Position numbers and translations under genes: made by a program
In this document: piece after piece, positions 1 through 64,000 of the stretch
Layout: the number at the start of each line of letters is the position of its first letter
Position numbering within the stretch: the stretch's first letter is position 1
Assembly: GCF_019974155.1 (NCBI RefSeq)
Contig: NZ_AP025158.1
Coordinates: forward strand, 806,001-870,000
Direction: 5' to 3'
Source: Thermus thermophilus
GTDB lineage: Bacteria > Deinococcota > Deinococci > Deinococcales > Thermaceae
DNA: 64,000 bases
Notes under the pieces: model-generated
Told to the model about the DNA's origin: nothing
Databases searched by the model: none
What the model saw: only the letters and a program-made list of their open reading frames with translations

Positions 1-507
1 GTGCCCGCCGGGGAGCCCGTGGGCCGGGTGGACGTGAACACGGTGACCGCCCAGTGCGACGTGACCACGGGGACCCCCGACAACAGCTACGAGGCCACGG
101 ACACCGCCACGGAGACCACCACCATCGTGGGCGGGGAGCTCAGGCTCCAGAAGTCCGTGGACAAGGCCACGGCCTACCCCGGGGAGACCCTCACCTACAC
201 CATCGTCGCCGAGAACATCGGCACCGGGGACCTCAAGAAGGTGATCGTCGCCGACCCCATCCCCGCCTACACCACCTTCGTGAGCGTCTCTGCCACGGCC
301 ACGGGCTTCAGCGGCACCTACACCGTCCTCTACTCCACGGACGGCGTCACCTGGAGCACGAGCGCCCCCACCTCCGTGCCCACGGGCGGCTCGGTCTACG
401 TGGGCGTGGACACGAACGGGGACGGCAACATCACCGACGCCGACCTCATGCCCCCGGCCGCCAGCATCACCATCACCCTCCAGGTGCAGGTGCAGGGCGC
501 TTTTTGA
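1..507 (+). CDS. DUF11-type repeat surface protein, C-terminal part (5' end outside window)
   Basis: The frame is open from the first base and stops at 505-507, so this is the last 168 residues of a larger protein. Residues 50-110 form a DUF11-like beta-sandwich repeat: LQKSVDKA, then PGETLTYTIVAENIGTG, then VIVADPIPAYT. A Thr-rich linker (TDTATETTTIVGG) precedes it. The segment VDTNGDGNITDADL resembles a calcium-binding or dockerin-like Asp loop. DUF11 repeats are extracellular stalk modules in Deinococcus-Thermus, so a secreted role is inferred. The next gene follows after about 50 bp and encodes the same module type, so the two probably share an operon. The true start cannot be seen. Confidence 0.8.
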   Translation: MPAGEPVGRVDVNTVTAQCDVTTGTPDNSYEATDTATETTTIVGGELRLQKSVDKATAYPGETLTYTIVAENIGTGDLKKVIVADPIPAYTTFVSVSATATGFSGTYTVLYSTDGVTWSTSAPTSVPTGGSVYVGVDTNGDGNITDADLMPPAASITITLQVQVQGAF

Positions 508-557
508 CGAGGTTTTCACAGGGAAGGTGAAGAATGAAGACGGGAGGAGGGGTAAGG

Positions 558-3260
558 ATGAGGACGCGAAGGGAAAGGAGAGGCATCTGGGGAATGACCT
601 TCGCCCTTCCCCTCCTCCTTTCCTTCGCCCTCGCCCTCACCCCCGCGGGCACGGTGATCCGCAACCAGGCGGCGGCGGAGGCCTCGGGGGAGCGCTACCT
701 CTCCAACGTGGCGGAAACCCGGGTCCAGGCGGTCTGCCGCCCCCTCCTCTCTCCCGACGGGACCCCGGAGGCCCCGGGCCTGAGGGCGAGCGCCGCCCCG
801 GGGGGCTGGGTCTACCTCCCCTACCGCCTTAAGAACGGGGGAAACGCCCCCTACACCTTCGCCCTGGGGCACGCCGTCCACGGAACCTCCTCCTGGACCC
901 CCGAGGCGGTGCGCTTCCACCTGGACCTAAACGGCAACGCCCTCCCCGACCCCGGGGAGCCCGAGGTGGCCGAGGTGGCCCTGGATATGGGGGAAGAGGT
1001 GGCCCTGGTCCTGGCCCTGAAGGTGCCCGCCACCGCCTCGGGAAGCCTCTTCATCAGCCCCGTGGCCACCTGCTCCGGGGGGGAGGAGGACGGGGAGAAC
1101 TACGCCCGGGTGGAGGCCTCCTCCATCCCCCAACCCAGCCTTTTCCTCACCAAGGCCGTAAGCCCCGCCGCCCTCCTCCCCGGGGAGCGGGCCACCTTCA
1201 CCCTCACCCTGAGGAACTTGGGAACCGGGGAGGCCGGGGGGCCCATCCTCCTCACCGACCTCTTCGCGGGGCTGGAGGGCTTCCGCTACGTGCCGGGAAG
1301 CGCCCGGGCCCCCAAGGGGACTCTGGAGTTCTTTGACGGCACCTCCTGGCGCCCCGAGGAGCCCCCTTCCCCCCTCGGGGTCCGGCTCCGGCTGGAGAGG
1401 CTCCTCCCCGGGGAGGAGGCCACCCTCTCCTTCGGGGTGGAGGCCCTTCCCACCGCCTCCCCGGGGCCCCGGGAGAACCGGGCCCTGGCGGAAGGCCCCG
1501 GGGGGCCGGCGGAAGGGGTGGCGGTGGTGGAGGTGCTTCCCCTCTACCTCCACCACCTGGGCCCCGGGGGAAACCCCAAGGCCCTGCCAGGGGGGGAGGG
1601 GAGCGGGGACGACCTGCAGGAGGCCCGGGGGCTTGCGGGCCAGCCCTACTGCTTCCGCCACACCCTCCTCAACGAGGGCACCGCCCAGGACCGCTACCGC
1701 ATCCGGGTGGAGGGCGCCCCGGTGCGCCTCCTCACCCTCCAGGGGACACCCCTCCCCGAGCCCATCCCCCTGGGCCCGGGGGAGAGCCTGGACTTCCTGG
1801 CCTGCTTTGACCCCAGGGAGGCGGGGGTCCTCGAGGCCACCCTGGTGGCGGTCTCCCTGGCGGGGGGCGGGGAGAACCGCACCAGAGACCGCCTGGAGGT
1901 CCTTCCCCAAGGCGCCCTTTCCCTCCGCAAAGAGGCGGACCCCGCCCCGGGGACCACCCTGAAGGCGGGGGACCTCCTCACCTACACCCTGGTGGTGGAA
2001 AACCGCTTCGCCCCTCTCAAGGCCCGGGTGGAGGACCGCTTGCCTTCCTGGGTGGAGTTCCTCGAGGCCAGCGGGGGAAGCTACGACCCGGAACGCCACG
2101 CCGTGGTCTTCCTTCTGGACCCCCTGCCCCTGGGGGAGACCCGCCTGTGGGTGCGGGTGCGGGTGAAGGCGGACACCCCGGACGACACCCTCCTCCAGAA
2201 CCGCTTCACCCTCACCTCCGAGGCCACCCCTAACCCCCTGGTGTCCAACGAGGTGTCCCACCCCGTGCTCTCCGTGAACCTGGCCCTGGAAAAGCGGGTG
2301 CGCCCCGAGGAGGCCGCCCCGGGGGACGTCCTCACCTACACCCTAAGGGTCACCAACCCCGCTTCCACCCCCCTGGAGGTGCGCCTAAAGGACACCCCCG
2401 ACCCCCACCTGGCCTACCTGGAGGGAAGCGCCCGGGGAGGGCGGTGCGGGGGAAGCCTGGGCCCCCTGGAGCCCGTGAGGGAAGGGGCCTCCCTGCGCTG
2501 GACCCTCACCCTGGGCCCCAAGGAGAGCTTCTGCCTGGAGTACCGCATGCGGGTCCTCCCCGGGGCCCCCGCCACCTTGCTCAACGTGGCCGAGGCCCAG
2601 GGCCTGAGCACCCAAGGGGCGGCCACCGCCCAGGTCCAGGCCCGGGCCCAGGTGCGGGCGCGGCTTGGAACCCTGGGCCTGGAGCGGGGGGTGTTGCTGG
2701 GGCGGGTCTACCTGGACGTGAACGAGAACGGGCGCTACGAGCCCGGAACCGATATCCCCGTGCCCGGGGCCCGGGTGGTCCTGGCCAACGGCTGGCAGGC
2801 CCTCACGGACCGGGAGGGCCGCTACGCCTTCCGGGACCTGGACCCCGGGGTGTGGCAGGTGATGCTGGACCCCGCCTCCGCCCCCTTCCCGCCCCTCCCC
2901 CACCCCGAGGCCCTGGGGGAGGGGTACCGCCACGGGGTGCGGGTGCAGGGGCTTAGCGTCTCGGACTTCCCCCTTAAGGCCCCCAAGGGGTTCGTGGAGG
3001 CCTACCGGGAGACCACCCTGCGCTTTGGACCCCTCACCCTGGAAAAGCGCCTCCTTCCCGTGGAAGGGGGCTTCCGGGTGGTCCTCATCCTCCGCTCCCA
3101 GGAGCCCCTGGAGGAGCTCACCGTGCGCGACCCCCTGCCCGACGGCACGGAGAAGACCTTCACCTTCGCCCGCTTCGGCGGGGAGGAGGTCCTGCTTTAC
3201 GAGTACACCCTGGACAGGCCCTTCATGTCCGACCCCGAGGTGCGCTGGAGGTACCCATGA
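558..3260 (+). CDS. Secreted DUF11/SdrD-B multidomain protein
   Basis: About 900 residues. A basic N-terminus and hydrophobic core (TFALPLLLSFALALTPAG) form a signal peptide. At least three DUF11-type repeats follow (SLFLTKAVSPAALLPGERA, ALSLRKEADPAPG, NLALEKRVRPEEAAPGD). An SdrD-B/carboxypeptidase-regulatory-like fold lies near residues 715-800 (VYLDVNENGRYEPG, then TDREGRYAFRDLDPGVW). I chose ATG 558 because GGAGGAGGGG stands 5 nt upstream; ATG 534 in the same frame has a weaker site. The stop overlaps the next gene as ATGA. No enzyme motif was seen. It is probably a cell-surface structural or adhesive protein; function unknown. Confidence 0.8.
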   Translation: MRTRRERRGIWGMTFALPLLLSFALALTPAGTVIRNQAAAEASGERYLSNVAETRVQAVCRPLLSPDGTPEAPGLRASAAPGGWVYLPYRLKNGGNAPYTFALGHAVHGTSSWTPEAVRFHLDLNGNALPDPGEPEVAEVALDMGEEVALVLALKVPATASGSLFISPVATCSGGEEDGENYARVEASSIPQPSLFLTKAVSPAALLPGERATFTLTLRNLGTGEAGGPILLTDLFAGLEGFRYVPGSARAPKGTLEFFDGTSWRPEEPPSPLGVRLRLERLLPGEEATLSFGVEALPTASPGPRENRALAEGPGGPAEGVAVVEVLPLYLHHLGPGGNPKALPGGEGSGDDLQEARGLAGQPYCFRHTLLNEGTAQDRYRIRVEGAPVRLLTLQGTPLPEPIPLGPGESLDFLACFDPREAGVLEATLVAVSLAGGGENRTRDRLEVLPQGALSLRKEADPAPGTTLKAGDLLTYTLVVENRFAPLKARVEDRLPSWVEFLEASGGSYDPERHAVVFLLDPLPLGETRLWVRVRVKADTPDDTLLQNRFTLTSEATPNPLVSNEVSHPVLSVNLALEKRVRPEEAAPGDVLTYTLRVTNPASTPLEVRLKDTPDPHLAYLEGSARGGRCGGSLGPLEPVREGASLRWTLTLGPKESFCLEYRMRVLPGAPATLLNVAEAQGLSTQGAATAQVQARAQVRARLGTLGLERGVLLGRVYLDVNENGRYEPGTDIPVPGARVVLANGWQALTDREGRYAFRDLDPGVWQVMLDPASAPFPPLPHPEALGEGYRHGVRVQGLSVSDFPLKAPKGFVEAYRETTLRFGPLTLEKRLLPVEGGFRVVLILRSQEPLEELTVRDPLPDGTEKTFTFARFGGEEVLLYEYTLDRPFMSDPEVRWRYP

Positions 3261-6200
3261 AGCGGACTTTGGCCCTCTTTCTCCTCCTCCTCTCCGCCCT
3301 GGCCCAGCCCGTGGTCCGGGAACTCAAGGCCACGGTGGTGGGGGACGGGGTGGGCTGGGAAACCCACACCCTGGAGATCTGGCTCGCGATCCCGGAGAAG
3401 GGAAGGGCTCGGCTGGACCTCTTCTCCCCGGGGTTTGACCCCACGGACTACCGGAGCGCCCTTCTCGGGAAACCGGAGCTAGGGGACGAGCGCTACGACG
3501 GTGGGAAGGGGGAGCTTAAGGCCACCTTCCGCCTCTACAAGGACGGGAAGCTCCTCCGGGAGATGGCCTTCGGGGTGGAGCCCCACCGCTGGGCCGGCTT
3601 CTTTGAGGGGGAGGTGGAGGCGGGGGTCTACCTCTTCCAGAGCGAGTTTCTCGGAAACGGCAAAAACGCCTTCGTCCTCCGCGTGGAGGCCCCGAACTTC
3701 GGGTTCTTCCTAGACCCTAGGCCCCAGCTCATCCTTGACGTCTCCACCCAGACCACCACCCTGCGCCTTCTTCCGGACGAGCGGGGCTGGGTCTGGGTGG
3801 AGCCCTTTAGCGTCTACTCCGAAGGCCCCCTGGAGGTGGCCTTCTACGACGAAGACGGCCCCGAGGAGCTTCGCGCCCGGGTGCGCTACGGGGACGGCTC
3901 CGTGGAAGAGCGCCCCGTTTCCGGGGACCGAGAGTGGATCGCCTACACCAAGCGACCGGGCCTCGCCATCTTCGGCTTCACCCAACCCCCCACGGCCAGG
4001 CAGTACTCCAACACCGTGGCCTTCCGGGTGGGGGCCTGCACCTCCTTGGAGAACGGGGTGCTGAAGGCCGTCCCCTCAGGGGAGGCCCGGGCGCGGGTGG
4101 TGGACGAGGAGGGCAGGCCTCTCTCCGTCCCCGTGGAGGCGAAGGACCGGGTCTTCCGGCCCCTCCTCCCCGAGGGGGCAAGCCTCCTCCGGGTGGAGGC
4201 CCGGGGGGCGGTCTTCGCAGAGGGGGACCGGGTGAGGGTGGGTTGCCCCGGGGGGGAGGTGGCCTTCGTGGTCCGCCTTCCCAAGCCCCCCGAGCCCGAA
4301 AGACCCCCGCAGGGAGAGGTGCGCTTCCGGGTGGTGGTGGCCCTGCCCGGCGGCGACCTCCCCGCCAAGGCCACCCTCCGCCTTGGGGACCTCGAGGCCC
4401 CCGTGGACGGGGAAAAGACCCTGGCCCTGCCCCAGGGCCGCTACCCCCTGGCCGTGCTCGCCGAAGGGGCCCGGGTGGAGGCCCCCAAGGAGGTGGAGGT
4501 CCTCCCCGGAAAGCGGCAGGAGGTCCTGGTGCGCCTCCTACCCGAGGTGGCCCTGAGCCTCGCCCCCGAGGAGGTCTACCTGCGGGTGGGCGAGGAGGGG
4601 GAGGTGGTCCTCACCGCCACCACCCCTTACCCGGGCCTCCTCCCCGCCGAGCTCTCCTTGGCCCTGCCGGAAGGGCTCGCCCCCCTGGGCGCCCCCAGGG
4701 CCCAGGGGCCCCTCACCAAGGACCGCCCCTTCCCCCTCAAGGTGCGCTTCCTGGCGGAGAAGGAGGGGACCTACGCCCTCCAAGGCCTCCTCGCCCCCTG
4801 GGGGCTTAGGGCGGAGGGAAGGGTGGTGGTGGTCCGCCCTGCCACCTTCCGCCTCACCAAGGAGGCCCTCACCCCCGAGGTGGAGGCCGGAGGGGTGGCC
4901 CGCTTCCGCGTCACCGTGGTGAACGAGGGGGACGAGGAAGGCAGGGCCCTCCTCCTGGACCGCTTCCTGGGAGGGGAGGAGCGGCGGGAGGTCTTCCTGA
5001 AGGCCAAGGAGGGGCGGAGCTACGAGTTCGCCTTCCCCGTGCCCCTCGAGGCCCAAGGGACCCTGGTGAACCGGGCCGAGCTTTCCACCGGGGAAAAGGC
5101 CGAGGCGGAGGTGCGGGTCCTCAGGCCCAAGGCCCACCTGGAGCGGAGCCTCCCCCACCGGATCTACCTGCCCGGGGAGGAGGTGGCCCTCGCCCTCCGG
5201 GTGGAGAACCGGGGCGAGGCCCCCATGCGCTACGTCCTGGAGGACGCCTGCCCCGACTGGCTGAGCCCCCTGGGGCCCACCCGCTTTGAGGGCTACCTCA
5301 AGCCCGGGGAAGGGGCCCTCCACACCTACCGGGCCCGGGTCCTCCTGGGGCCCGAGGCGGAGGGCACCTGCGCCGCCACCCTGCGCACCCCCACGGAGAC
5401 CCTGCGGGCGGAGGTGGCCCTGGAGAGGCGGCTTCTCCTCCTGGGGAAGGAGGCCGACCCCCCGCGCCTCCTGGAGGGAAGCCAGGGGGTCTTCCGCCTC
5501 CGGGTGAGGAACCCCGCGGACCACCGGGTGGAGGTGGAGCTCAAGGACATCCCGGGCCAGGGCCTCGGCATGGCCCCCTGGAGCGAGCGGGTGGCCCTGG
5601 AGGCGGGGGAGGAGAGGACCTTCGCCCTTCCCTTCCGGGCCGAGGCCGTGGGCGAGCTGGAAAACGGGCTTTCCGCCTTCCTCGGGGAGACCCCCGCCGC
5701 CTTCCCCGTCAAGGCCAAGGTGGCCGTCCTTCCCCTCTTCGCCCCCGAGCGGGTCTCGGTGGTGCGCCTGCCCTTCCGGGTGGAGGGGGAAGGGGACGCC
5801 CTCCTCCTGGGCTTCAGGCCCCCGGAAGGGGCGGAGTACAGCCCAGGCTCCGCCCGGCTGGACGGGAGGCCCGTGGAGGAGCCGAGGGTCCTCCCGGACG
5901 GCACCCTGGTCTGGCGCCTCCCCTTCGCCCGGGAAGGCCTCCTGACCCTCACCCTCCTCCACACCCGGGCCCTGCCGCCCCTCCCCGAGCCCGCCCTCAC
6001 CCTCCTCCGCCTGGACCGGGAGCTTCCTCTAAAAGGGGAACTCCGCCTAAGGGACTACGAGCGGGCCAAGCCCCTCTCCGCCAAGCGCAAGGGGCTCATC
6101 CAGGAGCCCATGGACGGGGCCATCGTGCAGCAGGAGGCCGTGGCCTTGAAGATTGAGGCTCCCCTCGGGCCCATCGCCGTGCGGGTGAACGGCGTTGAGG

Positions 6201-8644
6201 TGGAAAGCCGCCTCCTCGGGGAGGCCCAGTACGACGAGGGGCGCAAGGTGCAGCGCCTGGCCTACTACGGGGTGCCCCTCCTCCCCGGCAGGAACGTCAT
6301 TGAGGTGGAAGGCCCGGGCTTCTACGACAAGGTGGAGGTCTTCCGGCCCGGGGCCCCCAAGGACCTCGTCCTCGAGCCCGTGCGCCTCAGGGCGGACGGG
6401 CGCACCCCCCTGGAGTTCCGCCTGAAGGCGGTGGACGGGATGGGCCTCCCCACGGGCTTCGGCTTCGCCACCCTCGAGGCCACCCCCGAGCCCGTGGCCC
6501 CGGACGCGAGCCCCCTGGAGCCCGGCTACCAGGTGCTCCTGCGGGACGGGGTGGGGACGGTGATGCTTAGGCCCCTCCTCACCCCCCAGGAGGTGCGCCT
6601 CCGGGCCCGCTTCAACGAGCTGGAGAGGTCCTTCCGCCTCTTCGCCGGGGGCTCCCAGGAGGCCCTTTGGCTCGCCCAGGGGAGCGTGGGCGTGGCCTAC
6701 GACCCCGAGGAGGGAAGGCCCCGCTTCTTCGGCCTCGCCCGGGGCTACGTGGAAACCCCCCTGGAAGGGGGCTTCCTCCAGGGGGCCCTGGACACCACGG
6801 GAGGGCTTTCCAAGGCCCCCGAGGCGGGCTTCTTCCCCGTCACCGGCTCGGGGGAGGAGGCCCGGCGCCCCCTGGCCTCGGACGACCCCGTGGCCCTGCG
6901 CTACACCACCCCGGAGTACACCCTCGCCTACGAGCGGGGCCCCCTGGCCCCGGGCCTTGGGGAGGCCACCGCCCTCCGCCTCGCCACCCGGGGCGACGCC
7001 AGGGTGGAGGCCTTCCTGGCCCTCCTCCCCAAAGGCCAGGTGCGGGAGGAGATCGTCCCCGACGGCACCGCCTTCTACCGGCTCTCCGGAAGCCCCGCCC
7101 CGGGCTCCCTCCGCCTCTTCCTGGTGGAGGGGGGAAGGACCAGGGCCCTGGAGGCCGGGGTGGACTACACCTACGACTTCCTGAGCGGGGAGATCGTCTT
7201 GGCAAGGCCCCTCGCCCCCTTCACCCCCGGGTTCGCCCCGGTGCGCCTCGTGGCGGAGTACGCTCCCCTCTCCGCCCCCCGGGAGGAGCTCGCCCTGGGG
7301 GCCCAGGCGGCCTACCAGTCGGGCCCCTGGCGCTTCGGGCTTGGGGGGTACCTGCGCCTGGACCTCCAGGGCTTCGCCTCCCAGGGCTACGCCCTGGGGG
7401 CCTCCTTGGCCTACGGGGAAGGGGGAAGCGGGGTGGGCCTCGAGGCCACCTTCGCGGGGAAGTGGCGCTTCGGCCTCTCCGCCGCCCTGAGGGAGGGGCC
7501 CCTGGAGGCCCGGGGCAACCTGGCCTACGAGGAGGGCGGGGAGGTGCAGGGGGCCTTCCGGGCGGCCTACGACCTGGGCTTCGGGGCGGTGGCCCTGGAG
7601 CACACCACCCCCGCCCGCACCGGGCTCGTCTACGAGGCGAAGCTCGCCCAGGGCCTCCGCTTCGGCCTGGGGGCGGGCTACGCCTGGCGGGAGGGAAGCC
7701 TTTACCTCCTGGGCCGGGCCGCCTACCAGGAGGGCCGGGCCCGCTTCGGCCTCTCCCACGCTTCCCTCCTCTCCGGCGGGCAGGAGACCCGCCTGGACCT
7801 CCTCTGGCCCTTAGGGGAAGCCCTGGAGGCGGAGGGAAGCCTGGCCTACCTCTGGGGGGAGGGCCTGCAGGGGGCCTTTGGCCTGCGCCAGCGCCTGGGG
7901 AGCGCCAACCTGGCCCTCTCCTACCAGCTCCCCACGGCGAGCGGGGAGGGGAACCGCGCCCGCTTCGGCCTGGAGGCCCCCCTTCCCCTCACGGAAAACC
8001 TCTCGGCGAACCTGGGCCTTTACGCCCTCTACGCCTTCTCCGGGGGGCAGGGGGAGCTTGGGGGAAGCCTCGGCCTCCGCTACGCCCGGGAGGGCCTGGT
8101 GGCCACCTTCGGGGTGGAAGGGGCCCTCGGCCCCAAGCTCACCCTCCGGGGCGGGGCGGCGGGGAGCCTGGACCCCGAGAACACCCTGGGCCTGGACTTC
8201 GCCCTCTCCCTCCTCCCCGAGGTGAAGGGGCGCTTCAGCCTGGCCTACGCCCTCCGCTCCCCGGTCCTCTCCCTCCTCACCTACCACCGCTACGCCACGG
8301 AGACGGGCCTTCTGGAGGGGCAGCTTTCCGCCGCCTACGCCCCTTCCCTCGCCTTCTCCGTGCGCCCGGCCTTCGGCTACCGCTACCCCTTCCCTGACCC
8401 AGAGGGGGCCACCTACGCCCTCGGGCTTTACGCCACCCTCTTCCCCACGGAGCTTCTGGGCCTTGGGGGCGGGGCCGCCTACACCTTCCAGCCCGCCACC
8501 GGGGCGGGGAGCCTAAGCTTCTCCGTGGAGGGCACCCTGCGCTTTAGCCCCCTCTGGCTCTCCTTGGGCTACCAGTTCGGGCCGAGCCTCTTCGCCCCCG
8601 AGGGGGTCTACCTGAGGCTGGACGTCTTCGGAGGGAGCCGATGA
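3257..8644 (+). CDS. Giant DUF11 protein with probable C-terminal outer-membrane beta-barrel
   Basis: 1795 residues, starting at the ATGA overlap with the preceding gene. The signal peptide is MKRTLALFLLLLSALAQ. Several hundred residues of Ig/DUF11-like repeats follow (for example RLTKEALTPEVEAGGVARF and LLGKEADPPRLLEGSQG). From about residue 1335 the sequence becomes alternating amphipathic strands rich in Gly, Tyr, Leu and Ala (GYALGASLAYGEGG, LRFGLGAGYAW and so on), ending in YLRLDVFGGSR. That pattern is typical of a large transmembrane beta-barrel of 20 or more strands, so the protein may anchor in, or export partner proteins through, the outer membrane. The stop overlaps the next ATG (ATGA), so all three genes are translationally coupled. 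The barrel is inferred from pattern alone. Confidence 0.75.
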   Translation: MKRTLALFLLLLSALAQPVVRELKATVVGDGVGWETHTLEIWLAIPEKGRARLDLFSPGFDPTDYRSALLGKPELGDERYDGGKGELKATFRLYKDGKLLREMAFGVEPHRWAGFFEGEVEAGVYLFQSEFLGNGKNAFVLRVEAPNFGFFLDPRPQLILDVSTQTTTLRLLPDERGWVWVEPFSVYSEGPLEVAFYDEDGPEELRARVRYGDGSVEERPVSGDREWIAYTKRPGLAIFGFTQPPTARQYSNTVAFRVGACTSLENGVLKAVPSGEARARVVDEEGRPLSVPVEAKDRVFRPLLPEGASLLRVEARGAVFAEGDRVRVGCPGGEVAFVVRLPKPPEPERPPQGEVRFRVVVALPGGDLPAKATLRLGDLEAPVDGEKTLALPQGRYPLAVLAEGARVEAPKEVEVLPGKRQEVLVRLLPEVALSLAPEEVYLRVGEEGEVVLTATTPYPGLLPAELSLALPEGLAPLGAPRAQGPLTKDRPFPLKVRFLAEKEGTYALQGLLAPWGLRAEGRVVVVRPATFRLTKEALTPEVEAGGVARFRVTVVNEGDEEGRALLLDRFLGGEERREVFLKAKEGRSYEFAFPVPLEAQGTLVNRAELSTGEKAEAEVRVLRPKAHLERSLPHRIYLPGEEVALALRVENRGEAPMRYVLEDACPDWLSPLGPTRFEGYLKPGEGALHTYRARVLLGPEAEGTCAATLRTPTETLRAEVALERRLLLLGKEADPPRLLEGSQGVFRLRVRNPADHRVEVELKDIPGQGLGMAPWSERVALEAGEERTFALPFRAEAVGELENGLSAFLGETPAAFPVKAKVAVLPLFAPERVSVVRLPFRVEGEGDALLLGFRPPEGAEYSPGSARLDGRPVEEPRVLPDGTLVWRLPFAREGLLTLTLLHTRALPPLPEPALTLLRLDRELPLKGELRLRDYERAKPLSAKRKGLIQEPMDGAIVQQEAVALKIEAPLGPIAVRVNGVEVESRLLGEAQYDEGRKVQRLAYYGVPLLPGRNVIEVEGPGFYDKVEVFRPGAPKDLVLEPVRLRADGRTPLEFRLKAVDGMGLPTGFGFATLEATPEPVAPDASPLEPGYQVLLRDGVGTVMLRPLLTPQEVRLRARFNELERSFRLFAGGSQEALWLAQGSVGVAYDPEEGRPRFFGLARGYVETPLEGGFLQGALDTTGGLSKAPEAGFFPVTGSGEEARRPLASDDPVALRYTTPEYTLAYERGPLAPGLGEATALRLATRGDARVEAFLALLPKGQVREEIVPDGTAFYRLSGSPAPGSLRLFLVEGGRTRALEAGVDYTYDFLSGEIVLARPLAPFTPGFAPVRLVAEYAPLSAPREELALGAQAAYQSGPWRFGLGGYLRLDLQGFASQGYALGASLAYGEGGSGVGLEATFAGKWRFGLSAALREGPLEARGNLAYEEGGEVQGAFRAAYDLGFGAVALEHTTPARTGLVYEAKLAQGLRFGLGAGYAWREGSLYLLGRAAYQEGRARFGLSHASLLSGGQETRLDLLWPLGEALEAEGSLAYLWGEGLQGAFGLRQRLGSANLALSYQLPTASGEGNRARFGLEAPLPLTENLSANLGLYALYAFSGGQGELGGSLGLRYAREGLVATFGVEGALGPKLTLRGGAAGSLDPENTLGLDFALSLLPEVKGRFSLAYALRSPVLSLLTYHRYATETGLLEGQLSAAYAPSLAFSVRPAFGYRYPFPDPEGATYALGLYATLFPTELLGLGGGAAYTFQPATGAGSLSFSVEGTLRFSPLWLSLGYQFGPSLFAPEGVYLRLDVFGGSR

Positions 8645-11631
8645 AGTTCTGGATGAGAGCCATCTTGGTCCTCCTGGTCCTCCTCCCGGGCCTCGCCCAG
8701 GCTCAGGTGGTCACGCCCTTCGCGAAGCGCTTTGAGGCCAACGAGCGGGGCGAGATCCGCATGGTGGGCAACACCCTGATGTGCGCCCAGGGCTCAGGAA
8801 CGTACGGTTGCAACACCACGACGATGAACAATCCAAACGCGAACAACAACACCAATATGGTCTTCCTGAACGCCGACCCCGCCAACCCCACCTGGCCCAC
8901 GGGAAGAGGGGGCTCCAGCGCCGCCCAGCTCAGCCTTCCTCCCGGCGCCCAGGTCCTGTGGGCGGGCCTCTACTGGGGGGCTAGGGCTGGCCAGAGCGCT
9001 TCCGGGCGGAACACCATCTACCTCAAGCCCCCGGGGGCCACGGCCTACCAGGCCATCACGGGCTCCCTTCTCGGTACCATAACCACTCAGGGGACCTCCA
9101 CCTCCCGCCCCTACGTGGCCTTCGCCGACGTCACGGGCCTGGTGGCTTCTGCAGGGAGCGGTACCTACTGGGTGGGCGGCATCCTGGCGCAGACAGGCAA
9201 CGATGGCCTTGGCTACTACGCGGGCTGGAGCCTGGTGGTGGTCTACCGCGACCCCAGCGCCACCTTCAAGAATCTGGTGGTCTACGACGGCCTGGCGAGT
9301 GTTAGTAGCGGTAACAACGTGCTCATCACCCTCTCGGGCTTCCTCACCCCCTTGGTGGGCCCCGTGAACGCCCGGGTGGGGGCTGTGGCCTACGAGGGAG
9401 ACGGGGGCATCACCGGGGACCAGCTCCTCCTCAACGGCTCCGCCTTGAGCGACGCGCAGAACCCGGTGAACAACTTTTTCAATAGTTCCATCTCTGACCT
9501 GGGAAGCCGTTTCACCAACAAGACTCCGGACTTCGTGAACCAGATGGCTGTGGACGTGGACCTGGTGGACGCCACCGGGAGGATCCCCAACGGGGCCACC
9601 TCCGCCACGGTCCAGTTTACGTCTTCACAAGACGTGTACTTCCCCGCGGTCATGGCCTTCGCCGTGGACCTTTACCTCCCCGACCTCGTCACCACCTTCA
9701 CCAAGACCGTCTCCGACCTCAACGGCGGGGACCTACGGGTGGGGGACCTCCTGGAGTACGCCGTGAGCTTCACCAACACCGGCCTGGACGGGGCCACCAA
9801 CGTGGTGGTGGTGGACCCCATCCCGGCGGGCACCCAGTACGTCCCGGGAAGCCTCCGGGTGGTGCAAAACGCCCTGGGGGCGCCCACCGGCACCTTCACG
9901 GACGCCCCCGGTGACGACATCGCCGAGTACAGCCCAAGCTGCCCCGAGGCCGGGGGAGGGCCTTGCGTGCGCTTCCGGCTTGGCACCGGGGCGAACGCCA
10001 GCCAAGGGGGCCTCATCCCCCCCGGGCAAGGGGCGGAGGTGCGCTTCCGGGTGCAGGTCCTCCCCGAGGCCGCGGGCAGCACCCTTGTCAACACCGCCAG
10101 GGTGAACTACAACGCCCAGACCCTGGGGACCAGCTACAGCAAGGAGGCCACCGTGAGCGCTTCGGTCACGGTGGTGGGCTTCACCCTGGCGGGCCAGGTC
10201 TACCACGACCTCGAGCCCAACGGCCTCAAGTCCCCCGGGGAGAGCTGGAGCGACGGGGCCACGGTCTGGGTGAAGCTCCTCCAAGGGGGAAGCGTGGTGG
10301 CCCAGGTCCAGGTGGACCCGGGAAGCGGCGTCTTCAGCTTCACGGGCGTGGCCCCGGGGAGCTACACCCTCTTCCTGGACGACAACAATAACCTCTCGGA
10401 CACCACCCCCACCCCCCCTTCGGGCTGGCTCTTCGTCAACCCCCCCTCGGGTAGCCTCAGCCTGAACGTCTCCCAGAACCTCTCGGGCCTGGACTTCGGC
10501 CTCTTCCACGGGGCGAGGCTCGTGGGCACCGTCTTCTACGACGACGGGGAAGGGGGCGGGGCCGCCAACGACGCCTGGCAGACGGGCGGGGAAAGGGGCG
10601 TCCCCGGCGTGGCGGTCACCGCCCAGGGAAGCGCCGCCCGCTCGGCCACCACCGACGGCCAGGGCCGTTACGTCCTCTACGTCCCCTGGAACTTCGGCTC
10701 CTTCACCCTCTCCCACCCCTTGCGCCCGGCCACGGGCTGGAACGACGGGAGCACGGCCCATAAGGTCCCCAGCTGGGCCGGGGCGCAAAACCCCGCCTTC
10801 CCCACCCTGGACGCCGCGGCCATCGCCGGAACCGAGGTGGCCCGCAACTTCGGCGTGGTGCGGGAAAGCCGCTTTTATCCGCCGCAAACAGGCCAGACGG
10901 CAAGCCCCGGGGTGGTGGTCTACCCCCACCTCTACCGCCCGGGCACCCTGGGAAGCCTCACCCTCTCCCTAGCTAACGCCCCCTCCTGGCCGGTCCAGGT
11001 TCGGGTGGACGGGAACTGCGACGGAGACTTTGACGACCCCGGGGAGGGCTTCGCTTCCCTGCCCCAGACCCTCCCCGTGGGCCCCTCCTGGCCCCGGGAA
11101 GCCGACGGGAGCCTGAAGGCCTGCGCCCTGGAAGCCCGGGTCCTGGTGCCCCCGGGGGTGCCTGCGGGGGCCGTGGACGTGGCCCTCCTCCAAGGGGCCC
11201 TCGCCTGGGCCAACAACCCCGGGGTGGTGGACCTGCGGAGCCTTGCCGACACCACCACGGTCTCAGGGGGCGAGGTCCGCCTGGAGAAAAAGGTGCGGAA
11301 CGTCACCCAGGGCACGGGCTTCGGCACCGTGGGGGAGGGGAGGCCGGGGGAGGTGCTGGAGTACTGCGTGGCCTACCGCAACCTGGGCACGGCCCCCGTG
11401 AGCCAGTTCCTCCTCACCGACCCCATTCCCTTCTTCACGGACCCCCTCCCCTCCGTGCCCGACTACGGGGGGAAGGCCATCCGCTGGAGCCACGGAAGCG
11501 CCACCCTCTACCTCACCGCCTCCCCAGCGGACGACGCCGGGGAGATCTCGGGCGGGGTGGTGCGGGTGGAGGTGGGCAACGTGGGCCCGGGGGAGGCGGG
11601 GGAGGTGTGCTACCGGGCCCAGATCCGCTGA
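8641..11631 (+). CDS. Secreted DUF11/SdrD-B repeat protein
   Basis: 996 residues with signal peptide MKFWMRAILVLLVLLPGLAQA. The N-terminal 330 residues form a distinct domain (VLWAGLYWGARAG, YWVGGILAQTGNDGLGYY, WSLVVVYRDPS) of the kind often found before DUF11 repeats. A DUF11 repeat follows near residue 350 (TFTKTVSDLNGGDLRVGD), then two SdrD-B-like folds (VYHDLEPNGLKSPGESW and VFYDDGEGGGA) and a final DUF11 module (EKKVRNVTQG). The N-terminal part is richer in Asn and Thr than its neighbours. It is the last gene of the coupled set; IS sequence begins 6 bp after the stop. No membrane anchor is seen, so it may be displayed with the barrel protein encoded upstream. Confidence 0.8.
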   Translation: MKFWMRAILVLLVLLPGLAQAQVVTPFAKRFEANERGEIRMVGNTLMCAQGSGTYGCNTTTMNNPNANNNTNMVFLNADPANPTWPTGRGGSSAAQLSLPPGAQVLWAGLYWGARAGQSASGRNTIYLKPPGATAYQAITGSLLGTITTQGTSTSRPYVAFADVTGLVASAGSGTYWVGGILAQTGNDGLGYYAGWSLVVVYRDPSATFKNLVVYDGLASVSSGNNVLITLSGFLTPLVGPVNARVGAVAYEGDGGITGDQLLLNGSALSDAQNPVNNFFNSSISDLGSRFTNKTPDFVNQMAVDVDLVDATGRIPNGATSATVQFTSSQDVYFPAVMAFAVDLYLPDLVTTFTKTVSDLNGGDLRVGDLLEYAVSFTNTGLDGATNVVVVDPIPAGTQYVPGSLRVVQNALGAPTGTFTDAPGDDIAEYSPSCPEAGGGPCVRFRLGTGANASQGGLIPPGQGAEVRFRVQVLPEAAGSTLVNTARVNYNAQTLGTSYSKEATVSASVTVVGFTLAGQVYHDLEPNGLKSPGESWSDGATVWVKLLQGGSVVAQVQVDPGSGVFSFTGVAPGSYTLFLDDNNNLSDTTPTPPSGWLFVNPPSGSLSLNVSQNLSGLDFGLFHGARLVGTVFYDDGEGGGAANDAWQTGGERGVPGVAVTAQGSAARSATTDGQGRYVLYVPWNFGSFTLSHPLRPATGWNDGSTAHKVPSWAGAQNPAFPTLDAAAIAGTEVARNFGVVRESRFYPPQTGQTASPGVVVYPHLYRPGTLGSLTLSLANAPSWPVQVRVDGNCDGDFDDPGEGFASLPQTLPVGPSWPREADGSLKACALEARVLVPPGVPAGAVDVALLQGALAWANNPGVVDLRSLADTTTVSGGEVRLEKKVRNVTQGTGFGTVGEGRPGEVLEYCVAYRNLGTAPVSQFLLTDPIPFFTDPLPSVPDYGGKAIRWSHGSATLYLTASPADDAGEISGGVVRVEVGNVGPGEAGEVCYRAQIR

Positions 11632-11636
11632 CCGAC

Positions 11637-11681
11637 GGGTGGCCTGGGAGCGCTGGGGAACAGGATCAGGAGGATTTCTTA
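11637..11681 (+). repeat. Orphan right end of an IS630-type element
   Basis: This 45-bp stretch, ending GGATTTCTTA, aligns with the right end of the IS630 element at 18437-18483 and of the MITE at 17262-17307 (shared GGTGGCC, GGATCAGG and TTTCTTAT). No transposase is attached. The IS5 element begins at the next base, so an IS630 end is directly abutted by an IS5 terminus, the same junction type as at 17347/17348. Confidence 0.65.
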
Positions 11682-12592
11682 TCAGAGGCTGTCGTAAAAG
11701 AGTGGTATCCTTGAGGGGTGAGCTCTAGACGATCTTACCCCAGCGACCTCAGCGATGCGGAGTGGGCCCTCCTGGAGCCCCTCATCCCCGCCCCCAAGCC
11801 CGGCGGCCGCCCCGCCAAGGTGCCGAGGAGGGAGATTGTTAACGCCATCCTTTACGTCCTGGAAAACGGCATCAAGTGGCGGGCCATGCCCCATGATCTG
11901 CCCCACTGGTCCACCGTCTACCACTACTTCCGCAAGTGGCAGAAGGAAGGCATTTGGGAGAAGGCCGTCCAGGCCCTGGCCCGCCAGGACCGGGAGCGAG
12001 AAGGGAGGCAAGCTTCGCCCAGCGCTCTGGTGATGGATAGCCAGTCCGTGAAGACCACGGAAAAAGGGGGCCCCGAGGGAACGACGGGGCCAAAAAGGTC
12101 AAGGGGAGAAAGCGCCAGATCCTGACGGACACGGGGGGCCGCTTGCTGAAGGCCTTCGTGCACCCGGCCAACGAGCACGACAAGCGGGGTGGGGAGGCCT
12201 TGCTCCTGGGGATGGACCTCTCCCTTTGGCCAAGGGTGCGGAAGCTGTTTGTGGACTGGGGGTACCGGGGCCTCAAGGGGCTCGCTTCTTCCCTGGGGCT
12301 GGAGCTTGAGGTGGTGGCCCGTCCCTACGCGGGGGTGCGAGGGGTCTGGGTGCGGGAGGGGGAGAAGGCGCCGGAGCTTCCGCGGGAGAGGGGGTTCAAG
12401 CCCTTGCCCAAGCGGTGGGTGGTGGAGCGGACCTTTGCCTGGCTGGGGCGGAATCGGCGGCTCGCCAAGGACTATGAAGCCAACCCTGGGGTGAGCGAGG
12501 CCTGGGTGTATCTGGGCATGCTACGCTTGTTGGTGAAGCGGCTGGCTAGGGCCGCATGAGGTTTGATGGCGGGCTTTTACGACAGCCTCTGA
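11682..12592 (+). mobile_element. IS5-family insertion sequence, about 911 bp
   Basis: The ends are perfect 19-bp inverted repeats: TCAGAGGCTGTCGTAAAAG at 11682-11700 and its complement at 12574-12592. The enclosed transposase spans two frames. No clear target duplication is visible in the flanks. On the right the element cuts off an IS630 transposase fragment, so it arrived after that one. Partial copies of both its ends flank the IS630 element near 17.3 and 18.5 kb. Confidence 0.9.
11718..12559 (+). CDS. IS5-family transposase in two overlapping frames (-1 frameshift)
   Basis: The first frame starts with GTG at 11718 and gives the N-terminal part (YPSDLSDAEWALLEPLIP, the DUF4096-type head; NGIKWRAMPHDLPHW; then VMDSQSVKTTEKGGPEG). 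It would end at 12125. The rest of the DDE domain lies one base back (KKVKGRKRQILTDTGGRL, then FVDWGYRG, then KRWVVERTFAWLGRNRRL) and ends at 12559. A slip of -1 at the A run 12092-12096 (CCAAAAAGG) joins the two frames, as is known for IS427-type IS5 elements. A simple one-base deletion cannot be excluded. Catalytic candidates are D in MDSQSV, D in FVDWGY and E in VVERTF. Confidence 0.85.
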
Positions 12593-12704
12593 GTCCCCGC
12601 TTGGCGTGGTAGACGGCCAGGAAGCGATGCTTCTCTATCGGGTCCTTGGCCTTCTTGACCCTCCGCCACAGCTCGTTCAGGGTCAGGTGGTCGGCCACGG
12701 TCAT
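12593..12704 (-). pseudogene. IS630-type transposase, N-terminal fragment
   Basis: An ATG at 12704 opens a frame reading MTVADHLTLNELWRRVKKAK then DPIEKHRFLAVYHAK, a helix-turn-helix head of IS630 transposases. It is unlike the head of the intact element at 17386. The reading ends where the IS5 terminus begins, so the IS5 insertion truncated it after about 37 codons. Confidence 0.65.
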
Positions 12705-12705
12705 G

Positions 12706-13229
12706 GACGAAGAATACAACAAGAAAAGGATATCACTTCCCTTGCTCCGGTAGGCCAGCCCCGTGGTGTCCAGGAGGTAGAGGGGGGGAAAGCGCCCCGG
12801 GAGGGGCTTCTGGGGAAGAGGCCTGGGGGCCTCCCGGCCCCTGCCCCTCCTCGCTTCCACCCTCTGGAGGGCCATCCCCTTCAGGGGAAGACAAGGAGGC
12901 CAGGTGGGCCTCCAGTTCCCGGGCAAGCCTCTCCAGGAGGGCCTCAAGGAGCTTGGGGTCCAGGTGGTGCACGGCGTAGCGGGCCAGGGACTGGTGGGAA
13001 GGGAAGGGGCCTTCCATGAGGTCCTGGAGGAGGGCTTCCGTCTTGCGGTAGGTGAGGTGGAAGAAGGCGCGGAAGAGAAGGAGGGCCAGGTAAAGGGCGT
13101 GGTCGTAGCGCCAGGGGCGGCCCCGCTTGCCTTTGGGGGTGGGAGGGCCGCCTCCCGGGCCAGGCGCAGGCAGTGTTCCAGGACCTCCTTGGGGCTTGCC
13201 TCCCGGCGAACGAAGCCTCGCTTGCCCAT
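12706..13229 (-). pseudogene. Degraded IS4/IS5-like DDE transposase remnant
   Basis: A start at 13229 gives MGKRGFVRREASPKEVLEHC. The homologous reading then moves to another frame (LMEGPFPSHQSLARYAVHHL, then DPKLLEALLERLARELEAHL) and returns near the end (PLYLLDTTGLAYRSKGS). The DT of LLDTTG is probably the first DDE aspartate. It has at least two frameshifts, and the catalytic C-terminal half is missing. The read-through frame over 12546-13445 is a mosaic of three unrelated fragments, not one protein. Confidence 0.6.
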
Positions 13230-13349
13230 CGGGGCGGGAGTATACACCCGTCGTCCCGACCTTTGCAAGGCAAGCCCCCCGGGGCTTGACGGGGCCGGGG
13301 ACCAGGCTTTCCTAAGGAAGTGAGGGATGAAGCGGTCCTGGCCTCTTTT

Positions 13350-13445
13350 CTTTTCCGGGTGGTTCCTCACCCCAGGGGGGTACCAGCCGGAGGCGAGGAG
13401 GGTAGGGTCGGTCCAGCTGGCGGTGCCCACCCGGATTTCCGCCAC
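13350..13445 (-). pseudogene. DUF72 (YecE-like) protein, N-terminal fragment
   Basis: The first 31 codons from GTG 13445 (MAEIRVGTASWTDPTLLASG, then WYPPGV) match the opening of DUF72 TIM-barrel proteins. The similarity then stops abruptly and the frame runs into unrelated sequence. The rest of the gene (normally about 240 residues) is absent, lost to the transposon activity that fills 11.6-13.3 kb. Confidence 0.6.
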
Positions 13446-13484
13446 GCCCTCATGGTAAGGGAAAAGCCTTCCGCTTGGTGGAGT

Positions 13485-13838
13485 CTAGACCGCCCTTTCG
13501 GCTTCCAGAGCTTTCCTCGCCTGCTGGGCCAGGCGCAGGAGTTCGTGAGCCAGGGCTTCCAGGGCCCCTGGGCGGAGGCGGTAGTAGGTCCACCGGCCCA
13601 CCCGCACCCCCTCCACCAGGCCCGCCTCCCGAAGGATCCGCAGGTGGTGGCTTACCGTGGGGGCGGAGAGGCCTGTTTTCTCCTGCAGGTGGCAGAAGCA
13701 GACCCCGTAGGCCGTGCCGCAGCGGGGATCGCGGGCGGTGTGCTCGTCGGGGAGTTCCGCCAGAAGGCGGACCATGGCCACCCTGGCGGGATGGGCCAGG
13801 GCCTCGAGGCGGCCTTGAGTCACGTCTTTCCCGCGCAT
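13485..13838 (-). CDS. ArsR/SmtB-family metalloregulator, probably controlling aioBA
   Basis: 117 residues from ATG 13838 with a winged helix-turn-helix (TGLSAPTVSHHLRILREAGL, then VEGVRVGRWTYYRL). Cys40, Cys47 and Cys49 (DPRCGTAYGVCFCHL) sit just before the recognition helix, the usual place for the arsenite or metal site of ArsR proteins. CATAAT about 7 nt before the ATG suggests a leaderless transcript; an alternative GTG at 13874 would add 12 residues. It is divergent from the arsenite oxidase genes, with an inverted repeat between them. Control of aio by arsenite through this protein is inferred from position. Confidence 0.8.
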   Translation of the reverse strand: MRGKDVTQGRLEALAHPARVAMVRLLAELPDEHTARDPRCGTAYGVCFCHLQEKTGLSAPTVSHHLRILREAGLVEGVRVGRWTYYRLRPGALEALAHELLRLAQQARKALEAERAV

Positions 13839-13954
13839 GGCCCCATTATGCCATGCGGACCTCTTGAGAACCACCCCAGGTAGACTTCAAAATCTCCTTA
13901 TGGCTCCTTCTCCTACCCGCACCGCATCCCGCTAGGGAAGAGGGTTTTTCTTTG

Positions 13955-13973
13955 TATACCCTGGTGAGGTATA
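13955..13973. promoter_or_regulatory. Inverted repeat TATACC-N7-GGTATA, candidate ArsR operator
   Basis: Perfect 6-bp arms separated by 7 bp lie between the divergent arsR and aioB starts. ArsR/SmtB proteins bind short imperfect palindromes in their own and neighbouring promoters, so this is the best operator candidate. Binding has not been shown. Confidence 0.45.
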
Positions 13974-13994
13974 TTTGGAGACGTTTTGTTTCTG

Positions 13995-14022
13995 TTGACA
14001 AACGCCGATCTGCTATGATAAC
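13995..14022 (+). promoter_or_regulatory. Putative aioBA promoter
   Basis: TTGACA at 13995-14000 is followed after 16 bp by GATAAC at 14017-14022; TATGAT at 14014 is an alternative -10 with too short a spacer. The aioB ATG is 30 nt downstream, behind AAAGGAGGG (14035-14043). Confidence 0.5.
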
Positions 14023-14051
14023 GTTCAAACCGTCAAAGGAGGGACAAAGGT

Positions 14052-14534
14052 ATGGCGCAAACCCTGAGCCGGAGGCGTTTTGTTCAGCTCACCGCCGCGG
14101 CCACGGCCCTTTTCGCCGCAGGCGGCAAGGCCCAGCTCTGGTACGCCCCGAGCCTCACCTACCCCGCGGTGAAGGTGGCCAACCTTTCCCAGGTCAAGAC
14201 GGGCCAGCCCATCACCTTCAACTACCCCGACGCCTCCTCCCCCGCCATCCTGGTCAAGCTCGGCCGGCCCGCCATCGGCGGGGTGGGGCGGGAGCGGGAC
14301 ATCGTGGCCTTCTCCGCCCTCTGCACCCACATGGGCTGCCCCGTCCAGTACGAGGGAGGCCGCTTCCTCTGCCGCTGCCACTACTCCATGTTTGACCCCG
14401 CCAAGGCGGGCCAGCCCTACCAGGGCCTGGCCAGCTCCTGGCTCCCCCAGATTCCCCTTCGCGTGGACGGCAAGGGCGACATCTACGCCGTGGCCGTGGC
14501 GGGCCTCATCTGGGGCCGCGTGAAGAACGTGTGA
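14052..14534 (+). CDS. aioB: Arsenite oxidase small subunit, Rieske [2Fe-2S] protein
   Basis: 160 residues. It opens with a Tat signal (SRRRFVQLTAAATALFAAGG), as in other AioB proteins, which pass to the periplasm together with AioA. The Rieske ligands are C91-x-H93 and C107-x2-H110 (CTHMGC and CRCHYSMF). C96 and C109 are placed to form the stabilising disulphide. It takes electrons from the molybdopterin subunit and passes them to a cytochrome or azurin. A strong AAAGGAGGG site precedes ATG 14052. The gene for the large subunit starts 12 nt after this stop. No acceptor cytochrome or AioSRX sensor system lies in the window. Confidence 0.92.
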   Translation: MAQTLSRRRFVQLTAAATALFAAGGKAQLWYAPSLTYPAVKVANLSQVKTGQPITFNYPDASSPAILVKLGRPAIGGVGRERDIVAFSALCTHMGCPVQYEGGRFLCRCHYSMFDPAKAGQPYQGLASSWLPQIPLRVDGKGDIYAVAVAGLIWGRVKNV

Positions 14535-14545
14535 GGAGGTAGGGT

Positions 14546-17131
14546 ATGGCGCTCATTCCCCGTAGGGACAAGCTTCCCATTCCGCCTAAGAACGCGAAGG
14601 TCTACAACCAGGTCTGCCAGTACTGCAACGTGGGGTGCGGCTACAAGGTCTACGTGTGGCCCGTGGGTGAAGAGGGGGGCGTGAAACCCGAGCAGAACGC
14701 CTTTGGCCTGGACCTCTCCACGCCCCAGCCCCCCCTGGCCGGCCAGAGCTACACGGAGACCATGCACGCCGTCACCGTGGGCAGGGACGGCCGGCAGTAC
14801 CACGTGGTCATCGTCCCTGCCAAGGACAGCCCCATCAACCGGGGCGACTACTCCATCCGCGGCGGCACCAACGCCCTCACCGTCTGGAGCCTGGACCGGG
14901 GCACCCAGGACCGGCTCACCTACCCCCTCCTCAGGGTGGGCGACCAGTTCCAGGCCATCAGCTGGCAGGATGCCCTGACCCTCATGGGCCTCCTCATCAA
15001 GGGCATCCGGGACCGGGACGGCAACGACGACAACATCGCCGTGAAGTGCTACGACCACGGAGGCTCGGGCCAGGGCTTTGAGGACAACTACGCCGCCGGG
15101 AAGCTCTTCTTCGCCGCCCTCTCCGTGAAGCACATCGCCATCCACAACCGCCCCGCCTACAACTCCGAGGTCTGGGGAAGCCGGGAGAGGGGCGTCCACG
15201 AGCTGAACTACACCTACGAGGACGCCCGGCTCGCCGACACCATCGTCCTCTGGGGGGCGAACTCCTACGAGACGGCCACGGTGTTCTACGTGGAGCACAT
15301 GCTCCCCAACATCCAGGGGGCCACGGTGGCGGAGAAGCAGCAGGTCTTTGAACGGGGCGAGCCCGCCGAGCCCGGCTACCTCATCGTCATTGACCCCAGG
15401 AAGACCAGCTCCTACACCGTGGCCGCCCAGGTGGCCCCGGACCGGGTGATGCTCCTCCGGCCCAACCTGGGCACGGACTACATCCTGGCCAACGCCATCG
15501 CCCGGGCGGTCTGGGAGAAGGGCTACTACGACATGGCCTACCTCCAGGCCCGCACGGACATGGCCCTCTTTGAGGAGTACAAGGCGAAAAGCCTCAAGCT
15601 CTCCGTGCCCTACGATGAGTTCATGGCCCAGGCGGAGCGCATCACCGGGGTTTCCCGGGCGGAGATTGAGAAGGCCGCCGACTGGATCGCCAAGCCCAAA
15701 GCGGGCCGGTTCAAGCGCCGCACCCTCACCATCTACGAGAAGGGCATCATCTGGAACATGAAGAACTACGACCAGGTGGCGGCCATCGTCCAGCTCGCCG
15801 TCCTCACCCACAACATCGGCCGGCCCGGCACGGGCTGCGGCCGCCAGGGCGGGCACCAGGAGGGGTACGTCCGTCCCCCCGCCCCCACCCCGGGCTCCAT
15901 CTACCGGGGCGGGCCCCCCGTCAACGTGGACAAGTTCCTCATTGAGGGCAAGGGCAAGTTCTACTGGGTCATCGCCAACGACCCCTACCTCTCCACCCCC
16001 AACAACCAGGTCTTCCGCAAGCGCATCCACGAGCGCACGGAGAAGCTCACCAGGGCCCTCGGCGCCGGGGGCGAGCCCGGGACCATCCGGGAGCGGGCCC
16101 AGAAGATCCTGGACATCCTCTACCAGGACCCCGACGCCCTCTTCATGGTGGTCCAGGACATCTACATGACCGAGACCGCCCGGGACGCCCACCTCATCCT
16201 CCCCGCCGCCGGCTGGGGCGAGGCCAACGAGACCTCCATCAACTGCAACAGCCGCCTCCTCCGCCTCTACGAGAAGTTCATGGACCCGCCCGGGGAGGCC
16301 AAGCCCGACTGGGAGATCTTCAAGTGGGTGGGCCTGCGCATCGCCGAGCTTTACCGGGCCGAGGGCAAGTTTGAGGAGGCGAAGAAGTTTGAGTTCGGCA
16401 AGGACTGGAAGACGGACGAGGACGTCTTCCTCGCCGGGGCCGAGGAGTTCCGGGACAACACCGTCTCCGAGGAGGACGAGGCGCTCCTCGAGGCCGAGAA
16501 CTACAAGGGGGTCACCTACAAGCTCCTGAAGGAGCTGGGCCAGAAGGGCATCCAGACCCCCGTGCGCCGCGACCCCAAGACGGGGAAGCTCGTGGGCACG
16601 GTCCGGCGCTACACCTACAAGTTCGGCACCCCTGACGGCAAGTTCAAGTGGTACGGCACCGACGACTGGGAGGGCTACCCCGCGGAGGTGGCCAAGTACC
16701 TGGAGCCCGGGATGGCGGAGAAGTACCCCTTCTGGGTCACCACCGGCCGGGCCCAGACCATCTGGCAGACCGCCTACCACGACCGCCGCCTCCCCGAGAA
16801 GGCCCTGGCCCTCCCCCTCCCCTACGTGGAGGTGAACCCCGAGGACGCCAAGCGCCTCGGCCTCCAGTCCGGGGACCTGGTGGAGGTCTACAACGAGGAG
16901 GGGAACGGTACCTTCGTCGTCTACGTCACGGACGCGGTGAAGCCGGGCACCCTCTTCCTGGTGATGTACCACTGGCGGGGCACCTCCAACTCCCTGGTCT
17001 CCGGCTACACCGACCCCAAGACCACCATCCCCTGGTACAAGGGCACTCGGGCCAACCTCCGCAAGGTGGCCGGGGCCATCCCCTTCGTGCAGCAGACGGC
17101 GAGCTTCCTGCAGCAGAACAAGTTTGACTAA
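14546..17131 (+). CDS. aioA: Arsenite oxidase large subunit, molybdopterin enzyme
   Basis: 861 residues, slightly longer than typical AioA. It belongs to the DMSO reductase family and oxidises As(III) to As(V) in the periplasm. Cys24, Cys27 and Cys31 (CQYCNVGC) make the C-x2-C-x3-C site of the [3Fe-4S] cluster that marks arsenite oxidases, as opposed to the [4Fe-4S] of arsenate reductases. There is no signal peptide, which fits export with the Tat-signal small subunit. GGAGGT sits upstream of ATG 14546, and a strong hairpin follows the stop. Anaerobic arsenite oxidase ArxA is a relative, but the Rieske partner gene favours AioA. Confidence 0.93.
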   Translation: MALIPRRDKLPIPPKNAKVYNQVCQYCNVGCGYKVYVWPVGEEGGVKPEQNAFGLDLSTPQPPLAGQSYTETMHAVTVGRDGRQYHVVIVPAKDSPINRGDYSIRGGTNALTVWSLDRGTQDRLTYPLLRVGDQFQAISWQDALTLMGLLIKGIRDRDGNDDNIAVKCYDHGGSGQGFEDNYAAGKLFFAALSVKHIAIHNRPAYNSEVWGSRERGVHELNYTYEDARLADTIVLWGANSYETATVFYVEHMLPNIQGATVAEKQQVFERGEPAEPGYLIVIDPRKTSSYTVAAQVAPDRVMLLRPNLGTDYILANAIARAVWEKGYYDMAYLQARTDMALFEEYKAKSLKLSVPYDEFMAQAERITGVSRAEIEKAADWIAKPKAGRFKRRTLTIYEKGIIWNMKNYDQVAAIVQLAVLTHNIGRPGTGCGRQGGHQEGYVRPPAPTPGSIYRGGPPVNVDKFLIEGKGKFYWVIANDPYLSTPNNQVFRKRIHERTEKLTRALGAGGEPGTIRERAQKILDILYQDPDALFMVVQDIYMTETARDAHLILPAAGWGEANETSINCNSRLLRLYEKFMDPPGEAKPDWEIFKWVGLRIAELYRAEGKFEEAKKFEFGKDWKTDEDVFLAGAEEFRDNTVSEEDEALLEAENYKGVTYKLLKELGQKGIQTPVRRDPKTGKLVGTVRRYTYKFGTPDGKFKWYGTDDWEGYPAEVAKYLEPGMAEKYPFWVTTGRAQTIWQTAYHDRRLPEKALALPLPYVEVNPEDAKRLGLQSGDLVEVYNEEGNGTFVVYVTDAVKPGTLFLVMYHWRGTSNSLVSGYTDPKTTIPWYKGTRANLRKVAGAIPFVQQTASFLQQNKFD

Positions 17132-17142
17132 GCCCTCCCCTT

Positions 17143-17174
17143 CCGGGCGCCCCCTCGGTTCGGGGGCGCCCCGG
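17143..17174 (+). terminator. Rho-independent-type terminator after aioA
   Basis: CCGGGCGCCCCC pairs with GGGGGCGCCCCGG (one bulge) around a loop of about 7 nt, beginning 11 nt after the aioA stop. CTTTT follows. The stem is very GC-rich, as expected for a thermophile. Confidence 0.75.
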
Positions 17175-17198
17175 CTTTTGCCGGGTAAAATGGCCTCA

Positions 17199-17307
17199 TA
17201 AGAACTCCCCGTAGGCTTTTCCCTTATCACGAGAACGTCGCGCTGGCCGTGTCCTCTTCTACGAGTGGCCTGGGAGCACTGGGGAACAGGATCAGGAGAA
17301 TTTCTTA
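17199..17307. mobile_element. 109-bp MITE derived from an IS630-type element
   Basis: The left end (TAAGAACTCCCC) matches the left end of the IS630 copy at 17348. The right 45 bp (GGATCAGGAGAATTTCTTA) match that copy's right end. TA dinucleotides bound it on both sides, as expected for IS630/Tc1-type insertion. There is no coding sequence inside, so it must be mobilised by a transposase supplied in trans. Confidence 0.65.
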
Positions 17308-17309
17308 TC

Positions 17310-17347
17310 ACCCCTCAAGGATACCACTCTTTTACGACAGCCTCTGA
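17310..17347 (-). repeat. Inverted left end of the IS5 element
   Basis: These 38 bp are the reverse complement of the IS5 left end at 11682-11719, including the whole 19-bp terminal repeat. The element's outer terminus (CAGCCTCTGA) directly touches the IS630 left end. No transposase is attached. Confidence 0.75.
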
Positions 17348-18483
17348 TAAGAACTCCCCCTGGGTTTTTCTCTTAGTATGGGGTCATGCGGCTGACCAAA
17401 CACCAACGCCGCCCCCGGCTGGAACTCAAGCTGCGGCATCACCCGGACAACCTGCACGCCCTCTACCGGGAAAGCGAAGACCCCGTGGAACGCGCCCGCT
17501 GGCACGCCATCTGGCTCCTCGCCACAGGCCACTCCATCCCCCAGGTGGCCCAGACCCTGGGCTACTCCACCCGCTGGGTCCGCAACACCCTCCACCGCTA
17601 CAACGAAGGCCAGCCCATGGCCGACCTCCGGCACCAAAACCCAGGCCAGCCCCCCTTGCTCTCCCCGGAGCTTCAGGAAGCCTTCCGCCAGGCCCTCCTC
17701 CAGCCCCATCCCCAGGACGGGATATGGACGATAAGGAACGCCGCCCTGTGGCTCTCGGAGAGGCTGGGCCGTCCCGTGGACCCCAGGCGGGCCTGGACCT
17801 GGATGAAGCGCCTGGGCTTCGCCCCCCTCCGCCCCCGTCCCCGGCACCGGGAGAGGGACGTGGAAGAGGGGGAGGCCTTCAAAAAAAACTCTTCTTCACC
17901 GTTGTCCTCCTGAAGTGCCTCTTCCCCTGGCTTGTCCTGGAGCTTTGGGCTTTTGACGAACACAGGTTGGGCCTGAAGCCCGTGTACCGGCGGGTGTGGG
18001 CGCCCCGGGGGAAGACGCCCCTGGCCTGGGTGCGGCCGCGGTACCGGTGGCTTTACGTGTACGGCTTCGTGCGTCCGGGTACAGGGGAGAGCGAGTTTTG
18101 GCTTTTGCCCACGGTGAACGCTGTGGTCTTCTCGGAGGTGCTAAGGCGCTTTGCCCGGTTGCGTGGGGCTGGGGAGGGGAAGCTTTTGCTTTTGGTCTTG
18201 GACCGGGCGGGGTGGCACGTGTCGGGGCGGGTGGAGGTGCCGGAGGGGGTGGGTTTGGTCTTCCTGCCGCCCTACTCTCCCGAGCTCCAACCCGTGGAGC
18301 GGGTGTGGCCTCTGGTGGACGCGGTGGTGGCCAACGGGCGGGTGGAGACGGAGGAGGAGCTTTGGGCGAGGGTGGAGGCCCGGTGCGCCTACCTGCAGAC
18401 CCAGCCGGGCCTGATTCGGAGCCATACCCTCTTTCACTGGTGGCCGGGAGGATGCTGAGGGAATGGATCAGGGGGATTTCTTA
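17348..18483 (+). mobile_element. IS630-family insertion sequence, about 1.14 kb
   Basis: It is bounded by TA on both sides, with ends TAAGAACTCCCCCTG and its imperfect complement in GGATCAGGGGGATTTCTTA. It holds one transposase in two frames and is flanked by loose IS5 ends on both sides. Confidence 0.85.
17386..18458 (+). CDS. IS630-family transposase with programmed -1 frameshift
   Basis: Frame one starts at ATG 17386 and carries the helix-turn-helix head (HSIPQVAQTLGYSTRWVRNT) and a winged-helix segment (QDGIWTIRNAALWLSERLGR). It would stop at 17913. The DDE domain lies in the -1 frame: D and E in LWAFDEHRLGL, D in LLVLDRAGWH, E in PELQPVERVWPLV. The switch falls on eight A bases at 17881-17888 followed by C, placing the canonical slippery heptamer A-AAA-AAC at 17883-17889 in the right register. 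This makes programmed frameshifting far more likely than a mutation. Confidence 0.88.
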
Positions 18484-18519
18484 TGAGGTTTGATGGCGGG
18501 CTTTTACGACAGCCTCTGA
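18484..18519 (+). repeat. Right end of the IS5 element, orphan
   Basis: These 36 bp (ATGAGGTTTGATGGCGGG and on to CAGCCTCTGA) match the IS5 right end at 12557-12592 base for base. They start directly at the IS630 right end. With 17310-17347 they show that the IS630 element sits between two IS5 ends without an IS5 body. Confidence 0.75.
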
Positions 18520-18592
18520 GCCCGCCGCCCGCTACCGGGGTGTGGAGGAATCCAAATCCTCTGCGAGGAGACCATAGGGGTCCTTGCCCTCC

Positions 18593-18954
18593 TATCGGAA
18601 GACTTGGGGAGGTCCGCCGAGGAAGCGGTGGCCCTCCCCCACCGGATGCAGAACGAGAGGAGGGGGAAAGCTACCCATAACGTTATGGGTAGCCCTGAGG
18701 CCCGGAGGGTGGAGGAGGCCTTCAAGACGTTGGGCCGCATGACCTGGGGAAGCTTTGTCCAGGCCCCTCTTCCCCTCCTCTTCCTCCCCGAGGACCAGAA
18801 GGGGAGCCTTTCCTTGGGGGAGGGCGAGGTCCGGGTGGGGGAGTCTAGGAGCGGGGAAAAGCCTCTCCGCCATGGCCCGGTATTGTTGGGGGGAAGCGCG
18901 GAGGCTTCTGGCCTGCCTGGGGGTTCCTCGGGGTATCGGAAGACTTGGGGAGGT
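18593..18954 (+). repeat. Two 21-bp direct repeats beginning TATCGGAAGACTTGGGG
   Basis: Identical 21-bp copies at 18593-18613 and 18934-18954 lie 341 bp apart. Similarity continues weakly downstream (ACCGGATGCAGAACGAG against ACCGAATGCGGGACGGG), so each may be part of a longer diverged unit. Confidence 0.55.
18670..18693. promoter_or_regulatory. Perfect 24-bp palindrome
   Basis: GCTACCCATAAC is followed immediately by its exact complement, with no spacer. A palindrome this long and AT-centred in GC-rich DNA suggests a dimeric repressor site (TetR-like) or a cruciform. It lies 435 bp before the acyl-CoA dehydrogenase gene. The binding protein is unknown. Confidence 0.5.
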
Positions 18955-19127
18955 GGTTCCTTTACCGAATGCGGGACGGGGCGAGGAGGAGGGTTCCCCA
19001 GAACGTTTTGGGGGCCTCGAGGCCCTTAAGGTGGGCTCAGCGTTCCGGCCCCATGGCTTGGGACGCCCTGTGGGAGCCTTTTTCTGCGTTTTTGAACCGG
19101 GTATAATGCCTTTCAACGGGGGGGCTA

Positions 19128-20729
19128 ATGGAGTGGATCTCGTACGCCTACGGCAAGAACCACTACGAGGCGGACCCGGAGCTTAGGGACCTCCTCCGCC
19201 ACTTCTGGCCCGGGGCGCGGGAGAAGGAGGCGGAGCTCCTCGCCTGGGGCGCCTACATGGGGCGGGAGGTCTACGAGGCCGCCTACCACATTGACCAGGA
19301 CGCGGGTCCCGAGCTCGTCATGCACGACCTGGACGGGAAGCGGGTGGACCGGGTGCGCCTGTCGCCCGTGCAGCGGGAAGTGCTCAAGCGCCTGCGCCCG
19401 ATCGTCCGCCCGCCCTACGAGGGAGGGAGCTGGCACCACCACTTCGCCCTGGGCTACCTCCTGGCCGACGGCGGGCTCTACTGCATCCTCACCATTACCC
19501 ACCAGGTGGCCTACCCCATCCACAAGTACGCCCCCGGGCTCGCCTCTTGGAAGGAGCAGGTCCTCTACGGGGAGGCCTTTGGGGCCACCTGGATGACGGA
19601 GATCCAGGGGGGAAGCGACCTCGGGGCGAACCGCACCGTGGCCCGCAGGGAAGGGGAGGTCTGGCGCCTTTACGGGGGGGACAAGTACTTCGCCTCGGGG
19701 GCGGGTCTTGCCGATGTGGCCTTGGTGACGGCGCGGCCCGAGGGGGCGCCCCCTGGCCCCAAGGGACTGGCCCTCTTCCTCCTGCCCAGGCTGGACCGCG
19801 AGGGGCGCCTGAACTACCGGGTGCGCCGCCTCAAGCGGAAAAGCGGCACCCGAGCCGTGCCCTCGGGGGAGGTGGAGCTGGAGGGGAGCGAGGCCTATCT
19901 CATCGGCCGGGCGGAGGAGGGGATCTACTACACCCTGGAGACCCTCACCGTCGCCCGCCTGGCCAACGCCATCGCCGCCATGGGGATTGCCGCCAAGGCC
20001 CTCTTGGAGACGCGGGAGCGGGTGCGGCGGCGGCAGAGCTTCGGGAGGTTCCTCGCGGACCATCCCCTGGTGCGCTACGACCTCCTGGACCTCGCCGTGC
20101 GCCAGGCAGGGGGGCTGGCTTTGGCCCTGGCGGCGGTGGAGGCCTTTGACCGGGCCTGGCACGAGAGGCCCCCTTATGGCGAGGCTTACCACCTGGCCCG
20201 CTTCCTTTCCCACCTGGCGAAGAACCGCACCGCCGAGCACAGCGCCGAGATCACCCGCCTGGCCATGGAGCTCTTCGGAGGGCTGGGCTTCCTGGAGGAG
20301 TACGCCGTGGCCCGCTGGCACAGGGAGTCCCTGATCACTCCCATCTGGGAGGGGCCGAGCAACATCCAGGCCCTGGACCTCCTGGAGGCCATGCAGAAGA
20401 AGGGGGCCCATAGGCCCTTCCTCGCCTGGCTGGAGGCGCGTCTGGAGGGGCGGGGCGAGGAGGCCGAGGGGGTCTTGGCGGCCGCCCGCAAGACCCTGGA
20501 CCGCCTCGCCGCCCTCGAGCCCGAGGCCGCCCAGTTCTCGGCCAAGACGGCCCTGAGGCGCCTGGCGGACGCCGCGGCGGTGGCGGGCCTCCTCGAGGCG
20601 AGCGCCACCGCCGGGCCCCGCTACCGGGAGCTCGCCGGGCTTTACGCCCGCCGCTTCCTCCTCGGGGAGGACTATCCGCCTGAGGCCCTGGGCGTGCGGG
20701 TGTTGTACCTGCCCGAGGGCGGGGCGTGA
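19128..20729 (+). CDS. Acyl-CoA dehydrogenase, AidB-like clade
   Basis: 533 residues, longer than the roughly 380 of simple acyl-CoA dehydrogenases. The FAD/substrate motif WMTEIQGGSDLGANRT and the C-terminal ITPIWEGPSNIQALDLLEAM are the marks of the AidB-like branch. That branch includes E. coli AidB, which binds DNA and oxidises isovaleryl-CoA. GARREKEAEL-like basic residues near the N-terminus are not diagnostic. TATAAT stands 20 nt before ATG 19128, and the ribosome site is a plain G run. No fatty-acid genes are adjacent. The general family is certain; the substrate is not known. Confidence 0.82.
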   Translation: MEWISYAYGKNHYEADPELRDLLRHFWPGAREKEAELLAWGAYMGREVYEAAYHIDQDAGPELVMHDLDGKRVDRVRLSPVQREVLKRLRPIVRPPYEGGSWHHHFALGYLLADGGLYCILTITHQVAYPIHKYAPGLASWKEQVLYGEAFGATWMTEIQGGSDLGANRTVARREGEVWRLYGGDKYFASGAGLADVALVTARPEGAPPGPKGLALFLLPRLDREGRLNYRVRRLKRKSGTRAVPSGEVELEGSEAYLIGRAEEGIYYTLETLTVARLANAIAAMGIAAKALLETRERVRRRQSFGRFLADHPLVRYDLLDLAVRQAGGLALALAAVEAFDRAWHERPPYGEAYHLARFLSHLAKNRTAEHSAEITRLAMELFGGLGFLEEYAVARWHRESLITPIWEGPSNIQALDLLEAMQKKGAHRPFLAWLEARLEGRGEEAEGVLAAARKTLDRLAALEPEAAQFSAKTALRRLADAAAVAGLLEASATAGPRYRELAGLYARRFLLGEDYPPEALGVRVLYLPEGGA

Positions 20730-20949
20730 GGCCGCCCTGGCCCCCACCTTCCTCCTCGCTCTTCTCGGCCTCGCCGCCCCGGCCGCCCTCCCTTGGGTTC
20801 TGGCGCAGCGCCTGCCTTGAGGGCCTTGGTAGCTTGGGCATAGGAACGGCTTGGCCTGGGGGAGGCTTCGCCTCCGGATAGGGGAGAGGTGCCCACGTGG
20901 GGCCTCGAGGCCGGGCGGGGTGGGGTACCCTGGGCGGCAGGGAGGAAAG

Positions 20950-22380
20950 ATGAGGCTGAGCCTAGGAGGAGTGGAGGTTTTCCTCTCGGCGGACGGCCTA
21001 GAAGAGGCCCCGGGGGGAGTGCGCCTTTGGGGCAGGGAGGTGCGGGTCTTTCCCCCTTTCCCCGCCAAGGGGTTCTTCCGCCACGGCTGGCAGAGCTGGA
21101 GCCTCGCCGCCTGGGTGGACCCCGCTCAGGCCCCCACGCCCCTTCTCCCCGAGGCGCGCCGCCCCCAGGCGGATGACCCCTTCCTCCTGGAGGCCGGGGC
21201 GTGGTGGGGAAGCGGCCTGGGGGCCCTTAGGGGGCCCGATGGGAGGGTGCTCCTCCTCGGCGCCCTGGACCTTGGGGCGCGGGTCCTGGGCCGGGGGGAC
21301 CTCCTCCTTGGCCGCTACGCCGGGGAAGGCGGGGCCTGGTTCCTGGCCTACGGCGAGGAAGAGGAGGTCTTTTCCGCCTACGCCCGGCTTCTCCCCAGGC
21401 GCCTTTCCGGGAGGCCCCCCAGGGTGTGGTGCTCCTGGTACAGCTTCTACACGGGGATTAGCGAGGACCTCCTTCTTCGGGTTCTGGACGAGGTGGCGGC
21501 CTTTCCTTTTGAGGTCTTCCAGGTGGACGACGGCTGGCAGCGGGCCCTGGGGGACTGGGAGCCCAACGAGCGCTTTCCCCGGGGCATGGCCTACCTGGCC
21601 CAGCGGGTCCGGGAAAGGGGCTTGAGGGCTGGGCTTTGGCTCGCCCCCTTTCTGGTCACGGCGGATAGCCTCCTCTTCCAAAGGCGGCCCGACTGGGTTC
21701 TTCGGGACGAGGAGGGGAGGCCCGTGCGGGCGGGCTTCAACTGGGGGAAGCCCCTCTACGCCCTGGACCCTGGGAACGAGGAGGTGGTGGAGTGGGCCGC
21801 GGGCCTCGTGCGCAAGGCCCTCGCCTGGGGGTATGACTACCTGAAGCTGGACTTCCTCTACGCCGCTGCCCTCCCGGGGGCCGAGGGGGAGGCCCGCTAC
21901 CGGAGGGCCATGGCCCGCCTGCGGGAGGCGGCGAAAGAGGCCTACCTCCTCTTCTGCGGGGCCCCCGTCCTCGCCTCCCTGGGCCTCGCCGATGGCCTCC
22001 GGGTAGGCCCGGACGTGGCCCCCTACTGGGACAACGAGGACCGCTCCATATGGCTTTCCGACCCCACGGGGCCGGGCCTCAAGAACGCCCTCCGCTCCAC
22101 CCTCCACCGCCTCTGGCTCATGGAGAACGTCCATGTGGACCCCGATGTGGTCTTTTTCCGCACCCGCTTTAACCTGCTTTCCCCCGAGGAGATGCGGCTT
22201 CAGGAGGCCTTGGCCCACTTCACCGGCTTCAAGGCCACTTCCGATCCGCCCTCGTGGCTTCTTGCGGAGGAGAGGGCGCGCCTTCAGGCCTTCCTCGCCC
22301 GGGAGGTCCCGGCGCGGCGCCTCGGTCCCTACCGCTTTAGGGTAGGGGAGGAGGAGGTGGACTATGCCGCCCTTCTATAA
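20950..22380 (+). CDS. galA: Alpha-galactosidase, GH36 family
   Basis: 476 residues, the length of the T. thermophilus enzyme. It hydrolyses terminal alpha-1,6-galactosides such as melibiose and raffinose. D301 (YDYLKLDFLYA) is at the position of the known nucleophile and D355 (RVGPDVAPYW) at that of the acid/base. RVWCSWYSFYTGISEDLLL and FQVDDGWQRALGDWEPN are GH36 signatures. I chose ATG 20950 because GGAGG lies just upstream; a longer open frame from 20851 lacks support. TACCCT near 20925 may be a -10 element. Its end overlaps galT by 17 nt, so the two are coupled. No signal peptide is present, so it is cytoplasmic. Confidence 0.93.
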   Translation: MRLSLGGVEVFLSADGLEEAPGGVRLWGREVRVFPPFPAKGFFRHGWQSWSLAAWVDPAQAPTPLLPEARRPQADDPFLLEAGAWWGSGLGALRGPDGRVLLLGALDLGARVLGRGDLLLGRYAGEGGAWFLAYGEEEEVFSAYARLLPRRLSGRPPRVWCSWYSFYTGISEDLLLRVLDEVAAFPFEVFQVDDGWQRALGDWEPNERFPRGMAYLAQRVRERGLRAGLWLAPFLVTADSLLFQRRPDWVLRDEEGRPVRAGFNWGKPLYALDPGNEEVVEWAAGLVRKALAWGYDYLKLDFLYAAALPGAEGEARYRRAMARLREAAKEAYLLFCGAPVLASLGLADGLRVGPDVAPYWDNEDRSIWLSDPTGPGLKNALRSTLHRLWLMENVHVDPDVVFFRTRFNLLSPEEMRLQEALAHFTGFKATSDPPSWLLAEERARLQAFLAREVPARRLGPYRFRVGEEEVDYAALL

Positions 22381-23413
22381 GCGCCTCCACAGGAAGGCCG
22401 ACGGGAGGGAACTCCTCCTCTACAGCCTGAACCCCCTCGAGGACCCCCCCCTCCCCGAACACGCCGAGCCCTTCCGCCCCGCCCCCCACCTCCGCTACCA
22501 CCCCTTGAGGGGGGAGTGGGTGGTCTACGCCGCCCACCGCCAGGAGCGCACCTTCCTCCCTCCCAAGGAGCACTGCCCCTTGTGCCCGAGCCGGGAAGGG
22601 GGCTTTCCCACGGAGATCCCCTTCCCCTCCTTCCAGGTGGCCGTCTTTGAGAACCGCTTCCCCTCCTTCGTGGGGGAAGCCCCTCCCCCTCCCGAGGGGC
22701 TTCCCGTGCCTGTGGGGGAGGCTATGGGGCGGTGCGAGGTGGTGGTCTACACCCCGGCCCACGTGGGAAGCCTCGCCACCCTTGGGGAGGAAGAGCGGCT
22801 CCTCCTCGCCTGGGCCTGGCGGGACCGGTACCAGGCCCTCTACGCCCTTCCCGGGGTGCGCTTCGTCATGCCCTTTGAGAACCGGGGGGAGGCGGTGGGG
22901 GTGACCCTCCACCACCCCCACGGCCAGATCTACGCCTACCCCTTCGTGCCCCCCGTCCTGGAGCGGGAGGGCCAGGCCTTCCGGGAAAGGCCCGTGCTCC
23001 TTGAGCTTTTCCCCAAGCTTGGGCCCTACGTGGTGGACGAGGAGGAGGGCTTCCTCGCCTTCGTCCCCCCCTTCGCCCGCTACCCCTTTGAGGTCTGGGT
23101 GGCCCCCGTGGAGAGGCACCCCGGCCCCTGGACCTTCTCCGAGGGGGAGATGGCGGCCTTCGCCAGGATTTTGGGCCGGGTGGTGGCCCGGTACGACGCC
23201 CTCTATGGGGAGCCTTTCCCTTACGTCATGGTCTTCCACGCCGCGCCCTTGGGGGAGGAGCGCACCTTCCACTTCCACGTGGAGTTCTACCCCCCAAGGC
23301 GCACCCGGGACAAGCTCAAGTTCCTGGCGGGGACGGAGCTCGGGGCGGGGACCTTCGTGGTGGACGCCCTGCCCGAGGAGACCGCGAAGGCCCTTAGGGC
23401 GGCGCTGCCGTGA
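22364..23413 (+). CDS. galT: Galactose-1-phosphate uridylyltransferase
   Basis: 349 residues. Leloir pathway step: UDP-glucose plus Gal-1-P gives UDP-galactose plus Glc-1-P. The active-site HPHGQ at residues 184-188 carries the histidine that becomes uridylylated. CPLCPSREGG near residue 71 is the zinc-site region. FHFHVEFYPP near the C-terminus is also conserved. It overlaps galA, which supplies the galactose. Galactokinase and epimerase are not in the window; the next gene (TspO-like) is unrelated. Confidence 0.92.
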   Translation: MPPFYKRLHRKADGRELLLYSLNPLEDPPLPEHAEPFRPAPHLRYHPLRGEWVVYAAHRQERTFLPPKEHCPLCPSREGGFPTEIPFPSFQVAVFENRFPSFVGEAPPPPEGLPVPVGEAMGRCEVVVYTPAHVGSLATLGEEERLLLAWAWRDRYQALYALPGVRFVMPFENRGEAVGVTLHHPHGQIYAYPFVPPVLEREGQAFRERPVLLELFPKLGPYVVDEEEGFLAFVPPFARYPFEVWVAPVERHPGPWTFSEGEMAAFARILGRVVARYDALYGEPFPYVMVFHAAPLGEERTFHFHVEFYPPRRTRDKLKFLAGTELGAGTFVVDALPEETAKALRAALP

Positions 23414-23480
23414 CGGCCAAAGCCCAGGCGTGGGGCGTCCTGGGGTGGGGACTTTGCCCTAGAGTACAAACCCGTTCTTC

Positions 23481-24269
23481 GTGAAACATAGAATGCAAAG
23501 GGTGAAAGCGGCTCCGAAGGCGCTCCTCCCGTGGCTCGCGTTGCTCAGCGCCCTGGCGACCATCGCGGTCAACGCCGCCGCCAACGCCCTTCCCCTGAAC
23601 GGCCTTAATACCGGGGAGATCTCCGACCGGTTTGGGGTCTACTTCGTCCCGGCGGGGTACGTCTTTGCGGCGTGGGGCCTGATTTACGTGGGGATTCTGG
23701 CGTTCTCCGTCCACCAGCTCCGCCCCGCGGTGAGGGACGATCCCAGGCTGGCCGGGGTGCGCCCCTGGTTCCTCGTCTCCAACCTGGCCAATGCGGCCTG
23801 GGTCTTCCTCTGGCATTACGAGCGGTTTCCCCTCACCCTTTTGGCCATGGGCGCGCTTCTGGCCTCGCTTCTTGCCATCTACCTCCACCTGCGGCGTGGG
23901 CTGGGGCCCTCGAGTCCCTGGGAGCGTTGGCTTGTGGACGCGCCCTTCAGCCTCTACCTGGGCTGGATCTCCTTGGCCGCCGTCGCGAACGTCACCGCGG
24001 TTCTGGACTACGCGGGATGGTCCGGCTGGGGGCTTTCCCAGGAGGCGTGGATGGGCGTCGCCCTCGTCCTGGCGTGGGCCCTGGCCCTTCGCGAACGGGA
24101 CGGGGTGTTTGTGGCCATCCTCCTTTGGGCCCTCGTGGGCATCGGCGTGCGCTTCCCTAGCAGCGGCTTCGTGACCCTGGCCACCTGGGGCGCGGCGCTT
24201 CTCGTGGGCCTCGCCTTCGCCGCCGCCCTCAGGGGCATGGCGGGGCGGCCCTCCGGGGGGTACCGATGA
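23481..24269 (+). CDS. TspO/MBR-like tryptophan-rich membrane protein
   Basis: 262 residues with at least six hydrophobic helices. Features typical of the long 'tryptophan-rich sensory protein' class are FVPAGYVFAAWGLIYVGILA (residues 55-75), SNLANAAWVFLWHYER, and many Trp near helix ends. Classical TspO is about 150 residues, so this is the extended form. GTG 23481 is taken as start; ATG 23493 is possible and neither has a clear ribosome site. TspO proteins bind tetrapyrroles and take part in light and oxidative stress responses, which suits a replicon with a B12 photoreceptor. The stop overlaps the next gene by ATGA. Confidence 0.7.
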   Translation: MKHRMQRVKAAPKALLPWLALLSALATIAVNAAANALPLNGLNTGEISDRFGVYFVPAGYVFAAWGLIYVGILAFSVHQLRPAVRDDPRLAGVRPWFLVSNLANAAWVFLWHYERFPLTLLAMGALLASLLAIYLHLRRGLGPSSPWERWLVDAPFSLYLGWISLAAVANVTAVLDYAGWSGWGLSQEAWMGVALVLAWALALRERDGVFVAILLWALVGIGVRFPSSGFVTLATWGAALLVGLAFAAALRGMAGRPSGGYR

Positions 24270-25213
24270 GCCCAGGGGCGTGGCCCAGGCCCCGCGTCGT
24301 GGTGAGCGCTTGCCTGGGCTTCGCCGCGGTGCGCTACTCGGGGGAGCTCATCCCCGACAAGGTGGTGGCGGCCCTGAAGGCGCACGTGGACTTCCTCCCC
24401 GTCTGCCCGGAGGTGGAGATCGGCCTCGGGGTGCCGAGGCCCGTGGTGCGCCTGGTGCGGGGGGAGGAGGGTCCGAGGATGGTCCAGCCCAAGACGGGGG
24501 AGGACCTCACGGAGAGGATGCGGGCCTTCAGCCTGGGCTTCCTCCAGGGCCTTGGGGAGGTGGAGGGCTTCCTCCTCAAGAACCGCTCCCCCTCCTGCGC
24601 CCTGAAGGACGCCAAGCGCTACGCCCACGCCGAAGGGGGCGGGGTGGTGGGGAAAGGCCCCGGGCTTTTCGCCAAGGCGGTGGAGGAGGCCTTCCCCCTC
24701 CTTCCCAAGGAGGACGAGGGGAGGCTCACCAACCCCCGCATCCGGGCCCACTTCTTCACCCGCATCTTCGCCTTGGCCCGGCTTCGGCGGGTGGAGGACC
24801 TCCCCGGCCTCATGGCCTTCCACGCCCGCTACAAGCTCCTCCTCCTGGCCTACAGCCAGAAGGAGGCGAGGGCCTTGGGCCGCCTCCTCGCCGGGGCCCA
24901 GGGGAGGCCCTTTCCCGAGGTCCGTGGGGCCTACGAGGAGGGGTTCTTGCGGGCCACGGAGAGGCTTTGGCGCCTCGGGGCCATGGCCGACGCCCTCCTC
25001 CACGCCCTCGGCTACTTCAAGAAGGCCCTCACCCCAAAGGAGAAGGCCCACTTCCTGGACCTCCTTGCGGATTTCCGCGAGGAGCGCCTGCCCCTCGAGG
25101 CTCCCCTGGCCCTCCTCGCCTCCTGGGCCCGGCGCTTCGCCGAGCCCTACGTGGAGGCCCAAGCCCTCCTGGAGCCGTATCCCCGGGCGCTGATGCACGT
25201 CCCCGGGGCCTAG
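24266..25213 (+). CDS. TudS-like DUF523 domain fused to DUF1722 (YbgA-like)
   Basis: 315 residues. The N-terminal DUF523 part has three separated cysteines (VVSACLGFAAVRYSGE, DFLPVCPEVEIGLG, NRSPSCALKDA), the [4Fe-4S] ligand pattern of the TudS thiouracil desulfidases. The C-terminal half (residues 170-290, FHARYKLLLLAYSQKEARAL) is DUF1722. In E. coli the DUF1722 gene ybgA neighbours photolyase phrB, and thiouridine in tRNA is a near-UV sensor, so a role in light stress or thiouridine turnover is plausible here. It is coupled to the TspO-like gene and converges tail-to-tail with hepT over 4 nt. Confidence 0.75.
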   Translation: MSPGAWPRPRVVVSACLGFAAVRYSGELIPDKVVAALKAHVDFLPVCPEVEIGLGVPRPVVRLVRGEEGPRMVQPKTGEDLTERMRAFSLGFLQGLGEVEGFLLKNRSPSCALKDAKRYAHAEGGGVVGKGPGLFAKAVEEAFPLLPKEDEGRLTNPRIRAHFFTRIFALARLRRVEDLPGLMAFHARYKLLLLAYSQKEARALGRLLAGAQGRPFPEVRGAYEEGFLRATERLWRLGAMADALLHALGYFKKALTPKEKAHFLDLLADFREERLPLEAPLALLASWARRFAEPYVEAQALLEPYPRALMHVPGA

Positions 25214-25623
25214 AGGAACCGGGCGAAGACCCGGCCCAGGGCCTCGAGGTCCTGAAGGTTTTCCCGGAGCACCCGGTGGACGATGCGGCGGTCTATGTCC
25301 AGGTACTCGTGCACCAAGAGGTTACGGAAGCCGATCATCCGCCGCCACCTTTCTGCTAGGGCCTCGTCCACGTACCCCTGGGCCAGGAAGAGGTCCACGA
25401 GGTCGCGGGCTCTCTCAAAGGGGCCTAGACCTTCGTCGGCGGCCACGTGGGCGGCCATGTCGGTCAGGGCCTCTATGGCGAGCTGGAGAAAGCGCTCTGC
25501 GGCCCCGTAACGCTCGGGATTTTCCAGAAACTCCTCCAGGGTGTAACGGGAGAGGTCCCGGAGGATGCGGAGGTAGGCCTCCAGGTGGGAAAGCCTGCGC
25601 CTAAGGATCTCAGGACGGGTCAA
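25210..25623 (-). CDS. hepT: HepT-family toxin RNase (DUF86)
   Basis: 137 all-helical residues with the HEPN motif R100-x4-H105-x-Y107 (RNLLVHEY). In HepT/MntA pairs this motif cuts RNA, and the tyrosine is AMP-modified by MntA to silence the toxin. The start is TTG 25623, preceded by GGAGG, and lies inside the end of mntA (14-nt overlap). The antitoxin is therefore made first in the same transcript. Type VII toxin-antitoxin function is inferred from family knowledge. Confidence 0.87.
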   Translation of the reverse strand: MTRPEILRRRLSHLEAYLRILRDLSRYTLEEFLENPERYGAAERFLQLAIEALTDMAAHVAADEGLGPFERARDLVDLFLAQGYVDEALAERWRRMIGFRNLLVHEYLDIDRRIVHRVLRENLQDLEALGRVFARFL

Positions 25624-26002
25624 GCCACCTCCGTTTTATGGCCTCCCGCTGGACCCGGAGGAGGGGCTCGGTGTCCCACCATTCCCGGGCCACGCGGGAG
25701 ACGTAGCTTCCGAGGTCAAAACCTTCGCGGAGAAAGACGGGCTTCCCCATCACGGCGAGGAAGGCGAGAAGGGGCGGGGCCCGGTGGAGGAGGACCAGGT
25801 CCACCCGTTCCAGCCCCGCTTCCACCAGGGCCCCCAGGACCTCGAGGGTGGGGTCGGGCTCCTCCGGGGAGAGGAGGAGGGCGAGGTCCCAGTCGCTGTC
25901 TGCCCGCGCCCTTCCCTCGGCGCGGGAGCCGAAGAGGAAGGCGGCCTGGACCTGGGGAAAGCGGGCGAGGACTTCGCGAAGGCTTTCTTCCGGGGCCCTC
26001 AC
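25610..26002 (-). CDS. mntA: MntA-type minimal nucleotidyltransferase antitoxin
   Basis: 130 residues. The signature GS-x10-D-x-D is complete: G25 S26, then D37 and D39 (LFGSRAEGRARADSDWDLAL). MntA antitoxins transfer AMP to the conserved tyrosine of HepT. The start is GTG 26002; its GGAGG is unusually close (1 nt), so the exact start is uncertain. It follows the IPP isomerase gene by 9 bp and may be read through from the carotenoid transcript. Confidence 0.87.
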   Translation of the reverse strand: MRAPEESLREVLARFPQVQAAFLFGSRAEGRARADSDWDLALLLSPEEPDPTLEVLGALVEAGLERVDLVLLHRAPPLLAFLAVMGKPVFLREGFDLGSYVSRVAREWWDTEPLLRVQREAIKRRWLDPS

Positions 26003-26011
26003 GCCTCCAGT

Positions 26012-28575
<2,564 letters not shown>

Positions 28576-28672
28576 GAGGAGGAGTCTACCAGGCCACTCC
28601 CCCGCTGAGTTGGGCCTGGCCCACACAGGGATTGCCCCGGGGGAGAAGGTGGGCCTGTGAGGCTGCCTAGGG

Positions 28673-29089
28673 TTACCCTTCCCAGGGGTTCGCGAGGGGC
28701 ACGGGGACGTGGCGGAAGTCCTCGGTGTTCCGGGTGACCAGGGTCAGGCCGTGCCGTAGGGCCGTGGCCGCCAGCATGGCGTCTAGGGGAGAGAGGGGCT
28801 TGCCCTCCCTCATGGCCTTTCCGGTGAGCTCGCCCCAGAGTTCCATCACCTCGGCGTCCAGGGGAAGGATCCGCCCCGAGAAGCTTGCCTTCAGCCCCGA
28901 GAGCCATCGGCTGAGGGTGGCCCTTCGGGCCTCCGGGGCCCGGGCCACCCCCTGGACCAGTTCGCCCAAGGTGAGGGCGGAGAGGTACGCCTCCCCCACT
29001 TTAAGGTGGCGCAGGAAGGCCACCACCTTGGGGTGAGGCCGCCGCTTGACGGCCTCGGAGACCACGTTGGTGTCCAGCAGGTACCTCAG
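28673..29089 (-). CDS. vapC: VapC-like PIN-domain toxin, probable CTG start
   Basis: About 138 residues. PIN-domain acidic residues are visible: D6 ([13 protein letters not shown]), E in LGELVQG, and D in [12 protein letters not shown] and RNTEDF. No ATG, GTG or TTG lies before the first catalytic Asp. The only way to keep the complete PIN head is a CTG at 29089, which overlaps the antitoxin stop as CTGA. A GTG at 29065 would delete LLDTN and kill the nuclease. Such toxins cleave tRNA or rRNA. The pair sits inside the carotenoid cluster, between the glycosyltransferase and crtI genes. Confidence 0.82.
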
Positions 29090-29346
29090 AAGTCCACCTC
29101 CCGGAAGCCCGTCTTTTGCCTTTGGAAGAGGGCTTCCACCTCCTCATTGGGGAGGGTCTTGGGGGGTCTTAGGGCCTCGAGGACCGAGGCCTCTTCCCCC
29201 GCGAGGCGGGCGTAGGTCTCCCAGTCCAGCACCACCACCGCCTTCTTGCCCCGCCGGAGGACGAGCTGGGGCTCCCCCTTGAGGGCCCGCTCCACCACCT
29301 CGGAGAAGCGGGCTTTGGCCTCTTGGAGTTGCCAGATGGCCTTCAC
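29086..29346 (-). CDS. Phd/YefM-family antitoxin
   Basis: 86 residues from GTG 29346. The N-terminus KAIWQLQEAKARFSEVVERA is the Phd DNA-binding fold, and the C-terminal tail would wrap the toxin. GAGGGG abuts the GTG, so the initiation site is uncertain. The stop is shared with the toxin start (CTGA). Antitoxins of this class repress their own operon with the toxin. Confidence 0.82.
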   Translation of the reverse strand: MKAIWQLQEAKARFSEVVERALKGEPQLVLRRGKKAVVVLDWETYARLAGEEASVLEALRPPKTLPNEEVEALFQRQKTGFREVDF

Positions 29347-29399
29347 CCCCTCAGGGTAAACGGAAAAGACCGGTCTGTCTAGTTCAGAGGCCACGCCCC

Positions 29400-30422
29400 C
29401 TACACCTTCCGCCCCTTCCAGCGCCTTCCCGGGAGGAGGGCCAGGAGGTAGACGGGGAGGAGGAGAAGGGGGGCGAGGGGCGTGAGGAGGGCGGGCCAGA
29501 GGGGCCCCCCGAGGGCCTTCTGCACCCAAAGCCGCTCCAGAAGGCCCATAAGCCCAAGTTCCCAACGCCCAAAGAGCCAAGGCAGGGTGTAGAGGGCGAG
29601 GTGGTAAAAGGCCGAGCCCAGGAGGACGGCGGGGTTCTTCAGGTGGACCGCCAGGAAGTTCTTCGCGAAGCCCGCCACCGCCTCCCCATAGCCCCGGTAC
29701 ATCCGCGCCCGGAAAAGCCCCCTGCCCAGGAAGAGGCCGTAGGTCCGTGCCCTTCGGGCCAGGGCCACGTCCTCCAGGACCTCCCCCTTCACCGCCTTGT
29801 GCCCCCCGAGGGCGAGGTAGGCCGCCCTGCGGAAGGCCAGGACCTGGCCGTTCGCCACCCGTAGCCTTTCCAGAAGGGGGTGGGGGAGGAAGGAGAGGAG
29901 CCCGTGCATCACGAAGGCCACCAGGGCGCCCTCCCTAAGGCCCACCTCCTGCCGGGGGAGGGCGGAGACCATCTCCTTCCCCTGAAGGGCCTCCAGAAGC
30001 CCCCCCAAGGCCCCCTCCTCCCAGAGGACGTCGGCGTCGGTGAAGACCAAGACCTCTCCCCGCGCCGCCCGGGCGAGCTGGAAGCAGGCCCAGTTCTTCC
30101 CCGTCCAGCCCGGGGGCAGGGGGGCGCCCCGGAGGAGGCGGAAGGCGGGGTGGTGCCCCGCCGCCTCCAGGGCGGCCTGGGCGGTGCCGTCCTCGGAGAG
30201 GTCGTCCAGGACGAGGACCTCGAGGGCCCCCTGCCGGAGGAGGGCGGGGAGGGTCCTCTTTAGGTTTTCCGCCTCGTTCCGGGCCGGCACGAGAATGGAG
30301 GCCGTGGGCCTCGGGGGCGTGGGGCGGGGCCTTAGGCGGGGGAAGGCGAGGAGGTTATAGAGAAGGGCGAGCCACCTCAGGAGGAGGAAGAGGAAGACCC
30401 CGAAGAAGAAGTCCCCCGTCAT
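29400..30422 (-). CDS. Family 2 glycosyltransferase, probable carotenoid glucosyltransferase
   Basis: 340 residues. An N-terminal membrane helix is followed by a GT-A fold (ASILVPARNEAENLKRTLPA, VLDDLSEDGTAQAA, VFTDADVLWEEGAL with the DxD motif) and C-terminal membrane helices. T. thermophilus makes thermozeaxanthins, zeaxanthin glucosides esterified with a fatty acid. Position between the acyltransferase and crtI, and the ATGA overlap with the acyltransferase, make glucosyl transfer to zeaxanthin the most likely role (CruC-like). That assignment is inferred. Confidence 0.8.
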   Translation of the reverse strand: MTGDFFFGVFLFLLLRWLALLYNLLAFPRLRPRPTPPRPTASILVPARNEAENLKRTLPALLRQGALEVLVLDDLSEDGTAQAALEAAGHHPAFRLLRGAPLPPGWTGKNWACFQLARAARGEVLVFTDADVLWEEGALGGLLEALQGKEMVSALPRQEVGLREGALVAFVMHGLLSFLPHPLLERLRVANGQVLAFRRAAYLALGGHKAVKGEVLEDVALARRARTYGLFLGRGLFRARMYRGYGEAVAGFAKNFLAVHLKNPAVLLGSAFYHLALYTLPWLFGRWELGLMGLLERLWVQKALGGPLWPALLTPLAPLLLLPVYLLALLPGRRWKGRKV

Positions 30423-31090
30423 GGCCGAAAGAGCCTCACCAGGGGAAGCACCCTTTCCTCCAGGCTCCGCCTCCCCCGAAGCACCTCCTGGAAGCCCTCC
30501 GGCACCTCCCGGGGGTGGGTTTGGGCGAGGAGGGCGTCCAGCCCCTGGAGAAGCCCCCCCAGGGCCCCGGCCTCCTTGGGGGGGATGGGCTTCCCGATCC
30601 AGACGAAGGCCTCGGGGTGCTCGTACCCCCGGAGGGCCACCCTTAAGGCCACGGGGAGGAGGGGAACCCCCGCCTTTTCCGCAAGCCAAGAAGCCCCTTC
30701 CTTAAGAGGCCCCAGGGGCCCCGGGTAGCGCATGGCCCCCTCGGGGAAGAGGGCCACCCACTCCCCCCGCCTAAGCCTCCGCAGGGCCTCCCGCACCCGC
30801 CCCGCCTCCAAGGCCCCCACAAGCTTCAGCACGGGGAAGGCCCGCAGGTTCTCCTCGGCCACAAGGAGGCTTAGGGGCCTCCGGTAGAGCCTCCCCAGAA
30901 GCCAAACCAGGTGGCCGTCAAAGAAGCCGTGGTGGTTCAGGACGAGGACCAGGGGGCCCGCGGGCGCCTCCCCCCTCAGGTAGACCCCCCGGAGGCTCCC
31001 CTTGAGGCTTCGCAGGAGGAGGGCCTCCACCACGAGGCCCAGGGCCTTGCCCGTGGGCCTGTCCTTCAGGCGTTCCCAGAGGTCGGCCAC
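30419..31090 (-). CDS. PlsC-type acyltransferase, probable carotenoid-glucoside acyltransferase
   Basis: 223 residues with the H-x4-D catalytic motif (NHHGFFDGHLVW) and the substrate motif FPEGAMRYPG. The family moves acyl groups from acyl-CoA or ACP. In this cluster the natural acceptor is the glucose of zeaxanthin glucoside, giving thermozeaxanthin (CruD-like). The start is GTG 31090, four bases after the lycopene cyclase stop. A lipid role (1-acylglycerol-phosphate) cannot be excluded from sequence alone. Confidence 0.8.
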   Translation of the reverse strand: MADLWERLKDRPTGKALGLVVEALLLRSLKGSLRGVYLRGEAPAGPLVLVLNHHGFFDGHLVWLLGRLYRRPLSLLVAEENLRAFPVLKLVGALEAGRVREALRRLRRGEWVALFPEGAMRYPGPLGPLKEGASWLAEKAGVPLLPVALRVALRGYEHPEAFVWIGKPIPPKEAGALGGLLQGLDALLAQTHPREVPEGFQEVLRGRRSLEERVLPLVRLFRP

Positions 31091-31094
31091 GGGG

Positions 31095-31793
31095 TTATCT
31101 TAGGCGCCTCAGGGCCTCGGGGTGCCAGGCGAGGAGGAGGCCCTGGACCACGGCCAGGTTGGTGAAGAGGAAGAAGGCCATCTCCTCCAGGGGAAGCCCG
31201 AAGGCCCCAAGGCCTAGGGTGTACTGGGGGGAGATCCACCAGATCCCCTCCCGGATGGCCCAGGCGTCGGCGAACCAGAGGTAGAGGGTGGGGAGGCCCG
31301 CCCCGAGGAGGAGGGCCCGCCGCCAGCCCCAGAGGAGGTCTCCCCCGAAGGCCCACTGCAGGACGAAGACGGGGGCGAAGTAGGCGAGGATGAGCCCCAG
31401 GTAAAGCCCCTTCCCCCCGAGGGCGAGGAGGAGGACCCCCAGGGCGGCCACGAGGAGCCACACCCCGCCCCCCACCACCCGGGCGAGGCCCCGCCCCGCC
31501 GAAGGCGGCGCCCCCGCCACCCGGTGGAGGAAGGCCCCGGTGAGGAGGGGCTGGAGGAGGAAGAAGAGGTACTCCTCCAGGGGCACGTACCCGAGGCGCA
31601 GGAGCACCCTCCCTTCCGGGTAGCCCCAGACCCCCCGCCACACCAGGTAGTTGTCCCAGGGGGTGGTGTAGAGGAGGGCGATGAGGGGCATGAGGAGGTA
31701 GGCCCAGAGCCTAGGGGGCCGGGGAAGGCCCGTGGCCAGGAGGAGGAGAAGGGGCGGGAGGAGGAAGACGAGGTGGAAGGCCAGGTAGGTCAC
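31095..31793 (-). CDS. Lycopene beta-cyclase, fused CrtYc-CrtYd type
   Basis: 232 residues with about seven membrane helices. The family motifs TTPWDNYLVWRGVWGYPEGR and GYVPLEEYLFFLLQP appear once in the first half, and the PLEEMAFFLFTNL motif in the second, so both halves of the CrtYc/CrtYd heterodimer are present in one chain. It closes both ends of lycopene to beta-carotene. GTG 31793 overlaps the P450 stop (GTGA). Confidence 0.88.
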   Translation of the reverse strand: MTYLAFHLVFLLPPLLLLLATGLPRPPRLWAYLLMPLIALLYTTPWDNYLVWRGVWGYPEGRVLLRLGYVPLEEYLFFLLQPLLTGAFLHRVAGAPPSAGRGLARVVGGGVWLLVAALGVLLLALGGKGLYLGLILAYFAPVFVLQWAFGGDLLWGWRRALLLGAGLPTLYLWFADAWAIREGIWWISPQYTLGLGAFGLPLEEMAFFLFTNLAVVQGLLLAWHPEALRRLR

Positions 31794-32959
31794 GCCCGCA
31801 CCCCCTCTCTGGGCCGCGCGGGAAGCCCGCCCTCGGGCCTCAAGGTGACCTGGGCGAGGACCCGGGGGAAGGGGAGGGGGTCTAGGCGGAAGCGGCGGAA
31901 GAAGGCCTGCAGGACGATGGGGCCCTCGAGGAGGGCGAAGTCCCGCCCCAGGCAGAGCCTCTGCCCTAGGCCGAAGGGGAAGTAGCGCCCGGAAGGGGTC
32001 CCCCTTTCCTCCAGGAAGCGCTCGGGCCGGAAGGCCTCCCCATCGGGGAAGTAGAGCCTCTGGGTCACGTAAGGGGAGAGGACCAAGGTGGTGCCCGCGG
32101 GAAGCCGGTCCCCTCCCAGGGAGAGGGGGCTTTCCAGCCTCCGGGTGAGGACCCAGGCGGGGGGGAAGAGCCTCAGGGCCTCCTGGAAGGCGGCGAGGGC
32201 CATGGCCTCGTCCTCCGCCACCTTCTCCTGCCAGTCGGGGCGGTGGGAGAGGAGGAGAAAGGACCAGGTGAGGGCGCTCGCCACCGTCTCGTGGCCCGCC
32301 ACCAGGAGGGTCACCGCCTCGCTTAAGGCCCGTTCCCGGGGGAGGTGGGAGAGGGGCGGGTGGGCGATGAGCCCTTCCGCCTCGCGGTAGAGGGCGGCCC
32401 GGTCCTTCCGGAAGCGGGCCTCGGCGGGGAGGTCCAGGAGGGCCAGGGGGCTTCGGGTCTGGGCCATGATCCGGTCCAGGGCCCTAAGGGCGTGCTCCGC
32501 GAGGCTTGGGGAGAGGGGCTTCCCGAAGAGGGCCCGCCCGAGGAGGCGCAGGGAGAGGGCGAGCATCTCCCGGTCCAGGTCCCGCTCCTCCCCCCGCCAC
32601 TCCCCGAAGAAGGCCCGGGCCTCCTCCTCCATGGCCTCCCGGTAGGCCCTGACCGCCTTGGGCAGGAAGGGGTCCTTGAGGGCCTTGCGGGCCTCCTTCC
32701 AGCTTTTCCCCCAGTCGGTGAGGAGGCCCCTTCCCGTGAGGCGGGAGAGGGCCCGGTACTGGAAGGTGGCCTTGGTGGTCCCCTCGGCGAGGAGCGCCCC
32801 CTCCACCCCCTCGGGGTCAAAGACCAGGGCCAAGGGGAAGCCCGGCAGGGGAACGAGGAGCCGGGGGTGGGCCCGGCCCCACTCCAGGAGGACGGAGAGG
32901 GGGTCTTGCTGGAGGTTTCTTAGGTAGGGCTGGACCTCCCTCAGGGAGAGGCGCTTCAT
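31790..32959 (-). CDS. cyp175A1: Cytochrome P450 CYP175A1, beta-carotene 3-hydroxylase
   Basis: 389 residues, the exact length of CYP175A1. The haem loop FGLGQRLCLGRDFALLEG supplies the cysteine ligand (Cys336 in CYP175A1). EALRLFPP is the ExxR helix, and LLVAGHETVASALTW is the oxygen-activating I helix. It hydroxylates beta-carotene at both rings to zeaxanthin. No ferredoxin or reductase gene is adjacent. ATG 32959 lies just after the small membrane protein gene. Confidence 0.95.
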   Translation of the reverse strand: MKRLSLREVQPYLRNLQQDPLSVLLEWGRAHPRLLVPLPGFPLALVFDPEGVEGALLAEGTTKATFQYRALSRLTGRGLLTDWGKSWKEARKALKDPFLPKAVRAYREAMEEEARAFFGEWRGEERDLDREMLALSLRLLGRALFGKPLSPSLAEHALRALDRIMAQTRSPLALLDLPAEARFRKDRAALYREAEGLIAHPPLSHLPRERALSEAVTLLVAGHETVASALTWSFLLLSHRPDWQEKVAEDEAMALAAFQEALRLFPPAWVLTRRLESPLSLGGDRLPAGTTLVLSPYVTQRLYFPDGEAFRPERFLEERGTPSGRYFPFGLGQRLCLGRDFALLEGPIVLQAFFRRFRLDPLPFPRVLAQVTLRPEGGLPARPREGVRA

Positions 32960-32968
32960 GGGAGCATC

Positions 32969-33148
32969 TTAACGGCGCACCAGGGGGCAGTACCCCGAGC
33001 GGGCCATGAGGAGGGCGAGGATGCCTAAGCCTCCGAAGAGGAGCTTCTCGGGGCGGAGGAGGGCGAGGAGGAGGAAGAGGGCCGCCAGGGCGTAGCGGAA
33101 GAGGGCGATGGCCTTGAGGGCCTTTTCCGGGTCCTTCACCTTGAACAT
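32969..33148 (-). CDS. Small membrane protein, DUF2892-like
   Basis: A 59-residue frame from ATG 33148 to TAA 32969. It reads MFKVKDPEKALKAIALFRYA, then two hydrophobic helices (ALAALFLLLALL and FGGLGILALLMA), and ends ARSGYCPLVRR, the ending typical of DUF2892 (YgaP-like inner-membrane) proteins. It lies between phr and CYP175A1 with 9 and 45 bp gaps and is in the same orientation, so it is probably co-transcribed. Function unknown. Confidence 0.75.
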   Translation of the reverse strand: MFKVKDPEKALKAIALFRYALAALFLLLALLRPEKLLFGGLGILALLMARSGYCPLVRR

Positions 33149-33193
33149 GCCCGCACTCTACCGGGGAGGCCCCTCCCAGGAGTGTACCCCCGC

Positions 33194-34456
33194 CTACCCT
33201 CGGGGGAGGCCCTTCGCCAGGCGCAGGTAGCGCCTCCTCGCCTCCTCCAGGTCCACCACGGGGTCCTTGGGGGCGTAGGAGGGGTACTCCGGGGCCCAGC
33301 GCTTGAGCCAACGCCCCTCGGGGTCGTGCCGTTCCCCTTGGGCCACCAGGTTGAAGACCCGGAAGTAGGGGGCGGCGTCCACCCCAAGCCCTCCCGCCCA
33401 CTGCCAGCCCTGGAGGTTCACCGCCCGGTCCCCGTCCAGGAGGAGGTGGCGGAAGGCCTCCTCCGCCCTCCTCCAGGGGAGGAGGAGGTACTTCACCGCG
33501 AACTGGGCCACGGCCATGCGGGCCCGGTTGGAGAGGAAGCCCGTGGCCCTTAGCTCCCGCATGGCGGCGTCCACCAGGGGGACCCCCGTCTTCCCCTCGT
33601 ACCAGGCCTGAAAGAGGGCCTCGTCCTCCTCCCAGGGGAAGGCCTGGAACCTCGGGTCCAGGGGCCTTTCCGCCATCCAGGGGAAGTGGTAGAGGAGGTG
33701 GTAGGAGAAGTCCCGCCAAAGGAGCTCGGCCACCCACTTCCTCGCCCCCTCCCCGCCCCGCCTCTCCGCCTCCCAGGCGGCAAGCCTCGGGGAGAGGGCC
33801 CCCAGGGCGAAGTAGGGGGAAAGCCTCGAGCCCCCCTCCCCGTCCAGCCGGTCCCGTTCCTCGGCGTAGCGGGGAAGCTTGGCCTCGAGGAAGCCCCAAA
33901 GCCGCCTCAAGGCCGCCTCCTCCCCCGGCTCGGGGAGGGGAAGCCCCGGGTCTTCCCGGGGGATCTCCCCCTCCTCCGGCCCCTTAGGCAGGGCCTCGGG
34001 AGGGGAAAGGGGCGGGTCGGCCCCCCGGTAGAGGCGGCTAAAGGGGGTGTAGACCCGGTAGGGCTTGGGGAGGTCGGGGGGGAGGAGGTGGGGGGCGGGG
34101 AGGAGGTGGAGGGGGACGGGAAGGGCCTCGGCCACCCGGGCGTCCCGGTGGCGGCCATAGGGGGTGTAGCTTTTCAGGGCGTAGACCCCTTGGGCCTTAA
34201 GCCTCCTCGCCGCCTCGGGCACCTTCTCCCAAGGGAGGCCCTCCAGGACCCAAAGGGCCCCGCCCCGGGCCCGGTAGGCCTCCCTAAGGGCCCGGACGTT
34301 CTCCAGGAACCAGGCCCGCCGCCTCGGGGTGGTCTTCAGGTTGTTGGGGTCCAGGACCACGAGGCCCACCACCGGCCCCCGGGCCAGGGCCTCCAGGAGG
34401 GCCGGGTGGTCGTGGAGGCGGAGGTCGCCCCGGTGCCAGACGAGAAAGGGGCCCAT
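33194..34456 (-). CDS. phr: Deoxyribodipyrimidine photolyase
   Basis: 420 residues, the length of the T. thermophilus enzyme. The N-terminal alpha/beta antenna domain (FLVWHRGDLRLHDHPALLEA) is followed by the FAD domain (GVPLVDAAMRELRATGFLSN, RARMAVAQFAVKYLLLPWRR, INLQ-like VNLQGWQWAGGLGVDAAPY). It repairs cyclobutane pyrimidine dimers with blue light. ATG 34456 shares one base with the crtB stop, so repair and pigment genes are coupled. Confidence 0.95.
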   Translation of the reverse strand: MGPFLVWHRGDLRLHDHPALLEALARGPVVGLVVLDPNNLKTTPRRRAWFLENVRALREAYRARGGALWVLEGLPWEKVPEAARRLKAQGVYALKSYTPYGRHRDARVAEALPVPLHLLPAPHLLPPDLPKPYRVYTPFSRLYRGADPPLSPPEALPKGPEEGEIPREDPGLPLPEPGEEAALRRLWGFLEAKLPRYAEERDRLDGEGGSRLSPYFALGALSPRLAAWEAERRGGEGARKWVAELLWRDFSYHLLYHFPWMAERPLDPRFQAFPWEEDEALFQAWYEGKTGVPLVDAAMRELRATGFLSNRARMAVAQFAVKYLLLPWRRAEEAFRHLLLDGDRAVNLQGWQWAGGLGVDAAPYFRVFNLVAQGERHDPEGRWLKRWAPEYPSYAPKDPVVDLEEARRRYLRLAKGLPRG

Positions 34457-35307
34457 CAGGGGCTTCCCTCCGGCCTTGGGGGAAAACGGGCGGTGAGGAG
34501 AGCCTTGGGGACGAGAAGGACCCGTTCCCAGGCCTTGAGGTGGGCCCGCCTTCCCAGGTTGTCGTAGCCCGAGAGCCTGAGCTTGTCCAGGATCCCCCGG
34601 TACTGCAAGGCGGCAAGGGCGATGGCCGCCCGGCCCACCTTGAGGTGGCCCAGGCCCGTAAGCCCCTCCCGGTAGAGGGCCCGGGCCTTACCCTCCAGGT
34701 GGGCCATGAGGGCGCGGTACCCCGGGGTGATGCGCCCCGCCATAAGGTCGCTCAGGCGCACCCCGTAGGCTTCCAGGAGCTCCATGGGCAGGTAGACCCG
34801 GTCCCGCTCCAGGTCCTCCCCCACGTCCCGGAGGATGTTGGTGAGCTGCAGGGCCTGGCCCAGCTGGATCGCCCGGGCCTCCGCCTCCCCATCCCCCCCG
34901 GCGATGGGGGTCATCATCCGCCCCACGGTGCCCGCCACCTGGTAGCAGTAGCGGAGGAGCTCTTCCTCTGTCCTGAGCCGCACGGGGCCGAGGTCGGTTT
35001 GGAAGCCCTCCCGCATGTGGGCGAAGGCCTCAAAGGGGATGTCCCAGCGCTCCAGGGCCCAGGCGAGGCCCTTCTCCCACTCGGCGAGGGGCCTTCCCCG
35101 GTAGGCCCGCTCCACTCCTGCCCACCAGGCCTCTAGGGCCTTGGGGCCCCCGCCCTCCCCGTCCACCGCCTCGTCCCCCAGGCGGCAGGCGGCGTAGACC
35201 GCCCAGGCCCCCTTGCGGGCCTCCTTGGGGAAGAGGAGGCTTCCCAGGTAGAAGGTGGCGGAGTGGGCCCGGAGGATCCGGAGGAGGGCTTTCCAATCGG
35301 GCTCCAT
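34456..35307 (-). CDS. crtB: Phytoene synthase
   Basis: 283 residues. It condenses two geranylgeranyl diphosphates to phytoene, the first committed carotenoid step. Both Mg-binding Asp motifs are present: D45-EAV-D49 and D161-VGE-D165. It is the first gene of the long leftward carotenoid/repair transcript, and its promoter region faces litR. TACACT about 18 nt before the ATG may be its -10. In T. thermophilus this promoter is known to be activated by LdrP under LitR light control. Confidence 0.94.
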   Translation of the reverse strand: MEPDWKALLRILRAHSATFYLGSLLFPKEARKGAWAVYAACRLGDEAVDGEGGGPKALEAWWAGVERAYRGRPLAEWEKGLAWALERWDIPFEAFAHMREGFQTDLGPVRLRTEEELLRYCYQVAGTVGRMMTPIAGGDGEAEARAIQLGQALQLTNILRDVGEDLERDRVYLPMELLEAYGVRLSDLMAGRITPGYRALMAHLEGKARALYREGLTGLGHLKVGRAAIALAALQYRGILDKLRLSGYDNLGRRAHLKAWERVLLVPKALLTARFPPRPEGSP

Positions 35308-35353
35308 ACTGAGCTCAGTTTCAGTGTACCCCTTTTACGGGACTTTTGTCCCG
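35308..35353. promoter_or_regulatory. crtB promoter region with two short palindromes
   Basis: Reading leftward, TACACT (35322-35327) is a candidate -10 for crtB. ACTGAGCTCAGT at 35308-35319 is a perfect 12-bp palindrome next to the start codon. CGGGAC-TTTT-GTCCCG at 35338-35353 is a second inverted repeat, placed where an activator or repressor would sit. No good -35 is visible, in keeping with dependence on the CRP-like LdrP. Confidence 0.5.
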
Positions 35354-35370
35354 CCCACACTCGGCCAAGC

Positions 35371-35410
35371 TGTACAAGACCTTGACAGGAGTTGTACAAC
35401 CTGCTACCCT
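35371..35410 (+). promoter_or_regulatory. litR promoter with overlapping LitR operator
   Basis: TTGACA (35382-35387), a 17-bp spacer and TACCCT (35405-35410) form a good promoter. The inverted repeat TGTACAA (35371-35377) and TTGTACA (35392-35398) brackets the -35, as expected for a CarH/LitR tetramer that blocks RNA polymerase in the dark. The ATG lies only 6 nt after the -10, so the mRNA is leaderless. Confidence 0.8.
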
Positions 35411-35413
35411 TAG

Positions 35414-36858
<1,445 letters not shown>

Positions 36859-37722
36859 ATGCGGGTCTTCGTCGTCGGCGGAACGGGCTTCGTGGGCCAG
36901 GAGGTGGTGCGCCGCCTTCTCCTTCGGGGCCACACCCCCCTGGTCCTCGCCCGCAGGTCCAGGCCCCTGCCCCAGGGGGCGGTCCTCGTGGAAGGGGACA
37001 TCGCCCGGGAGGTGCCGGACCTCGAGGGGGCGGAGGCCGCCGTTTACCTCGCGGGGATCATTCGGGAAAGGGACCAGACCTTCCGGGCGGTGCACGTGGA
37101 GGGGGTGAGGAACCTCCTGAAGGCCATGGAACGGGCCGGGGTGGGCCGCCTCCTCCACATGTCCGCCCTGGGGGCAAGGCCAAACGCCCCAAGCCGTTAC
37201 CACCGGACCAAGGCTGAAGGGGAGGCCCTGGTGCGCCAAAGCGGCCTGAGCCACGCCATCTTCCGCCCAAGCCTCATCTTCGGCCCCGGGGACGAGTTCT
37301 TCGGCGGGGTCTTGAGGGGCCTCGTCTGCGCCCCCCTCCCCTTCGTCCCCCTCATTGGGGACGGGAGCTTTCCTTTCCGGCCCGTGTACGTGGGGGACGT
37401 GGCGGAGGCCTTCGTGGGGGCCTTGGAGCGGGGCCTCGAGGGGACCTACGACCTGGTGGGGCCTAAGGAGTATACCTTCCGCGAGCTCCTCCAGCTGGTG
37501 ATGGAGGTCCTGGGGCGGAGGAAGCCCTTTCTTTCCCTTCCCCTTTGGCTCATGGACCGCCTCGTGCCCCTCCTTTCCCCCTTGCCCATAAGCCCCCTTA
37601 CCCTGGACCAGTACCTCATGCTCAAGGAAGGGAACACCGCCCCCTTCCCCGAGGCCCTAAGGGAGCTTCTGCCCGCGCCCCAGGCCCTGGAGGAGGTCTT
37701 GCCCCGGTACCTTCGCTGTTAA
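36859..37722 (+). CDS. NAD(P)-dependent epimerase/dehydratase, NDUFA9-like SDR
   Basis: 287 residues with the Rossmann motif MRVFVVGGTGFVGQEVVRRL and an atypical SDR layout (SALGARPNAPSRYHRTKAEGE; YHRTK holds the Tyr-x3-Lys pair). The C-terminal segment (RPVYVGDVAEAFVGAL, then YDLVGPKEYTFRELLQL) is that of NDUFA9/YwnB-type reductases. It starts directly after the ldrP stop (TGAATG) and so belongs to the light-controlled operon. Its substrate is unknown; a role in ubiquinone/menaquinone or pigment redox chemistry is a guess. Confidence 0.78.
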   Translation: MRVFVVGGTGFVGQEVVRRLLLRGHTPLVLARRSRPLPQGAVLVEGDIAREVPDLEGAEAAVYLAGIIRERDQTFRAVHVEGVRNLLKAMERAGVGRLLHMSALGARPNAPSRYHRTKAEGEALVRQSGLSHAIFRPSLIFGPGDEFFGGVLRGLVCAPLPFVPLIGDGSFPFRPVYVGDVAEAFVGALERGLEGTYDLVGPKEYTFRELLQLVMEVLGRRKPFLSLPLWLMDRLVPLLSPLPISPLTLDQYLMLKEGNTAPFPEALRELLPAPQALEEVLPRYLRC

Positions 37723-37791
37723 GGTTTAGCTCCTCGGGGTGAAGAAGAGGGGTTTGCCCATAGAGGGAAGGGGACGCGGTAAGCTTCCTTC

Positions 37792-38117
37792 GTGGACTTC
37801 TTTGTCCCTAGGGCCAGGATCACGGAGTACCTCCTCAACCCCAAACATCCCGAGGGGGAAGCAAGGCCCGCTTCTTCACGGCGCTGGGTTTTTCCCCGGG
37901 TAATCCCGAGGCCCTGGAAAGGGCTTTGCTCCGCCATGCCGAGGAGGCGGAGGAGGTGGCCCGCAGACCAGGCTTCCTGGGCGAGGGCCTGGTGCTGGTC
38001 CTTAGGGGTCCCCTTCGCGGCCCTAGGCGGGAGGTTTTTTTGCAGAGCGTTTGGTACCTTGAGAAGGAGGGTGCGGCGGCCCGTCTGGTGACGGCCTATC
38101 CCTGGAGGGGGCGATGA
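37792..38117 (+). pseudogene. DUF6883-like protein, frameshifted
   Basis: From GTG 37792 the frame reads FFVPRARITEYLLNPKHPEG. At a run of five G (near 37854) homology continues one frame back as GSKARFFTALGFSPGNPEAL and on to VWYLEKEGAAARLVTAYPWR, stopping at 38117. One missing G explains the break, so this is either a recent mutation, phase variation or a sequencing error. The intact protein would be about 108 residues, typical of DUF6883. It overlaps the DUF4926 gene by 4 nt (ATGA), the usual partner. No ribosome site is visible. Confidence 0.7.
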
Positions 38118-38332
38118 TCCGGGAGCACGAGTTGGTGGTCCTGAAGCGGGACAAGGAGGAGTGGGGCCTCGAGGCCGGGAACGTGGGGACCGTGGTCCTG
38201 GTCTACCCCCACGGGGGGTACGTGGTGGAGTTCGTGGACCACGAAGGGAACACTTTGGCCCTTCTGGACCTGGCGGAGGAGGAGGTGGCGCCCCTGAGGG
38301 GCCCCGCCCTCCTGCGGGCCAAGAGCGCTTGA
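38114..38332 (+). CDS. DUF4926 domain protein
   Basis: 72 residues of beta-rich, SH3-like sequence (REHELVVLKRDKEEWGLEAG, NVGTVVLVYPHGGYVVEFVD, EGNTLALLDLAEEEVAPL). DUF4926 genes commonly sit beside DUF6883 genes, and such a small coupled pair resembles a toxin-antitoxin module, but no activity is established. The start overlaps the stop of the frameshifted partner. Confidence 0.78.
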   Translation: MIREHELVVLKRDKEEWGLEAGNVGTVVLVYPHGGYVVEFVDHEGNTLALLDLAEEEVAPLRGPALLRAKSA

Positions 38333-38559
38333 GGGAAAGCCTGTAGGCCCGGCTCCCCGTGGCGGTGCCCAGCTTCTTCTTCCTCACAGGTGAAGCCCCT
38401 ACCTTGAGGCCGAGCCTGCCCGAGCGGTATGGGATGCCCGAATGAGGCTGGGGAAGCTTCCTTCGGGCCCCGGGGGTGCTTAGAGGCCGCCACCAAGGTG
38501 AACTGGGGCACGCTTCCAGGCCCCGGTCAGGGTTATCCTGCCCGCAAAGGAGGTGGCGA

Positions 38560-39477
38560 GTGGACCGCAGGCGTTTCCTCACCGGTGCGGGGCTTTTTTT
38601 GGCGGCGGGAGGCCTTTCCTTGGGCCGGGCCCAGGGGCGCGCGCCCAAGGGGGTGAACGGGGGCGGCTTTTACCGCTTCCGGGTAGGGGAGATCCAGGCG
38701 GTGGTCCTCTCCGACGGCCAGTCCCCTCCAGGCCCCCTCCTCCCCAACTGGGGGGCGAACCCGGAGCTCCAGGAGGACTTCCGCAGGACGCTCGTGGAGA
38801 ACTTCCTGGATCCGGAGGCCACCCGCAACAACTTCAACCCGGTGCTCCTGGACCTGGGGGAGGCCAGGCTCCTCGTGGACACGGGGAGGGGTGCGGGAAG
38901 TGGGGGGCGGCTCCTCGCCCACCTGGAGCTTGCCGGCTACCTTCCCGAGGACATCACCCACGTCTTCCTCACCCACGGCCACCCCGACCACATCGGGGGG
39001 CTGGTGGACGGGGAGGGGCGGCCCGTCTTCCCCAAGGCGGAGCACCTCATGGGCCGGGTGGACCTGGAGTTCTGGCTTCAGAACCCCTCGCCCGCGGTGC
39101 AAAGGGCCCTCGTGCCCTTAAAGGAGCGCATCCGGCCCGTGGAGGACGGCGAGGAGATCCTCCCGGGGGTGCGGGCCGTGGCCTCCTTCGGCCACACCCC
39201 GGGGCACATGAGCCTCGAGGCCACCTCCCAGGGAAAGAGGTTCTTCATTTTCGGGGATGCGGCGGGCCACTACCTCCTCTCCCTCCGCTTCCCCCAGGCC
39301 TACCTGGGCTTTGACATGGACAAGGCGCAGGTGGTGCGGACCCGGGCCCGCCTCTTCCAGAAGGTCTCCGAGGAGCGGAGCCTCATCACCGCCTACCACT
39401 TCCCCTGGCCCGCCGTTGGGTACATCCGCCGGGAAGGGGAGGGCTACGCCTTCGTCCCGGCCTTCTTTGAGTTTTAG
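38560..39477 (+). CDS. Tat-exported metallo-beta-lactamase-fold hydrolase
   Basis: 305 residues from GTG 38560, chosen because AAAGGAGGTGG lies 8 nt upstream. The Tat signal is DRRRFLTGAGLFLAAGG. The zinc motif THGHPDHIGG and the later histidine in FGHTPGHMSLEATS and aspartate in FIFGDAAGHY are those of the MBL fold, so it should be a periplasmic dinuclear zinc enzyme. The sequence resembles the quorum-lactonase and N-acyl homoserine lactonase-like group, but the substrate is unknown. A 13-bp hairpin follows at 39508. Confidence 0.82.
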   Translation: MDRRRFLTGAGLFLAAGGLSLGRAQGRAPKGVNGGGFYRFRVGEIQAVVLSDGQSPPGPLLPNWGANPELQEDFRRTLVENFLDPEATRNNFNPVLLDLGEARLLVDTGRGAGSGGRLLAHLELAGYLPEDITHVFLTHGHPDHIGGLVDGEGRPVFPKAEHLMGRVDLEFWLQNPSPAVQRALVPLKERIRPVEDGEEILPGVRAVASFGHTPGHMSLEATSQGKRFFIFGDAAGHYLLSLRFPQAYLGFDMDKAQVVRTRARLFQKVSEERSLITAYHFPWPAVGYIRREGEGYAFVPAFFEF

Positions 39478-39507
39478 GGCCTCTTCCCGGGACCTCGAGG
39501 CCCTTAT

Positions 39508-39537
39508 GGGGAGGGTGGAGAAGCCTCCACCCTCCCC
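39508..39537. terminator. Bidirectional hairpin between convergent genes
   Basis: GGGGAGGGTGGAG and its exact complement enclose the loop AAGC, giving a perfect 13-bp stem 31 bp after the MBL gene. There is no T run on either side, so termination is inferred from strength and position only. Confidence 0.5.
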
Positions 39538-39577
39538 GGTTCGGGGGCCCTAAGGGGCGGGATCAACACGCGGGCGC

Positions 39578-39820
<243 letters not shown>

Positions 39821-39839
39821 CTAAGGGCCGCCGTTTTTC

Positions 39840-40832
39840 TCAGGCTCCCACCTCCCTTACCGAGGCCCTTTCCACCAGCGTCAGCTCCAGGCGGGGCAAG
39901 GTGGGCACCTCCCCCGCGAGGACCGCCCGGAGGGCGCGGCCCAGGGCTATGCCGATCTCCTGGATGGGCTGGCGCACGGTGGTGAGCGGGGGGATCTGGT
40001 AGGCGCTTAAGGCGATGTCGTCAAACCCCACGAGGGAGACGTCCTCGGGCACGCGAAGCCCTTGCTCGTAGAGGTAAAGCCGGGCGCCGAAGGCCGTCTG
40101 GTCATTGGCGGCGAAGAGGGCGGTGGTGTCGGGGTAGCGGCGAAAGGCCTCCGCCGCCGCGCGGTAGCCGCCCTCCTCCTCCAGGTCGCCGTAGACCACC
40201 CGGGCCTCGAGGCCCGCCTCCCGCATGGCCTTGCGGTACCCGAGAAGCCGCTCCCGGACGTCCATCCCTCCCCGGTGGCTGGAGATGTGGACGATGCGGG
40301 TGTGCCCCCGGTCCATGAGGTAGCGCGTGGCCTCGTAGGCCGCCTTTTGGTTGTCCAGGCAAAGGGACCAGGCCTTCGGTCCCTCTACCCGCTGGCCGAA
40401 GGCGAGGACGGGGATGCCCAACTCCCCCAAGGCCTCCCCGTCCAGGGCGGTGCCGAGGAGGACCAGGGCCTCCACCCGGTGGGCCTTCAAAAACTCCAGG
40501 GCCTCCAGCTCCCGCACCAGGCTCCAGTGGCCGGGCACGGCGATGGGGCGGTAGGGGGTGGCCTCCAGCTCCAGGGTGAGGGCCTCGAGGATGGGGCCGA
40601 AGAAGGGGCTGGCGAAGTCCGAAAGGAGGATGCCCACGGCGTAGGAGCGCCCCGTGGCCAGGCCCTGGGCCAGGGGGCTCGGGGCGTAGCCCAGCTCCTC
40701 CACCGCCTGGAGCACCGCCCGCACCTTCTCCTGGGAGACCCGGGCGGTGCCGTTGAGCACCCGGGACACCGTGGCCGGGGAGACGCCCGCGCGGCGGGCC
40801 ACTTCGGCGATGGTGGGGCGAGCCTTGGTCAT
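39840..40832 (-). CDS. LacI/GalR-family transcription repressor
   Basis: 330 residues from ATG 40832. The N-terminal helix-turn-helix and hinge (PTIAEVARRAGVSPATVSRV, LNGTARVSQEKV, YAPSPLAQGLATG) precede a periplasmic-binding-like sensor domain (VGILLSDFASPFFGPILEA, ending LVGFDDIALSAYQIPPLTTV). It lies upstream of the remains of a sugar transport/beta-glycosidase operon in the same orientation, so its original inducer was probably an oligosaccharide from that pathway. With the operon deleted it may be an orphan controlling only itself. Confidence 0.88.
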   Translation of the reverse strand: MTKARPTIAEVARRAGVSPATVSRVLNGTARVSQEKVRAVLQAVEELGYAPSPLAQGLATGRSYAVGILLSDFASPFFGPILEALTLELEATPYRPIAVPGHWSLVRELEALEFLKAHRVEALVLLGTALDGEALGELGIPVLAFGQRVEGPKAWSLCLDNQKAAYEATRYLMDRGHTRIVHISSHRGGMDVRERLLGYRKAMREAGLEARVVYGDLEEEGGYRAAAEAFRRYPDTTALFAANDQTAFGARLYLYEQGLRVPEDVSLVGFDDIALSAYQIPPLTTVRQPIQEIGIALGRALRAVLAGEVPTLPRLELTLVERASVREVGA

Positions 40833-40843
40833 CTTTGCCGGGG

Positions 40844-40872
40844 AGTATAGCACCTGTTGAAAGCGCTTGCAA
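40844..40872 (-). promoter_or_regulatory. lacI promoter with overlapping operator
   Basis: Reading leftward, TTGCAA (40872-40867), a 17-bp spacer and TATACT (40849-40844) precede the ATG by 11 nt. The site TTGAAAGCGCTTGCAA (40857-40872) covers the -35 and half the spacer, a layout that fits autorepression. Confidence 0.7.
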
Positions 40873-41153
40873 GAGGGGCCTCGAGCCCTCGTCCCGGTCC
40901 GGCTCCCCTCCCGCCCCCGGCCGCGACGGGCCGGGTGCGAACCGCCTTCTTCTAAAAGCCCTGCTCCGACCCCCTGGGGGAGCCGGGGCGGTGGCCGTTC
41001 CCAGGCGGCGAGGCCTACCGCTTGGTGCCGCCCCATGCGGGCGCAAGCTGGAAGAGAGGCCCCGGCGCAGGGTGGTTTCTAGGGGCTCCCCCTGGTCAGG
41101 AGGGCGAAGGCCATGAGGTCCTTCTCCGGAGACGTGGCGCCTCCCGTGCCTTT
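40873..41153. other. 281 bp without a recognisable gene
   Basis: No start with a ribosome site and no domain is visible on either strand. On the minus strand, just before a TAG near 41079, a short frame reads SPEKDLMAFALLTRGSP, which could be the tail of a lost gene; I cannot name it. Confidence 0.3.
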
Positions 41154-41873
41154 TCAGTAGATGAGGTAGCCCCCGTCCACCGCCACCGCCTGGCCCGTGA
41201 GGTACTCCGCCTCGTCCCCGCAAAGAACCGCGGCGACGCGGGCGATCTCCTCAGGCTTCGCCCAGCGCCCCATGGGAATCCGTGCGGTGATGGGTTCGTA
41301 GAACTCGGGGTTCTGCCGCAAGGGGAGGGTGAACTCCGTTTCCACGTAGCCCGGGCAGAGGAGGTTCACCCGGATCCCCAAGCGGGCCCACTCCTTGGCC
41401 AGGGCCCGGGTGAGGCCCAGGAGGGCCGTCTTGGCCGTGGTGTAGGCGGGGATGGGCACGGGCCCCCCGGCGGTGAAGGTGGTCACCGATCCGATGAAGA
41501 GCACGCGTCCCCAGCCCGCCTCCGCCATGTGGGGCGCCGCCGCCTTGGCCAAAAGGAAGGCCACGTCCAGGTGCAGATAGATCACCCGGCGCCACTCCTC
41601 GTAGGAAAGCTCCAGGGCGGGTTTACGCACGTTCACCGCCGCGGCGTGGACCAGGACGTGGAGGCCGCCTAGGGCCTCGAGGGTCCGCTTGACGAGCCCT
41701 TGGGGGTCGTCCTTCTCCAAGTCGGTGGGAAGCGGCACGGCCCCGAGGCTCTGAGCCGCCTCCTCCGGGTTCCTGCTGGCGATGGCCACCCGGTAACCCC
41801 GGGCCACCAAGGCCTCGGCGATGGCCCGGCCGATGCCCCGGCTTCCCCCTGTAACCAAGGCTTTCCGTTCCAT
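41154..41873 (-). CDS. SDR-family oxidoreductase of the sugar-acid operon
   Basis: 239 residues from ATG 41873, preceded by GGAGGAGG. It is a classical SDR: cofactor loop TGGSRGIGRAIAEAL, VHAAAV, catalytic Ser in IGSVTTFTAG and Y-x3-K in AYTTAKTALLGLTRALAKEW. It ends in CPGYVETEF and TGQAVAVDGGYLIY. The closest functional types are gluconate 5-dehydrogenase and 2-deoxygluconate 3-dehydrogenase (KduD). It is the last gene of the leftward TRAP/KDG operon, 14 bp behind the kinase. Exact substrate not determined. Confidence 0.82.
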   Translation of the reverse strand: MERKALVTGGSRGIGRAIAEALVARGYRVAIASRNPEEAAQSLGAVPLPTDLEKDDPQGLVKRTLEALGGLHVLVHAAAVNVRKPALELSYEEWRRVIYLHLDVAFLLAKAAAPHMAEAGWGRVLFIGSVTTFTAGGPVPIPAYTTAKTALLGLTRALAKEWARLGIRVNLLCPGYVETEFTLPLRQNPEFYEPITARIPMGRWAKPEEIARVAAVLCGDEAEYLTGQAVAVDGGYLIY

Positions 41874-41887
41874 GTCCTCACCTCCTC

Positions 41888-43840
<1,953 letters not shown>

Positions 43841-43844
<4 letters not shown>

Positions 43845-44545
43845 AGGCTCATCCCCCCGTCCACCACGAAGGCGCTCCCCGTGGCGAAGGCCCCCTCGTC
43901 CGAAGCCAGGTAGACCGCCAAGGCGGCGATCTCCTCGGGACGGCCCAGGCGCTTGAGGAGTTGCCGTTCGGCAAAGGCCCTAAGGCCCTCCTCTCCCCCG
44001 GCCCGCTCCCGCAGGGAAGGGGTGTCTACGGTCCCGGGGCAGATGGCGTTCACCCGCACGCCCTTTGGGGCAAACTCTAAGGCCGCGGCTTTGGTCATGG
44101 CCACCAAGGCGGCTTTGGTGGCGCTGTAGACGAAGCGGCCGGGCACCACCTTGAAGGCCGCCACCGAGGCGATGTTGATGACGCTTCCCCCGCCCTGGGC
44201 GGCCATTTTGGGGAGGGCGGCTTGCATGGCCCAGAAGACGCTCTTGGCGTTCAGAAGGAAGGCTTCCTCCCAGTCCTGGTCCGTGGCCTCTAAAAGCCCT
44301 CCCACCGGTACCACCCCCTGGGCGTTCACCAGGACGTCCAGCCGGTCCAGGCCCTGGATGAGGCGGAAGACCGCTTCCTTGTCCCGGGCATCCAGGTGCA
44401 CCGCGGGAACCACCTCCTGGAGTTTCTCCGGATGTAGGGTGGCTCCCAGGACCTCGGCCCCTTCCCTCTGAAAAGCCTCGGCAATGGCCCGGCCGATCCC
44501 CTGTCCCGCCGCGATGACCAGCGCTTTCTTCCCTTTAAGCCTCAT
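43841..44545 (-). CDS. SDR-family oxidoreductase, DHRS6/KduD-like
   Basis: 234 residues from ATG 44545, chosen for AAGGAG 6 nt upstream; GTG 44551 is an alternative. SDR features: VIAAGQGIGRAIAEAFQREG, DVLVNAQGV, INIASVAAFK, YSATKAALVAMTKAAALEFA (Tyr-x3-Lys), CPGTVDTPSL, and the ending TGSAFVVDGGMSL. The short, helix-poor form resembles DHRS6-type hydroxybutyrate or fuconate dehydrogenases. It sits directly after the TRAP permease, so it probably catalyses the first oxidation of the imported sugar acid. Confidence 0.82.
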
Positions 44546-44554
44546 GTCCACTCC

Positions 44555-45826
44555 TTAGAAGAGGAGCCGGGGCAGGAAGAGCACCACCCCGGGGAAAAGG
44601 TAGGCCAGAAGCAGCACAAAAAGGGTCGCCAAGAGGAAAGGCCATCCTTCCCGCATGTACTCCCCGATGCCGCACCCCATCACCGAACACACCGAGTACA
44701 TGGAAAGCCCCACGGGGGGTGTAAGGAGCCCCACGGCGCAGGTGAGCACCATGAGGACGCCGAAGTAGACCAGGTCAATGCCCAGCGCTTTGGCCGCGGG
44801 CACCAGGATGGGGGTGAGGAGGATGATCATCACCGTGGAGTCCAGCACGGTGCCCAAAACGAGGAGGGCCAAGAGGATGAGGAGGAGGGCCACCTGGGGG
44901 TTCTGCACCGCCTCCAGGAGAAAGGCCGAGACGCGTTGGGGGAACATCTCCCACTTCATCCCGTAGCCCAAAACCGCAGCCATGGCGATGAGGAGGGCCA
45001 CCATGCCCACGTCCCGAACGGAGTGGGCCAAGGCCCGGTTCACCCGCTCAAGGGTGAGCTCCCGGTAGATGAGCCCCACCAACAGGGCGTACACCACTGC
45101 CCCCGCTCCCACTTCCGAGGGCACGAAGATCCCAAAGCGTAAGGTGATCAGGAGCAGGAAGGGGAAGAGGAGCGCGAACAGCCCTTCTCGGAACGCATCC
45201 CAGACTTCCTTGGCCGTGGGTGGGGCGGCCTCGGGAAGGTACCCCCGGTTTCGGGCTAAAAGGGCCACGGTGAGCATGTAGGCCGCCGCCAGGAGCACCC
45301 CCACCCCGATTCCCCCCGCGAAGAGCTGGCCGATGGACACCTGGCCAATGCTCCCGTAGAGGATGAGGCCGATGCTCGGGGGGATGGCCACGGCGAGGAG
45401 GCCGGAGAACCCCTGGAGGGCGGCGATGAACCCCGGGGAGTACCCCCGGCGCACCATCTCGGGGCCCAGAAGCCTGGCCTGCATGGTGGCGTCGGCGATG
45501 GCTGAGCCCGAAACTCCTCCCATGAGGAAGCCCAGGAGGACGCTCGCCTGGGCCAGCCCCCCTCGTACGAACCCCGTCACCACGTGGGCGAAGCGGAGGA
45601 GCCTCCGGGTCACGCCTAGCTCGTTCATCAGGTTGCTGGCCAGGATGAAGGTGGGGATGGCCAAGAGGGAGAAGTTCTGGGTCTCCGCCAAGGCCAGTTG
45701 CACCGGCATGGTGAGCTGGAGGCCGGGCTGGGTGAGGAAGAAGACGAGCCCCCCGATCCCGATGGCGAAGACCACGGGCATCCCTAGAAGCAGCAGGAGC
45801 AGGAATGCGGCAAAGCTCAAGAGCAT
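44555..45826 (-). CDS. dctM: TRAP transporter large permease, DctM type
   Basis: 423 residues with about 12 hydrophobic helices. DctM motifs are LLAIPTFILASNLMNELGVT, GGVSGSAIADATM, AIPPSIGLILYGSIGQVSIG and LLTPPVGLSMYSVCSVMGCG. It works with DctQ and DctP to import a sugar acid using the Na+ or proton gradient. It starts 2 bp after the dctQ stop. Confidence 0.92.
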   Translation of the reverse strand: MLLSFAAFLLLLLLGMPVVFAIGIGGLVFFLTQPGLQLTMPVQLALAETQNFSLLAIPTFILASNLMNELGVTRRLLRFAHVVTGFVRGGLAQASVLLGFLMGGVSGSAIADATMQARLLGPEMVRRGYSPGFIAALQGFSGLLAVAIPPSIGLILYGSIGQVSIGQLFAGGIGVGVLLAAAYMLTVALLARNRGYLPEAAPPTAKEVWDAFREGLFALLFPFLLLITLRFGIFVPSEVGAGAVVYALLVGLIYRELTLERVNRALAHSVRDVGMVALLIAMAAVLGYGMKWEMFPQRVSAFLLEAVQNPQVALLLILLALLVLGTVLDSTVMIILLTPILVPAAKALGIDLVYFGVLMVLTCAVGLLTPPVGLSMYSVCSVMGCGIGEYMREGWPFLLATLFVLLLAYLFPGVVLFLPRLLF

Positions 45827-45828
45827 GT

Positions 45829-46290
45829 CTACTCCCTAAAGGTTTGGCGGAGCCTTCCTAAGGCGGTGAAGAACATGAGAAGGCTTCCCGCGCTCACGCT
45901 CAAGGTGACCCAGGTGTAGCTGAAGCCGGGAATTCCCTGGAAGCTTCGGAAGCGGGTCTGGTAGGCCGCCTGAAGGCTATAGACGAAGAGGAGGGCCAGG
46001 AAGAGGGCGACGAGAAGCCAGACCCCCACCCTGGCCCACCGCCTCGCCCCCGGGGGCAGGAGGCGGAGGAGGTTCTCTACGGCCACGTGCCGGTTCTCCC
46101 GAAGGGCAAGGTCCCCGCCCAGGAACACCGCCCAGGCGAAGGTGAAGGTGGCCAGGTCTATGGACCAGTCCAGGGGATGCCCAAGAAAGCGCCCCACCCC
46201 TCCGGCGAAGACGATGAGGGTGGAGGCAAGGAGAAAGGCCTTGGCCAAGAACTCTTCCACGCGTTGGAGAACGTTCGCTGGTCTACTCAT
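45829..46290 (-). CDS. dctQ: TRAP transporter small permease, DctQ type
   Basis: 153 residues with four membrane helices (FLLASTLIVFAGGVGRFL, LATFTFAWAVFLGGDLALRE, VGVWLLVALFLALLFVYSLQ, VTLSVSAGSLLMFFTAL). AVFLGGDLALRENRHVAVE is the conserved DctQ stretch. ATG 46290 is taken as start; TTG 46299 is possible. A terminator-like hairpin separates it from dctP, which probably lowers permease expression relative to the binding protein. Confidence 0.9.
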   Translation of the reverse strand: MSRPANVLQRVEEFLAKAFLLASTLIVFAGGVGRFLGHPLDWSIDLATFTFAWAVFLGGDLALRENRHVAVENLLRLLPPGARRWARVGVWLLVALFLALLFVYSLQAAYQTRFRSFQGIPGFSYTWVTLSVSAGSLLMFFTALGRLRQTFRE

Positions 46291-46297
46291 GCGCGGC

Positions 46298-46324
46298 AAA
46301 AAGGCCCCCCGGAGCCCGGGGGGC
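46298..46324 (-). terminator. Attenuating terminator between dctP and dctQ
   Basis: Reading leftward, a perfect 9-bp stem (GCCCCCCGG with CCGGGGGGC, 3-nt loop) is followed by CTTTTT. It meets the usual Rho-independent criteria and lies inside the operon, 7 nt after the dctP stop. Confidence 0.75.
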
Positions 46325-46331
46325 GAAAGGA

Positions 46332-47291
46332 CTACTTCCTCAAGGCCTGGTAGAGGGCATCCCGCACCGCTTTGAGGCCAAGCCGCTCATAGGCGGTCTC
46401 GGCCGCCTTGCGGAAGGCGGCGAGGTCCACATCGCTCACGATGGTCATGCCCCGCTGCTGGACGAGCTGCTTGATGCGGGCCTCCTCCTGCTGGATCCGC
46501 ATGGAGGTCTCCCGCCCGGCGCGCACGCACTCCTCCCGCAGGATCTGCCGGTAGTTGGCGGGCAGGCGCTGGTACCAGGCCTCCCCCACCACCTGGAAGT
46601 TGATGAGGAGGAAGTGCTTGGTCTCGTTGACGTACCTCAGCACTTCCCACAGGCTCATGTCGGGGATGTTGGCGTAAACCAGCTCGGCCCCGTCAATGGC
46701 CCGCTGCTGGAGGGCAGAGTAGATCTCGCCGAAGGGGAGGGCCACCGGGGTCGCGCCCAGGGCCCGCACGGACTCCTGCCAGACGGGAGCGGGCGGGGTA
46801 CGGATCCTGAGGCCCCTGAGGTCCTCGGGCCGACGCACGGGCTTGTTGGTCATGAAGTGGCGGTAGCCTTGGACCCAGTTGAGGCAGACCACCCGGATTC
46901 CGTACTGCTGGGCCAGGCGCTCAACCCAGCCCTGGACCACGGGCAGGCTGGCGAGTTTTTCCACCTCCTCGTAGCTCGCCACAAAATAGGGGCCGTTGAA
47001 AACGCCGAGTTCCTTCACGTAGTTGCCGAGACGGGCCCCGTCGGTGTTCTGCCCCAGGGGGATGCCCTGGCGGAGCTGCTCAATGATGTCCTCCTCAATC
47101 CCCAGCTGGGAGCTGTGGAAGACCAGGATCCGAAGATCCCCGCCCGTCCTTTGGGCCACCCGTTCGGCCCAGGTCTGGAAGCCTGCGTGGTAGGGGTGGT
47201 TGGGGCCCAGGACGTGGTTGAAGCGCAGGGTGTAGGTCTGGGCCAAGGCCAGCCCCAAAACCGCTGCCAATGCCGCCGCTATCCGCTTCAT
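46332..47291 (-). CDS. dctP: TRAP transporter solute-binding protein, DctP type
   Basis: 319 residues with signal peptide MKRIAAALAAVLGLALAQ. The family core is TYTLRFNHVLGPNHPYHAGF, then QLRQGI, then the carboxylate-binding arginine region LRGLRIRTPPAPVWQESVRA and LGATPVALPFGEIYSALQQR. It captures the sugar acid in the periplasm. ATG 47291 is chosen; GTG 47297 adds two residues. GATAAC a few bases upstream could be a -10 for a leaderless mRNA. The start abuts the broken iclR gene head-to-head with almost no intergenic space. Confidence 0.9.
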   Translation of the reverse strand: MKRIAAALAAVLGLALAQTYTLRFNHVLGPNHPYHAGFQTWAERVAQRTGGDLRILVFHSSQLGIEEDIIEQLRQGIPLGQNTDGARLGNYVKELGVFNGPYFVASYEEVEKLASLPVVQGWVERLAQQYGIRVVCLNWVQGYRHFMTNKPVRRPEDLRGLRIRTPPAPVWQESVRALGATPVALPFGEIYSALQQRAIDGAELVYANIPDMSLWEVLRYVNETKHFLLINFQVVGEAWYQRLPANYRQILREECVRAGRETSMRIQQEEARIKQLVQQRGMTIVSDVDLAAFRKAAETAYERLGLKAVRDALYQALRK

Positions 47292-47300
47292 CTCCACCAG

Positions 47301-47894
47301 GGTTATCTGCGGCGGGAGCCCAGGAAGGGGTACTTCCTGGGTCCCAAGCTCATCCGTCTAGGATTTAAGGCCTACGAGGAGCTCTCCCTGCCCGCCCTGG
47401 CCCGGCCCCACCTCGAGGCTCTTCGGGACGCCACCAAGGAAACCGTCCACCTGGCGGTCCTGGATGGAAAGGAAGTGGTCTACATTGACAAGGTGCCGGG
47501 CAAAAGGGAGCTTCTTCTCGCCAGCCAGATCGGAAGCCGCTTTCCCGCCCAGTCCACCGCCTTGGGTAAGGCCCTTCTCGCTTTCTTGCCGGAGGAGAGG
47601 TGGCCCATGGCCTTTACCCCGGGGCTTAAACGCACCCCCAACACCCTGAGCGACTTTGCCCGCTTTCGGGAGGAGCTCCTCGCCACGCGGGCGCGGGGCT
47701 ACGCCCTGGACCTCGAGGAGAACGAGCCCGGCGTACGGTGCGTGGCCGCGCCCATCCTCAACGGTCGGGGTGAACCTGTGGCAGCGGTGAGCGTCTCCAC
47801 CGCCGCCGTATACCTGGACGAGGAAAGGCTTCCCGAGGTGGCGGCCGAGGTGGTCAAGACTGCCCAGCGGATCAGCCGGGAGCTTGGGGGCTAA
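47301..47894 (+). pseudogene. IclR/KdgR-family regulator lacking its DNA-binding domain
   Basis: The frame reads GYLRREPRKGYFLGPKLIRL at once, which is the end of the IclR winged helix, and continues through the complete effector domain (ETVHLAVLDGKEVVYIDKVP, FPAQSTALGKALLAFLPEE, EENEPGVRCVAAPILNGRGE). The first 50-60 codons, with the helix-turn-helix and the start codon, are missing; upstream sequence is the opposite-strand dctP start. IclR proteins near KDG genes normally sense KDG. This copy cannot bind DNA as it stands, so the operon may be uncontrolled. Confidence 0.78.
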
Positions 47895-48486
47895 GGAGGG
47901 CCTTGGCGGCCCGTACCTTGGCCCGGACCGCCTCCAGGTCCCCCTCCAAGAGCCAGCTTCCCCCCACGGCCAAAAGGTTGGGCAAGGCGGCGTAGTGGGG
48001 GAGGTGCTCTTCCTTGATGCCTCCCGTGGGGAGGAAGCGCGCCTCGGGAAAGACCTCGGCGTAGGCCTTTAGGACCCGGGTCCCATGGAAGGGTTCGGCG
48101 GGGAAGAACTTTAGGGCGGAAAGCCCTAGGGCCAAGGCCCTCTCCACCTCGGTGGGGGTGAGGACCCCGGGGAGGTAGGGCACCCCCCGGGCCTGGGCCA
48201 GGGCGGCCACCTCCTCCAAAAGCCCTGGGGAGACGAGAAAGGCAGCCCCGGCCTTGAGGGCCGCCTCCGCTTCCTTGGGGCTCCGCACCGTGCCCGCTCC
48301 CAGAAGAAGGCCGCTTTTCCGGAGCGCCTTCAAGGCCTCGAGGCCCTTCTCCGTCCGCAAGGTGATCTCCAAAACCCCAACCCCCTCCTCCTTTAGGACC
48401 CGGGCAAGCCCCAAAAGGTCCTCCCCTCCCCGCACCGTGAGGAGGGGGAGGAGGCGGTTTTCCGCAAGGACCGCTAAGGGATCCAT
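47872..48486 (-). CDS. eda: KDPG aldolase
   Basis: 204 residues. It splits 2-keto-3-deoxy-6-phosphogluconate into pyruvate and glyceraldehyde 3-phosphate. The Schiff-base lysine is in LSALKFFPAEPFHG; GVGVLEITLRTEKGLEALKA and LGAGTVRSPKEAEAALKAGA are conserved. It completes the route KDG to KDPG to triose with the kinase gene. ATG 48486 would be leaderless behind TACCAT; ATG 48495 is possible. Its end overlaps the iclR remnant tail-to-tail by 23 nt. Confidence 0.92.
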   Translation of the reverse strand: MDPLAVLAENRLLPLLTVRGGEDLLGLARVLKEEGVGVLEITLRTEKGLEALKALRKSGLLLGAGTVRSPKEAEAALKAGAAFLVSPGLLEEVAALAQARGVPYLPGVLTPTEVERALALGLSALKFFPAEPFHGTRVLKAYAEVFPEARFLPTGGIKEEHLPHYAALPNLLAVGGSWLLEGDLEAVRAKVRAAKALLSPQAPG

Positions 48487-48493
48487 GCCTTCC

Positions 48494-48521
48494 ATGGTAG
48501 GGCACCTTGCTGCTCTGTCAG
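48494..48521 (-). promoter_or_regulatory. Putative eda promoter
   Basis: Reading leftward, CTGACA (48521-48516), 16 bp, and TACCAT (48499-48494) precede ATG 48486 by 7 nt. The 17-mer CTACCATGGAAGGCATG covering -10 and start recurs exactly before the aminotransferase gene at 63911. Confidence 0.5.
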
Positions 48522-48756
48522 ACTACACCCCTCGGCTTCTTTCTTGGGTGGTCCCAATTCAGGGAAGCACTTCATTTTGGATGCCCCTCGGGGTCTGGTC
48601 TTCGCCATGGTCCCCTGGGAGACGGGGGGTGGAGGTGGTCTTGGGCTGGGGGCGGGCCCTGTCGGGAGCGGGTTTCCTGGGGGCGCGGCCCGGGTTTTTT
48701 CTCCTGCCCCGGGGCTCCTGGCTGCCCTCCGGCAAAGCCCCCTGGAGTTCCTGTAG

Positions 48757-48788
48757 CTGACCGGAGGCTGACACGCCGGGGGCATGCT
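48757..48788 (+). promoter_or_regulatory. Pho-box-like direct repeat and -10 before the TIM-barrel/surE genes
   Basis: CTGACCG (48757-48763), 4 bp and CTGACAC (48768-48774) form 7-bp direct repeats with 11-bp period, the layout of PhoB sites. CATGCT at 48783-48788 is a possible -10, 6 nt before ATG 48795. The same pair of heptamers with the same spacing precedes the alkaline phosphatase gene. Confidence 0.6.
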
Positions 48789-48794
48789 GGGGCC

Positions 48795-49559
48795 ATGGAT
48801 GTCAGGCTGGCCTTCCCCCTTTCCCGGGCGGAGGAGGCCCTTCCCCGCCTGCAGGCCCTGGGCCTTGGGGCGGAGGTCTACCTGGACCCCGCCCTCTTGG
48901 AGGACGAGGCCCTCTTCCAAAGCCTACGGAGGCGGCTTCCCGGGAAGCTTTCCGTGCACCTTCCCTTCTGGAACCTAGACCTTCTCTCGCCGGACCCCGA
49001 GGTGAGGGGCCTCACGTTGCGCAGGCTCCTCTTCGGGCTGGACCGTGCGGCGGAGCTTGGGGCAGACCGGGCCGTCTTCCACTCGGGGATCCCCCACGGC
49101 CACACCCCGGAGGAAGCCTTGGAGCGGGCCCTACCCCTGGCGGAGGCCCTGGGGCTGGTGGTGCGGCGGGCCCGCACCCTGGGGGTGCGCCTCCTCCTGG
49201 AGAACAGCCACGAGCCCTGCCCGGAGGTCCTGAGGCCGGTTTTGGAGGCCCATGCCGGGGAGCTTGGCTTCTGCTTTGACGCCGCCCACGCCCGGGTCTT
49301 CAGCCGGACCCCCGACCCCGGGCCCTGGCTTGCCCTGGGCCCCGAGCACCTGCACCTGAACGACACGGACGGGGTCTACGACCGCCACTGGAACCTGGGC
49401 CGGGGGGTCCTGAACCACGGGGAGTGGCTTCGTCCCTTCCTTGGGAACCCCCTAGTGCTGGAGGTGAGGGAGGACCCGGAGGCCTCCCTGGCTTTCCTTC
49501 AAGCGCTCGCCGGGGAAGGGAAGACGGCCCTTGACCGCCTCCTGATGGAAGGCCGCTAG
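48795..49559 (+). CDS. TIM-barrel protein of the AP endonuclease 2/xylose isomerase-like family
   Basis: 254 residues. Barrel strands with metal-ligand type residues are visible: KLSVHLPFWNLDLL, RAVFHSGIPHGHTPEEALER, RLLLENSHEPCPEVL (Glu), ELGFCFDAAHARVF (Asp/His), EHLHLNDTDGVYDRHWNLGR (His, Asp), NPLVLEVRED (Glu). This is the pattern of a three-metal phosphodiesterase or isomerase. It starts 9 bp before surE and behind a Pho-like box, so a phosphate-salvage phosphodiesterase is likely. The substrate is not known. Confidence 0.75.
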   Translation: MDVRLAFPLSRAEEALPRLQALGLGAEVYLDPALLEDEALFQSLRRRLPGKLSVHLPFWNLDLLSPDPEVRGLTLRRLLFGLDRAAELGADRAVFHSGIPHGHTPEEALERALPLAEALGLVVRRARTLGVRLLLENSHEPCPEVLRPVLEAHAGELGFCFDAAHARVFSRTPDPGPWLALGPEHLHLNDTDGVYDRHWNLGRGVLNHGEWLRPFLGNPLVLEVREDPEASLAFLQALAGEGKTALDRLLMEGR

Positions 49560-49568
49560 GGTGAGGCC

Positions 49569-50303
49569 ATGCGGATCCTGGTGACCAACGACGACGGCAT
49601 CTTCAGTCCTGGTCTTTGGGCCCTGGCGGAGGCGGCGGCCCAGTTCGGGGAGGTCTTCGTGGCCGCCCCCGACACGGAGCAGAGCGCCACGGGCCACGCC
49701 ATCACCATCGCCCACCCCGTGCGGGCCTACCCCCACCCCGCTCCCCTCCACGGCCCCCACTTCCCCGCCTACCGGGTGCGGGGGACCCCGGCGGACTGCG
49801 TGGCCCTGGGCCTCTACCTCTTCGGCCCCTTGGACCTGGTCCTCTCCGGGGTGAACCTGGGGAGCAACCTGGGGCACGAGATCTGGCACTCGGGCACCGT
49901 GGCCGCGGCCAAACAGGGCTACCTCTTCGGCCTCTCCGCCGCGGCCTTCAGCGTGCCCCTCAACGGGGAGGTCCCGGACTTCTCCGGGCTTCGCCCCTGG
50001 CTCCTCCGGACCCTGGAGACCCTCCTCCTTTTGGAGCGGCCCTTCCTGGTGAACGTGAACCTGCCCCTAAGGCCCAAGGGGTTCCTTTGGACCCGGCAGT
50101 CGGTGCGGGCCTACGAGGGGGTGGTGATCCCGGGGGAGGACCCCATGGGCCGGCCCTTCTACTGGTTCGCCTCGAGGCCCCTCAAGGAGGCGGAGGAGGG
50201 GACGGACCGCTGGGCGGTGGCCCAGGGCTTCGTTTCCGCCACGCCCCTCCGCCTGGACCTCACGGACGAGGCCAGGCTCCAGCCCGCCCTGGCCCATGAT
50301 TAG
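49569..50303 (+). CDS. surE: SurE-family 5'/3'-nucleotidase
   Basis: 244 residues with the acid phosphatase SurE fold. The metal ligands D8 and D9 ([13 protein letters not shown]), S39 ([11 protein letters not shown]) and N96 ([10 protein letters not shown]) are all present. It removes phosphate from nucleotides and survives heat. Together with the gene before it, it would release phosphate under limitation, in line with the upstream repeat. A truncated glycosyltransferase begins in its last codons. Confidence 0.92.
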
Positions 50304-50360
50304 CGTCCTCATCCCCACCAAGGGAAGGCCCGGGTTTTTGCGGGAGGCCTTTTCCCGCTC
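50296..50360 (+). pseudogene. Family 2 glycosyltransferase, N-terminal stub
   Basis: ATG 50296 overlaps the surE stop and gives [20 protein letters not shown], the standard opening of GT2 enzymes. After about 20 codons the homology ends and the sequence runs into the tail of the opposite-strand DsrE-like gene. The rest of the gene has been deleted. Confidence 0.6.
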
Positions 50361-50379
50361 CGGGGTAGCGGCGGGCCGG

Positions 50380-50781
50380 CTACAGGGTGATCACCTGGTC
50401 CACCCGGCCCGCCAGGGCCCGGTAGAGGTCGGGGAAGCACCCCACCTCCACCCCCTCCACCACGTGGGGGGCCACCCGGCACTCCCCGGGGGTGGTGCGT
50501 CCCTCCCCTTCCGGAGTGCACCAGCGGGGCTCCCCCGTGGCCAGCCCACGCTCCAGGGCGCAGAGGTCGCACATCATGAGGAGGATGCCCTTCTCCTTGG
50601 CCACCTTGGCGAGCCGCTCCCCGATGGGGTTGCCCTTCTGCAGGATCAGGGTGTTGTCGTCAAAGAAGAAGATCCCCACCACCTCCACCCCGTGGGTCCC
50701 CGCTTCCAGCTGGGGAAGGATCATCTGGCCGAGCTTGTGGCTTGCCGCTCTAGGGCTTGAGAGCACGTAGGCTACGCGCAC
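50380..50781 (-). CDS. DsrE-like protein (SaoD-type)
   Basis: 133 residues. An alpha/beta fold opens with MRVAYVLSSPRAASHKLGQM and contains ILLMMCDLCALERGLATGEP and RWCTPEGEGRTTPGECRVAP, a set of cysteines in the part where DsrE/F proteins carry sulfur-transfer or metal-binding cysteines. GTG 50781 is preceded by GGAGGTG. The gene has its own promoter (TTGACA-17-TATCAA) with a Fur-type palindrome over the -10, so metal control is likely. Related annotations call it SaoD; its activity is unknown. Confidence 0.7.
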   Translation of the reverse strand: MRVAYVLSSPRAASHKLGQMILPQLEAGTHGVEVVGIFFFDDNTLILQKGNPIGERLAKVAKEKGILLMMCDLCALERGLATGEPRWCTPEGEGRTTPGECRVAPHVVEGVEVGCFPDLYRALAGRVDQVITL

Positions 50782-50799
50782 GGTTCACCTCCGAGTTTA

Positions 50800-50828
50800 T
50801 TGATAATCGTTTCTCAGTTATTTGTCAA
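50800..50828 (-). promoter_or_regulatory. Promoter of the DsrE-like gene with Fur/Zur-type box
   Basis: Leftward TTGACA (50828-50823), 17 bp, TATCAA (50805-50800). The imperfect 16-bp palindrome TGATAATCGTTTCTCA (50801-50816; symmetric TGAnAAnCGnTTnTCA) overlaps the -10 and half the spacer, a repressor position. Confidence 0.65.
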
Positions 50829-50867
50829 CTTATTGAGGCCGGGCCAGCCCGGCCCCAGCCGGATCCC

Positions 50868-52025
50868 TTAGTGCTCCACCCCCGCCACCTGGAAGAGGGC
50901 CACGGCCCAGGGCGCCCCGCCCACGGGGAAGCGCCCTGCCACCTTGAAGCCCTCCAGGTCCACCTTCACCACCTCGCCCTTGGCGGGGTCCGCCAGGAAG
51001 GCCACCCCGTGCCCCACCGCCAGCCCGGGCCGGGGGGCCCCTTGGGCCCAGGGGGTCACGGCCTCCAGGCTCCCCACCACCCGGCGCGCTTTGGGGTCCA
51101 GCTTGTGGAGGCGTCCGTCCGCGGTGAGGGCGTAAAGGGCCTCCCCTTCGGGGTCAAAGGCGAGGTGCAGGGGAGGGGCCGGAAGGGCGAGGGCCTCCAG
51201 GTGCCCCTCCTGGGGATGGATGAAGAGGATCCCTGCCCCGAAGTTCCCCACCAGGAAGGGGTGGGCGGGGTGGGCGGTGAGCGTCCCCGTGCGCACCCCT
51301 TGGGGGGCCCCGGCAGGGTAGGGGAGCTTCCGGCCCAAGAGGCCCTGGCCCCGGGCTTCCACCAAGAGGACCCCGTCTGAGCAACCGAAAACGGCCACGT
51401 TCCCCAAGACCGCCTCCCCGTGGAGCCGGGGGCAGGCCTGGGGCAGGGTGAGAACCCGCCTGCCCTCCAGGGTGTAGGCCTCCACCTGGCCCCGCTCCAT
51501 CCCCCCCACCAGGAGGACCTCCCCCAGGAAGGCCACGGCCCCGTGGTCCGCCCCTCCTGTGGCCACGAGCCTCGGGGTGAAGTCCAGCCCCAGGCGCCTC
51601 AGGTCAAAGAGGGCCACGGTCCCGTCCCCGTCGTGGAAGACGGCGAGGTGCTGCTCCCCCACGAAGGCGTGGGTGGGCTTGGGCCCCGTGCGCAGGGTGG
51701 CGGCCACGTAGGGGACCTCCTCCTTCACGTCCTGGTGGTCCCCGTGGTCCTCCAGGCGGAAGCCCCCGAAGAGGAAGGAGAGGGCGCCCGCCTCGCCGTG
51801 CACCCCCAGGACGTACTGGCCCCCGGGGAGAGGGTACAGCCTTGCCGGGGAGGGGACGGTGAAGCGGCCGAGTTCCTTCCCCTCCTCGTCCAAGACCAGG
51901 ACCAGAGGCCGCTGGGCATCCGCCACGGCCACGCGGGTGAAGGTTCCTTCCCCGCCGTGCCCATGGGCCAGGGCCACGCCTGAGGTCAACGCCACCGCCG
52001 CCAACCAAGACGCGCTCCTTCGCAT
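50868..52025 (-). CDS. AztD-like periplasmic zinc chaperone (beta-propeller)
   Basis: 385 residues with a signal peptide (SASWLAAVALTSGVALA) ending next to a His-rich stretch HGHGGEG. The remainder is a WD40-like propeller of YVTN type with metal-suited histidines (EDHGDHQDVKEEVPY, THAFVGEQHLAVFHDGDG, GGADHGAVAFLG, CPRLHGEAVLG). AztD proteins hold zinc and hand it to the binding protein AztC of an ABC importer. Here the znuA/aztC-like gene ends 3 bp upstream. The match rests on context, fold and histidine pattern. Confidence 0.75.
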   Translation of the reverse strand: MRRSASWLAAVALTSGVALAHGHGGEGTFTRVAVADAQRPLVLVLDEEGKELGRFTVPSPARLYPLPGGQYVLGVHGEAGALSFLFGGFRLEDHGDHQDVKEEVPYVAATLRTGPKPTHAFVGEQHLAVFHDGDGTVALFDLRRLGLDFTPRLVATGGADHGAVAFLGEVLLVGGMERGQVEAYTLEGRRVLTLPQACPRLHGEAVLGNVAVFGCSDGVLLVEARGQGLLGRKLPYPAGAPQGVRTGTLTAHPAHPFLVGNFGAGILFIHPQEGHLEALALPAPPLHLAFDPEGEALYALTADGRLHKLDPKARRVVGSLEAVTPWAQGAPRPGLAVGHGVAFLADPAKGEVVKVDLEGFKVAGRFPVGGAPWAVALFQVAGVEH

Positions 52026-52028
52026 GGT

Positions 52029-52916
52029 CTACCTCCGTTCCCTCACCGCTTCGCAAAGCCTTTCCCGGTTCCAACGGAGGAGTTCCAGGTAGCCCGGAAC
52101 CCTCCGGTCCAGGACATCCGTGTAGAGGACCACAAGCCTGGCCCCCAGTTCCTCCGCCAGGCGGCGCAGGGGGGCCGGGTCGTACTGGGGCTCGGCCGCC
52201 ACCAGGTCCACCCCCCTAAGCTCCGCCTCCCGGAGGAGGGCGATCCGCCCCTTCACCCCCTCCTCCGCCCCGTGGGCGCTCCGCAGGGCCCCAACCACCT
52301 CCAGGCCGTAGCGGCGGGCCAGGTAGGAGAGGGAGAGGTGGGCCACCACCAGGCGGAGCCTCCGCCCGCCCAGGCAGGCCCGGAGGGCGGCGTCCTCCTC
52401 CAGGGCCTTACGGCGAAGGCTTTCCAGGTTCCTCCGGAAGGCCGCCTCCCCCCTGGGGTCCAGGTGCAGGAGTTCCTCCAGGATGACCTCGGCGTACCGC
52501 ACCCCGTAGGTGGGGTCCAGCCACATGTGGGGGTCGCAGTCCCCGTGGAGGTGGACCCCCCTTTCCTGGAGGCCCCGGAGGCCGCAGATGGGGTCGGGCA
52601 TCCTGGGGGCGAGTTCCAGCACCTCCGCCCCCGGGGGGAGGAGGGCCTTGAGCCTGGGCAGGTAGGGCTCGAGGCCAAGCCCGTTGGCGATGAGGAGCCG
52701 GGCCCCCGCGAGCTGTTGCACCGCGGAGGGGCGCAGGTCAAAGGCGTGGGGGTCCGCCCCCGGGGGGACTATGCTTTCCACCCGGAACCGCTCCCCGGCC
52801 ACCGCCTGGGCGAGGCTGGCCAGGACGGGGGTGGTGGCCACCACCCCCTGGGCCAGGGCCAGGGAGGCCCAAAGGGCAAGAAGCCACGGGCCAAGGACGC
52901 GCCACGTCCTCGTCAC
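52029..52916 (-). CDS. znuA: Zinc ABC transporter substrate-binding protein (ZnuA/AztC family)
   Basis: 295 residues of the cluster A-I metal-binding family. The expected ligands are H57 (GADPHAFD), H130 (CDPHMWLDP), H193 (VVAHLSLSY) and D267 (LYTDVLD). The His-rich loop between strands is short (GVHLHGDCD), as in AztC rather than E. coli ZnuA. GTG 52916 opens within the end of the preceding gene. Its permease and ATPase genes are not in the window. Confidence 0.9.
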   Translation of the reverse strand: MTRTWRVLGPWLLALWASLALAQGVVATTPVLASLAQAVAGERFRVESIVPPGADPHAFDLRPSAVQQLAGARLLIANGLGLEPYLPRLKALLPPGAEVLELAPRMPDPICGLRGLQERGVHLHGDCDPHMWLDPTYGVRYAEVILEELLHLDPRGEAAFRRNLESLRRKALEEDAALRACLGGRRLRLVVAHLSLSYLARRYGLEVVGALRSAHGAEEGVKGRIALLREAELRGVDLVAAEPQYDPAPLRRLAEELGARLVVLYTDVLDRRVPGYLELLRWNRERLCEAVRERR

Positions 52917-53335
52917 GCTCCCACCCCTTCACCGAAGAGGGCCTTCCAGTCCTTCAGGTGCCGCCTGGCCCCAGGGGGCAGGCGGCGCAGGAACCGGCCC
53001 CGCCCCTCCCCCCGCGCCCGGGCCACCTGGGCCTCGTAGGCCTTGAGGAAGGGCAGGAGGTGGGCCAGGCCCTCGGCGAAGGGGAGGGGCTCCGCCTGGG
53101 GGTGGACCTCCGGGGGGTAGGGGGGAAGGGGGGCCCGGTAGAACCGCTCCTTGGGCCGGTGGTAGAGGACCCCCCGGTGCCAGATCCCCGTGGAGTGGAG
53201 CACGGTGTCCTCCCGGAGGTAGAGGCTGGAGCCTACCCCTTGGGGGTGGGGCCGCTTGGCGAAGCCCAGCTCCTCTAGGAGGCCGTGGGCCGCCTCGAGG
53301 CCCATGAGGTACATGACCACGGGCATAGGGTTCAT
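52913..53335 (-). CDS. Conserved-looking protein of unknown function in the zinc operon
   Basis: 140 residues with no signal peptide and no domain I recognise. The N-terminal half reads MNPMPVVMYLMGLEAAHGLL, then SLYLREDTVLHSTGIWHRGV and LYHRPKERFYRAPLPPYPPE; the rest is Arg-rich and helical. Four histidines (HST, WHRG, YHRP, VHPQ) could bind metal. ATGA and GTGA overlaps tie it tightly to the propeller gene before and znuA after, so a part in metal handling is likely. Confidence 0.7.
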   Translation of the reverse strand: MNPMPVVMYLMGLEAAHGLLEELGFAKRPHPQGVGSSLYLREDTVLHSTGIWHRGVLYHRPKERFYRAPLPPYPPEVHPQAEPLPFAEGLAHLLPFLKAYEAQVARARGEGRGRFLRRLPPGARRHLKDWKALFGEGVGA

Positions 53336-54528
53336 GGCCGTACCAGGACGAGGCGGGTGGGGCTTCCCCCCGTGCGCAGGTAGCGCGCCACCTGGCCGCG
53401 GGCCGCGTCCACCTCCGCCACCAGGCCCAGGTGGGGGAGGCTCACGTAGACCAGGCCCCGCTCCTCCCAGGGGGCGAGGTCCGGGTAGATGGCCCCCCCG
53501 GTGTCCTCGTCCACCTCCGGGAAGGGCCTGGGGGCGACCCGGACCTCCTTAAGAAGCCTCCCCTCCCGGGCCTCCCGCACCTGGAGCCTCCCGTCGGTGA
53601 GGAGGACGTAAAGCCTCTCCCCGTCCGCCGCTCCCCGGAGGAAGACCCCGCTCAGGGGGATGGGGGTGAGGCGCAGGCCCACGGGGTCCAGGCGCTGGAG
53701 GTGCTTTACCCCATCGGAGTAGCCGAAGAAGACCCCCTTCCCCTCCAGGAAGGCCCCGATCCGCTCCCCGGGCACGGGGTAGGGGATGCGCTGGAGCTCC
53801 CTGGCCGCCTCCACGGCCAGGACCTCCCGGGCGCAGGCGAAGAAGCTCCGCCCCGTCTCCCGGTGGAAGGCCTCCCCGTGCTCCACGGGGCAGGGGAAGC
53901 GGCCGCCCTCCTCCCCGCCCAGGCCCTTGGGGTAGAGGACCACCTGCCCCCGGGCCAGGAGGGTGAGGTAGGTGCCCTCGGGGGCCTCCACCAGGTGGTA
54001 GTGGTCGGGGTTGGGAAGCCGGATCCGCTCGTGGAGGAAGGCGTTTTCCGGGGCCAGGGCCTCTTCCCCGAAGAGGAGGGCCTCCCCGGTGCGCTCGGAG
54101 AAGGCGAGGAGCCGGCCCCTGTAGGTGTAGGCCTCCGCCCCGTGGCCGATGTTCCAGCCCTTGCCCAGGAGGAGGGTCTTGGCCACCACGGGACGGCTCC
54201 ACCGCCCTTCCTCCTTCCCCGTCCAGACCACGGTGAGCCACTGGCGGTCCGTGTCCCTCCCCCGGGACACCAGGAGGTACCGGCCCGAGGGGGCGGCCAC
54301 CAGGCTCATCCCCCGGGGGGGCAGGGAGAGCTCCGCCACCACCTTGCCCTCGGGGAGGTCCACCGCCAGGAGGCGGGTTGTCCCGGGGCGGTTGTCCAGG
54401 GCGAAGAGGCGGGCCTCCGCCCGGTAGACCTCCGGGGCCTCCGGGACCGCGGCGTGGCCGAGGGCCGGAGAAAGGAGGCCGATGGCCAGAAGGCCCGCCC
54501 AAACAAGGGTTTTTTGCGCCATTCTCAT
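53332..54528 (-). CDS. Secreted beta-propeller protein of the zinc operon
   Basis: 398 residues from ATG 54528 (GGAGGTG 9 nt upstream; ATG 54522 also possible). A signal peptide (TLVWAGLLAIGLLSPALGHA) leads a YVTN-like propeller. Metal-suited residues occur in NIGHGAEAYTYRG, NPDHYHLVEAPEG, and FPCPVEHGEAFHRETGRSFF, which has two cysteines nearby. It is a distant relative of the AztD-like protein at the other end of the operon. It is the first gene behind the Zur-type promoter. A second zinc chaperone is the best guess. Confidence 0.72.
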   Translation of the reverse strand: MRMAQKTLVWAGLLAIGLLSPALGHAAVPEAPEVYRAEARLFALDNRPGTTRLLAVDLPEGKVVAELSLPPRGMSLVAAPSGRYLLVSRGRDTDRQWLTVVWTGKEEGRWSRPVVAKTLLLGKGWNIGHGAEAYTYRGRLLAFSERTGEALLFGEEALAPENAFLHERIRLPNPDHYHLVEAPEGTYLTLLARGQVVLYPKGLGGEEGGRFPCPVEHGEAFHRETGRSFFACAREVLAVEAARELQRIPYPVPGERIGAFLEGKGVFFGYSDGVKHLQRLDPVGLRLTPIPLSGVFLRGAADGERLYVLLTDGRLQVREAREGRLLKEVRVAPRPFPEVDEDTGGAIYPDLAPWEERGLVYVSLPHLGLVAEVDAARGQVARYLRTGGSPTRLVLVRP

Positions 54529-54551
54529 AGCACCTCGCACCTCCGCTTTTA

Positions 54552-54581
54552 GATAATGAAAGTGCATTATCATTTTGTCAA
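54552..54581 (-). promoter_or_regulatory. Zinc-operon promoter with Zur/Fur-type palindrome
   Basis: Leftward TTGACA (54581-54576), 17 bp, CATTAT (54558-54553). The palindrome GATAATGCACTTTCATTATC (54552-54571; perfect 7-bp arms, 6-bp centre) covers the -10 and spacer. The AT-rich site stands out in GC-rich DNA and fits repression by a Zur-type regulator when zinc is plentiful. Confidence 0.72.
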
Positions 54582-54792
54582 GCCCCGGGACCCAAGCGGC
54601 TCCCCATTGATTTCGCAACACGGGTTGCCCGAAACAAGGCTCGGAAGCTTCCCTTTAGGGCCCCCGCCGCGGCAGGGTGCTTAGCCCCCTCTTTCCCCCT
54701 CTAGGCCGCCATGGTCCGGGAGACAAGCTTAAGCGCCGGGAAAACCCCCTCCCTTGATCCTTGGCGACTCTTATGCAAATCTGAGCCAAGAT

Positions 54793-56850
54793 ATGAACCA
54801 CCTTAGAAAAACGGAAGTGTTCCTCAACCGCTTCGCCCTGCGGCTTCTGAACCCTGAGGAGCTTAGGCCTTGGCACCTACAGGTGGTTTTGGACCCTCCG
54901 CCGGGGCGGGAGGAGGTGTACCCCCTTCTCGCCCAGCTGGCCCGTCGGGCGGGGGGCGTTACGGTGCGCATGGGAGACGGCCTCGCCTCCTGGTCGCCCC
55001 CTGAGGTCCTGGCCCTGGAGGGCACCTTGGCGCGAATGGGGCAGACCTACGCCTACCGCCTCTACCCCAAGGGGAGGAAGCCTCTGGACCCCAAGGACCC
55101 CGGGGAGCGGAGCGTGCTTTCGGCCCTGGCCCGAAGGTTCCTTCAGGAGCACCTCCGGCGCCTCAATGGGGTCTGGGTGGAGGGGTTTGCGGTGTACCGG
55201 AAGGAGCACGCCCGGGGGCCCGGGTGGCGGGTGCTTGGGGGGGCCGTCCTGGACCTTTGGGTTTCCGACTCGGGGGCGTTTCTCCTAGAGGTGGACCCCG
55301 CTTACCGGATCCTCTGCGAGATGTCCCTCGAGTCCTGGCTCGCCCAAGGCCACCCCCTGCCCAAACGGGTCCGGAACGCCTACGACCGGCGCACCTGGGA
55401 GCTCCTCCGGGTAGGAGAGGAAGACCCCAAGGCGCTCCCTCTCCCGGGCGGCTTAAGCCTCCTGGAGTACCACACTTCCAAGGGCCACCTCCAGGGCCGG
55501 GAAGAGGGGCGGGTGGCCTGGGTGGCGGACCCCAAGGATCCGCGAAAGCCCATCCCCCATCTGACGGGCCTTTTGATCCCCGTCCTTACCCTGGAAGACC
55601 TTCATGAAGAAGAGGGGAGCCTGGCCCTCTCCTTGCCCTGGGAAGAGCGGCGCCGAAGGACCCAGGAGATCGCTGGCTGGATTGGCCGGCGCCTGGGCCT
55701 GGGCACTCCCGAGGCGGTGCGCACCCCGGCCTACCGCCTGGAAGCCCCTAGGCTCGTGGGCCGCAAGGCCGTAGGCAAGCCTGCGGACGCCCTTCGCGTG
55801 GGCCTTTACCGGGCCCAGGAGACCGCCCTGGCCCTCCTGCGCCTAGACGGGGCCCAAGGGTGGCCGGAGTTTCTTCGGCGGGCCTTGCTCCAGGCCTTTG
55901 AGGCGAGCGGGGCCCCCCTCCGTTTGCACACCCTCCGTGCCGATCCCGCTCAAGGCCTTGCCTTCCGCGAGGCCCTGCGGGAAGCCAAGGAGAAGGGGGT
56001 CCAGGCCGTGCTGGTGCTCACCCCGCCCATGACCTGGGAGGGCCGCAACCGCCTGAAGGCCCTTTTCCTTAGGGAAGGCCTTCCCAGCCAAATCCTCAAC
56101 GTCCCCTTGCGGGAGGGGGAACGCCACCGCTGGGAGAACGCCCTCCTAGGCCTCCTGGCCAAGGCCGGGCTTCAGGTGGTGGCCCTAAGGGGCCCCTACC
56201 CCGCCGAGCTCGCCGTGGGCTTTGACGCTGGCGGAAGGGAGTCTTTTCGCTTCGGGGGCGCGGCCTGCGCCGTGGGTGAAGACGGCGGCTACCTCCTCTG
56301 GACCCTCCCCGAGGCCCAGGCCGGGGAGCGGATCCCCCAGGAGGTGGTTTGGGACCTCTTGGAGGAGACCCTCTGGGCCTTCAAACGCAAGGCGGGGAGG
56401 CTTCCTTCCCGGGTCCTCCTCCTTCGGGACGGCCGCGTGCCCCAGGACGAGTTCGCCCTGGCCTTGGAGGTCCTTGCCCGGGAAGGCATAGCCTACGATT
56501 TGGTTTCGGTGCGCAAGTCGGGTGGGGGGCGGGTCTATCCTGTGCAGGGGCGCCTGGCGGACGGGCTTTTCGTTCCCTTGGAGGACAAGACTTTTCTCCT
56601 CCTCACCGTCCACAGGGACTTCCGGGGCACGCCCCGGCCCCTGAAGCTGGTGCACGAGGCGGGGGACACGCCCCTCGAGGCCCTGGCCCGCCAGATTTTC
56701 CATCTGACCCGCCTCTACCCGGCGAGTGGGTTCGCCTTTCCCCGGCTTCCCGCTCCCCTTCACCTGGCGGACCGTCTGGTGAAGGAGGTGGGCCGGTTGG
56801 GGATCCGTCACCTCAAGGAGGTGGACCGGGACAAGCTCTTCTTCGTCTAA
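54793..56850 (+). CDS. ago: Prokaryotic Argonaute, DNA-guided DNA endonuclease
   Basis: 685 residues, the length of T. thermophilus Ago. Domains by comparison: N (1-107), L1, PAZ (178-266), L2, MID (338-462), PIWI (463-685). The catalytic tetrad is complete at the known positions: D478 (VGFDAGGRES), E512, D546 (LLRDGRVP) and D660 (LHLADRL). TtAgo uses 5'-phosphorylated 13-25 nt DNA guides to cut invading plasmid DNA and helps separate replicated chromosomes. ATG 54793 (MNHLRKTEVF) is preferred over TTG 54754, although no good ribosome site precedes it. No helicase, nuclease or other Ago partner gene is adjacent. Confidence 0.97.
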   Translation: MNHLRKTEVFLNRFALRLLNPEELRPWHLQVVLDPPPGREEVYPLLAQLARRAGGVTVRMGDGLASWSPPEVLALEGTLARMGQTYAYRLYPKGRKPLDPKDPGERSVLSALARRFLQEHLRRLNGVWVEGFAVYRKEHARGPGWRVLGGAVLDLWVSDSGAFLLEVDPAYRILCEMSLESWLAQGHPLPKRVRNAYDRRTWELLRVGEEDPKALPLPGGLSLLEYHTSKGHLQGREEGRVAWVADPKDPRKPIPHLTGLLIPVLTLEDLHEEEGSLALSLPWEERRRRTQEIAGWIGRRLGLGTPEAVRTPAYRLEAPRLVGRKAVGKPADALRVGLYRAQETALALLRLDGAQGWPEFLRRALLQAFEASGAPLRLHTLRADPAQGLAFREALREAKEKGVQAVLVLTPPMTWEGRNRLKALFLREGLPSQILNVPLREGERHRWENALLGLLAKAGLQVVALRGPYPAELAVGFDAGGRESFRFGGAACAVGEDGGYLLWTLPEAQAGERIPQEVVWDLLEETLWAFKRKAGRLPSRVLLLRDGRVPQDEFALALEVLAREGIAYDLVSVRKSGGGRVYPVQGRLADGLFVPLEDKTFLLLTVHRDFRGTPRPLKLVHEAGDTPLEALARQIFHLTRLYPASGFAFPRLPAPLHLADRLVKEVGRLGIRHLKEVDRDKLFFV

Positions 56851-57151
56851 GTTCCAAAAGGGGGGGTTCCCAGGCCTCGTTTCGGGCATCCCACGTGGCG
56901 AAGCCAACGTGCGGCCGCTTAGCCCACGACGAGGCAGGGAGGGCCCTTGGGGCCGAAGGAGAGGATGCCCAAGGCCAGGGGTCCTGCCTGGGACAGGGTT
57001 TTTGCGCCCTCCTCATGGCCCCTCCGCTTTGGATCCCGTCAAGCCCCGGGGCCCGGGCGGAGCGGCCCGCGAAAGGGTACCCGGGCAACCCTAAAGGCGG
57101 CCTCAAGGCCGCTTCCTCTTCCCGGGGTTACCCTTTGATCGGAGGCGTCAG
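56851..57151. other. 301 bp intergenic stretch with a large nested hairpin
   Basis: No frame with a credible start or domain. The main feature is the inverted repeat at 57072-57136. The stretch separates ago from the lipoprotein gene. Confidence 0.5.
57072..57136. repeat. Nested inverted repeat able to form a long stem
   Basis: Outer arms AAAGGGTACCCGGG (57072-57085) and CCCGGGGTTACCCTTT (57121-57136) pair with small bulges. Inside lies a second hairpin, GCGGCCT-CA-AGGCCGC (57097-57112). It ends 16 nt before the lipoprotein ATG, so it could be a 5'-UTR structure, a terminator for ago, or the remains of a small mobile element. Confidence 0.55.
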
Positions 57152-57589
57152 ATGTTGAGGCCCTTCTTGGGGTGGATCCCCTTGGTCCTCCTGGCCGCCT
57201 GCGTTCCCTTGGCCCGTCCCGTTTACGAGCTCCCCGTGTCCCAGCGGTTTGGCCTAGTGGTTCCGGACGGCCTCCTCCTCGCCCGCATCGTGGAGGGGGA
57301 GGTGGAGGTCACGGAGTTTGCCTTTCCGCAGGACTCTCCTTACCGGCCCCAGGGCCTTGAGGAGCTCGGGGAAAGGTTCCAGAAGGCCCTCGAGGGGAGG
57401 GGGTTCGCCCTGCGTTGCCGCACCTACAACGCCCTTCCCCTCCTGGGCGGGCCCCAGCTCACCCTGCGCATGGCCCGGGGAGGGGAGGGGGTGGGGGTCT
57501 TCCTGAAACCCTTGGCCCGGCCCGATGCCTACCGGGTAGAGGTGGCGCCCGCAGACCCCCATCCCCCTCTGGACTGTCCTGCCCGCTAG
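57152..57589 (+). CDS. Putative lipoprotein
   Basis: 145 residues. The signal peptide ends in a lipobox (PLVLLAACVPLARP), so Cys17 should be lipid-modified and the protein exported to a membrane surface. The mature part is a small alpha/beta domain (VEVTEFAFPQDSPYRPQGLE, LGERFQKALEGRGFALRC) with no family I can name. GGAGG precedes ATG 57152. It stands upstream of, and in line with, the alkaline phosphatase gene but is separated from it by that gene's own promoter. Confidence 0.72.
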   Translation: MLRPFLGWIPLVLLAACVPLARPVYELPVSQRFGLVVPDGLLLARIVEGEVEVTEFAFPQDSPYRPQGLEELGERFQKALEGRGFALRCRTYNALPLLGGPQLTLRMARGGEGVGVFLKPLARPDAYRVEVAPADPHPPLDCPAR

Positions 57590-57612
57590 GGCGAGGCCCG
57601 GGGCGCGAGGCC

Positions 57613-57644
57613 CTGACCGTTTCCTGACACGCGTCCCTTAGCTT
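57613..57644 (+). promoter_or_regulatory. Pho-box-like direct repeat and -10 before the alkaline phosphatase gene
   Basis: CTGACCG (57613-57619), 4 bp and CTGACAC (57624-57630) repeat the arrangement found at 48757. TAGCTT at 57639-57644 fits a -10. The target is a phosphatase, a classic phosphate-regulon gene, which strengthens the reading as a PhoB-type site. Confidence 0.68.
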
Positions 57645-57664
57645 GGGGCCTGGAGGTGAGGAAC

Positions 57665-59173
57665 GTGAGGCGAAGGGACCTTCTGAAAGGCGGCTTGGCC
57701 GCGGGGGCCTTGGCCCTCCTGCCCCGGAGCCAGGCCCAGGGGGCGCCTTCCCAAGACGGCCCCTCTTTGGGCAGGCGGTACCGCAACCTCATCGTCTTCG
57801 TCTACGACGGGTTTTCCTGGGAGGACTACGCCATCGCCCAGGCCTACGCCCGGAGGCGGCAGGGGCGGGTCCTGGCTCTGGAGCGCCTCCTCGCCCGCTA
57901 CCCCAACGGGCTCATCAACACCTACAGCCTCACCAGCTACGTCACCGAGTCCAGCGCCGCGGGGAACGCCTTTTCCTGCGGGGTGAAGACGGTGAACGGG
58001 GGGCTCGCCATCCACGCCGACGGCACCCCCCTCAAGCCCTTCTTCGCCGCGGCCAAGGAGGCGGGGAAGGCCGTGGGGCTCGTGACCACCACCACCGTCA
58101 CCCACGCCACCCCGGGGAGCTTCGTGGTCTCCAACCCCGACCGGAACGCTGAGGAGCGCATTGCCGAGCAGTACTTGGAGTTCGGGGCCGAGGTCTACCT
58201 GGGGGGCGGGGACCGCTTCTTCAACCCCGCCAAGCGCAAGGACGGGAAGGACCTCTACGCCGCCTTCGCCGCCAAGGGGTACGGGGTGGTGCGCACCCCC
58301 GAGGAGCTCGCCCGTTCCAACGCCACCCGGCTCCTGGGCATCTTCTCCGACAGCCACGTGCCCTACGAGATTGACCGCCGCTTCCAGGGCCTTGGGGTGC
58401 CGAGCCTCAAGGAGATGGTCCAGGCCGCCCTACCCCGGCTCGCCGCCCACCGCGGGGGCTTCGTCCTCCAGGTGGAGGCGGGGCGGATTGACCACGCCAA
58501 CCACCTGAACGACGCCGGGGCCACCCTTTGGGACGTCCTGGCGGCGGACGAGGCCCTGGAGCTCCTCACCGCCTTCGTGGACCGGAACCCGGACACCCTC
58601 CTCATCGTGGTCTCGGACCACGCCACCGGGGTGGGGGGGCTTTACGGGGCCGGGCGGAGCTACCTGGAGAGCTCCCACGGGCTGGACCTCCTGGAACCGC
58701 AACGCGCGAGCTTTGAGCACATGCTCCGGGTCCTCGGCCAGGCCCCGGAGGCTTCCCAGGTCAAGGAGGCCTTCCGGGCCATGAAGGGGGTGGCCCTCGA
58801 GGACCCCGAGGCGGAAAGGGTGGTGCGGGCCATCCGGGAGAGGGCCTACTGGCCGGAGGGGGTGCGCCACGGGGTCCAGCCGGCCAACACCCTGGCCTGG
58901 GCCATGGTGCAGCGGAACGCCCAAAGGCCCGACCGGCCCAACATCGGCTATGGCTCGGGCCAGCATACGGCGAGCCCCGTGATGCTCCTCCTCTACGGCC
59001 AGGGCCTCCGCTTCCTCCAGCTTGGCCTTTTGGACAACACCCACGTCTTCCGCCTCATGGGGGAGGCCCTGGGCCTCCGCTACCAGAACCCGGCGATGAG
59101 CGAGGAGGAGGCCCTGGAGATCCTCAAGGCCAGGCCCCAGGGGACGCGCCACCCCGAGGACGTGCTGGCCTAA
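57665..59173 (+). CDS. Tat-exported alkaline phosphatase
   Basis: 502 residues from GTG 57665, chosen because GGAGGTGA lies 7-8 nt upstream; GTG 57656 is the alternative. The Tat signal is RRRDLLKGGLAAGALALLP. The phosphatase core shows D48 (IVFVYDGFSWED), the nucleophile serine in SYVTESSAAGNAF, QVEAGRIDHANHLNDAG and VVSDHATG (metal His/Asp) and a late metal His in YGSGQHTASPV. It hydrolyses phosphomonoesters in the periplasm and is thermostable in Thermus. Its stop overlaps the opposite-strand cobyric acid synthase gene by 4 nt. Confidence 0.92.
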   Translation: MRRRDLLKGGLAAGALALLPRSQAQGAPSQDGPSLGRRYRNLIVFVYDGFSWEDYAIAQAYARRRQGRVLALERLLARYPNGLINTYSLTSYVTESSAAGNAFSCGVKTVNGGLAIHADGTPLKPFFAAAKEAGKAVGLVTTTTVTHATPGSFVVSNPDRNAEERIAEQYLEFGAEVYLGGGDRFFNPAKRKDGKDLYAAFAAKGYGVVRTPEELARSNATRLLGIFSDSHVPYEIDRRFQGLGVPSLKEMVQAALPRLAAHRGGFVLQVEAGRIDHANHLNDAGATLWDVLAADEALELLTAFVDRNPDTLLIVVSDHATGVGGLYGAGRSYLESSHGLDLLEPQRASFEHMLRVLGQAPEASQVKEAFRAMKGVALEDPEAERVVRAIRERAYWPEGVRHGVQPANTLAWAMVQRNAQRPDRPNIGYGSGQHTASPVMLLLYGQGLRFLQLGLLDNTHVFRLMGEALGLRYQNPAMSEEEALEILKARPQGTRHPEDVLA

Positions 59174-61194
59174 GGGGCCGGTCGGCCGGGGCCCGGCTCC
59201 CCTCCCTGGGGGCCGGGCCTTCCGGCTTCCTGGGGGGGGACCCTGCCCCCCCCGAGGGGCAGGGGGCGGCCCGCCACCAGGAGGTAGGCCTCCTGGGCCG
59301 CTTCGGCCAGGAGGGCGTTCACCTGGCCCAGGAGGTCCCGGTAGCGGCGGGCGAGGGGGTTTTGGGGGACGATCCCCATCCCCACCTCGTTGGAGACGGC
59401 GATGACCCTCTTGCCGCTTTCCTCCACTGCCCTTAGGAAGCGCCTCGCCTCCGAGAGGGGGTCCAGGCCCCGCTCCATCAGGTTGGCGACCCAGAGGGTG
59501 AGGCAGTCCACCACCACCGTGGGGTGGCGGGCCCTCTTTAGGGCCCCCGGGAGGTCCAGGGGCTCCTCCAGGGTCTCCCAGGTGGGGGGGCGCTCCTCCT
59601 TGTGGCGGCGGATCCTCTCCGCCATCTCCTCGTCCCGGGCCTCGGCGGTGGCCACCAGGGTGGCGAAGGGCCCGGCGAGCCGCTGGGCGAAGCGGCTTTT
59701 GCCGCTTTTCGCCCCGCCCAAGAGGAGGACGAGGCCGGGGGGTGGGGGCGGGTCTAAATGCCCCACCGAGGCGAAAGCCTCGGTGGGGGCCCCAAGGGGG
59801 CTTGCCGCGGGGAAGGCCTTCCCCGCAAGCCCCAGGGCCCGGTGGAGGGCCCCTAGGTCCAGGTGGCGTTCCAGGGCGTCCGCCAGGGCCTCCAGGGCCT
59901 CCTCCAGCCCCCTTGCCTCCCGGCCGAAGAGGGCCCTTTGCACCCCGGGGTTCTCCAGGAGGCCGTGGAGCCAGGTGGCGAGGAGGGGGCCTTCCTGGTG
60001 GACGAGGGGGAGGCCCTGGCCGTGGTGGATCTCGTACCCCTCCACCTCGAGGCCCTCAAGCCTCCCCCAGTACCCGGAAAGCCCCCGAAGCCTTACCCGC
60101 CTCCGCTCCACCGTCTTCTCCCGGGCCATGCGCACCCGGTAGGGGAGGAGGCCGAGGCCGGGGAACTTGCCCCTTTCCTCCACCCCCTCCTCGTCCAAGA
60201 GGGCCTCGGCGAGCATCTCCGCCCCGCCGCAGACGGCGAGGACGGGCCTGCCCGCCTCCAGGTGCCTCTGGATCAGGGGGAGGAAGGCCCGAAGCCAGGG
60301 GAGGTCCCGCGCCGGGAGGCGGCTTCCCGGGAGGATGAGGAGCTCCGCCCCTTCCGCCTCCTCGGGGGAGGTGGCGTGGACCGGGCGGGCGAGCTCGGAG
60401 AGGGGCCAGAACTCGTCCAGGTTGGCCGCGTGGGGGTAGCGGAGGAGGGCCACCTTGGGGCCATTCCCGGCGGGCTGGCGGTAGCGGAACCCGTCCTCCT
60501 CGGGGAGGGCGAGGGGGAGCATGGGCAGGGTGCCGAGGACGGGGAGGCCGGTCCAGCCCGTAAGGAGGCCGTAGGCGGGCTTGAGGAGCTCCAGGTCCCC
60601 CCGGAACTTGTTGAAGGCGAAGCCCACGAGCCTCTTTCGGTGCTCCCCCAGGAGGGCCCAGGTGCCGTAGAGCGCCCCCAGGGCCCCGCCCTGGTCCACG
60701 TCGGCCACCAGGAGGGCCTTGGCGTCCGCCCACTCGGCCACCCTTAGGTTCGGCAGGTCGGGCCAGAGGTTCCGCTCCACCGGGCTTCCCGCCCCCTCCA
60801 GCACCAGGAGGTCGTGCTCGGCGAGGAGGCCTTCCAGGGCCTCGCGGACGGGGGCCTCGAGGTGGGGCCTCCTCTCCTTCCAGGGAAGCCCGGAGAGGAA
60901 GGGGTCCACCTTCCCCCAGACCACCACCTGGGCCCCCCTCTCCCCGAAGGGCTTCACCAGGACGGGGTTCATGCGCACCTCGGGCTCCACCCCTGCCGCC
61001 AGGGCCTGGAGCCACTGGGCGCTCGCCACCTCCCCGCCCCGGACCACCCGGGCGTGGTTCGCCATGTTCTGGGCCTTGAAGGGGGCGGCCTTGAGGCCAA
61101 GCCTTTTGAAGTGGCGGAGAAGCCCCGCGGCGAAGAGGCTTTTCCCCACCCCGCTTCCCGTGCCCCAGACGATGAGGGCCTTAGCCCTTCCCAA
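59170..61194 (-). CDS. Cobyric acid synthase fused to adenosylcobinamide kinase (CbiP-CobU)
   Basis: About 674 residues. Residues 1-460 are CbiP/CobQ: an ATP-binding head (LIVWGTGSGVGKSLFAAGLL, APFKAQNMANHARVV) and a class I glutaminase with the nucleophile in VLAVCGGAEMLAEAL and the His in YEIHHGQGLP. They amidate four side chains of the corrin. Residues 495-645 are CobU, with P-loop LLLGGAKSGKSRFAQRLAG and VIAVSNEVGMGIVPQNPLAR. They make GDP-cobinamide. The last 27 residues are a Gly/Pro-rich tail. TTG 61194 is chosen for GGGAGGTG 6 nt upstream; TTG 61215 is possible. Confidence 0.9.
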   Translation of the reverse strand: MGRAKALIVWGTGSGVGKSLFAAGLLRHFKRLGLKAAPFKAQNMANHARVVRGGEVASAQWLQALAAGVEPEVRMNPVLVKPFGERGAQVVVWGKVDPFLSGLPWKERRPHLEAPVREALEGLLAEHDLLVLEGAGSPVERNLWPDLPNLRVAEWADAKALLVADVDQGGALGALYGTWALLGEHRKRLVGFAFNKFRGDLELLKPAYGLLTGWTGLPVLGTLPMLPLALPEEDGFRYRQPAGNGPKVALLRYPHAANLDEFWPLSELARPVHATSPEEAEGAELLILPGSRLPARDLPWLRAFLPLIQRHLEAGRPVLAVCGGAEMLAEALLDEEGVEERGKFPGLGLLPYRVRMAREKTVERRRVRLRGLSGYWGRLEGLEVEGYEIHHGQGLPLVHQEGPLLATWLHGLLENPGVQRALFGREARGLEEALEALADALERHLDLGALHRALGLAGKAFPAASPLGAPTEAFASVGHLDPPPPPGLVLLLGGAKSGKSRFAQRLAGPFATLVATAEARDEEMAERIRRHKEERPPTWETLEEPLDLPGALKRARHPTVVVDCLTLWVANLMERGLDPLSEARRFLRAVEESGKRVIAVSNEVGMGIVPQNPLARRYRDLLGQVNALLAEAAQEAYLLVAGRPLPLGGGRVPPQEAGRPGPQGGEPGPGRPAP

Positions 61195-61214
61195 GGCGCA
61201 CCTCCCGGTCCTCA

Positions 61215-61335
61215 AGCCGGCGCTTTTCCACGCTCATAAAGCGGTTTCGCCTCCAATAGCACCCCCTGGAGGAAGGGGAGTTCCCGGCGCTCTTGGAACT
61301 CCTCGGGGGTGAGGACGATGGCCTGGTCAAGTAGA
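61215..61335 (-). pseudogene. Nucleotidyltransferase gene, C-terminal fragment separated by the TnpB element
   Basis: The frame reads LLDQAIVLTPEEFQERRELP, then FLQGVLLEAKPLYERGKAPA and a TGA that overlaps a TTG of the cobyric acid synthase frame. LTPEEF and a closing 'G-V-L-L-E-x-x-P-L-Y' are the usual tail of minimal nucleotidyltransferases. Its N-terminal half is found 1.4 kb away at 62773-62919, so one gene was split by an insertion. Confidence 0.78.
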
Positions 61336-62919
61336 GTGCACATTAGCGCACTCCGGCCCCCCACCAGGATGGGGACCTAAGCAACCCCTCCACCCCTCCC
61401 ACGATCCCCTGAAGAGGATGGGCTTGAGGCGAGAGAAGTCCCTCGGCACCTCGCGCCCGAGAAGGGGAAGGAAGAGGCCTACCCTCAGGACCCGCCAGGG
61501 ATTAACGCCAGGGGAGTTCCTTCCCTCGGTTGACCCCTCTTGGCTGCCCGGAGAGCCCTGAAGGCTTGAAAACAAGGAGAGGTGGCGCTTCGCCCTCCCG
61601 ATCTCCCGGAAAAGCCTGCGCCTGAGGTAGGGGTTTCGTTCCTGCGCTTTCTTGGCTCGCAGTTCCCGGACTCTGGAGGCGTAGAAGCCCTGGACGTGAC
61701 CCCTGAAGCGTTCGTCCCGGAGAAGCTTCCCGTAGCCTTTGGGGAGCTTCTCCTTGAACCCTAAGGCTCTCCTTCCGATCACGTACGCGGCGGCCGCGTC
61801 CTTGGACAGGGAAAGCTGCGGGGCGTACTTCAGCATCCCGATGGTGGAGGTGTCCTGGGGGTTCACCTCCACCACCTGGACCCCTCTCTTCCGGGCCAAG
61901 GAGTGGACCTTCCGGAGAAGGGAAGCGTAGGCGAAGCGGTGGGCCTTCCTCCTGAAGACCCTCCCCGAACCGTCTCCTCTCCTCCCCTTGGGGAGGTGCT
62001 TCAGGCGCTCGGTGGCGATGGCCACGCCGTGCTCCAGGGCCAGAGAAACTACCTGGTGCGCCACCTTCCAGAGGACCAGCTCCTTGGCTCCCCTGTTCTC
62101 TGCCCGGTCCACGGGCTCCAGGGAGAGGGTCAGGTGGCGCTTCAAGTTCCCGTCTGCCCCTACCACCGCCAGGGCCAGGTGATAGGGGTCGGCGTTGATG
62201 TCTATGCCCAGGGCTCCCTTCTCCTTCGTGGCCAAGAGGGGCGCGGGCTCCTCCTCCCAGGTAAAGGTGGCGTAGACCTTGCCGTCCTTGAGGGAGAGCT
62301 CCACGTTGTAGGGAAGAGAGGCGTAGACCCTCTCCACCAAGGCGCTCAGGTTGGGGTGGCCCGTCTTCACCAGGGCGTGGGCGTAGCTCCCGTCCCCGAG
62401 GTTGATCCGGAGTTGCAGAACCCCGTACCTGACGAAGAGCTTGAGGTTCAGGTTGCCCCCCTTGGTCTTATCTCCCCGGGAGTAGAGCAAGCCTTGCCGC
62501 CTCTCCCTCCACTCCCGCTTGAGCTCCTTCAGGGGCTTGCCCGAGAGGTGCTTGCGCTTGAGCTGTTGGAAGAGCTTTCTCCCCCCGAAGACCACCTTCC
62601 GGGGGTCTTCTCCTCTCTCCCTGGCGGAGTCCAGGACGGCTTGGGCCTTCAGGATCGCGTCGTCGGCGTAGCGGGTGTTGAGGCGGAAGGAGGTGCAGAG
62701 GAAACCGTCTGCCCGTTTAAGCTCCTCCCTGGTCTGACCTTCCAGGAGGCGGTTGTAGGCGTAGCGCACGGCGGGGGCCACCACCAGGAGGTCCAGGTCG
62801 GACCTCCGGTCCGCCGTCCCTCGGGCGTGGGAGCCGAAGAGGTAAAGGGCCTCCAGGTCCAGGGCCGCCCGCAGCCGCCCCAGGGCCTCCTCCAGGTAGC
62901 GGGCAAGCTCCGGGGTCAT
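61327..62919 (-). CDS. Chimeric ORF: nucleotidyltransferase N-terminus fused in frame to a TnpB-like RuvC nuclease
   Basis: 530 residues. Residues 1-49 are a minimal nucleotidyltransferase head with the GS...DLD motif (LFGSHARGTADRRSDLDLLV). At about 62773 it changes directly into TnpB (AVRYAYNRLLEGQTREELKR). RuvC residues D240 (ALGIDINADPY), E304 (IATERLKHLP) and D374 (SLSKDAAAAYVIGRRALG) are intact. The CxxC zinc ribbon of canonical TnpB is absent, as in the OrfB branch with VNP-x-TS-x-IG. The first residues of TnpB seem lost. The start overlaps the aminotransferase stop (ATGA). No TnpA is present. The last 60 codons may read through the element's non-coding end. Confidence 0.82.
   Translation of the reverse strand: MTPELARYLEEALGRLRAALDLEALYLFGSHARGTADRRSDLDLLVVAPAVRYAYNRLLEGQTREELKRADGFLCTSFRLNTRYADDAILKAQAVLDSARERGEDPRKVVFGGRKLFQQLKRKHLSGKPLKELKREWRERRQGLLYSRGDKTKGGNLNLKLFVRYGVLQLRINLGDGSYAHALVKTGHPNLSALVERVYASLPYNVELSLKDGKVYATFTWEEEPAPLLATKEKGALGIDINADPYHLALAVVGADGNLKRHLTLSLEPVDRAENRGAKELVLWKVAHQVVSLALEHGVAIATERLKHLPKGRRGDGSGRVFRRKAHRFAYASLLRKVHSLARKRGVQVVEVNPQDTSTIGMLKYAPQLSLSKDAAAAYVIGRRALGFKEKLPKGYGKLLRDERFRGHVQGFYASRVRELRAKKAQERNPYLRRRLFREIGRAKRHLSLFSSLQGSPGSQEGSTEGRNSPGVNPWRVLRVGLFLPLLGREVPRDFSRLKPILFRGSWEGWRGCLGPHPGGGPECANVHST
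61334..61353 (-). repeat. Terminal hairpin at the presumed right end of the TnpB element
   Basis: GAGTGC and GCACTC pair across an 8-nt loop. A second stem (GGTCCCC with GGGGGGCC) lies just before it on the minus strand. Such hairpins mark the right end of IS200/IS605-type elements and the scaffold of their omega RNA. The following host bases (gene fragment at 61215-61335) would then act as the guide. Confidence 0.5.
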
Positions 62920-63911
62920 GCCCCCAGTCTAGCAAGGACCCCTTCCAGGGCCTCGAGGAGGGCTCGGATGGCCTCTTCGCGCTGGGCCGAGAGCCGGATC
63001 CACTCGGGAAGGCCGAAACTGGTGCAGTCCCGCACCCGTATGCCCCTTTCCCTCAAGGCCCTCGCCACCTCCGTGGCCCGGCCCACCCGCGCCAGGAGGA
63101 AGTTGGCGGGGCTTTCCCGGACCTCGAGGCCAAGCCCCCTAAGCCCCTCGGCGAGGAGGCGGCGGAGGCGGAAGAGCTCCCTCTTGCTCTCCTCCAGCCA
63201 GGCCCGGGCCTCCGGGTCCAGGTGGGCGTAGAGCAGGGCCTCCCCATACACGGAAACGGGCCAGGAAGGGGCGAGGTTCTGGAAGTGGGTGAGGTCCAGG
63301 GGGGCCAGGAGGTACCCCGCCCGCACCCCCGTGAGGCCGTGGGCCTTGTTGGGGCTATAGAGGCGGAAGGCCTTTTGGGGAAGGGGCGGGGGGGAGGCCA
63401 TGAGGTCGTAGTAGGCGAGGTCCAGGACCAGGGCGCCTCCTGCGCGCCTCGCCGCCTCCTCCAGGAAGGGGTAGACCTCCCCCGTGGGGTTGTTGGGCAC
63501 GCAGAGGAAGGCGAGGGAGCTTTTGGGGAGGAGCTCCAGGAAGGCCTCGGGGCTTTCCGCCTCCCAGAGGGGCAGGTCCAGGGCCCGGGCGGCCCGGGCG
63601 TACTCGCCGAAGGTGGGGGGGAGGAGGAGGATGGGCCCCCGCAGGTAGGTCCAGCGGGCCAGGCGGTGGATGAGCTCGCTCGTCCCTGTGCCCACGGCCA
63701 CCTGTTCGGGGGAGACCCCGTGGGCCTCGGCCAGGGCCTTCCTTAGCCTGCGGTAGAGGGGGTCGGGGTAGCGGCTCGGGTCGGCCCGGCGGAGGTAGTC
63801 CAGGGCCACGGGGTTGGGGCCTAGGGCGTTGGCGTTGGTGGAGAAATCGTAGAGGGGCTCGGGGCCCTCGTCGGTGCCCCCGTGGATGGGGCGGAGGACG
63901 TCGTCCAGCAT
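62916..63911 (-). CDS. CobD/HisC-type class I/II aminotransferase, probable threonine-phosphate decarboxylase
   Basis: 331 residues of the PLP fold-type I family. YDFSTNANALGPNPVALDYL and YPDPLYRRLRKALAEAHGVS are the typical head of CobD/CobC proteins. The PLP lysine is in YSPNKAHGLTGVRAGY. In this cobalamin operon it should make (R)-1-amino-2-propanol phosphate for the nucleotide loop; histidinol-phosphate aminotransferase is the alternative. ATG 63911 fits a leaderless start behind TACCAT; ATG 63920 is also possible. Its stop overlaps the split nucleotidyltransferase gene. Confidence 0.85.
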   Translation of the reverse strand: MLDDVLRPIHGGTDEGPEPLYDFSTNANALGPNPVALDYLRRADPSRYPDPLYRRLRKALAEAHGVSPEQVAVGTGTSELIHRLARWTYLRGPILLLPPTFGEYARAARALDLPLWEAESPEAFLELLPKSSLAFLCVPNNPTGEVYPFLEEAARRAGGALVLDLAYYDLMASPPPLPQKAFRLYSPNKAHGLTGVRAGYLLAPLDLTHFQNLAPSWPVSVYGEALLYAHLDPEARAWLEESKRELFRLRRLLAEGLRGLGLEVRESPANFLLARVGRATEVARALRERGIRVRDCTSFGLPEWIRLSAQREEAIRALLEALEGVLARLGA

Positions 63912-64000
63912 GCCTTCCATGGTAGGGAAGCCGCGGGAGGCCGAGTGGGGCCTAGGCTAAGGACGGAGGCGGAGGGCGCCCTTTGGCGAGGCCTCGGGGT

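Follow-up and report, generated by a model that had tools for sequence, protein, structure and literature searches.

The locus lies in a window of 64,000 nucleotides of Thermus thermophilus DNA, the whole stretch that was analysed here. The genes for a first beta-propeller, a 140-residue protein, a ZnuA-type binding protein (znuA1) and an AztD homologue form one overlapping minus-strand unit (54528-50868). The propeller stop and the start of the 140-residue gene overlap by 4 bases, as do the stop of the latter gene and the start of znuA, and a gap of 3 bases separates znuA from aztD. The coordinates bear out the gene order, strand and overlaps or near-contact given in the preliminary description. 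Because the longest propeller ORF (GTG 54621) begins upstream of the operator, the actual start is probably ATG 54528 or 54522. The features of the locus are as follows:

54557..54572 (-), TGATAATGCACTTTCA, the Zur-type box in the propeller promoter, overlapping the 54552-54571 palindrome; 25.5 bits with the matrix from relatives
53332..54528 (-), first propeller, a divergent AztD paralogue (NCBIfam AztD, fold match, ligand columns)
52913..53335 (-), 140-residue protein of an unnamed family, without usable Pfam, NCBIfam or PDB match (neighbourhood counts)
52029..52916 (-), ZnuA-type solute-binding protein, znuA1 (Pfam ZnuA, E 5.5e-51; ligand alignment to 5w56)
50868..52025 (-), AztD homologue with all seven zinc ligands (NCBIfam AztD, E 6e-49; PDB 6ck1, E 1.5e-40)
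50801..50816 (-), TGAGAAACGATTATCA, the Zur-type box in the dsrE promoter; 19.7 bits on the minus strand and 22.2 bits on the opposite one
50781-50380 (-), DsrE-like protein of the SaoD/DsrE family (NF040913; 192 bits, cut-off 152), with its own promoter

The propeller promoter reads TTGACA-17-CATTAT and is covered by GATAATG-N6-CATTATC at window positions 54552-54571, exactly as had been described. A like architecture had also been claimed for the dsrE promoter; TTGACA and TGAGAAACGATTATCA are indeed present there, but the -10 element is less clear. What the two promoters have in common is the 16-mer TGANAANNNNNTNTCA, and the 20-bp palindrome is a longer version of it. This 16-mer sits between the -35 and -10 elements in both cases and reads about TGATAATGCRTTATCA in relatives. 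When the 2.17-Mb genome was searched for GATAATG and CATTATC separated by 5 to 7 nucleotides, a single place matched.

Allowing at most one mismatch, we found the 16-bp box at all four zinc-type promoters found in the genome, i.e. those of the propeller, dsrE, an unlinked znuC-znuB pair (znuCB) and a second unlinked znuA (znuA2). These four boxes were also the four best distinct sites in a scan of 134 kb of the genome's own DNA (six stretches, two of which were fetched for the zinc genes that they carry), using a matrix built from 35 sites of relatives that were partly picked by likeness. The znuCB site (17.2 bits) scored hardly above the next one (16.3 bits), which lies directly before a transposase-like gene (window 17295-17310) and was set aside. 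Exact matches to the loose 16-mer occur at seven places in the genome, three of which are zinc-type promoters; the remaining four, which our gene calls place inside ORFs (three) or where two ORFs meet (one), were taken for chance. The strict box TGAKAATGNNTTATCA has no copy in this genome, and no box was found in the stretch inspected at its own zur gene.

In relatives, the strict box occurred at 31 places in 22 of the 50 family genomes, compared to none of the 50 with the reversed control. For each of the 26 places fetched as loci, a znuA, zur, aztD, dsrE, propeller or CobW-family gene was no more than 250 bp away. With up to one mismatch, the box was present at 20 of the 23 readable znuA2 promoters (absent from 3) and at 8 of 17 readable znuC promoters (absent from 9). 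It was missing from 4/13 propeller promoters and from 6/16 dsrE promoters, four of these dsrE genes directly following aztD. Furthermore, in all 12 genomes of one genus (g4) that hold the 140-residue gene, a Zur-like gene and znuA point away from each other and the box occupies the gap between the two. A palindromic candidate operator shared by zinc-uptake promoters, as in a Zur regulon, is found both in this genome and in its relatives.

No permease or ATPase gene is present at the locus, and the earlier proposal of a distant importer gained support, the suggested search for unlinked znuBC genes having found such a pair. The only ZnuB-type (ABC-3) permease of the genome above the cut-off is encoded with its ATPase at C1:1647501, about 787 kb away, while a second ABC-3 match at C1:1339460 falls just below it. 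The znuC-znuB pair and znuA2 are each preceded by the same box as the locus. In two of the genomes compared, the ZnuA of the module was the only binding protein of this type recovered at E 1e-40.

The product of 50868-52025 keeps all seven ligands of AztD of Paracoccus denitrificans, which form site 1 (H124, H167, H218) and site 2 (H99, H102, D104 and the C-terminal H408), zinc being transferred from site 2 alone (PMC6689063). We call it an AztD homologue because its 166.7 bits against the NCBIfam AztD model remain below the 400-bit cut-off. The first propeller aligns with the same model over its full length (E 6.5e-6) at 25 of 400 bits, with 27% identity to AztD. Its best fold match is AztD (Z 34), with AztD itself supplying 8 of the 17 rows in the alignment behind the model, followed by NirS, NirN and NirF (Z about 26). 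None of the four site-2 ligands is present in any of the nine propeller rows, the loss of the C-terminal one being certain for the window's propeller, as the other rows are cut at the match end. At pore site 1, two His are found in all nine rows, and the third position is Glu in eight, including the window's protein, and His in one. We read the N-terminal hydrophobic segment as a signal peptide. The locus had been said to carry two different beta-propellers; there are two, although not of unrelated kinds, as the first is a divergent paralogue of AztD related to the second. It is filed as a paralogue and not as AztD because transfer site 2 is missing.

Such divergence leaves some room for a zinc-free propeller with a new job, e.g. 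as a scaffold or as carrier of a different ligand such as a haem-like cofactor, to which the low identity, the loss of site 2, the Glu replacing one pore His in 8/9 rows, a conserved acidic insert around DEDTGGAIYPD and the Nir proteins next in the fold ranking would all be favorable. Nevertheless, AztD remains the top fold, albeit with AztD rows in the alignment, the two pore His are invariant with the third His retained in one row, and the gene shares its operon and box with zinc genes. We therefore regard a zinc-free role as possible but rather unlikely.

The genome encodes a Zur candidate of the Fur family elsewhere (C1:597203-597568). Its best PDB matches, in a comparison that covered this protein alone among the three Fur-family proteins of the genome, are two entries named 'putative metal uptake regulation protein', which we take to be Streptomyces Zur, and FurB of M. 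tuberculosis. NCBIfam puts PerR, not Zur, first for this protein, with a score below the cut-off. Zur is the likely regulator of the boxes, since in related genomes the box separates znuA from a Zur-like gene. The zinc acquisition and Zur-type control proposed earlier are thus supported by comparative evidence, namely the box at four promoters and the Zur-like/znuA pairs of relatives.

Could the module instead serve manganese? In that case the ATPase, the regulator and the binding proteins would all belong to manganese systems, with control by Mur, MntR or PerR, and AztD would be a bystander. In NCBIfam, the top-ranked model is the deinococcal manganese protein MntC for each of the two ZnuA proteins and MntA for the ATPase, and a 'manganese-dependent PerR' is found above the cut-off in the genome. 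However, the MntC and MntA matches are far below their cut-offs, and the permease is ranked AztB first. Furthermore, three His and an Asp of ZnuA1 align with those of AztC (5w56), as in zinc-type cluster A-I proteins, and, when aligned to 5w56 and 5hx7, its third ligand proves to be a His, whereas MntA and MtsA carry Glu at this position. A manganese-responsive Fur protein, Mur, is described in D. radiodurans (PMC4171365), which would fit manganese control. In contrast, the AztD homologue keeps all its zinc ligands, and in relatives the box adjoins the Zur-like gene and is common to CobW-family genes, COG0523 genes being frequent members of Zur regulons (PMC6103462). These observations make a manganese module improbable.

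The 140-residue family occurs in 29 of the 111 genomes of the order; a scan of genome contigs returned four close Thermus copies only. The protein is probably cytosolic, since no signal peptide was read. It had been described as an unknown His-containing protein: the lack of a family match stands, but His content is not the point, a single His being invariant across 25 homologues. When 25 members were run against Pfam and NCBIfam, only stray single-member matches came up (E 0.06 or worse), the family profile had no match among PDB sequences at E 10, and Foldseek returned none at E 0.001. The best VIA-align hit reached Z 2.6 over 71 residues, from which a new fold does not follow. That the protein is a mere passenger without a zinc role, as its one invariant His and the want of a usable fold or family match might suggest, is very unlikely: of the 29 gene copies, 28 have znuA, aztD or the gene of a CobW-family GTPase (COG0523-type) as a neighbour, and the gene order takes at least four forms.

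The module is patchy in Thermus (13/27 genomes) and lies on plasmids in five named records. In one relative's locus, a gene between aztD and dsrE was considered as cytochrome bd and dropped, without Pfam support. With respect to the idea of a stand-in for COG0523 proteins, we observed that the window's genome has the module, but that its sole CobW-domain match (PF02492 search) is of the MeaB type (324 bits for MeaB vs 30 for CobW) and was rejected as COG0523.

The nearest known system is AztABCD of P. denitrificans, which is Zur-controlled and likewise has a palindrome shared by zinc-type promoters and sets an AztC-like binding protein beside an AztD with seven ligands. In contrast to aztA, aztB, aztC and aztD in one operon, the Thermus permease and ATPase are unlinked, and the locus adds the site-2-less propeller and the 140-residue protein. 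We therefore class the locus as a system of the AztABCD kind, separated from its likely importer. As in Zur regulons, the genome has a Fur-family gene whose product is closest, among solved structures, to Zur proteins, and a palindromic box recurs at the promoters of znuA, znuCB, dsrE and the four-gene unit; relatives also have it at aztD and CobW-family genes. The Adc system of Streptococcus pneumoniae is under another regulator than Zur, and we know of no AztD in it. It similarly has two binding proteins per zinc importer (AdcCB with AdcA/AdcAII; PMC8416893). In P. denitrificans, a 15-bp Zur motif stands ahead of aztA, of a COG0523 gene and of the divergent zur/znuA pair (PMC5387054), whereas the Thermus box is a 16-bp TGA..TCA palindrome. 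The predicted box, 8-8 without a central base, also differs from the 9-1-9, 7-1-7 and 23-bp Zur boxes known from other organisms (PMC6103462).

Together, these comparisons make it likely that the locus is an accessory, Zur-controlled zinc-starvation module. When zinc is ample, the Zur-type repressor would occupy the 16-bp boxes and keep the promoters off; when it is scarce, the repressor would leave, and the four-gene unit and dsrE would be made along with the unlinked znuCB and second znuA. AztD would take periplasmic zinc and pass it from site 2 to ZnuA1, whose docking partner would be the shared importer ZnuBC, encoded on the chromosome. The first propeller, a natural 'site-2-less' AztD, probably holds zinc in its pore without transferring it to ZnuA in the known way, so that its most likely task is to store or gather zinc, or to load AztD. 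The 140-residue protein probably has a cytosolic role in zinc starvation, perhaps alongside COG0523-type GTPases. A bolder version, which we consider doubtful, is a mobile, plasmid-type module whose two propellers relay zinc: the pore-only paralogue would gather or store zinc and load AztD for delivery through ZnuA to the chromosomal importer, and the 140-residue protein would found a new cytosolic zinc-starvation family working with or replacing COG0523-type GTPases.

Our literature search, which lay largely outside subscription papers, found nothing on zinc uptake or Zur in Thermus; a Zur regulon is proposed here for this genetically tractable genus. The first propeller would be a natural counterpart of the laboratory site-2 mutant, in which the AztD site that holds zinc is uncoupled from the one that transfers it, so that the purpose of the AztD pore site becomes testable. 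Furthermore, the Thermus-Deinococcus order that was searched includes several families in which the unclassified 140-residue protein family appears tied to zinc starvation, and a plasmid-borne zinc module seems to depend on a chromosomal importer.

The genome (G000) comprises 2.17 Mb in two contigs, and the window corresponds to positions 806001-870000 of its main contig, C1. The preliminary description of the zinc locus proved correct. On the minus strand, the genes have 4-base overlaps at the propeller/140-residue and 140-residue/znuA junctions and a 3-base gap between znuA and aztD, and dsrE has a separate promoter.

54528 or 54522 (probable ATG start) to 53332, minus strand: first propeller gene
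53335-52913, minus strand: gene of the 140-residue protein
52916-52029, minus strand: gene of a ZnuA-type binding protein (znuA1)
52025-50868, minus strand: AztD-like propeller gene
50781-50380, minus strand: DsrE-like gene, with its own promoter

Both CDxC and CFPDLY are conserved across all 10 aligned sequences of the DsrE-like protein, a member of a sulfur-transfer family whose gene sits in the putative zinc regulon.

The propeller promoter consists of TTGACA-17-CATTAT with GATAATG-N6-CATTATC. The genome search for this palindrome proposed in the preliminary description returned a single place in the whole genome when spacers of 5 to 7 were allowed. We observed that a 16-mer, TGANAANNNNNTNTCA, is common to all four promoters of zinc-type genes found in this genome.

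Zur-type boxes at the four promoters.
Propeller promoter: TGATAATGCACTTTCA
dsrE promoter: TGAGAAACGATTATCA
Unlinked znuCB pair: TGAAAATGCGCTATCG (one mismatch)
Second znuA promoter: TGATAATGAAATATCA

With at most one mismatch, one genome strand had 26 matches to the 16-mer and the other 27 (5 and 9 for the reversed control), so most of these matches are not zinc-gene operators. A weight matrix was built from 35 sites of relatives, chosen partly by their likeness to the box, and used to scan 134 kb of the genome in six stretches, two of which had been fetched for their zinc-type genes. The four promoters were the top distinct sites (better-strand scores of 29.5, 25.5, 22.2 and 17.2 bits), followed by a site of 16.3 bits at window position 17295. 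For each 64 kb, a first-order simulation predicted 0.05 sites above 18 bits and 0.25 above 16 bits. Judged by score alone, therefore, three of the four stand out clearly, the znuCB site being borderline. The 16.3-bit box-like site (window 17295-17310) lies just 5' of what we read as a transposase-like gene (17386-17913).

The unlinked znuBC genes sought after the preliminary description were found approximately 787 kb from the locus. A single ABC-3 permease scored above the cut-off in the genome (C1:1647501-1648262), a second match falling just below it. The permease gene lies behind an ATPase gene (C1:1648276-1649013) whose promoter carries the box, and this ATPase (ZnuC) occurs in 26 of 27 Thermus genomes. 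The second znuA (znuA2, C1:1511477) adjoins neither permease nor ATPase; its orthologue was found in 24 of 27 Thermus genomes and not in G065, which is 65% complete. At E 1e-40, the znuA of the module, without znuA2, was the only one found in two Thermus genomes (G063, locus L055; G070, locus L047), in which znuC is present. ZnuBC may work with ZnuA1 in these two genomes, although a lower-scoring binding protein is also conceivable. Locus L070, from a relative in another family, resembles a classical operon, with aztD, znuA, znuC and znuB together.

Promoters of propeller, dsrE and aztD genes were counted in relatives with at least 45% identity and a match starting within 40 residues. Allowing one mismatch, 9 of 13 propeller promoters carried the 16-mer. 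Of 16 dsrE promoters, 10 carried it and six did not, four of these six lying directly behind aztD. Regions upstream of aztD contained it in 9 of 10 non-Thermus cases but in none of the 11 Thermus cases, aztD being internal to the operon in Thermus. Among the readable promoters of znuA2 (23, from 24 loci) and znuC (17, from 26 loci), 20 and 8, respectively, had the same 16-mer; the other nine znuC promoters had it at the same position with two mismatches (eight) or three (one). A stricter form of the box, TGAKAATGNNTTATCA, had no copy in the genome under study and was found at 31 places in 22 of 50 family genomes, the reversed control giving none in the 50. Among the 26 of these places fetched as loci, a script located a zinc-set gene within 250 bp at 22, and the remaining four (L111, L116, L120 and L123) were identified as promoters of znuA, a propeller gene, dsrE and zur/znuA. 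For L104 and L121, two of the 26, the gene concerned encodes a CobW-like GTPase; it lies approximately 180 bp away, and another gene occupies the opposite side. Genes of small proteins with VVSLELGLRGVLMY in common (L104:1640-2011 and L054:6444-6989) are divergent from a boxed CobW-like gene in one genome and from the lone propeller in another; these proteins are perhaps a further regulon member.

Three Fur-family genes were found in the genome. One product is PerR by NCBIfam, over the cut-off, and the other two fall under every cut-off. Comparison with the PDB covered one of the three, the Zur candidate (C1:597203-597568), whose nearest solved structures were two entries titled 'putative metal uptake regulation protein' (3mwm and 7vo0) and 2o03, M. 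tuberculosis FurB. We take 3mwm and 7vo0 to be Streptomyces coelicolor Zur. The candidate was found in 26 of 27 Thermus genomes, the exception being 65% complete. In all 12 genomes with the 140-residue gene in a related genus (g4) taken for Meiothermus, and at further strict-box loci, the orthologue of the candidate and znuA point away from each other, with the box in between. Against a Zur assignment, NCBIfam's top name for the candidate is PerR (75.7 of 200 bits), and no box was seen in front of its gene in the genome under study.

Alignment of ZnuA1 with AztC matched three His and one Asp, unlike MntA and MtsA, which have Glu at the third ligand place. In NCBIfam, the top name for each of the two ZnuA proteins was deinococcal MntC (146 and 220 of 400 bits), with AztC in second place; for the ATPase it was MntA (186 of 400 bits) and for the permease AztB (162 of 280 bits). 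Judged from these sequence comparisons, the metal of the module is likely, though not certainly, zinc.

The protein encoded at 52025-50868 is an AztD homologue with all zinc ligands of P. denitrificans AztD. The first propeller shares 27% identity with it, and its match to the NCBIfam AztD model is full-length but weak (25 bits). Nine first-propeller sequences and nine AztD sequences separate in a tree, the former as a clade with full support. The fold of the first propeller was predicted with a pLDDT of 85.5 and is nearest to AztD (Z 34, 342 residues, 2.9 A), with NirS, NirN and NirF at about 26, eight of the 17 sequences in the model alignment being AztD, a bias toward AztD as best fold. None of the four ligands of site 2, the zinc-transfer site of AztD, is present in any of the nine first-propeller sequences: the DHGDHxD hairpin is shortened and the C-terminal His is missing, the latter with certainty for the protein of the window, the other sequences being cut at the match end. 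At the pore site (site 1, three His in AztD), two His are retained in 9 of 9 sequences, with Glu in eight and His in one at the third position. In P. denitrificans AztD (PMC6689063), site 2 is the sole source of zinc transfer to AztC, and a site-2 mutant retains zinc binding. The loss of site-2 ligands, the retained pore His and transfer from site 2 in P. denitrificans lead us to predict that the first propeller would hold zinc without passing it to ZnuA by the known route.

The module seems to be decaying in some lineages. The loci concerned are L052, L055, L056 and L053: breaks or shifts affect the propeller genes of G046 (one TGA), G063 and G058 (two pieces each). The propeller frame of G051/T. 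brockianus GE-1 extends beyond the usual end. In G066, two membrane-protein-like genes (L045:10744-13316), the first without a Pfam match, separate aztD from dsrE; G033 has a similar pair near a lone propeller (L054:3753-6359).

The 140-residue family was found in 29 of 111 genomes (13 of the 27 Thermus genomes, 12 genomes of g4 and four others). Its gene adjoins znuA, aztD or a CobW-family GTPase gene in all but one of the 29; the exception, G058, has a broken remnant next to a broken propeller. The order is propeller-140aa-znuA in Thermus, znuA-140aa in g4, aztD-140aa in L072 and L060, GTPase-140aa in L144 and L153 (GTPases with Pfam CobW and CobW_C over the cut-off), and dsrE-znuA-aztD-propeller-140aa on T. 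oshimai pTHEOS01. That the gene has been rearranged repeatedly while staying in one regulon suggests that the protein has a role there. We saw no signal peptide in our own reading of the protein. An alignment of 25 sequences has 19 invariant columns, one His among them, and structure searches with a confident model (pLDDT 89) gave no usable match.

Closest copies of the locus among named records are from Thermus; with the Argonaute match given below, they lead us to assign the genome under study to this genus. The 140-residue and propeller genes occur together on five Thermus plasmid records (two of T. thermophilus, two of T. brockianus and one of T. oshimai). T. thermophilus SNM1-7 has the gene order of the window, then dsrE and CobW-like sequence. 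In T. brockianus GE-1 (pTB1), an annotated alkaline phosphatase gene is directly 5' of the propeller, and dsrE and a GTP-binding protein gene lie behind the module. In the genome under study, the module is on the main contig, adjoining a divergently oriented Argonaute gene (54784-56850, plus strand, 688 residues; 1415 bits over 685 residues with T. thermophilus Argonaute, PDB 3dlb). The Argonaute gene is plasmid-borne in well-known strains. An alkaline phosphatase with a twin-arginine signal (Pfam) is encoded at 57656-59173 (plus strand); alkaline phosphatases are commonly zinc enzymes.

The ordinary part of this module is a zinc locus of the ZnuA/AztD type with a Zur-type box at its promoter. 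It is of the same kind as AztABCD, from which it differs by three less ordinary features: an importer split from the module, a second propeller without the transfer site, and a linked 140-residue family undescribed in the libraries searched.

What the first reader, a model, noticed from the sequence alone, without database searches (positions are those of the whole stretch)
61215..62919. TnpB-family nuclease gene inserted into, and fused in frame with, a nucleotidyltransferase gene inside a cobalamin operon
The two halves of one minimal nucleotidyltransferase gene (head at 62773-62919, tail at 61215-61335) flank a TnpB-like gene on the same strand. The head runs in frame into TnpB and brings the upstream gene's translational coupling (ATGA) with it, so the nuclease would be expressed from the cobalamin operon. 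RuvC D240/E304/D374 are intact, but the zinc ribbon is missing and no TnpA is present. The right end has a hairpin as in omega RNAs. This may be a TnpB with a borrowed N-terminus and host-driven expression, or a decaying element. Seen: fragments, fusion, motifs. Known: TnpB proteins are RNA-guided nucleases whose guide is the sequence after the right end. Inferred: activity.
Basis: partly seen in the sequence, partly recalled or inferred. Interest (0 to 1): 0.78.

Follow-up and report, generated by a model that had tools for sequence, protein, structure and literature searches.

The report
Truncated transposon nuclease fused to antitoxin
A small jumping element carrying a TnpB-type nuclease gene landed in an old antitoxin gene of a Thermus bacterium, and a later deletion removed its left end and the start of the nuclease gene, leaving an accidental in-frame fusion that is most likely a recent, broken leftover rather than a new machine.

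Summary
The sequence features are real, but the event is insertion followed by deletion, not a clean insertion. The head (62919-62775) and tail (61321-61215) are an MntA-like nucleotidyltransferase; its uninterrupted allele in a related Thermus (L119) matches 143/145 and 94/94 bases. Between them lies a TnpB element of IS607 (serine-recombinase) type, not IS200/IS605: full copies run from GGAGG|TGCAAACAGTTG to TTGACCA|GG, and one relative carries an IS607 transposase between the same ends. The window copy has lost about 273 bp of element (left end, start codon, about 46 codons) plus about 73 bp of host gene; the join happens to be in frame. The lost codons encode the first wedge-domain strand, so the fused protein is probably inactive. 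The missing zinc ribbon is not decay: every relative aligned lacks it. The right-end guide RNA looks intact (two hairpins, 6-bp pseudoknot) and could work in trans with this genome's five near-complete copies. The genome has no Y1 or serine transposase, and none of 26 other Thermus genomes has the junction. Verdict: a recent crippled copy of low to moderate interest. The zinc-ribbon-less thermophile TnpB clade, which includes the CRISPR-linked TnpB of Thermus phages Lalka, is the more interesting by-product.

The parts
62916..63920 (-). Upstream aminotransferase gene of the cobalamin operon (annotated histidinol-phosphate transaminase in relatives); its stop overlaps the next start (ATGA)
61327..62919 (-). 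Fused open frame, 530 aa (nucleotidyltransferase head + 5'-truncated TnpB)
62775..62919 (-). Head of the MntA-like nucleotidyltransferase gene (145 nt)
   Evidence: 143/145 identical to the empty allele in L119
62774..62777 (-). Deletion junction (...GTGGTGGCCC / CCGCCGTGCGC...); about 73 bp of host gene and about 273 bp of element missing
   Evidence: junction unique among 27 Thermus genomes
61322..62777 (-). Remaining part of the IS607-type tnpB element (about 1456 of about 1730 bp)
   Evidence: alignment of copies L001-L006, L010-L012, L090, L091
61355..61377 (-). Right-end RNA hairpin 1; its loop CCTGGT can pair with the terminal ACCAGG
61334..61353 (-). Right-end RNA hairpin 2 (GAGTGCGC TAAT GTGCACTC)
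61322..61327 (-). Terminal ACCAGG: 3' strand of the pseudoknot; GG (61323-61322) is the recombination core
61306..61321 (-). Predicted guide (first 16 nt after the right end), matching the empty nucleotidyltransferase allele next to GGAGG
   Evidence: sequence; empty sites; guide length by analogy with ISDra2
61215..61321 (-). Tail of the MntA-like nucleotidyltransferase gene
   Evidence: first 94 bases identical to L119
61181..61237 (-). Remnant (18 codons) of the HEPN (HepT-like) toxin gene
   Evidence: comparison with L092 and L119

Best explanation
This is a crippled copy of a non-autonomous IS607-type element that carries only tnpB and its right-end guide RNA. A full element (about 1.73 kb) inserted at GTGGAGG|CCATCG in an already orphaned MntA-like antitoxin gene of the cobalamin operon, moved in trans by an IS607 serine recombinase that is absent from the genome today. 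A later deletion removed about 73 bp of the antitoxin gene, the element's left end and the first ~46 codons of tnpB, and happened to join the two frames. Shown: empty sites, ends, deletion limits, frame, intact RuvC triad and intact right end. Inferred: the order of events, mobilisation in trans, and loss of nuclease function through loss of wedge strand 1. The right-end RNA might still be transcribed from the operon and loaded by TnpB made from the near-complete copies.
For: Uninterrupted alleles give exact limits on both sides. Every other copy that holds the left side extends about 273 bp further left, with its own ribosome-binding site, GTG start and N-terminal strand. Ends and GG core are shared with an element that has an IS607 TnpA (L097), and a second empty/filled site pair fixes the core at GGAGG. 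No Y1 or serine transposase in the genome. Junction in 1 of 27 Thermus genomes. Flanks nearly identical to L119, so the event is young. Other remnants in the same genome (L007-L009) show that copies decay by deletion. In ISDra2 TnpB the lost strand belongs to the wedge barrel and N4 in it touches the first guide-target pair (PMC10097598). The foreign head is modelled with low confidence, 43-73 against 92-97 pLDDT for residues 21-50 of the native protein.
Against: The frame is otherwise undamaged and deviates at only one conserved position, R160K, which another copy shares. The head is modelled as a strand and helix in a similar place. Neither is strong: the event is young, and the alignment given to the predictor lines the head up with the native N-terminus.
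Confidence: 0.87

Rival explanations
1. Functional chimera: the nucleotidyltransferase head supplies a replacement for wedge strand 1 and the start of the following helix, and the cobalamin operon supplies expression, giving a host-driven TnpB with an intact RuvC site and guide RNA.
For: In-frame, open over 530 codons, coupled start; D-E-D intact; right-end RNA intact; model places a strand (18-28) where the native one (20-28) lies.
Against: Single genome, young event, so an open frame is expected without selection; near-invariant N-terminal residues lost; low model confidence of the head.
Confidence: 0.06
2. The protein is dead but the locus is a live guide donor: the intact right end is transcribed from the cobalamin operon, loaded by TnpB from L002-L006, and cuts incoming uninterrupted alleles (GGAGG + CCATCGTCCTCACCCC), preserving the interruption during natural transformation. 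This can hold together with the best explanation.
For: Right ends of the window copy and L002-L006 are nearly identical; empty alleles in L092, L093, L119 and L120 carry GGAGG followed by the exact guide sequence, which any TnpB insertion would give by construction.
Against: No expression data. TnpB is reported to process its own mRNA into the guide RNA (abstract of PMC10278001, listed), so working in trans is uncertain.
Confidence: 0.15
3. Assembly artefact: the junction is a misjoin between a tnpB copy and the nucleotidyltransferase gene.
For: The element is multicopy in this genome, and the junction is seen in only one genome.
Against: The left side of the join lies in unique sequence, the right end sits at its own native flank, the genome is in two contigs, and a misjoin at a repeat would not by itself remove 73 bp of unique host sequence.
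Confidence: 0.03

Closest known systems
IS607-family TnpB elements (for example ISXfa1; serine recombinase TnpA + TnpB + right-end RNA), PMC10711439
   Same: Dinucleotide core, TnpB with RuvC D-E-D, right-end RNA with a pseudoknot that reaches the fixed core; one relative (L097) carries IS607 TnpA between the same ends
   Different: Copies in this genome are tnpB-only; the window copy lacks the left end and the N-terminus of TnpB; the clade has no zinc ribbon
ISDra2 TnpB (IS200/IS605), PMC10097598
   Same: Predicted wedge-REC-RuvC layout and fold
   Different: No Y1 TnpA, no C4 zinc finger; this copy also lacks wedge strand 1
Lalka phage TnpB next to CRISPR-like arrays, PMC11437467
   Same: Same zinc-ribbon-less family, 46% identity, D-E-D kept
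   Different: Phage gene followed by an 8-copy repeat array; the window locus has no array
HEPN/MNT (type VII) toxin-antitoxin pairs, PMC7641770
   Same: The interrupted gene is MntA-like and is followed by a HEPN gene in L092
   Different: Here the antitoxin is split and the HEPN gene is an 18-codon remnant

Membership tests
IS607-type element with TnpB | Left and right ends shared with elements that encode an IS607 serine recombinase | tested here: met
   Right end met in the window copy; left end deleted here but present in sister copies; L097 carries both ends and IS607 TnpA (NF033518, 212 bits)
IS607-type element with TnpB | Insertion at a matching dinucleotide core, no target duplication | tested here: met
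   GG core at GTGGAGG|CCATCG and, at a second site, GGAGG|TGAAGG
IS607-type element with TnpB | Own serine recombinase TnpA | tested here: not met
   None next to tnpB and none in the genome; so a non-autonomous derivative
IS200/IS605 | Y1 transposase TnpA, hairpin ends, insertion 3' of a short motif | tested here: not met
   No Y1_Tnp in the genome; ends are those of an IS607 element
TnpB RNA-guided nuclease | RuvC D-E-D triad | tested here: met
   D240, E304, D374
TnpB RNA-guided nuclease | C4 zinc ribbon (PF07282) between RuvC-II and RuvC-III | tested here: not met
   No PF07282 match in the genome; no CxxC...CxxC in any of 67 aligned relatives
TnpB RNA-guided nuclease | Complete wedge domain with N-terminal strand | tested here: not met
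   Present in sister copies, deleted in the window copy
TnpB RNA-guided nuclease | Right-end RNA with hairpins and a pseudoknot next to the guide | tested here: inconclusive
   Pairing kept in all copies, with changes on both sides in distant ones, but no significant covariation within Thermus and no RNA data
TnpB RNA-guided nuclease | RNA-guided DNA cleavage | not testable with these tools
   Needs an assay
TldR-type nuclease-dead TnpB regulators | Loss of RuvC catalytic residues | tested here: not met
   D-E-D intact
HEPN/MNT type VII toxin-antitoxin | Intact adenylyltransferase next to an intact HEPN gene | tested here: not met
   Antitoxin split, HEPN gene an 18-codon remnant

The most novel reading that the evidence does not exclude
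The fused 530-aa protein is an active RNA-guided nuclease whose wedge strand 1 has been replaced by a strand of a nucleotidyltransferase, expressed by translational coupling in the cobalamin operon, and which works without a zinc ribbon.
Probability: 0.05. Interest if true: 0.75.

Novelty: new member of a known kind. Interest (0 to 1): 0.3.

Why it matters
As a gene fusion it matters little: one genome, recent, probably dead. It does teach three things. First, these Thermus elements, annotated as IS200/IS605, belong with IS607 by their ends, target and transposase. Second, a missing zinc ribbon must not be read as decay in this family: a clade of TnpB from thermophiles lacks it while keeping the catalytic triad, which makes the need for the target-binding zinc finger directly testable. 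Third, the right end of a crippled copy stays intact, so one can ask whether dead copies go on supplying guides to live ones.

Tried and rejected
Simple insertion with a short native left end: rejected, full copies extend about 273 bp further left. The 61215-61335 frame as part of the HEPN gene: considered because HEPN follows in relatives; rejected, it aligns to the nucleotidyltransferase tail. IS200/IS605 origin: rejected. Zinc-ribbon loss as decay: rejected. Selection test: pairwise dN/dS of the window copy against 15 relatives is 0.20-0.31, which shows past constraint on the family but cannot be dated to after the fusion; branch-specific ancestral counts were not available. Rfam: no meaningful hit in 61000-63200. 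PDB sequence search with a relative: none; fold search gives Cas12f and TnpB structures first, but with TM-scores of only about 0.3-0.55. Covariation within Thermus: no more than in shuffles (one pseudoknot pair was entered one column off there, U59 with G94 instead of A95). Papers: no open paper found on Thermus IS607 TnpB or on zinc-ribbon-less TnpB; a 2023 classification of TnpB and Cas12 is not held, so the novelty of the zinc-ribbon-less clade is not established.

Full report
What is there. The frame 62919-61327(-) encodes 530 residues. Residues 1-48 match the nucleotidyltransferase family (PF01909, E=4e-8; MntA antitoxin model below its cut-off). The rest matches TnpB models (TIGR01766, guided_TnpB). 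The start codon overlaps the stop of the upstream aminotransferase gene (ATGA at 62919), and the cobyric acid synthase gene follows.

Empty site. The same locus without the element is present in several Thermus. In T. thermophilus SG0.5JP17-16 (L092) it reads aminotransferase, nucleotidyltransferase, HEPN protein, cobyric acid synthase. The closest allele, L119 from genome G006, matches the window at 143 of 145 head bases and 94 of 94 tail bases. Alignment stops at 62775 and resumes at about 61324; between these points L119 has 75 bases (ending GTGGAGG), of which only the final GG has a counterpart here. In L119, as in the window, only a remnant of the HEPN gene is left, so the antitoxin had probably lost its partner before the element came.

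The element. The genome holds five other near-complete copies (L002-L006) and three partial ones (L007-L009). Copies with a left side, in this genome and in relatives, extend about 273 bp beyond the point where the window copy begins, with a ribosome-binding site, a GTG start and about 46 more codons. Their left ends read GGAGG|TGCAAACAGTTG and their right ends TTGACCA|GG; a few differ, for example the HB27 copy L090, in its left flank. In L097 an IS607 serine recombinase gene precedes tnpB between the same two ends, so these are IS607-type elements although annotation calls them IS200/IS605. A second site is empty as GGAGG|TGAAGGATGACGG in four genomes and reads CCAGG|TGAAGG, as after insertion, in two, which fixes the GG core. 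The target GTGGAGG|CCATCG of the window copy agrees with this. The genome has no Y1 or serine transposase, so its copies cannot move without help.

The fusion. The join at 62775 combines GTGGTGGCCC of the host gene with CCGCCGTGCGC of tnpB. It is in frame, which one random join in three would be; removing 1 or 2 more bases gives frames of 89 and 66 codons. No other of the 27 Thermus genomes searched has the junction. Because the flanks are nearly identical to L119, the event is young, and the lack of other damage says little about function. Pairwise dN/dS values of 0.20-0.31 show that the family has been constrained, not that this copy is.

Expected consequence. In ISDra2 TnpB the first strand (residues 1-12) belongs to the wedge barrel, and N4 stacks on the first guide-target pair (PMC10097598). 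The window copy lost this strand and part of the next helix, including near-invariant L, M, R and S positions. AlphaFold gives 92-97 mean pLDDT for residues 21-50 of the full-length T. composti protein and 55-73 for residues 21-50 of the fusion, 43 for residues 1-20. The head is modelled as a strand and a helix in a similar place, so rescue is not excluded, but the alignment supplied may force that. Both models find Cas12f and TnpB structures as best matches.

The zinc ribbon. None of 67 aligned family members (Thermus, Meiothermus, Aquificae, Thermovorax, Caldanaerobacter, Ammonifex and others, the window copy included) has CxxC...CxxC; D-E-D is invariant where aligned, and a TSxIGMLKYAPQ...KD segment stands where the ribbon should be. 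The missing ribbon is therefore ancestral to this clade. The published TnpB motif includes the C4 finger (PMC3627910), and most zinc-finger mutations were depleted in a mutational scan of ISDra2 TnpB (PMC11844463), so this clade is a real variant.

The right-end RNA. Two hairpins and a pseudoknot between loop CCTGGT and terminal ACCAGG are kept in the window copy, apart from the innermost A-G pair of hairpin 1. Within Thermus they are too conserved to show covariation above shuffles. More distant copies keep hairpin 1 with bases changed on both sides, and some keep the pseudoknot with CTTGG for CCTGG (arms read by eye). A pseudoknot is required in ISXfa1, where the fixed right-flanking nucleotide belongs to the scaffold (PMC10711439); here the GG core falls inside the pseudoknot, which fits.

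Conclusion. A non-autonomous IS607-type TnpB element was inserted in an orphan antitoxin gene and then crippled by a deletion that chanced to fuse the frames. The nuclease is probably dead; the guide RNA may not be.

Noticed in passing
L010-L089, relatives of P0001: A TnpB clade of thermophiles (Thermaceae, Aquificae, Thermoanaerobacterales and others) keeps the RuvC triad but has no C4 zinc ribbon; a conserved TSxIGMLKYAPQ...KD segment takes its place.
   Followed up: partly
L148:2462-4633 (Thermus phage Lalka8); hits H53, H54: The TnpB that lies next to CRISPR-like arrays in Lalka phages (reported in PMC11437467) belongs to this zinc-ribbon-less family (46% identity, no CxxC, D-E-D kept); 8 repeats spaced 61-62 bp follow the gene.
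   Followed up: partly
L002-L006, L010, L012, L085, L087, L091, L096-L098, left flanks: The elements insert after GGAGG, the Shine-Dalgarno core, and some sit between a ribosome-binding site and a start codon: right flank of L005 reads GTGATCGGGATCCTGGGC (PurK-like start, from own knowledge), and of L010/L012 TGAAGGATGACGG.
   Followed up: partly
annotation of L090, L091, L096-L098: Public records name these proteins IS200/IS605 family accessory protein, but ends, core and transposase are of IS607 type.
   Followed up: yes
61181-61237; L092:2777-3464 and 4505-5102; L094; L095: The cobalamin operon of Thermus carries up to two HEPN/MNT pairs; the one next to cobyric acid synthase is in various states of loss (fused remnant in HB27, gone in HB8, frameshifted in T. 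parvatiensis, remnant in the window).
   Followed up: partly
L006 (residues near DGFLC), L018, L022:~790: Some tnpB copies hold short inserts with inverted-repeat-like sequence (for example GTCACGGGCGTAGCCCGTATCTTGCC in L018, GTCAGCCCTGAAAGGGCTACC in L022), apparently in frame in L006 and L018 at the insert.
   Followed up: no
L006 and L022 right flanks: A copy in this genome and one in T. arciformis share the same right flank (gaagaggcgaccctggcc...), which suggests a shared old insertion or repeated use of one site.
   Followed up: no
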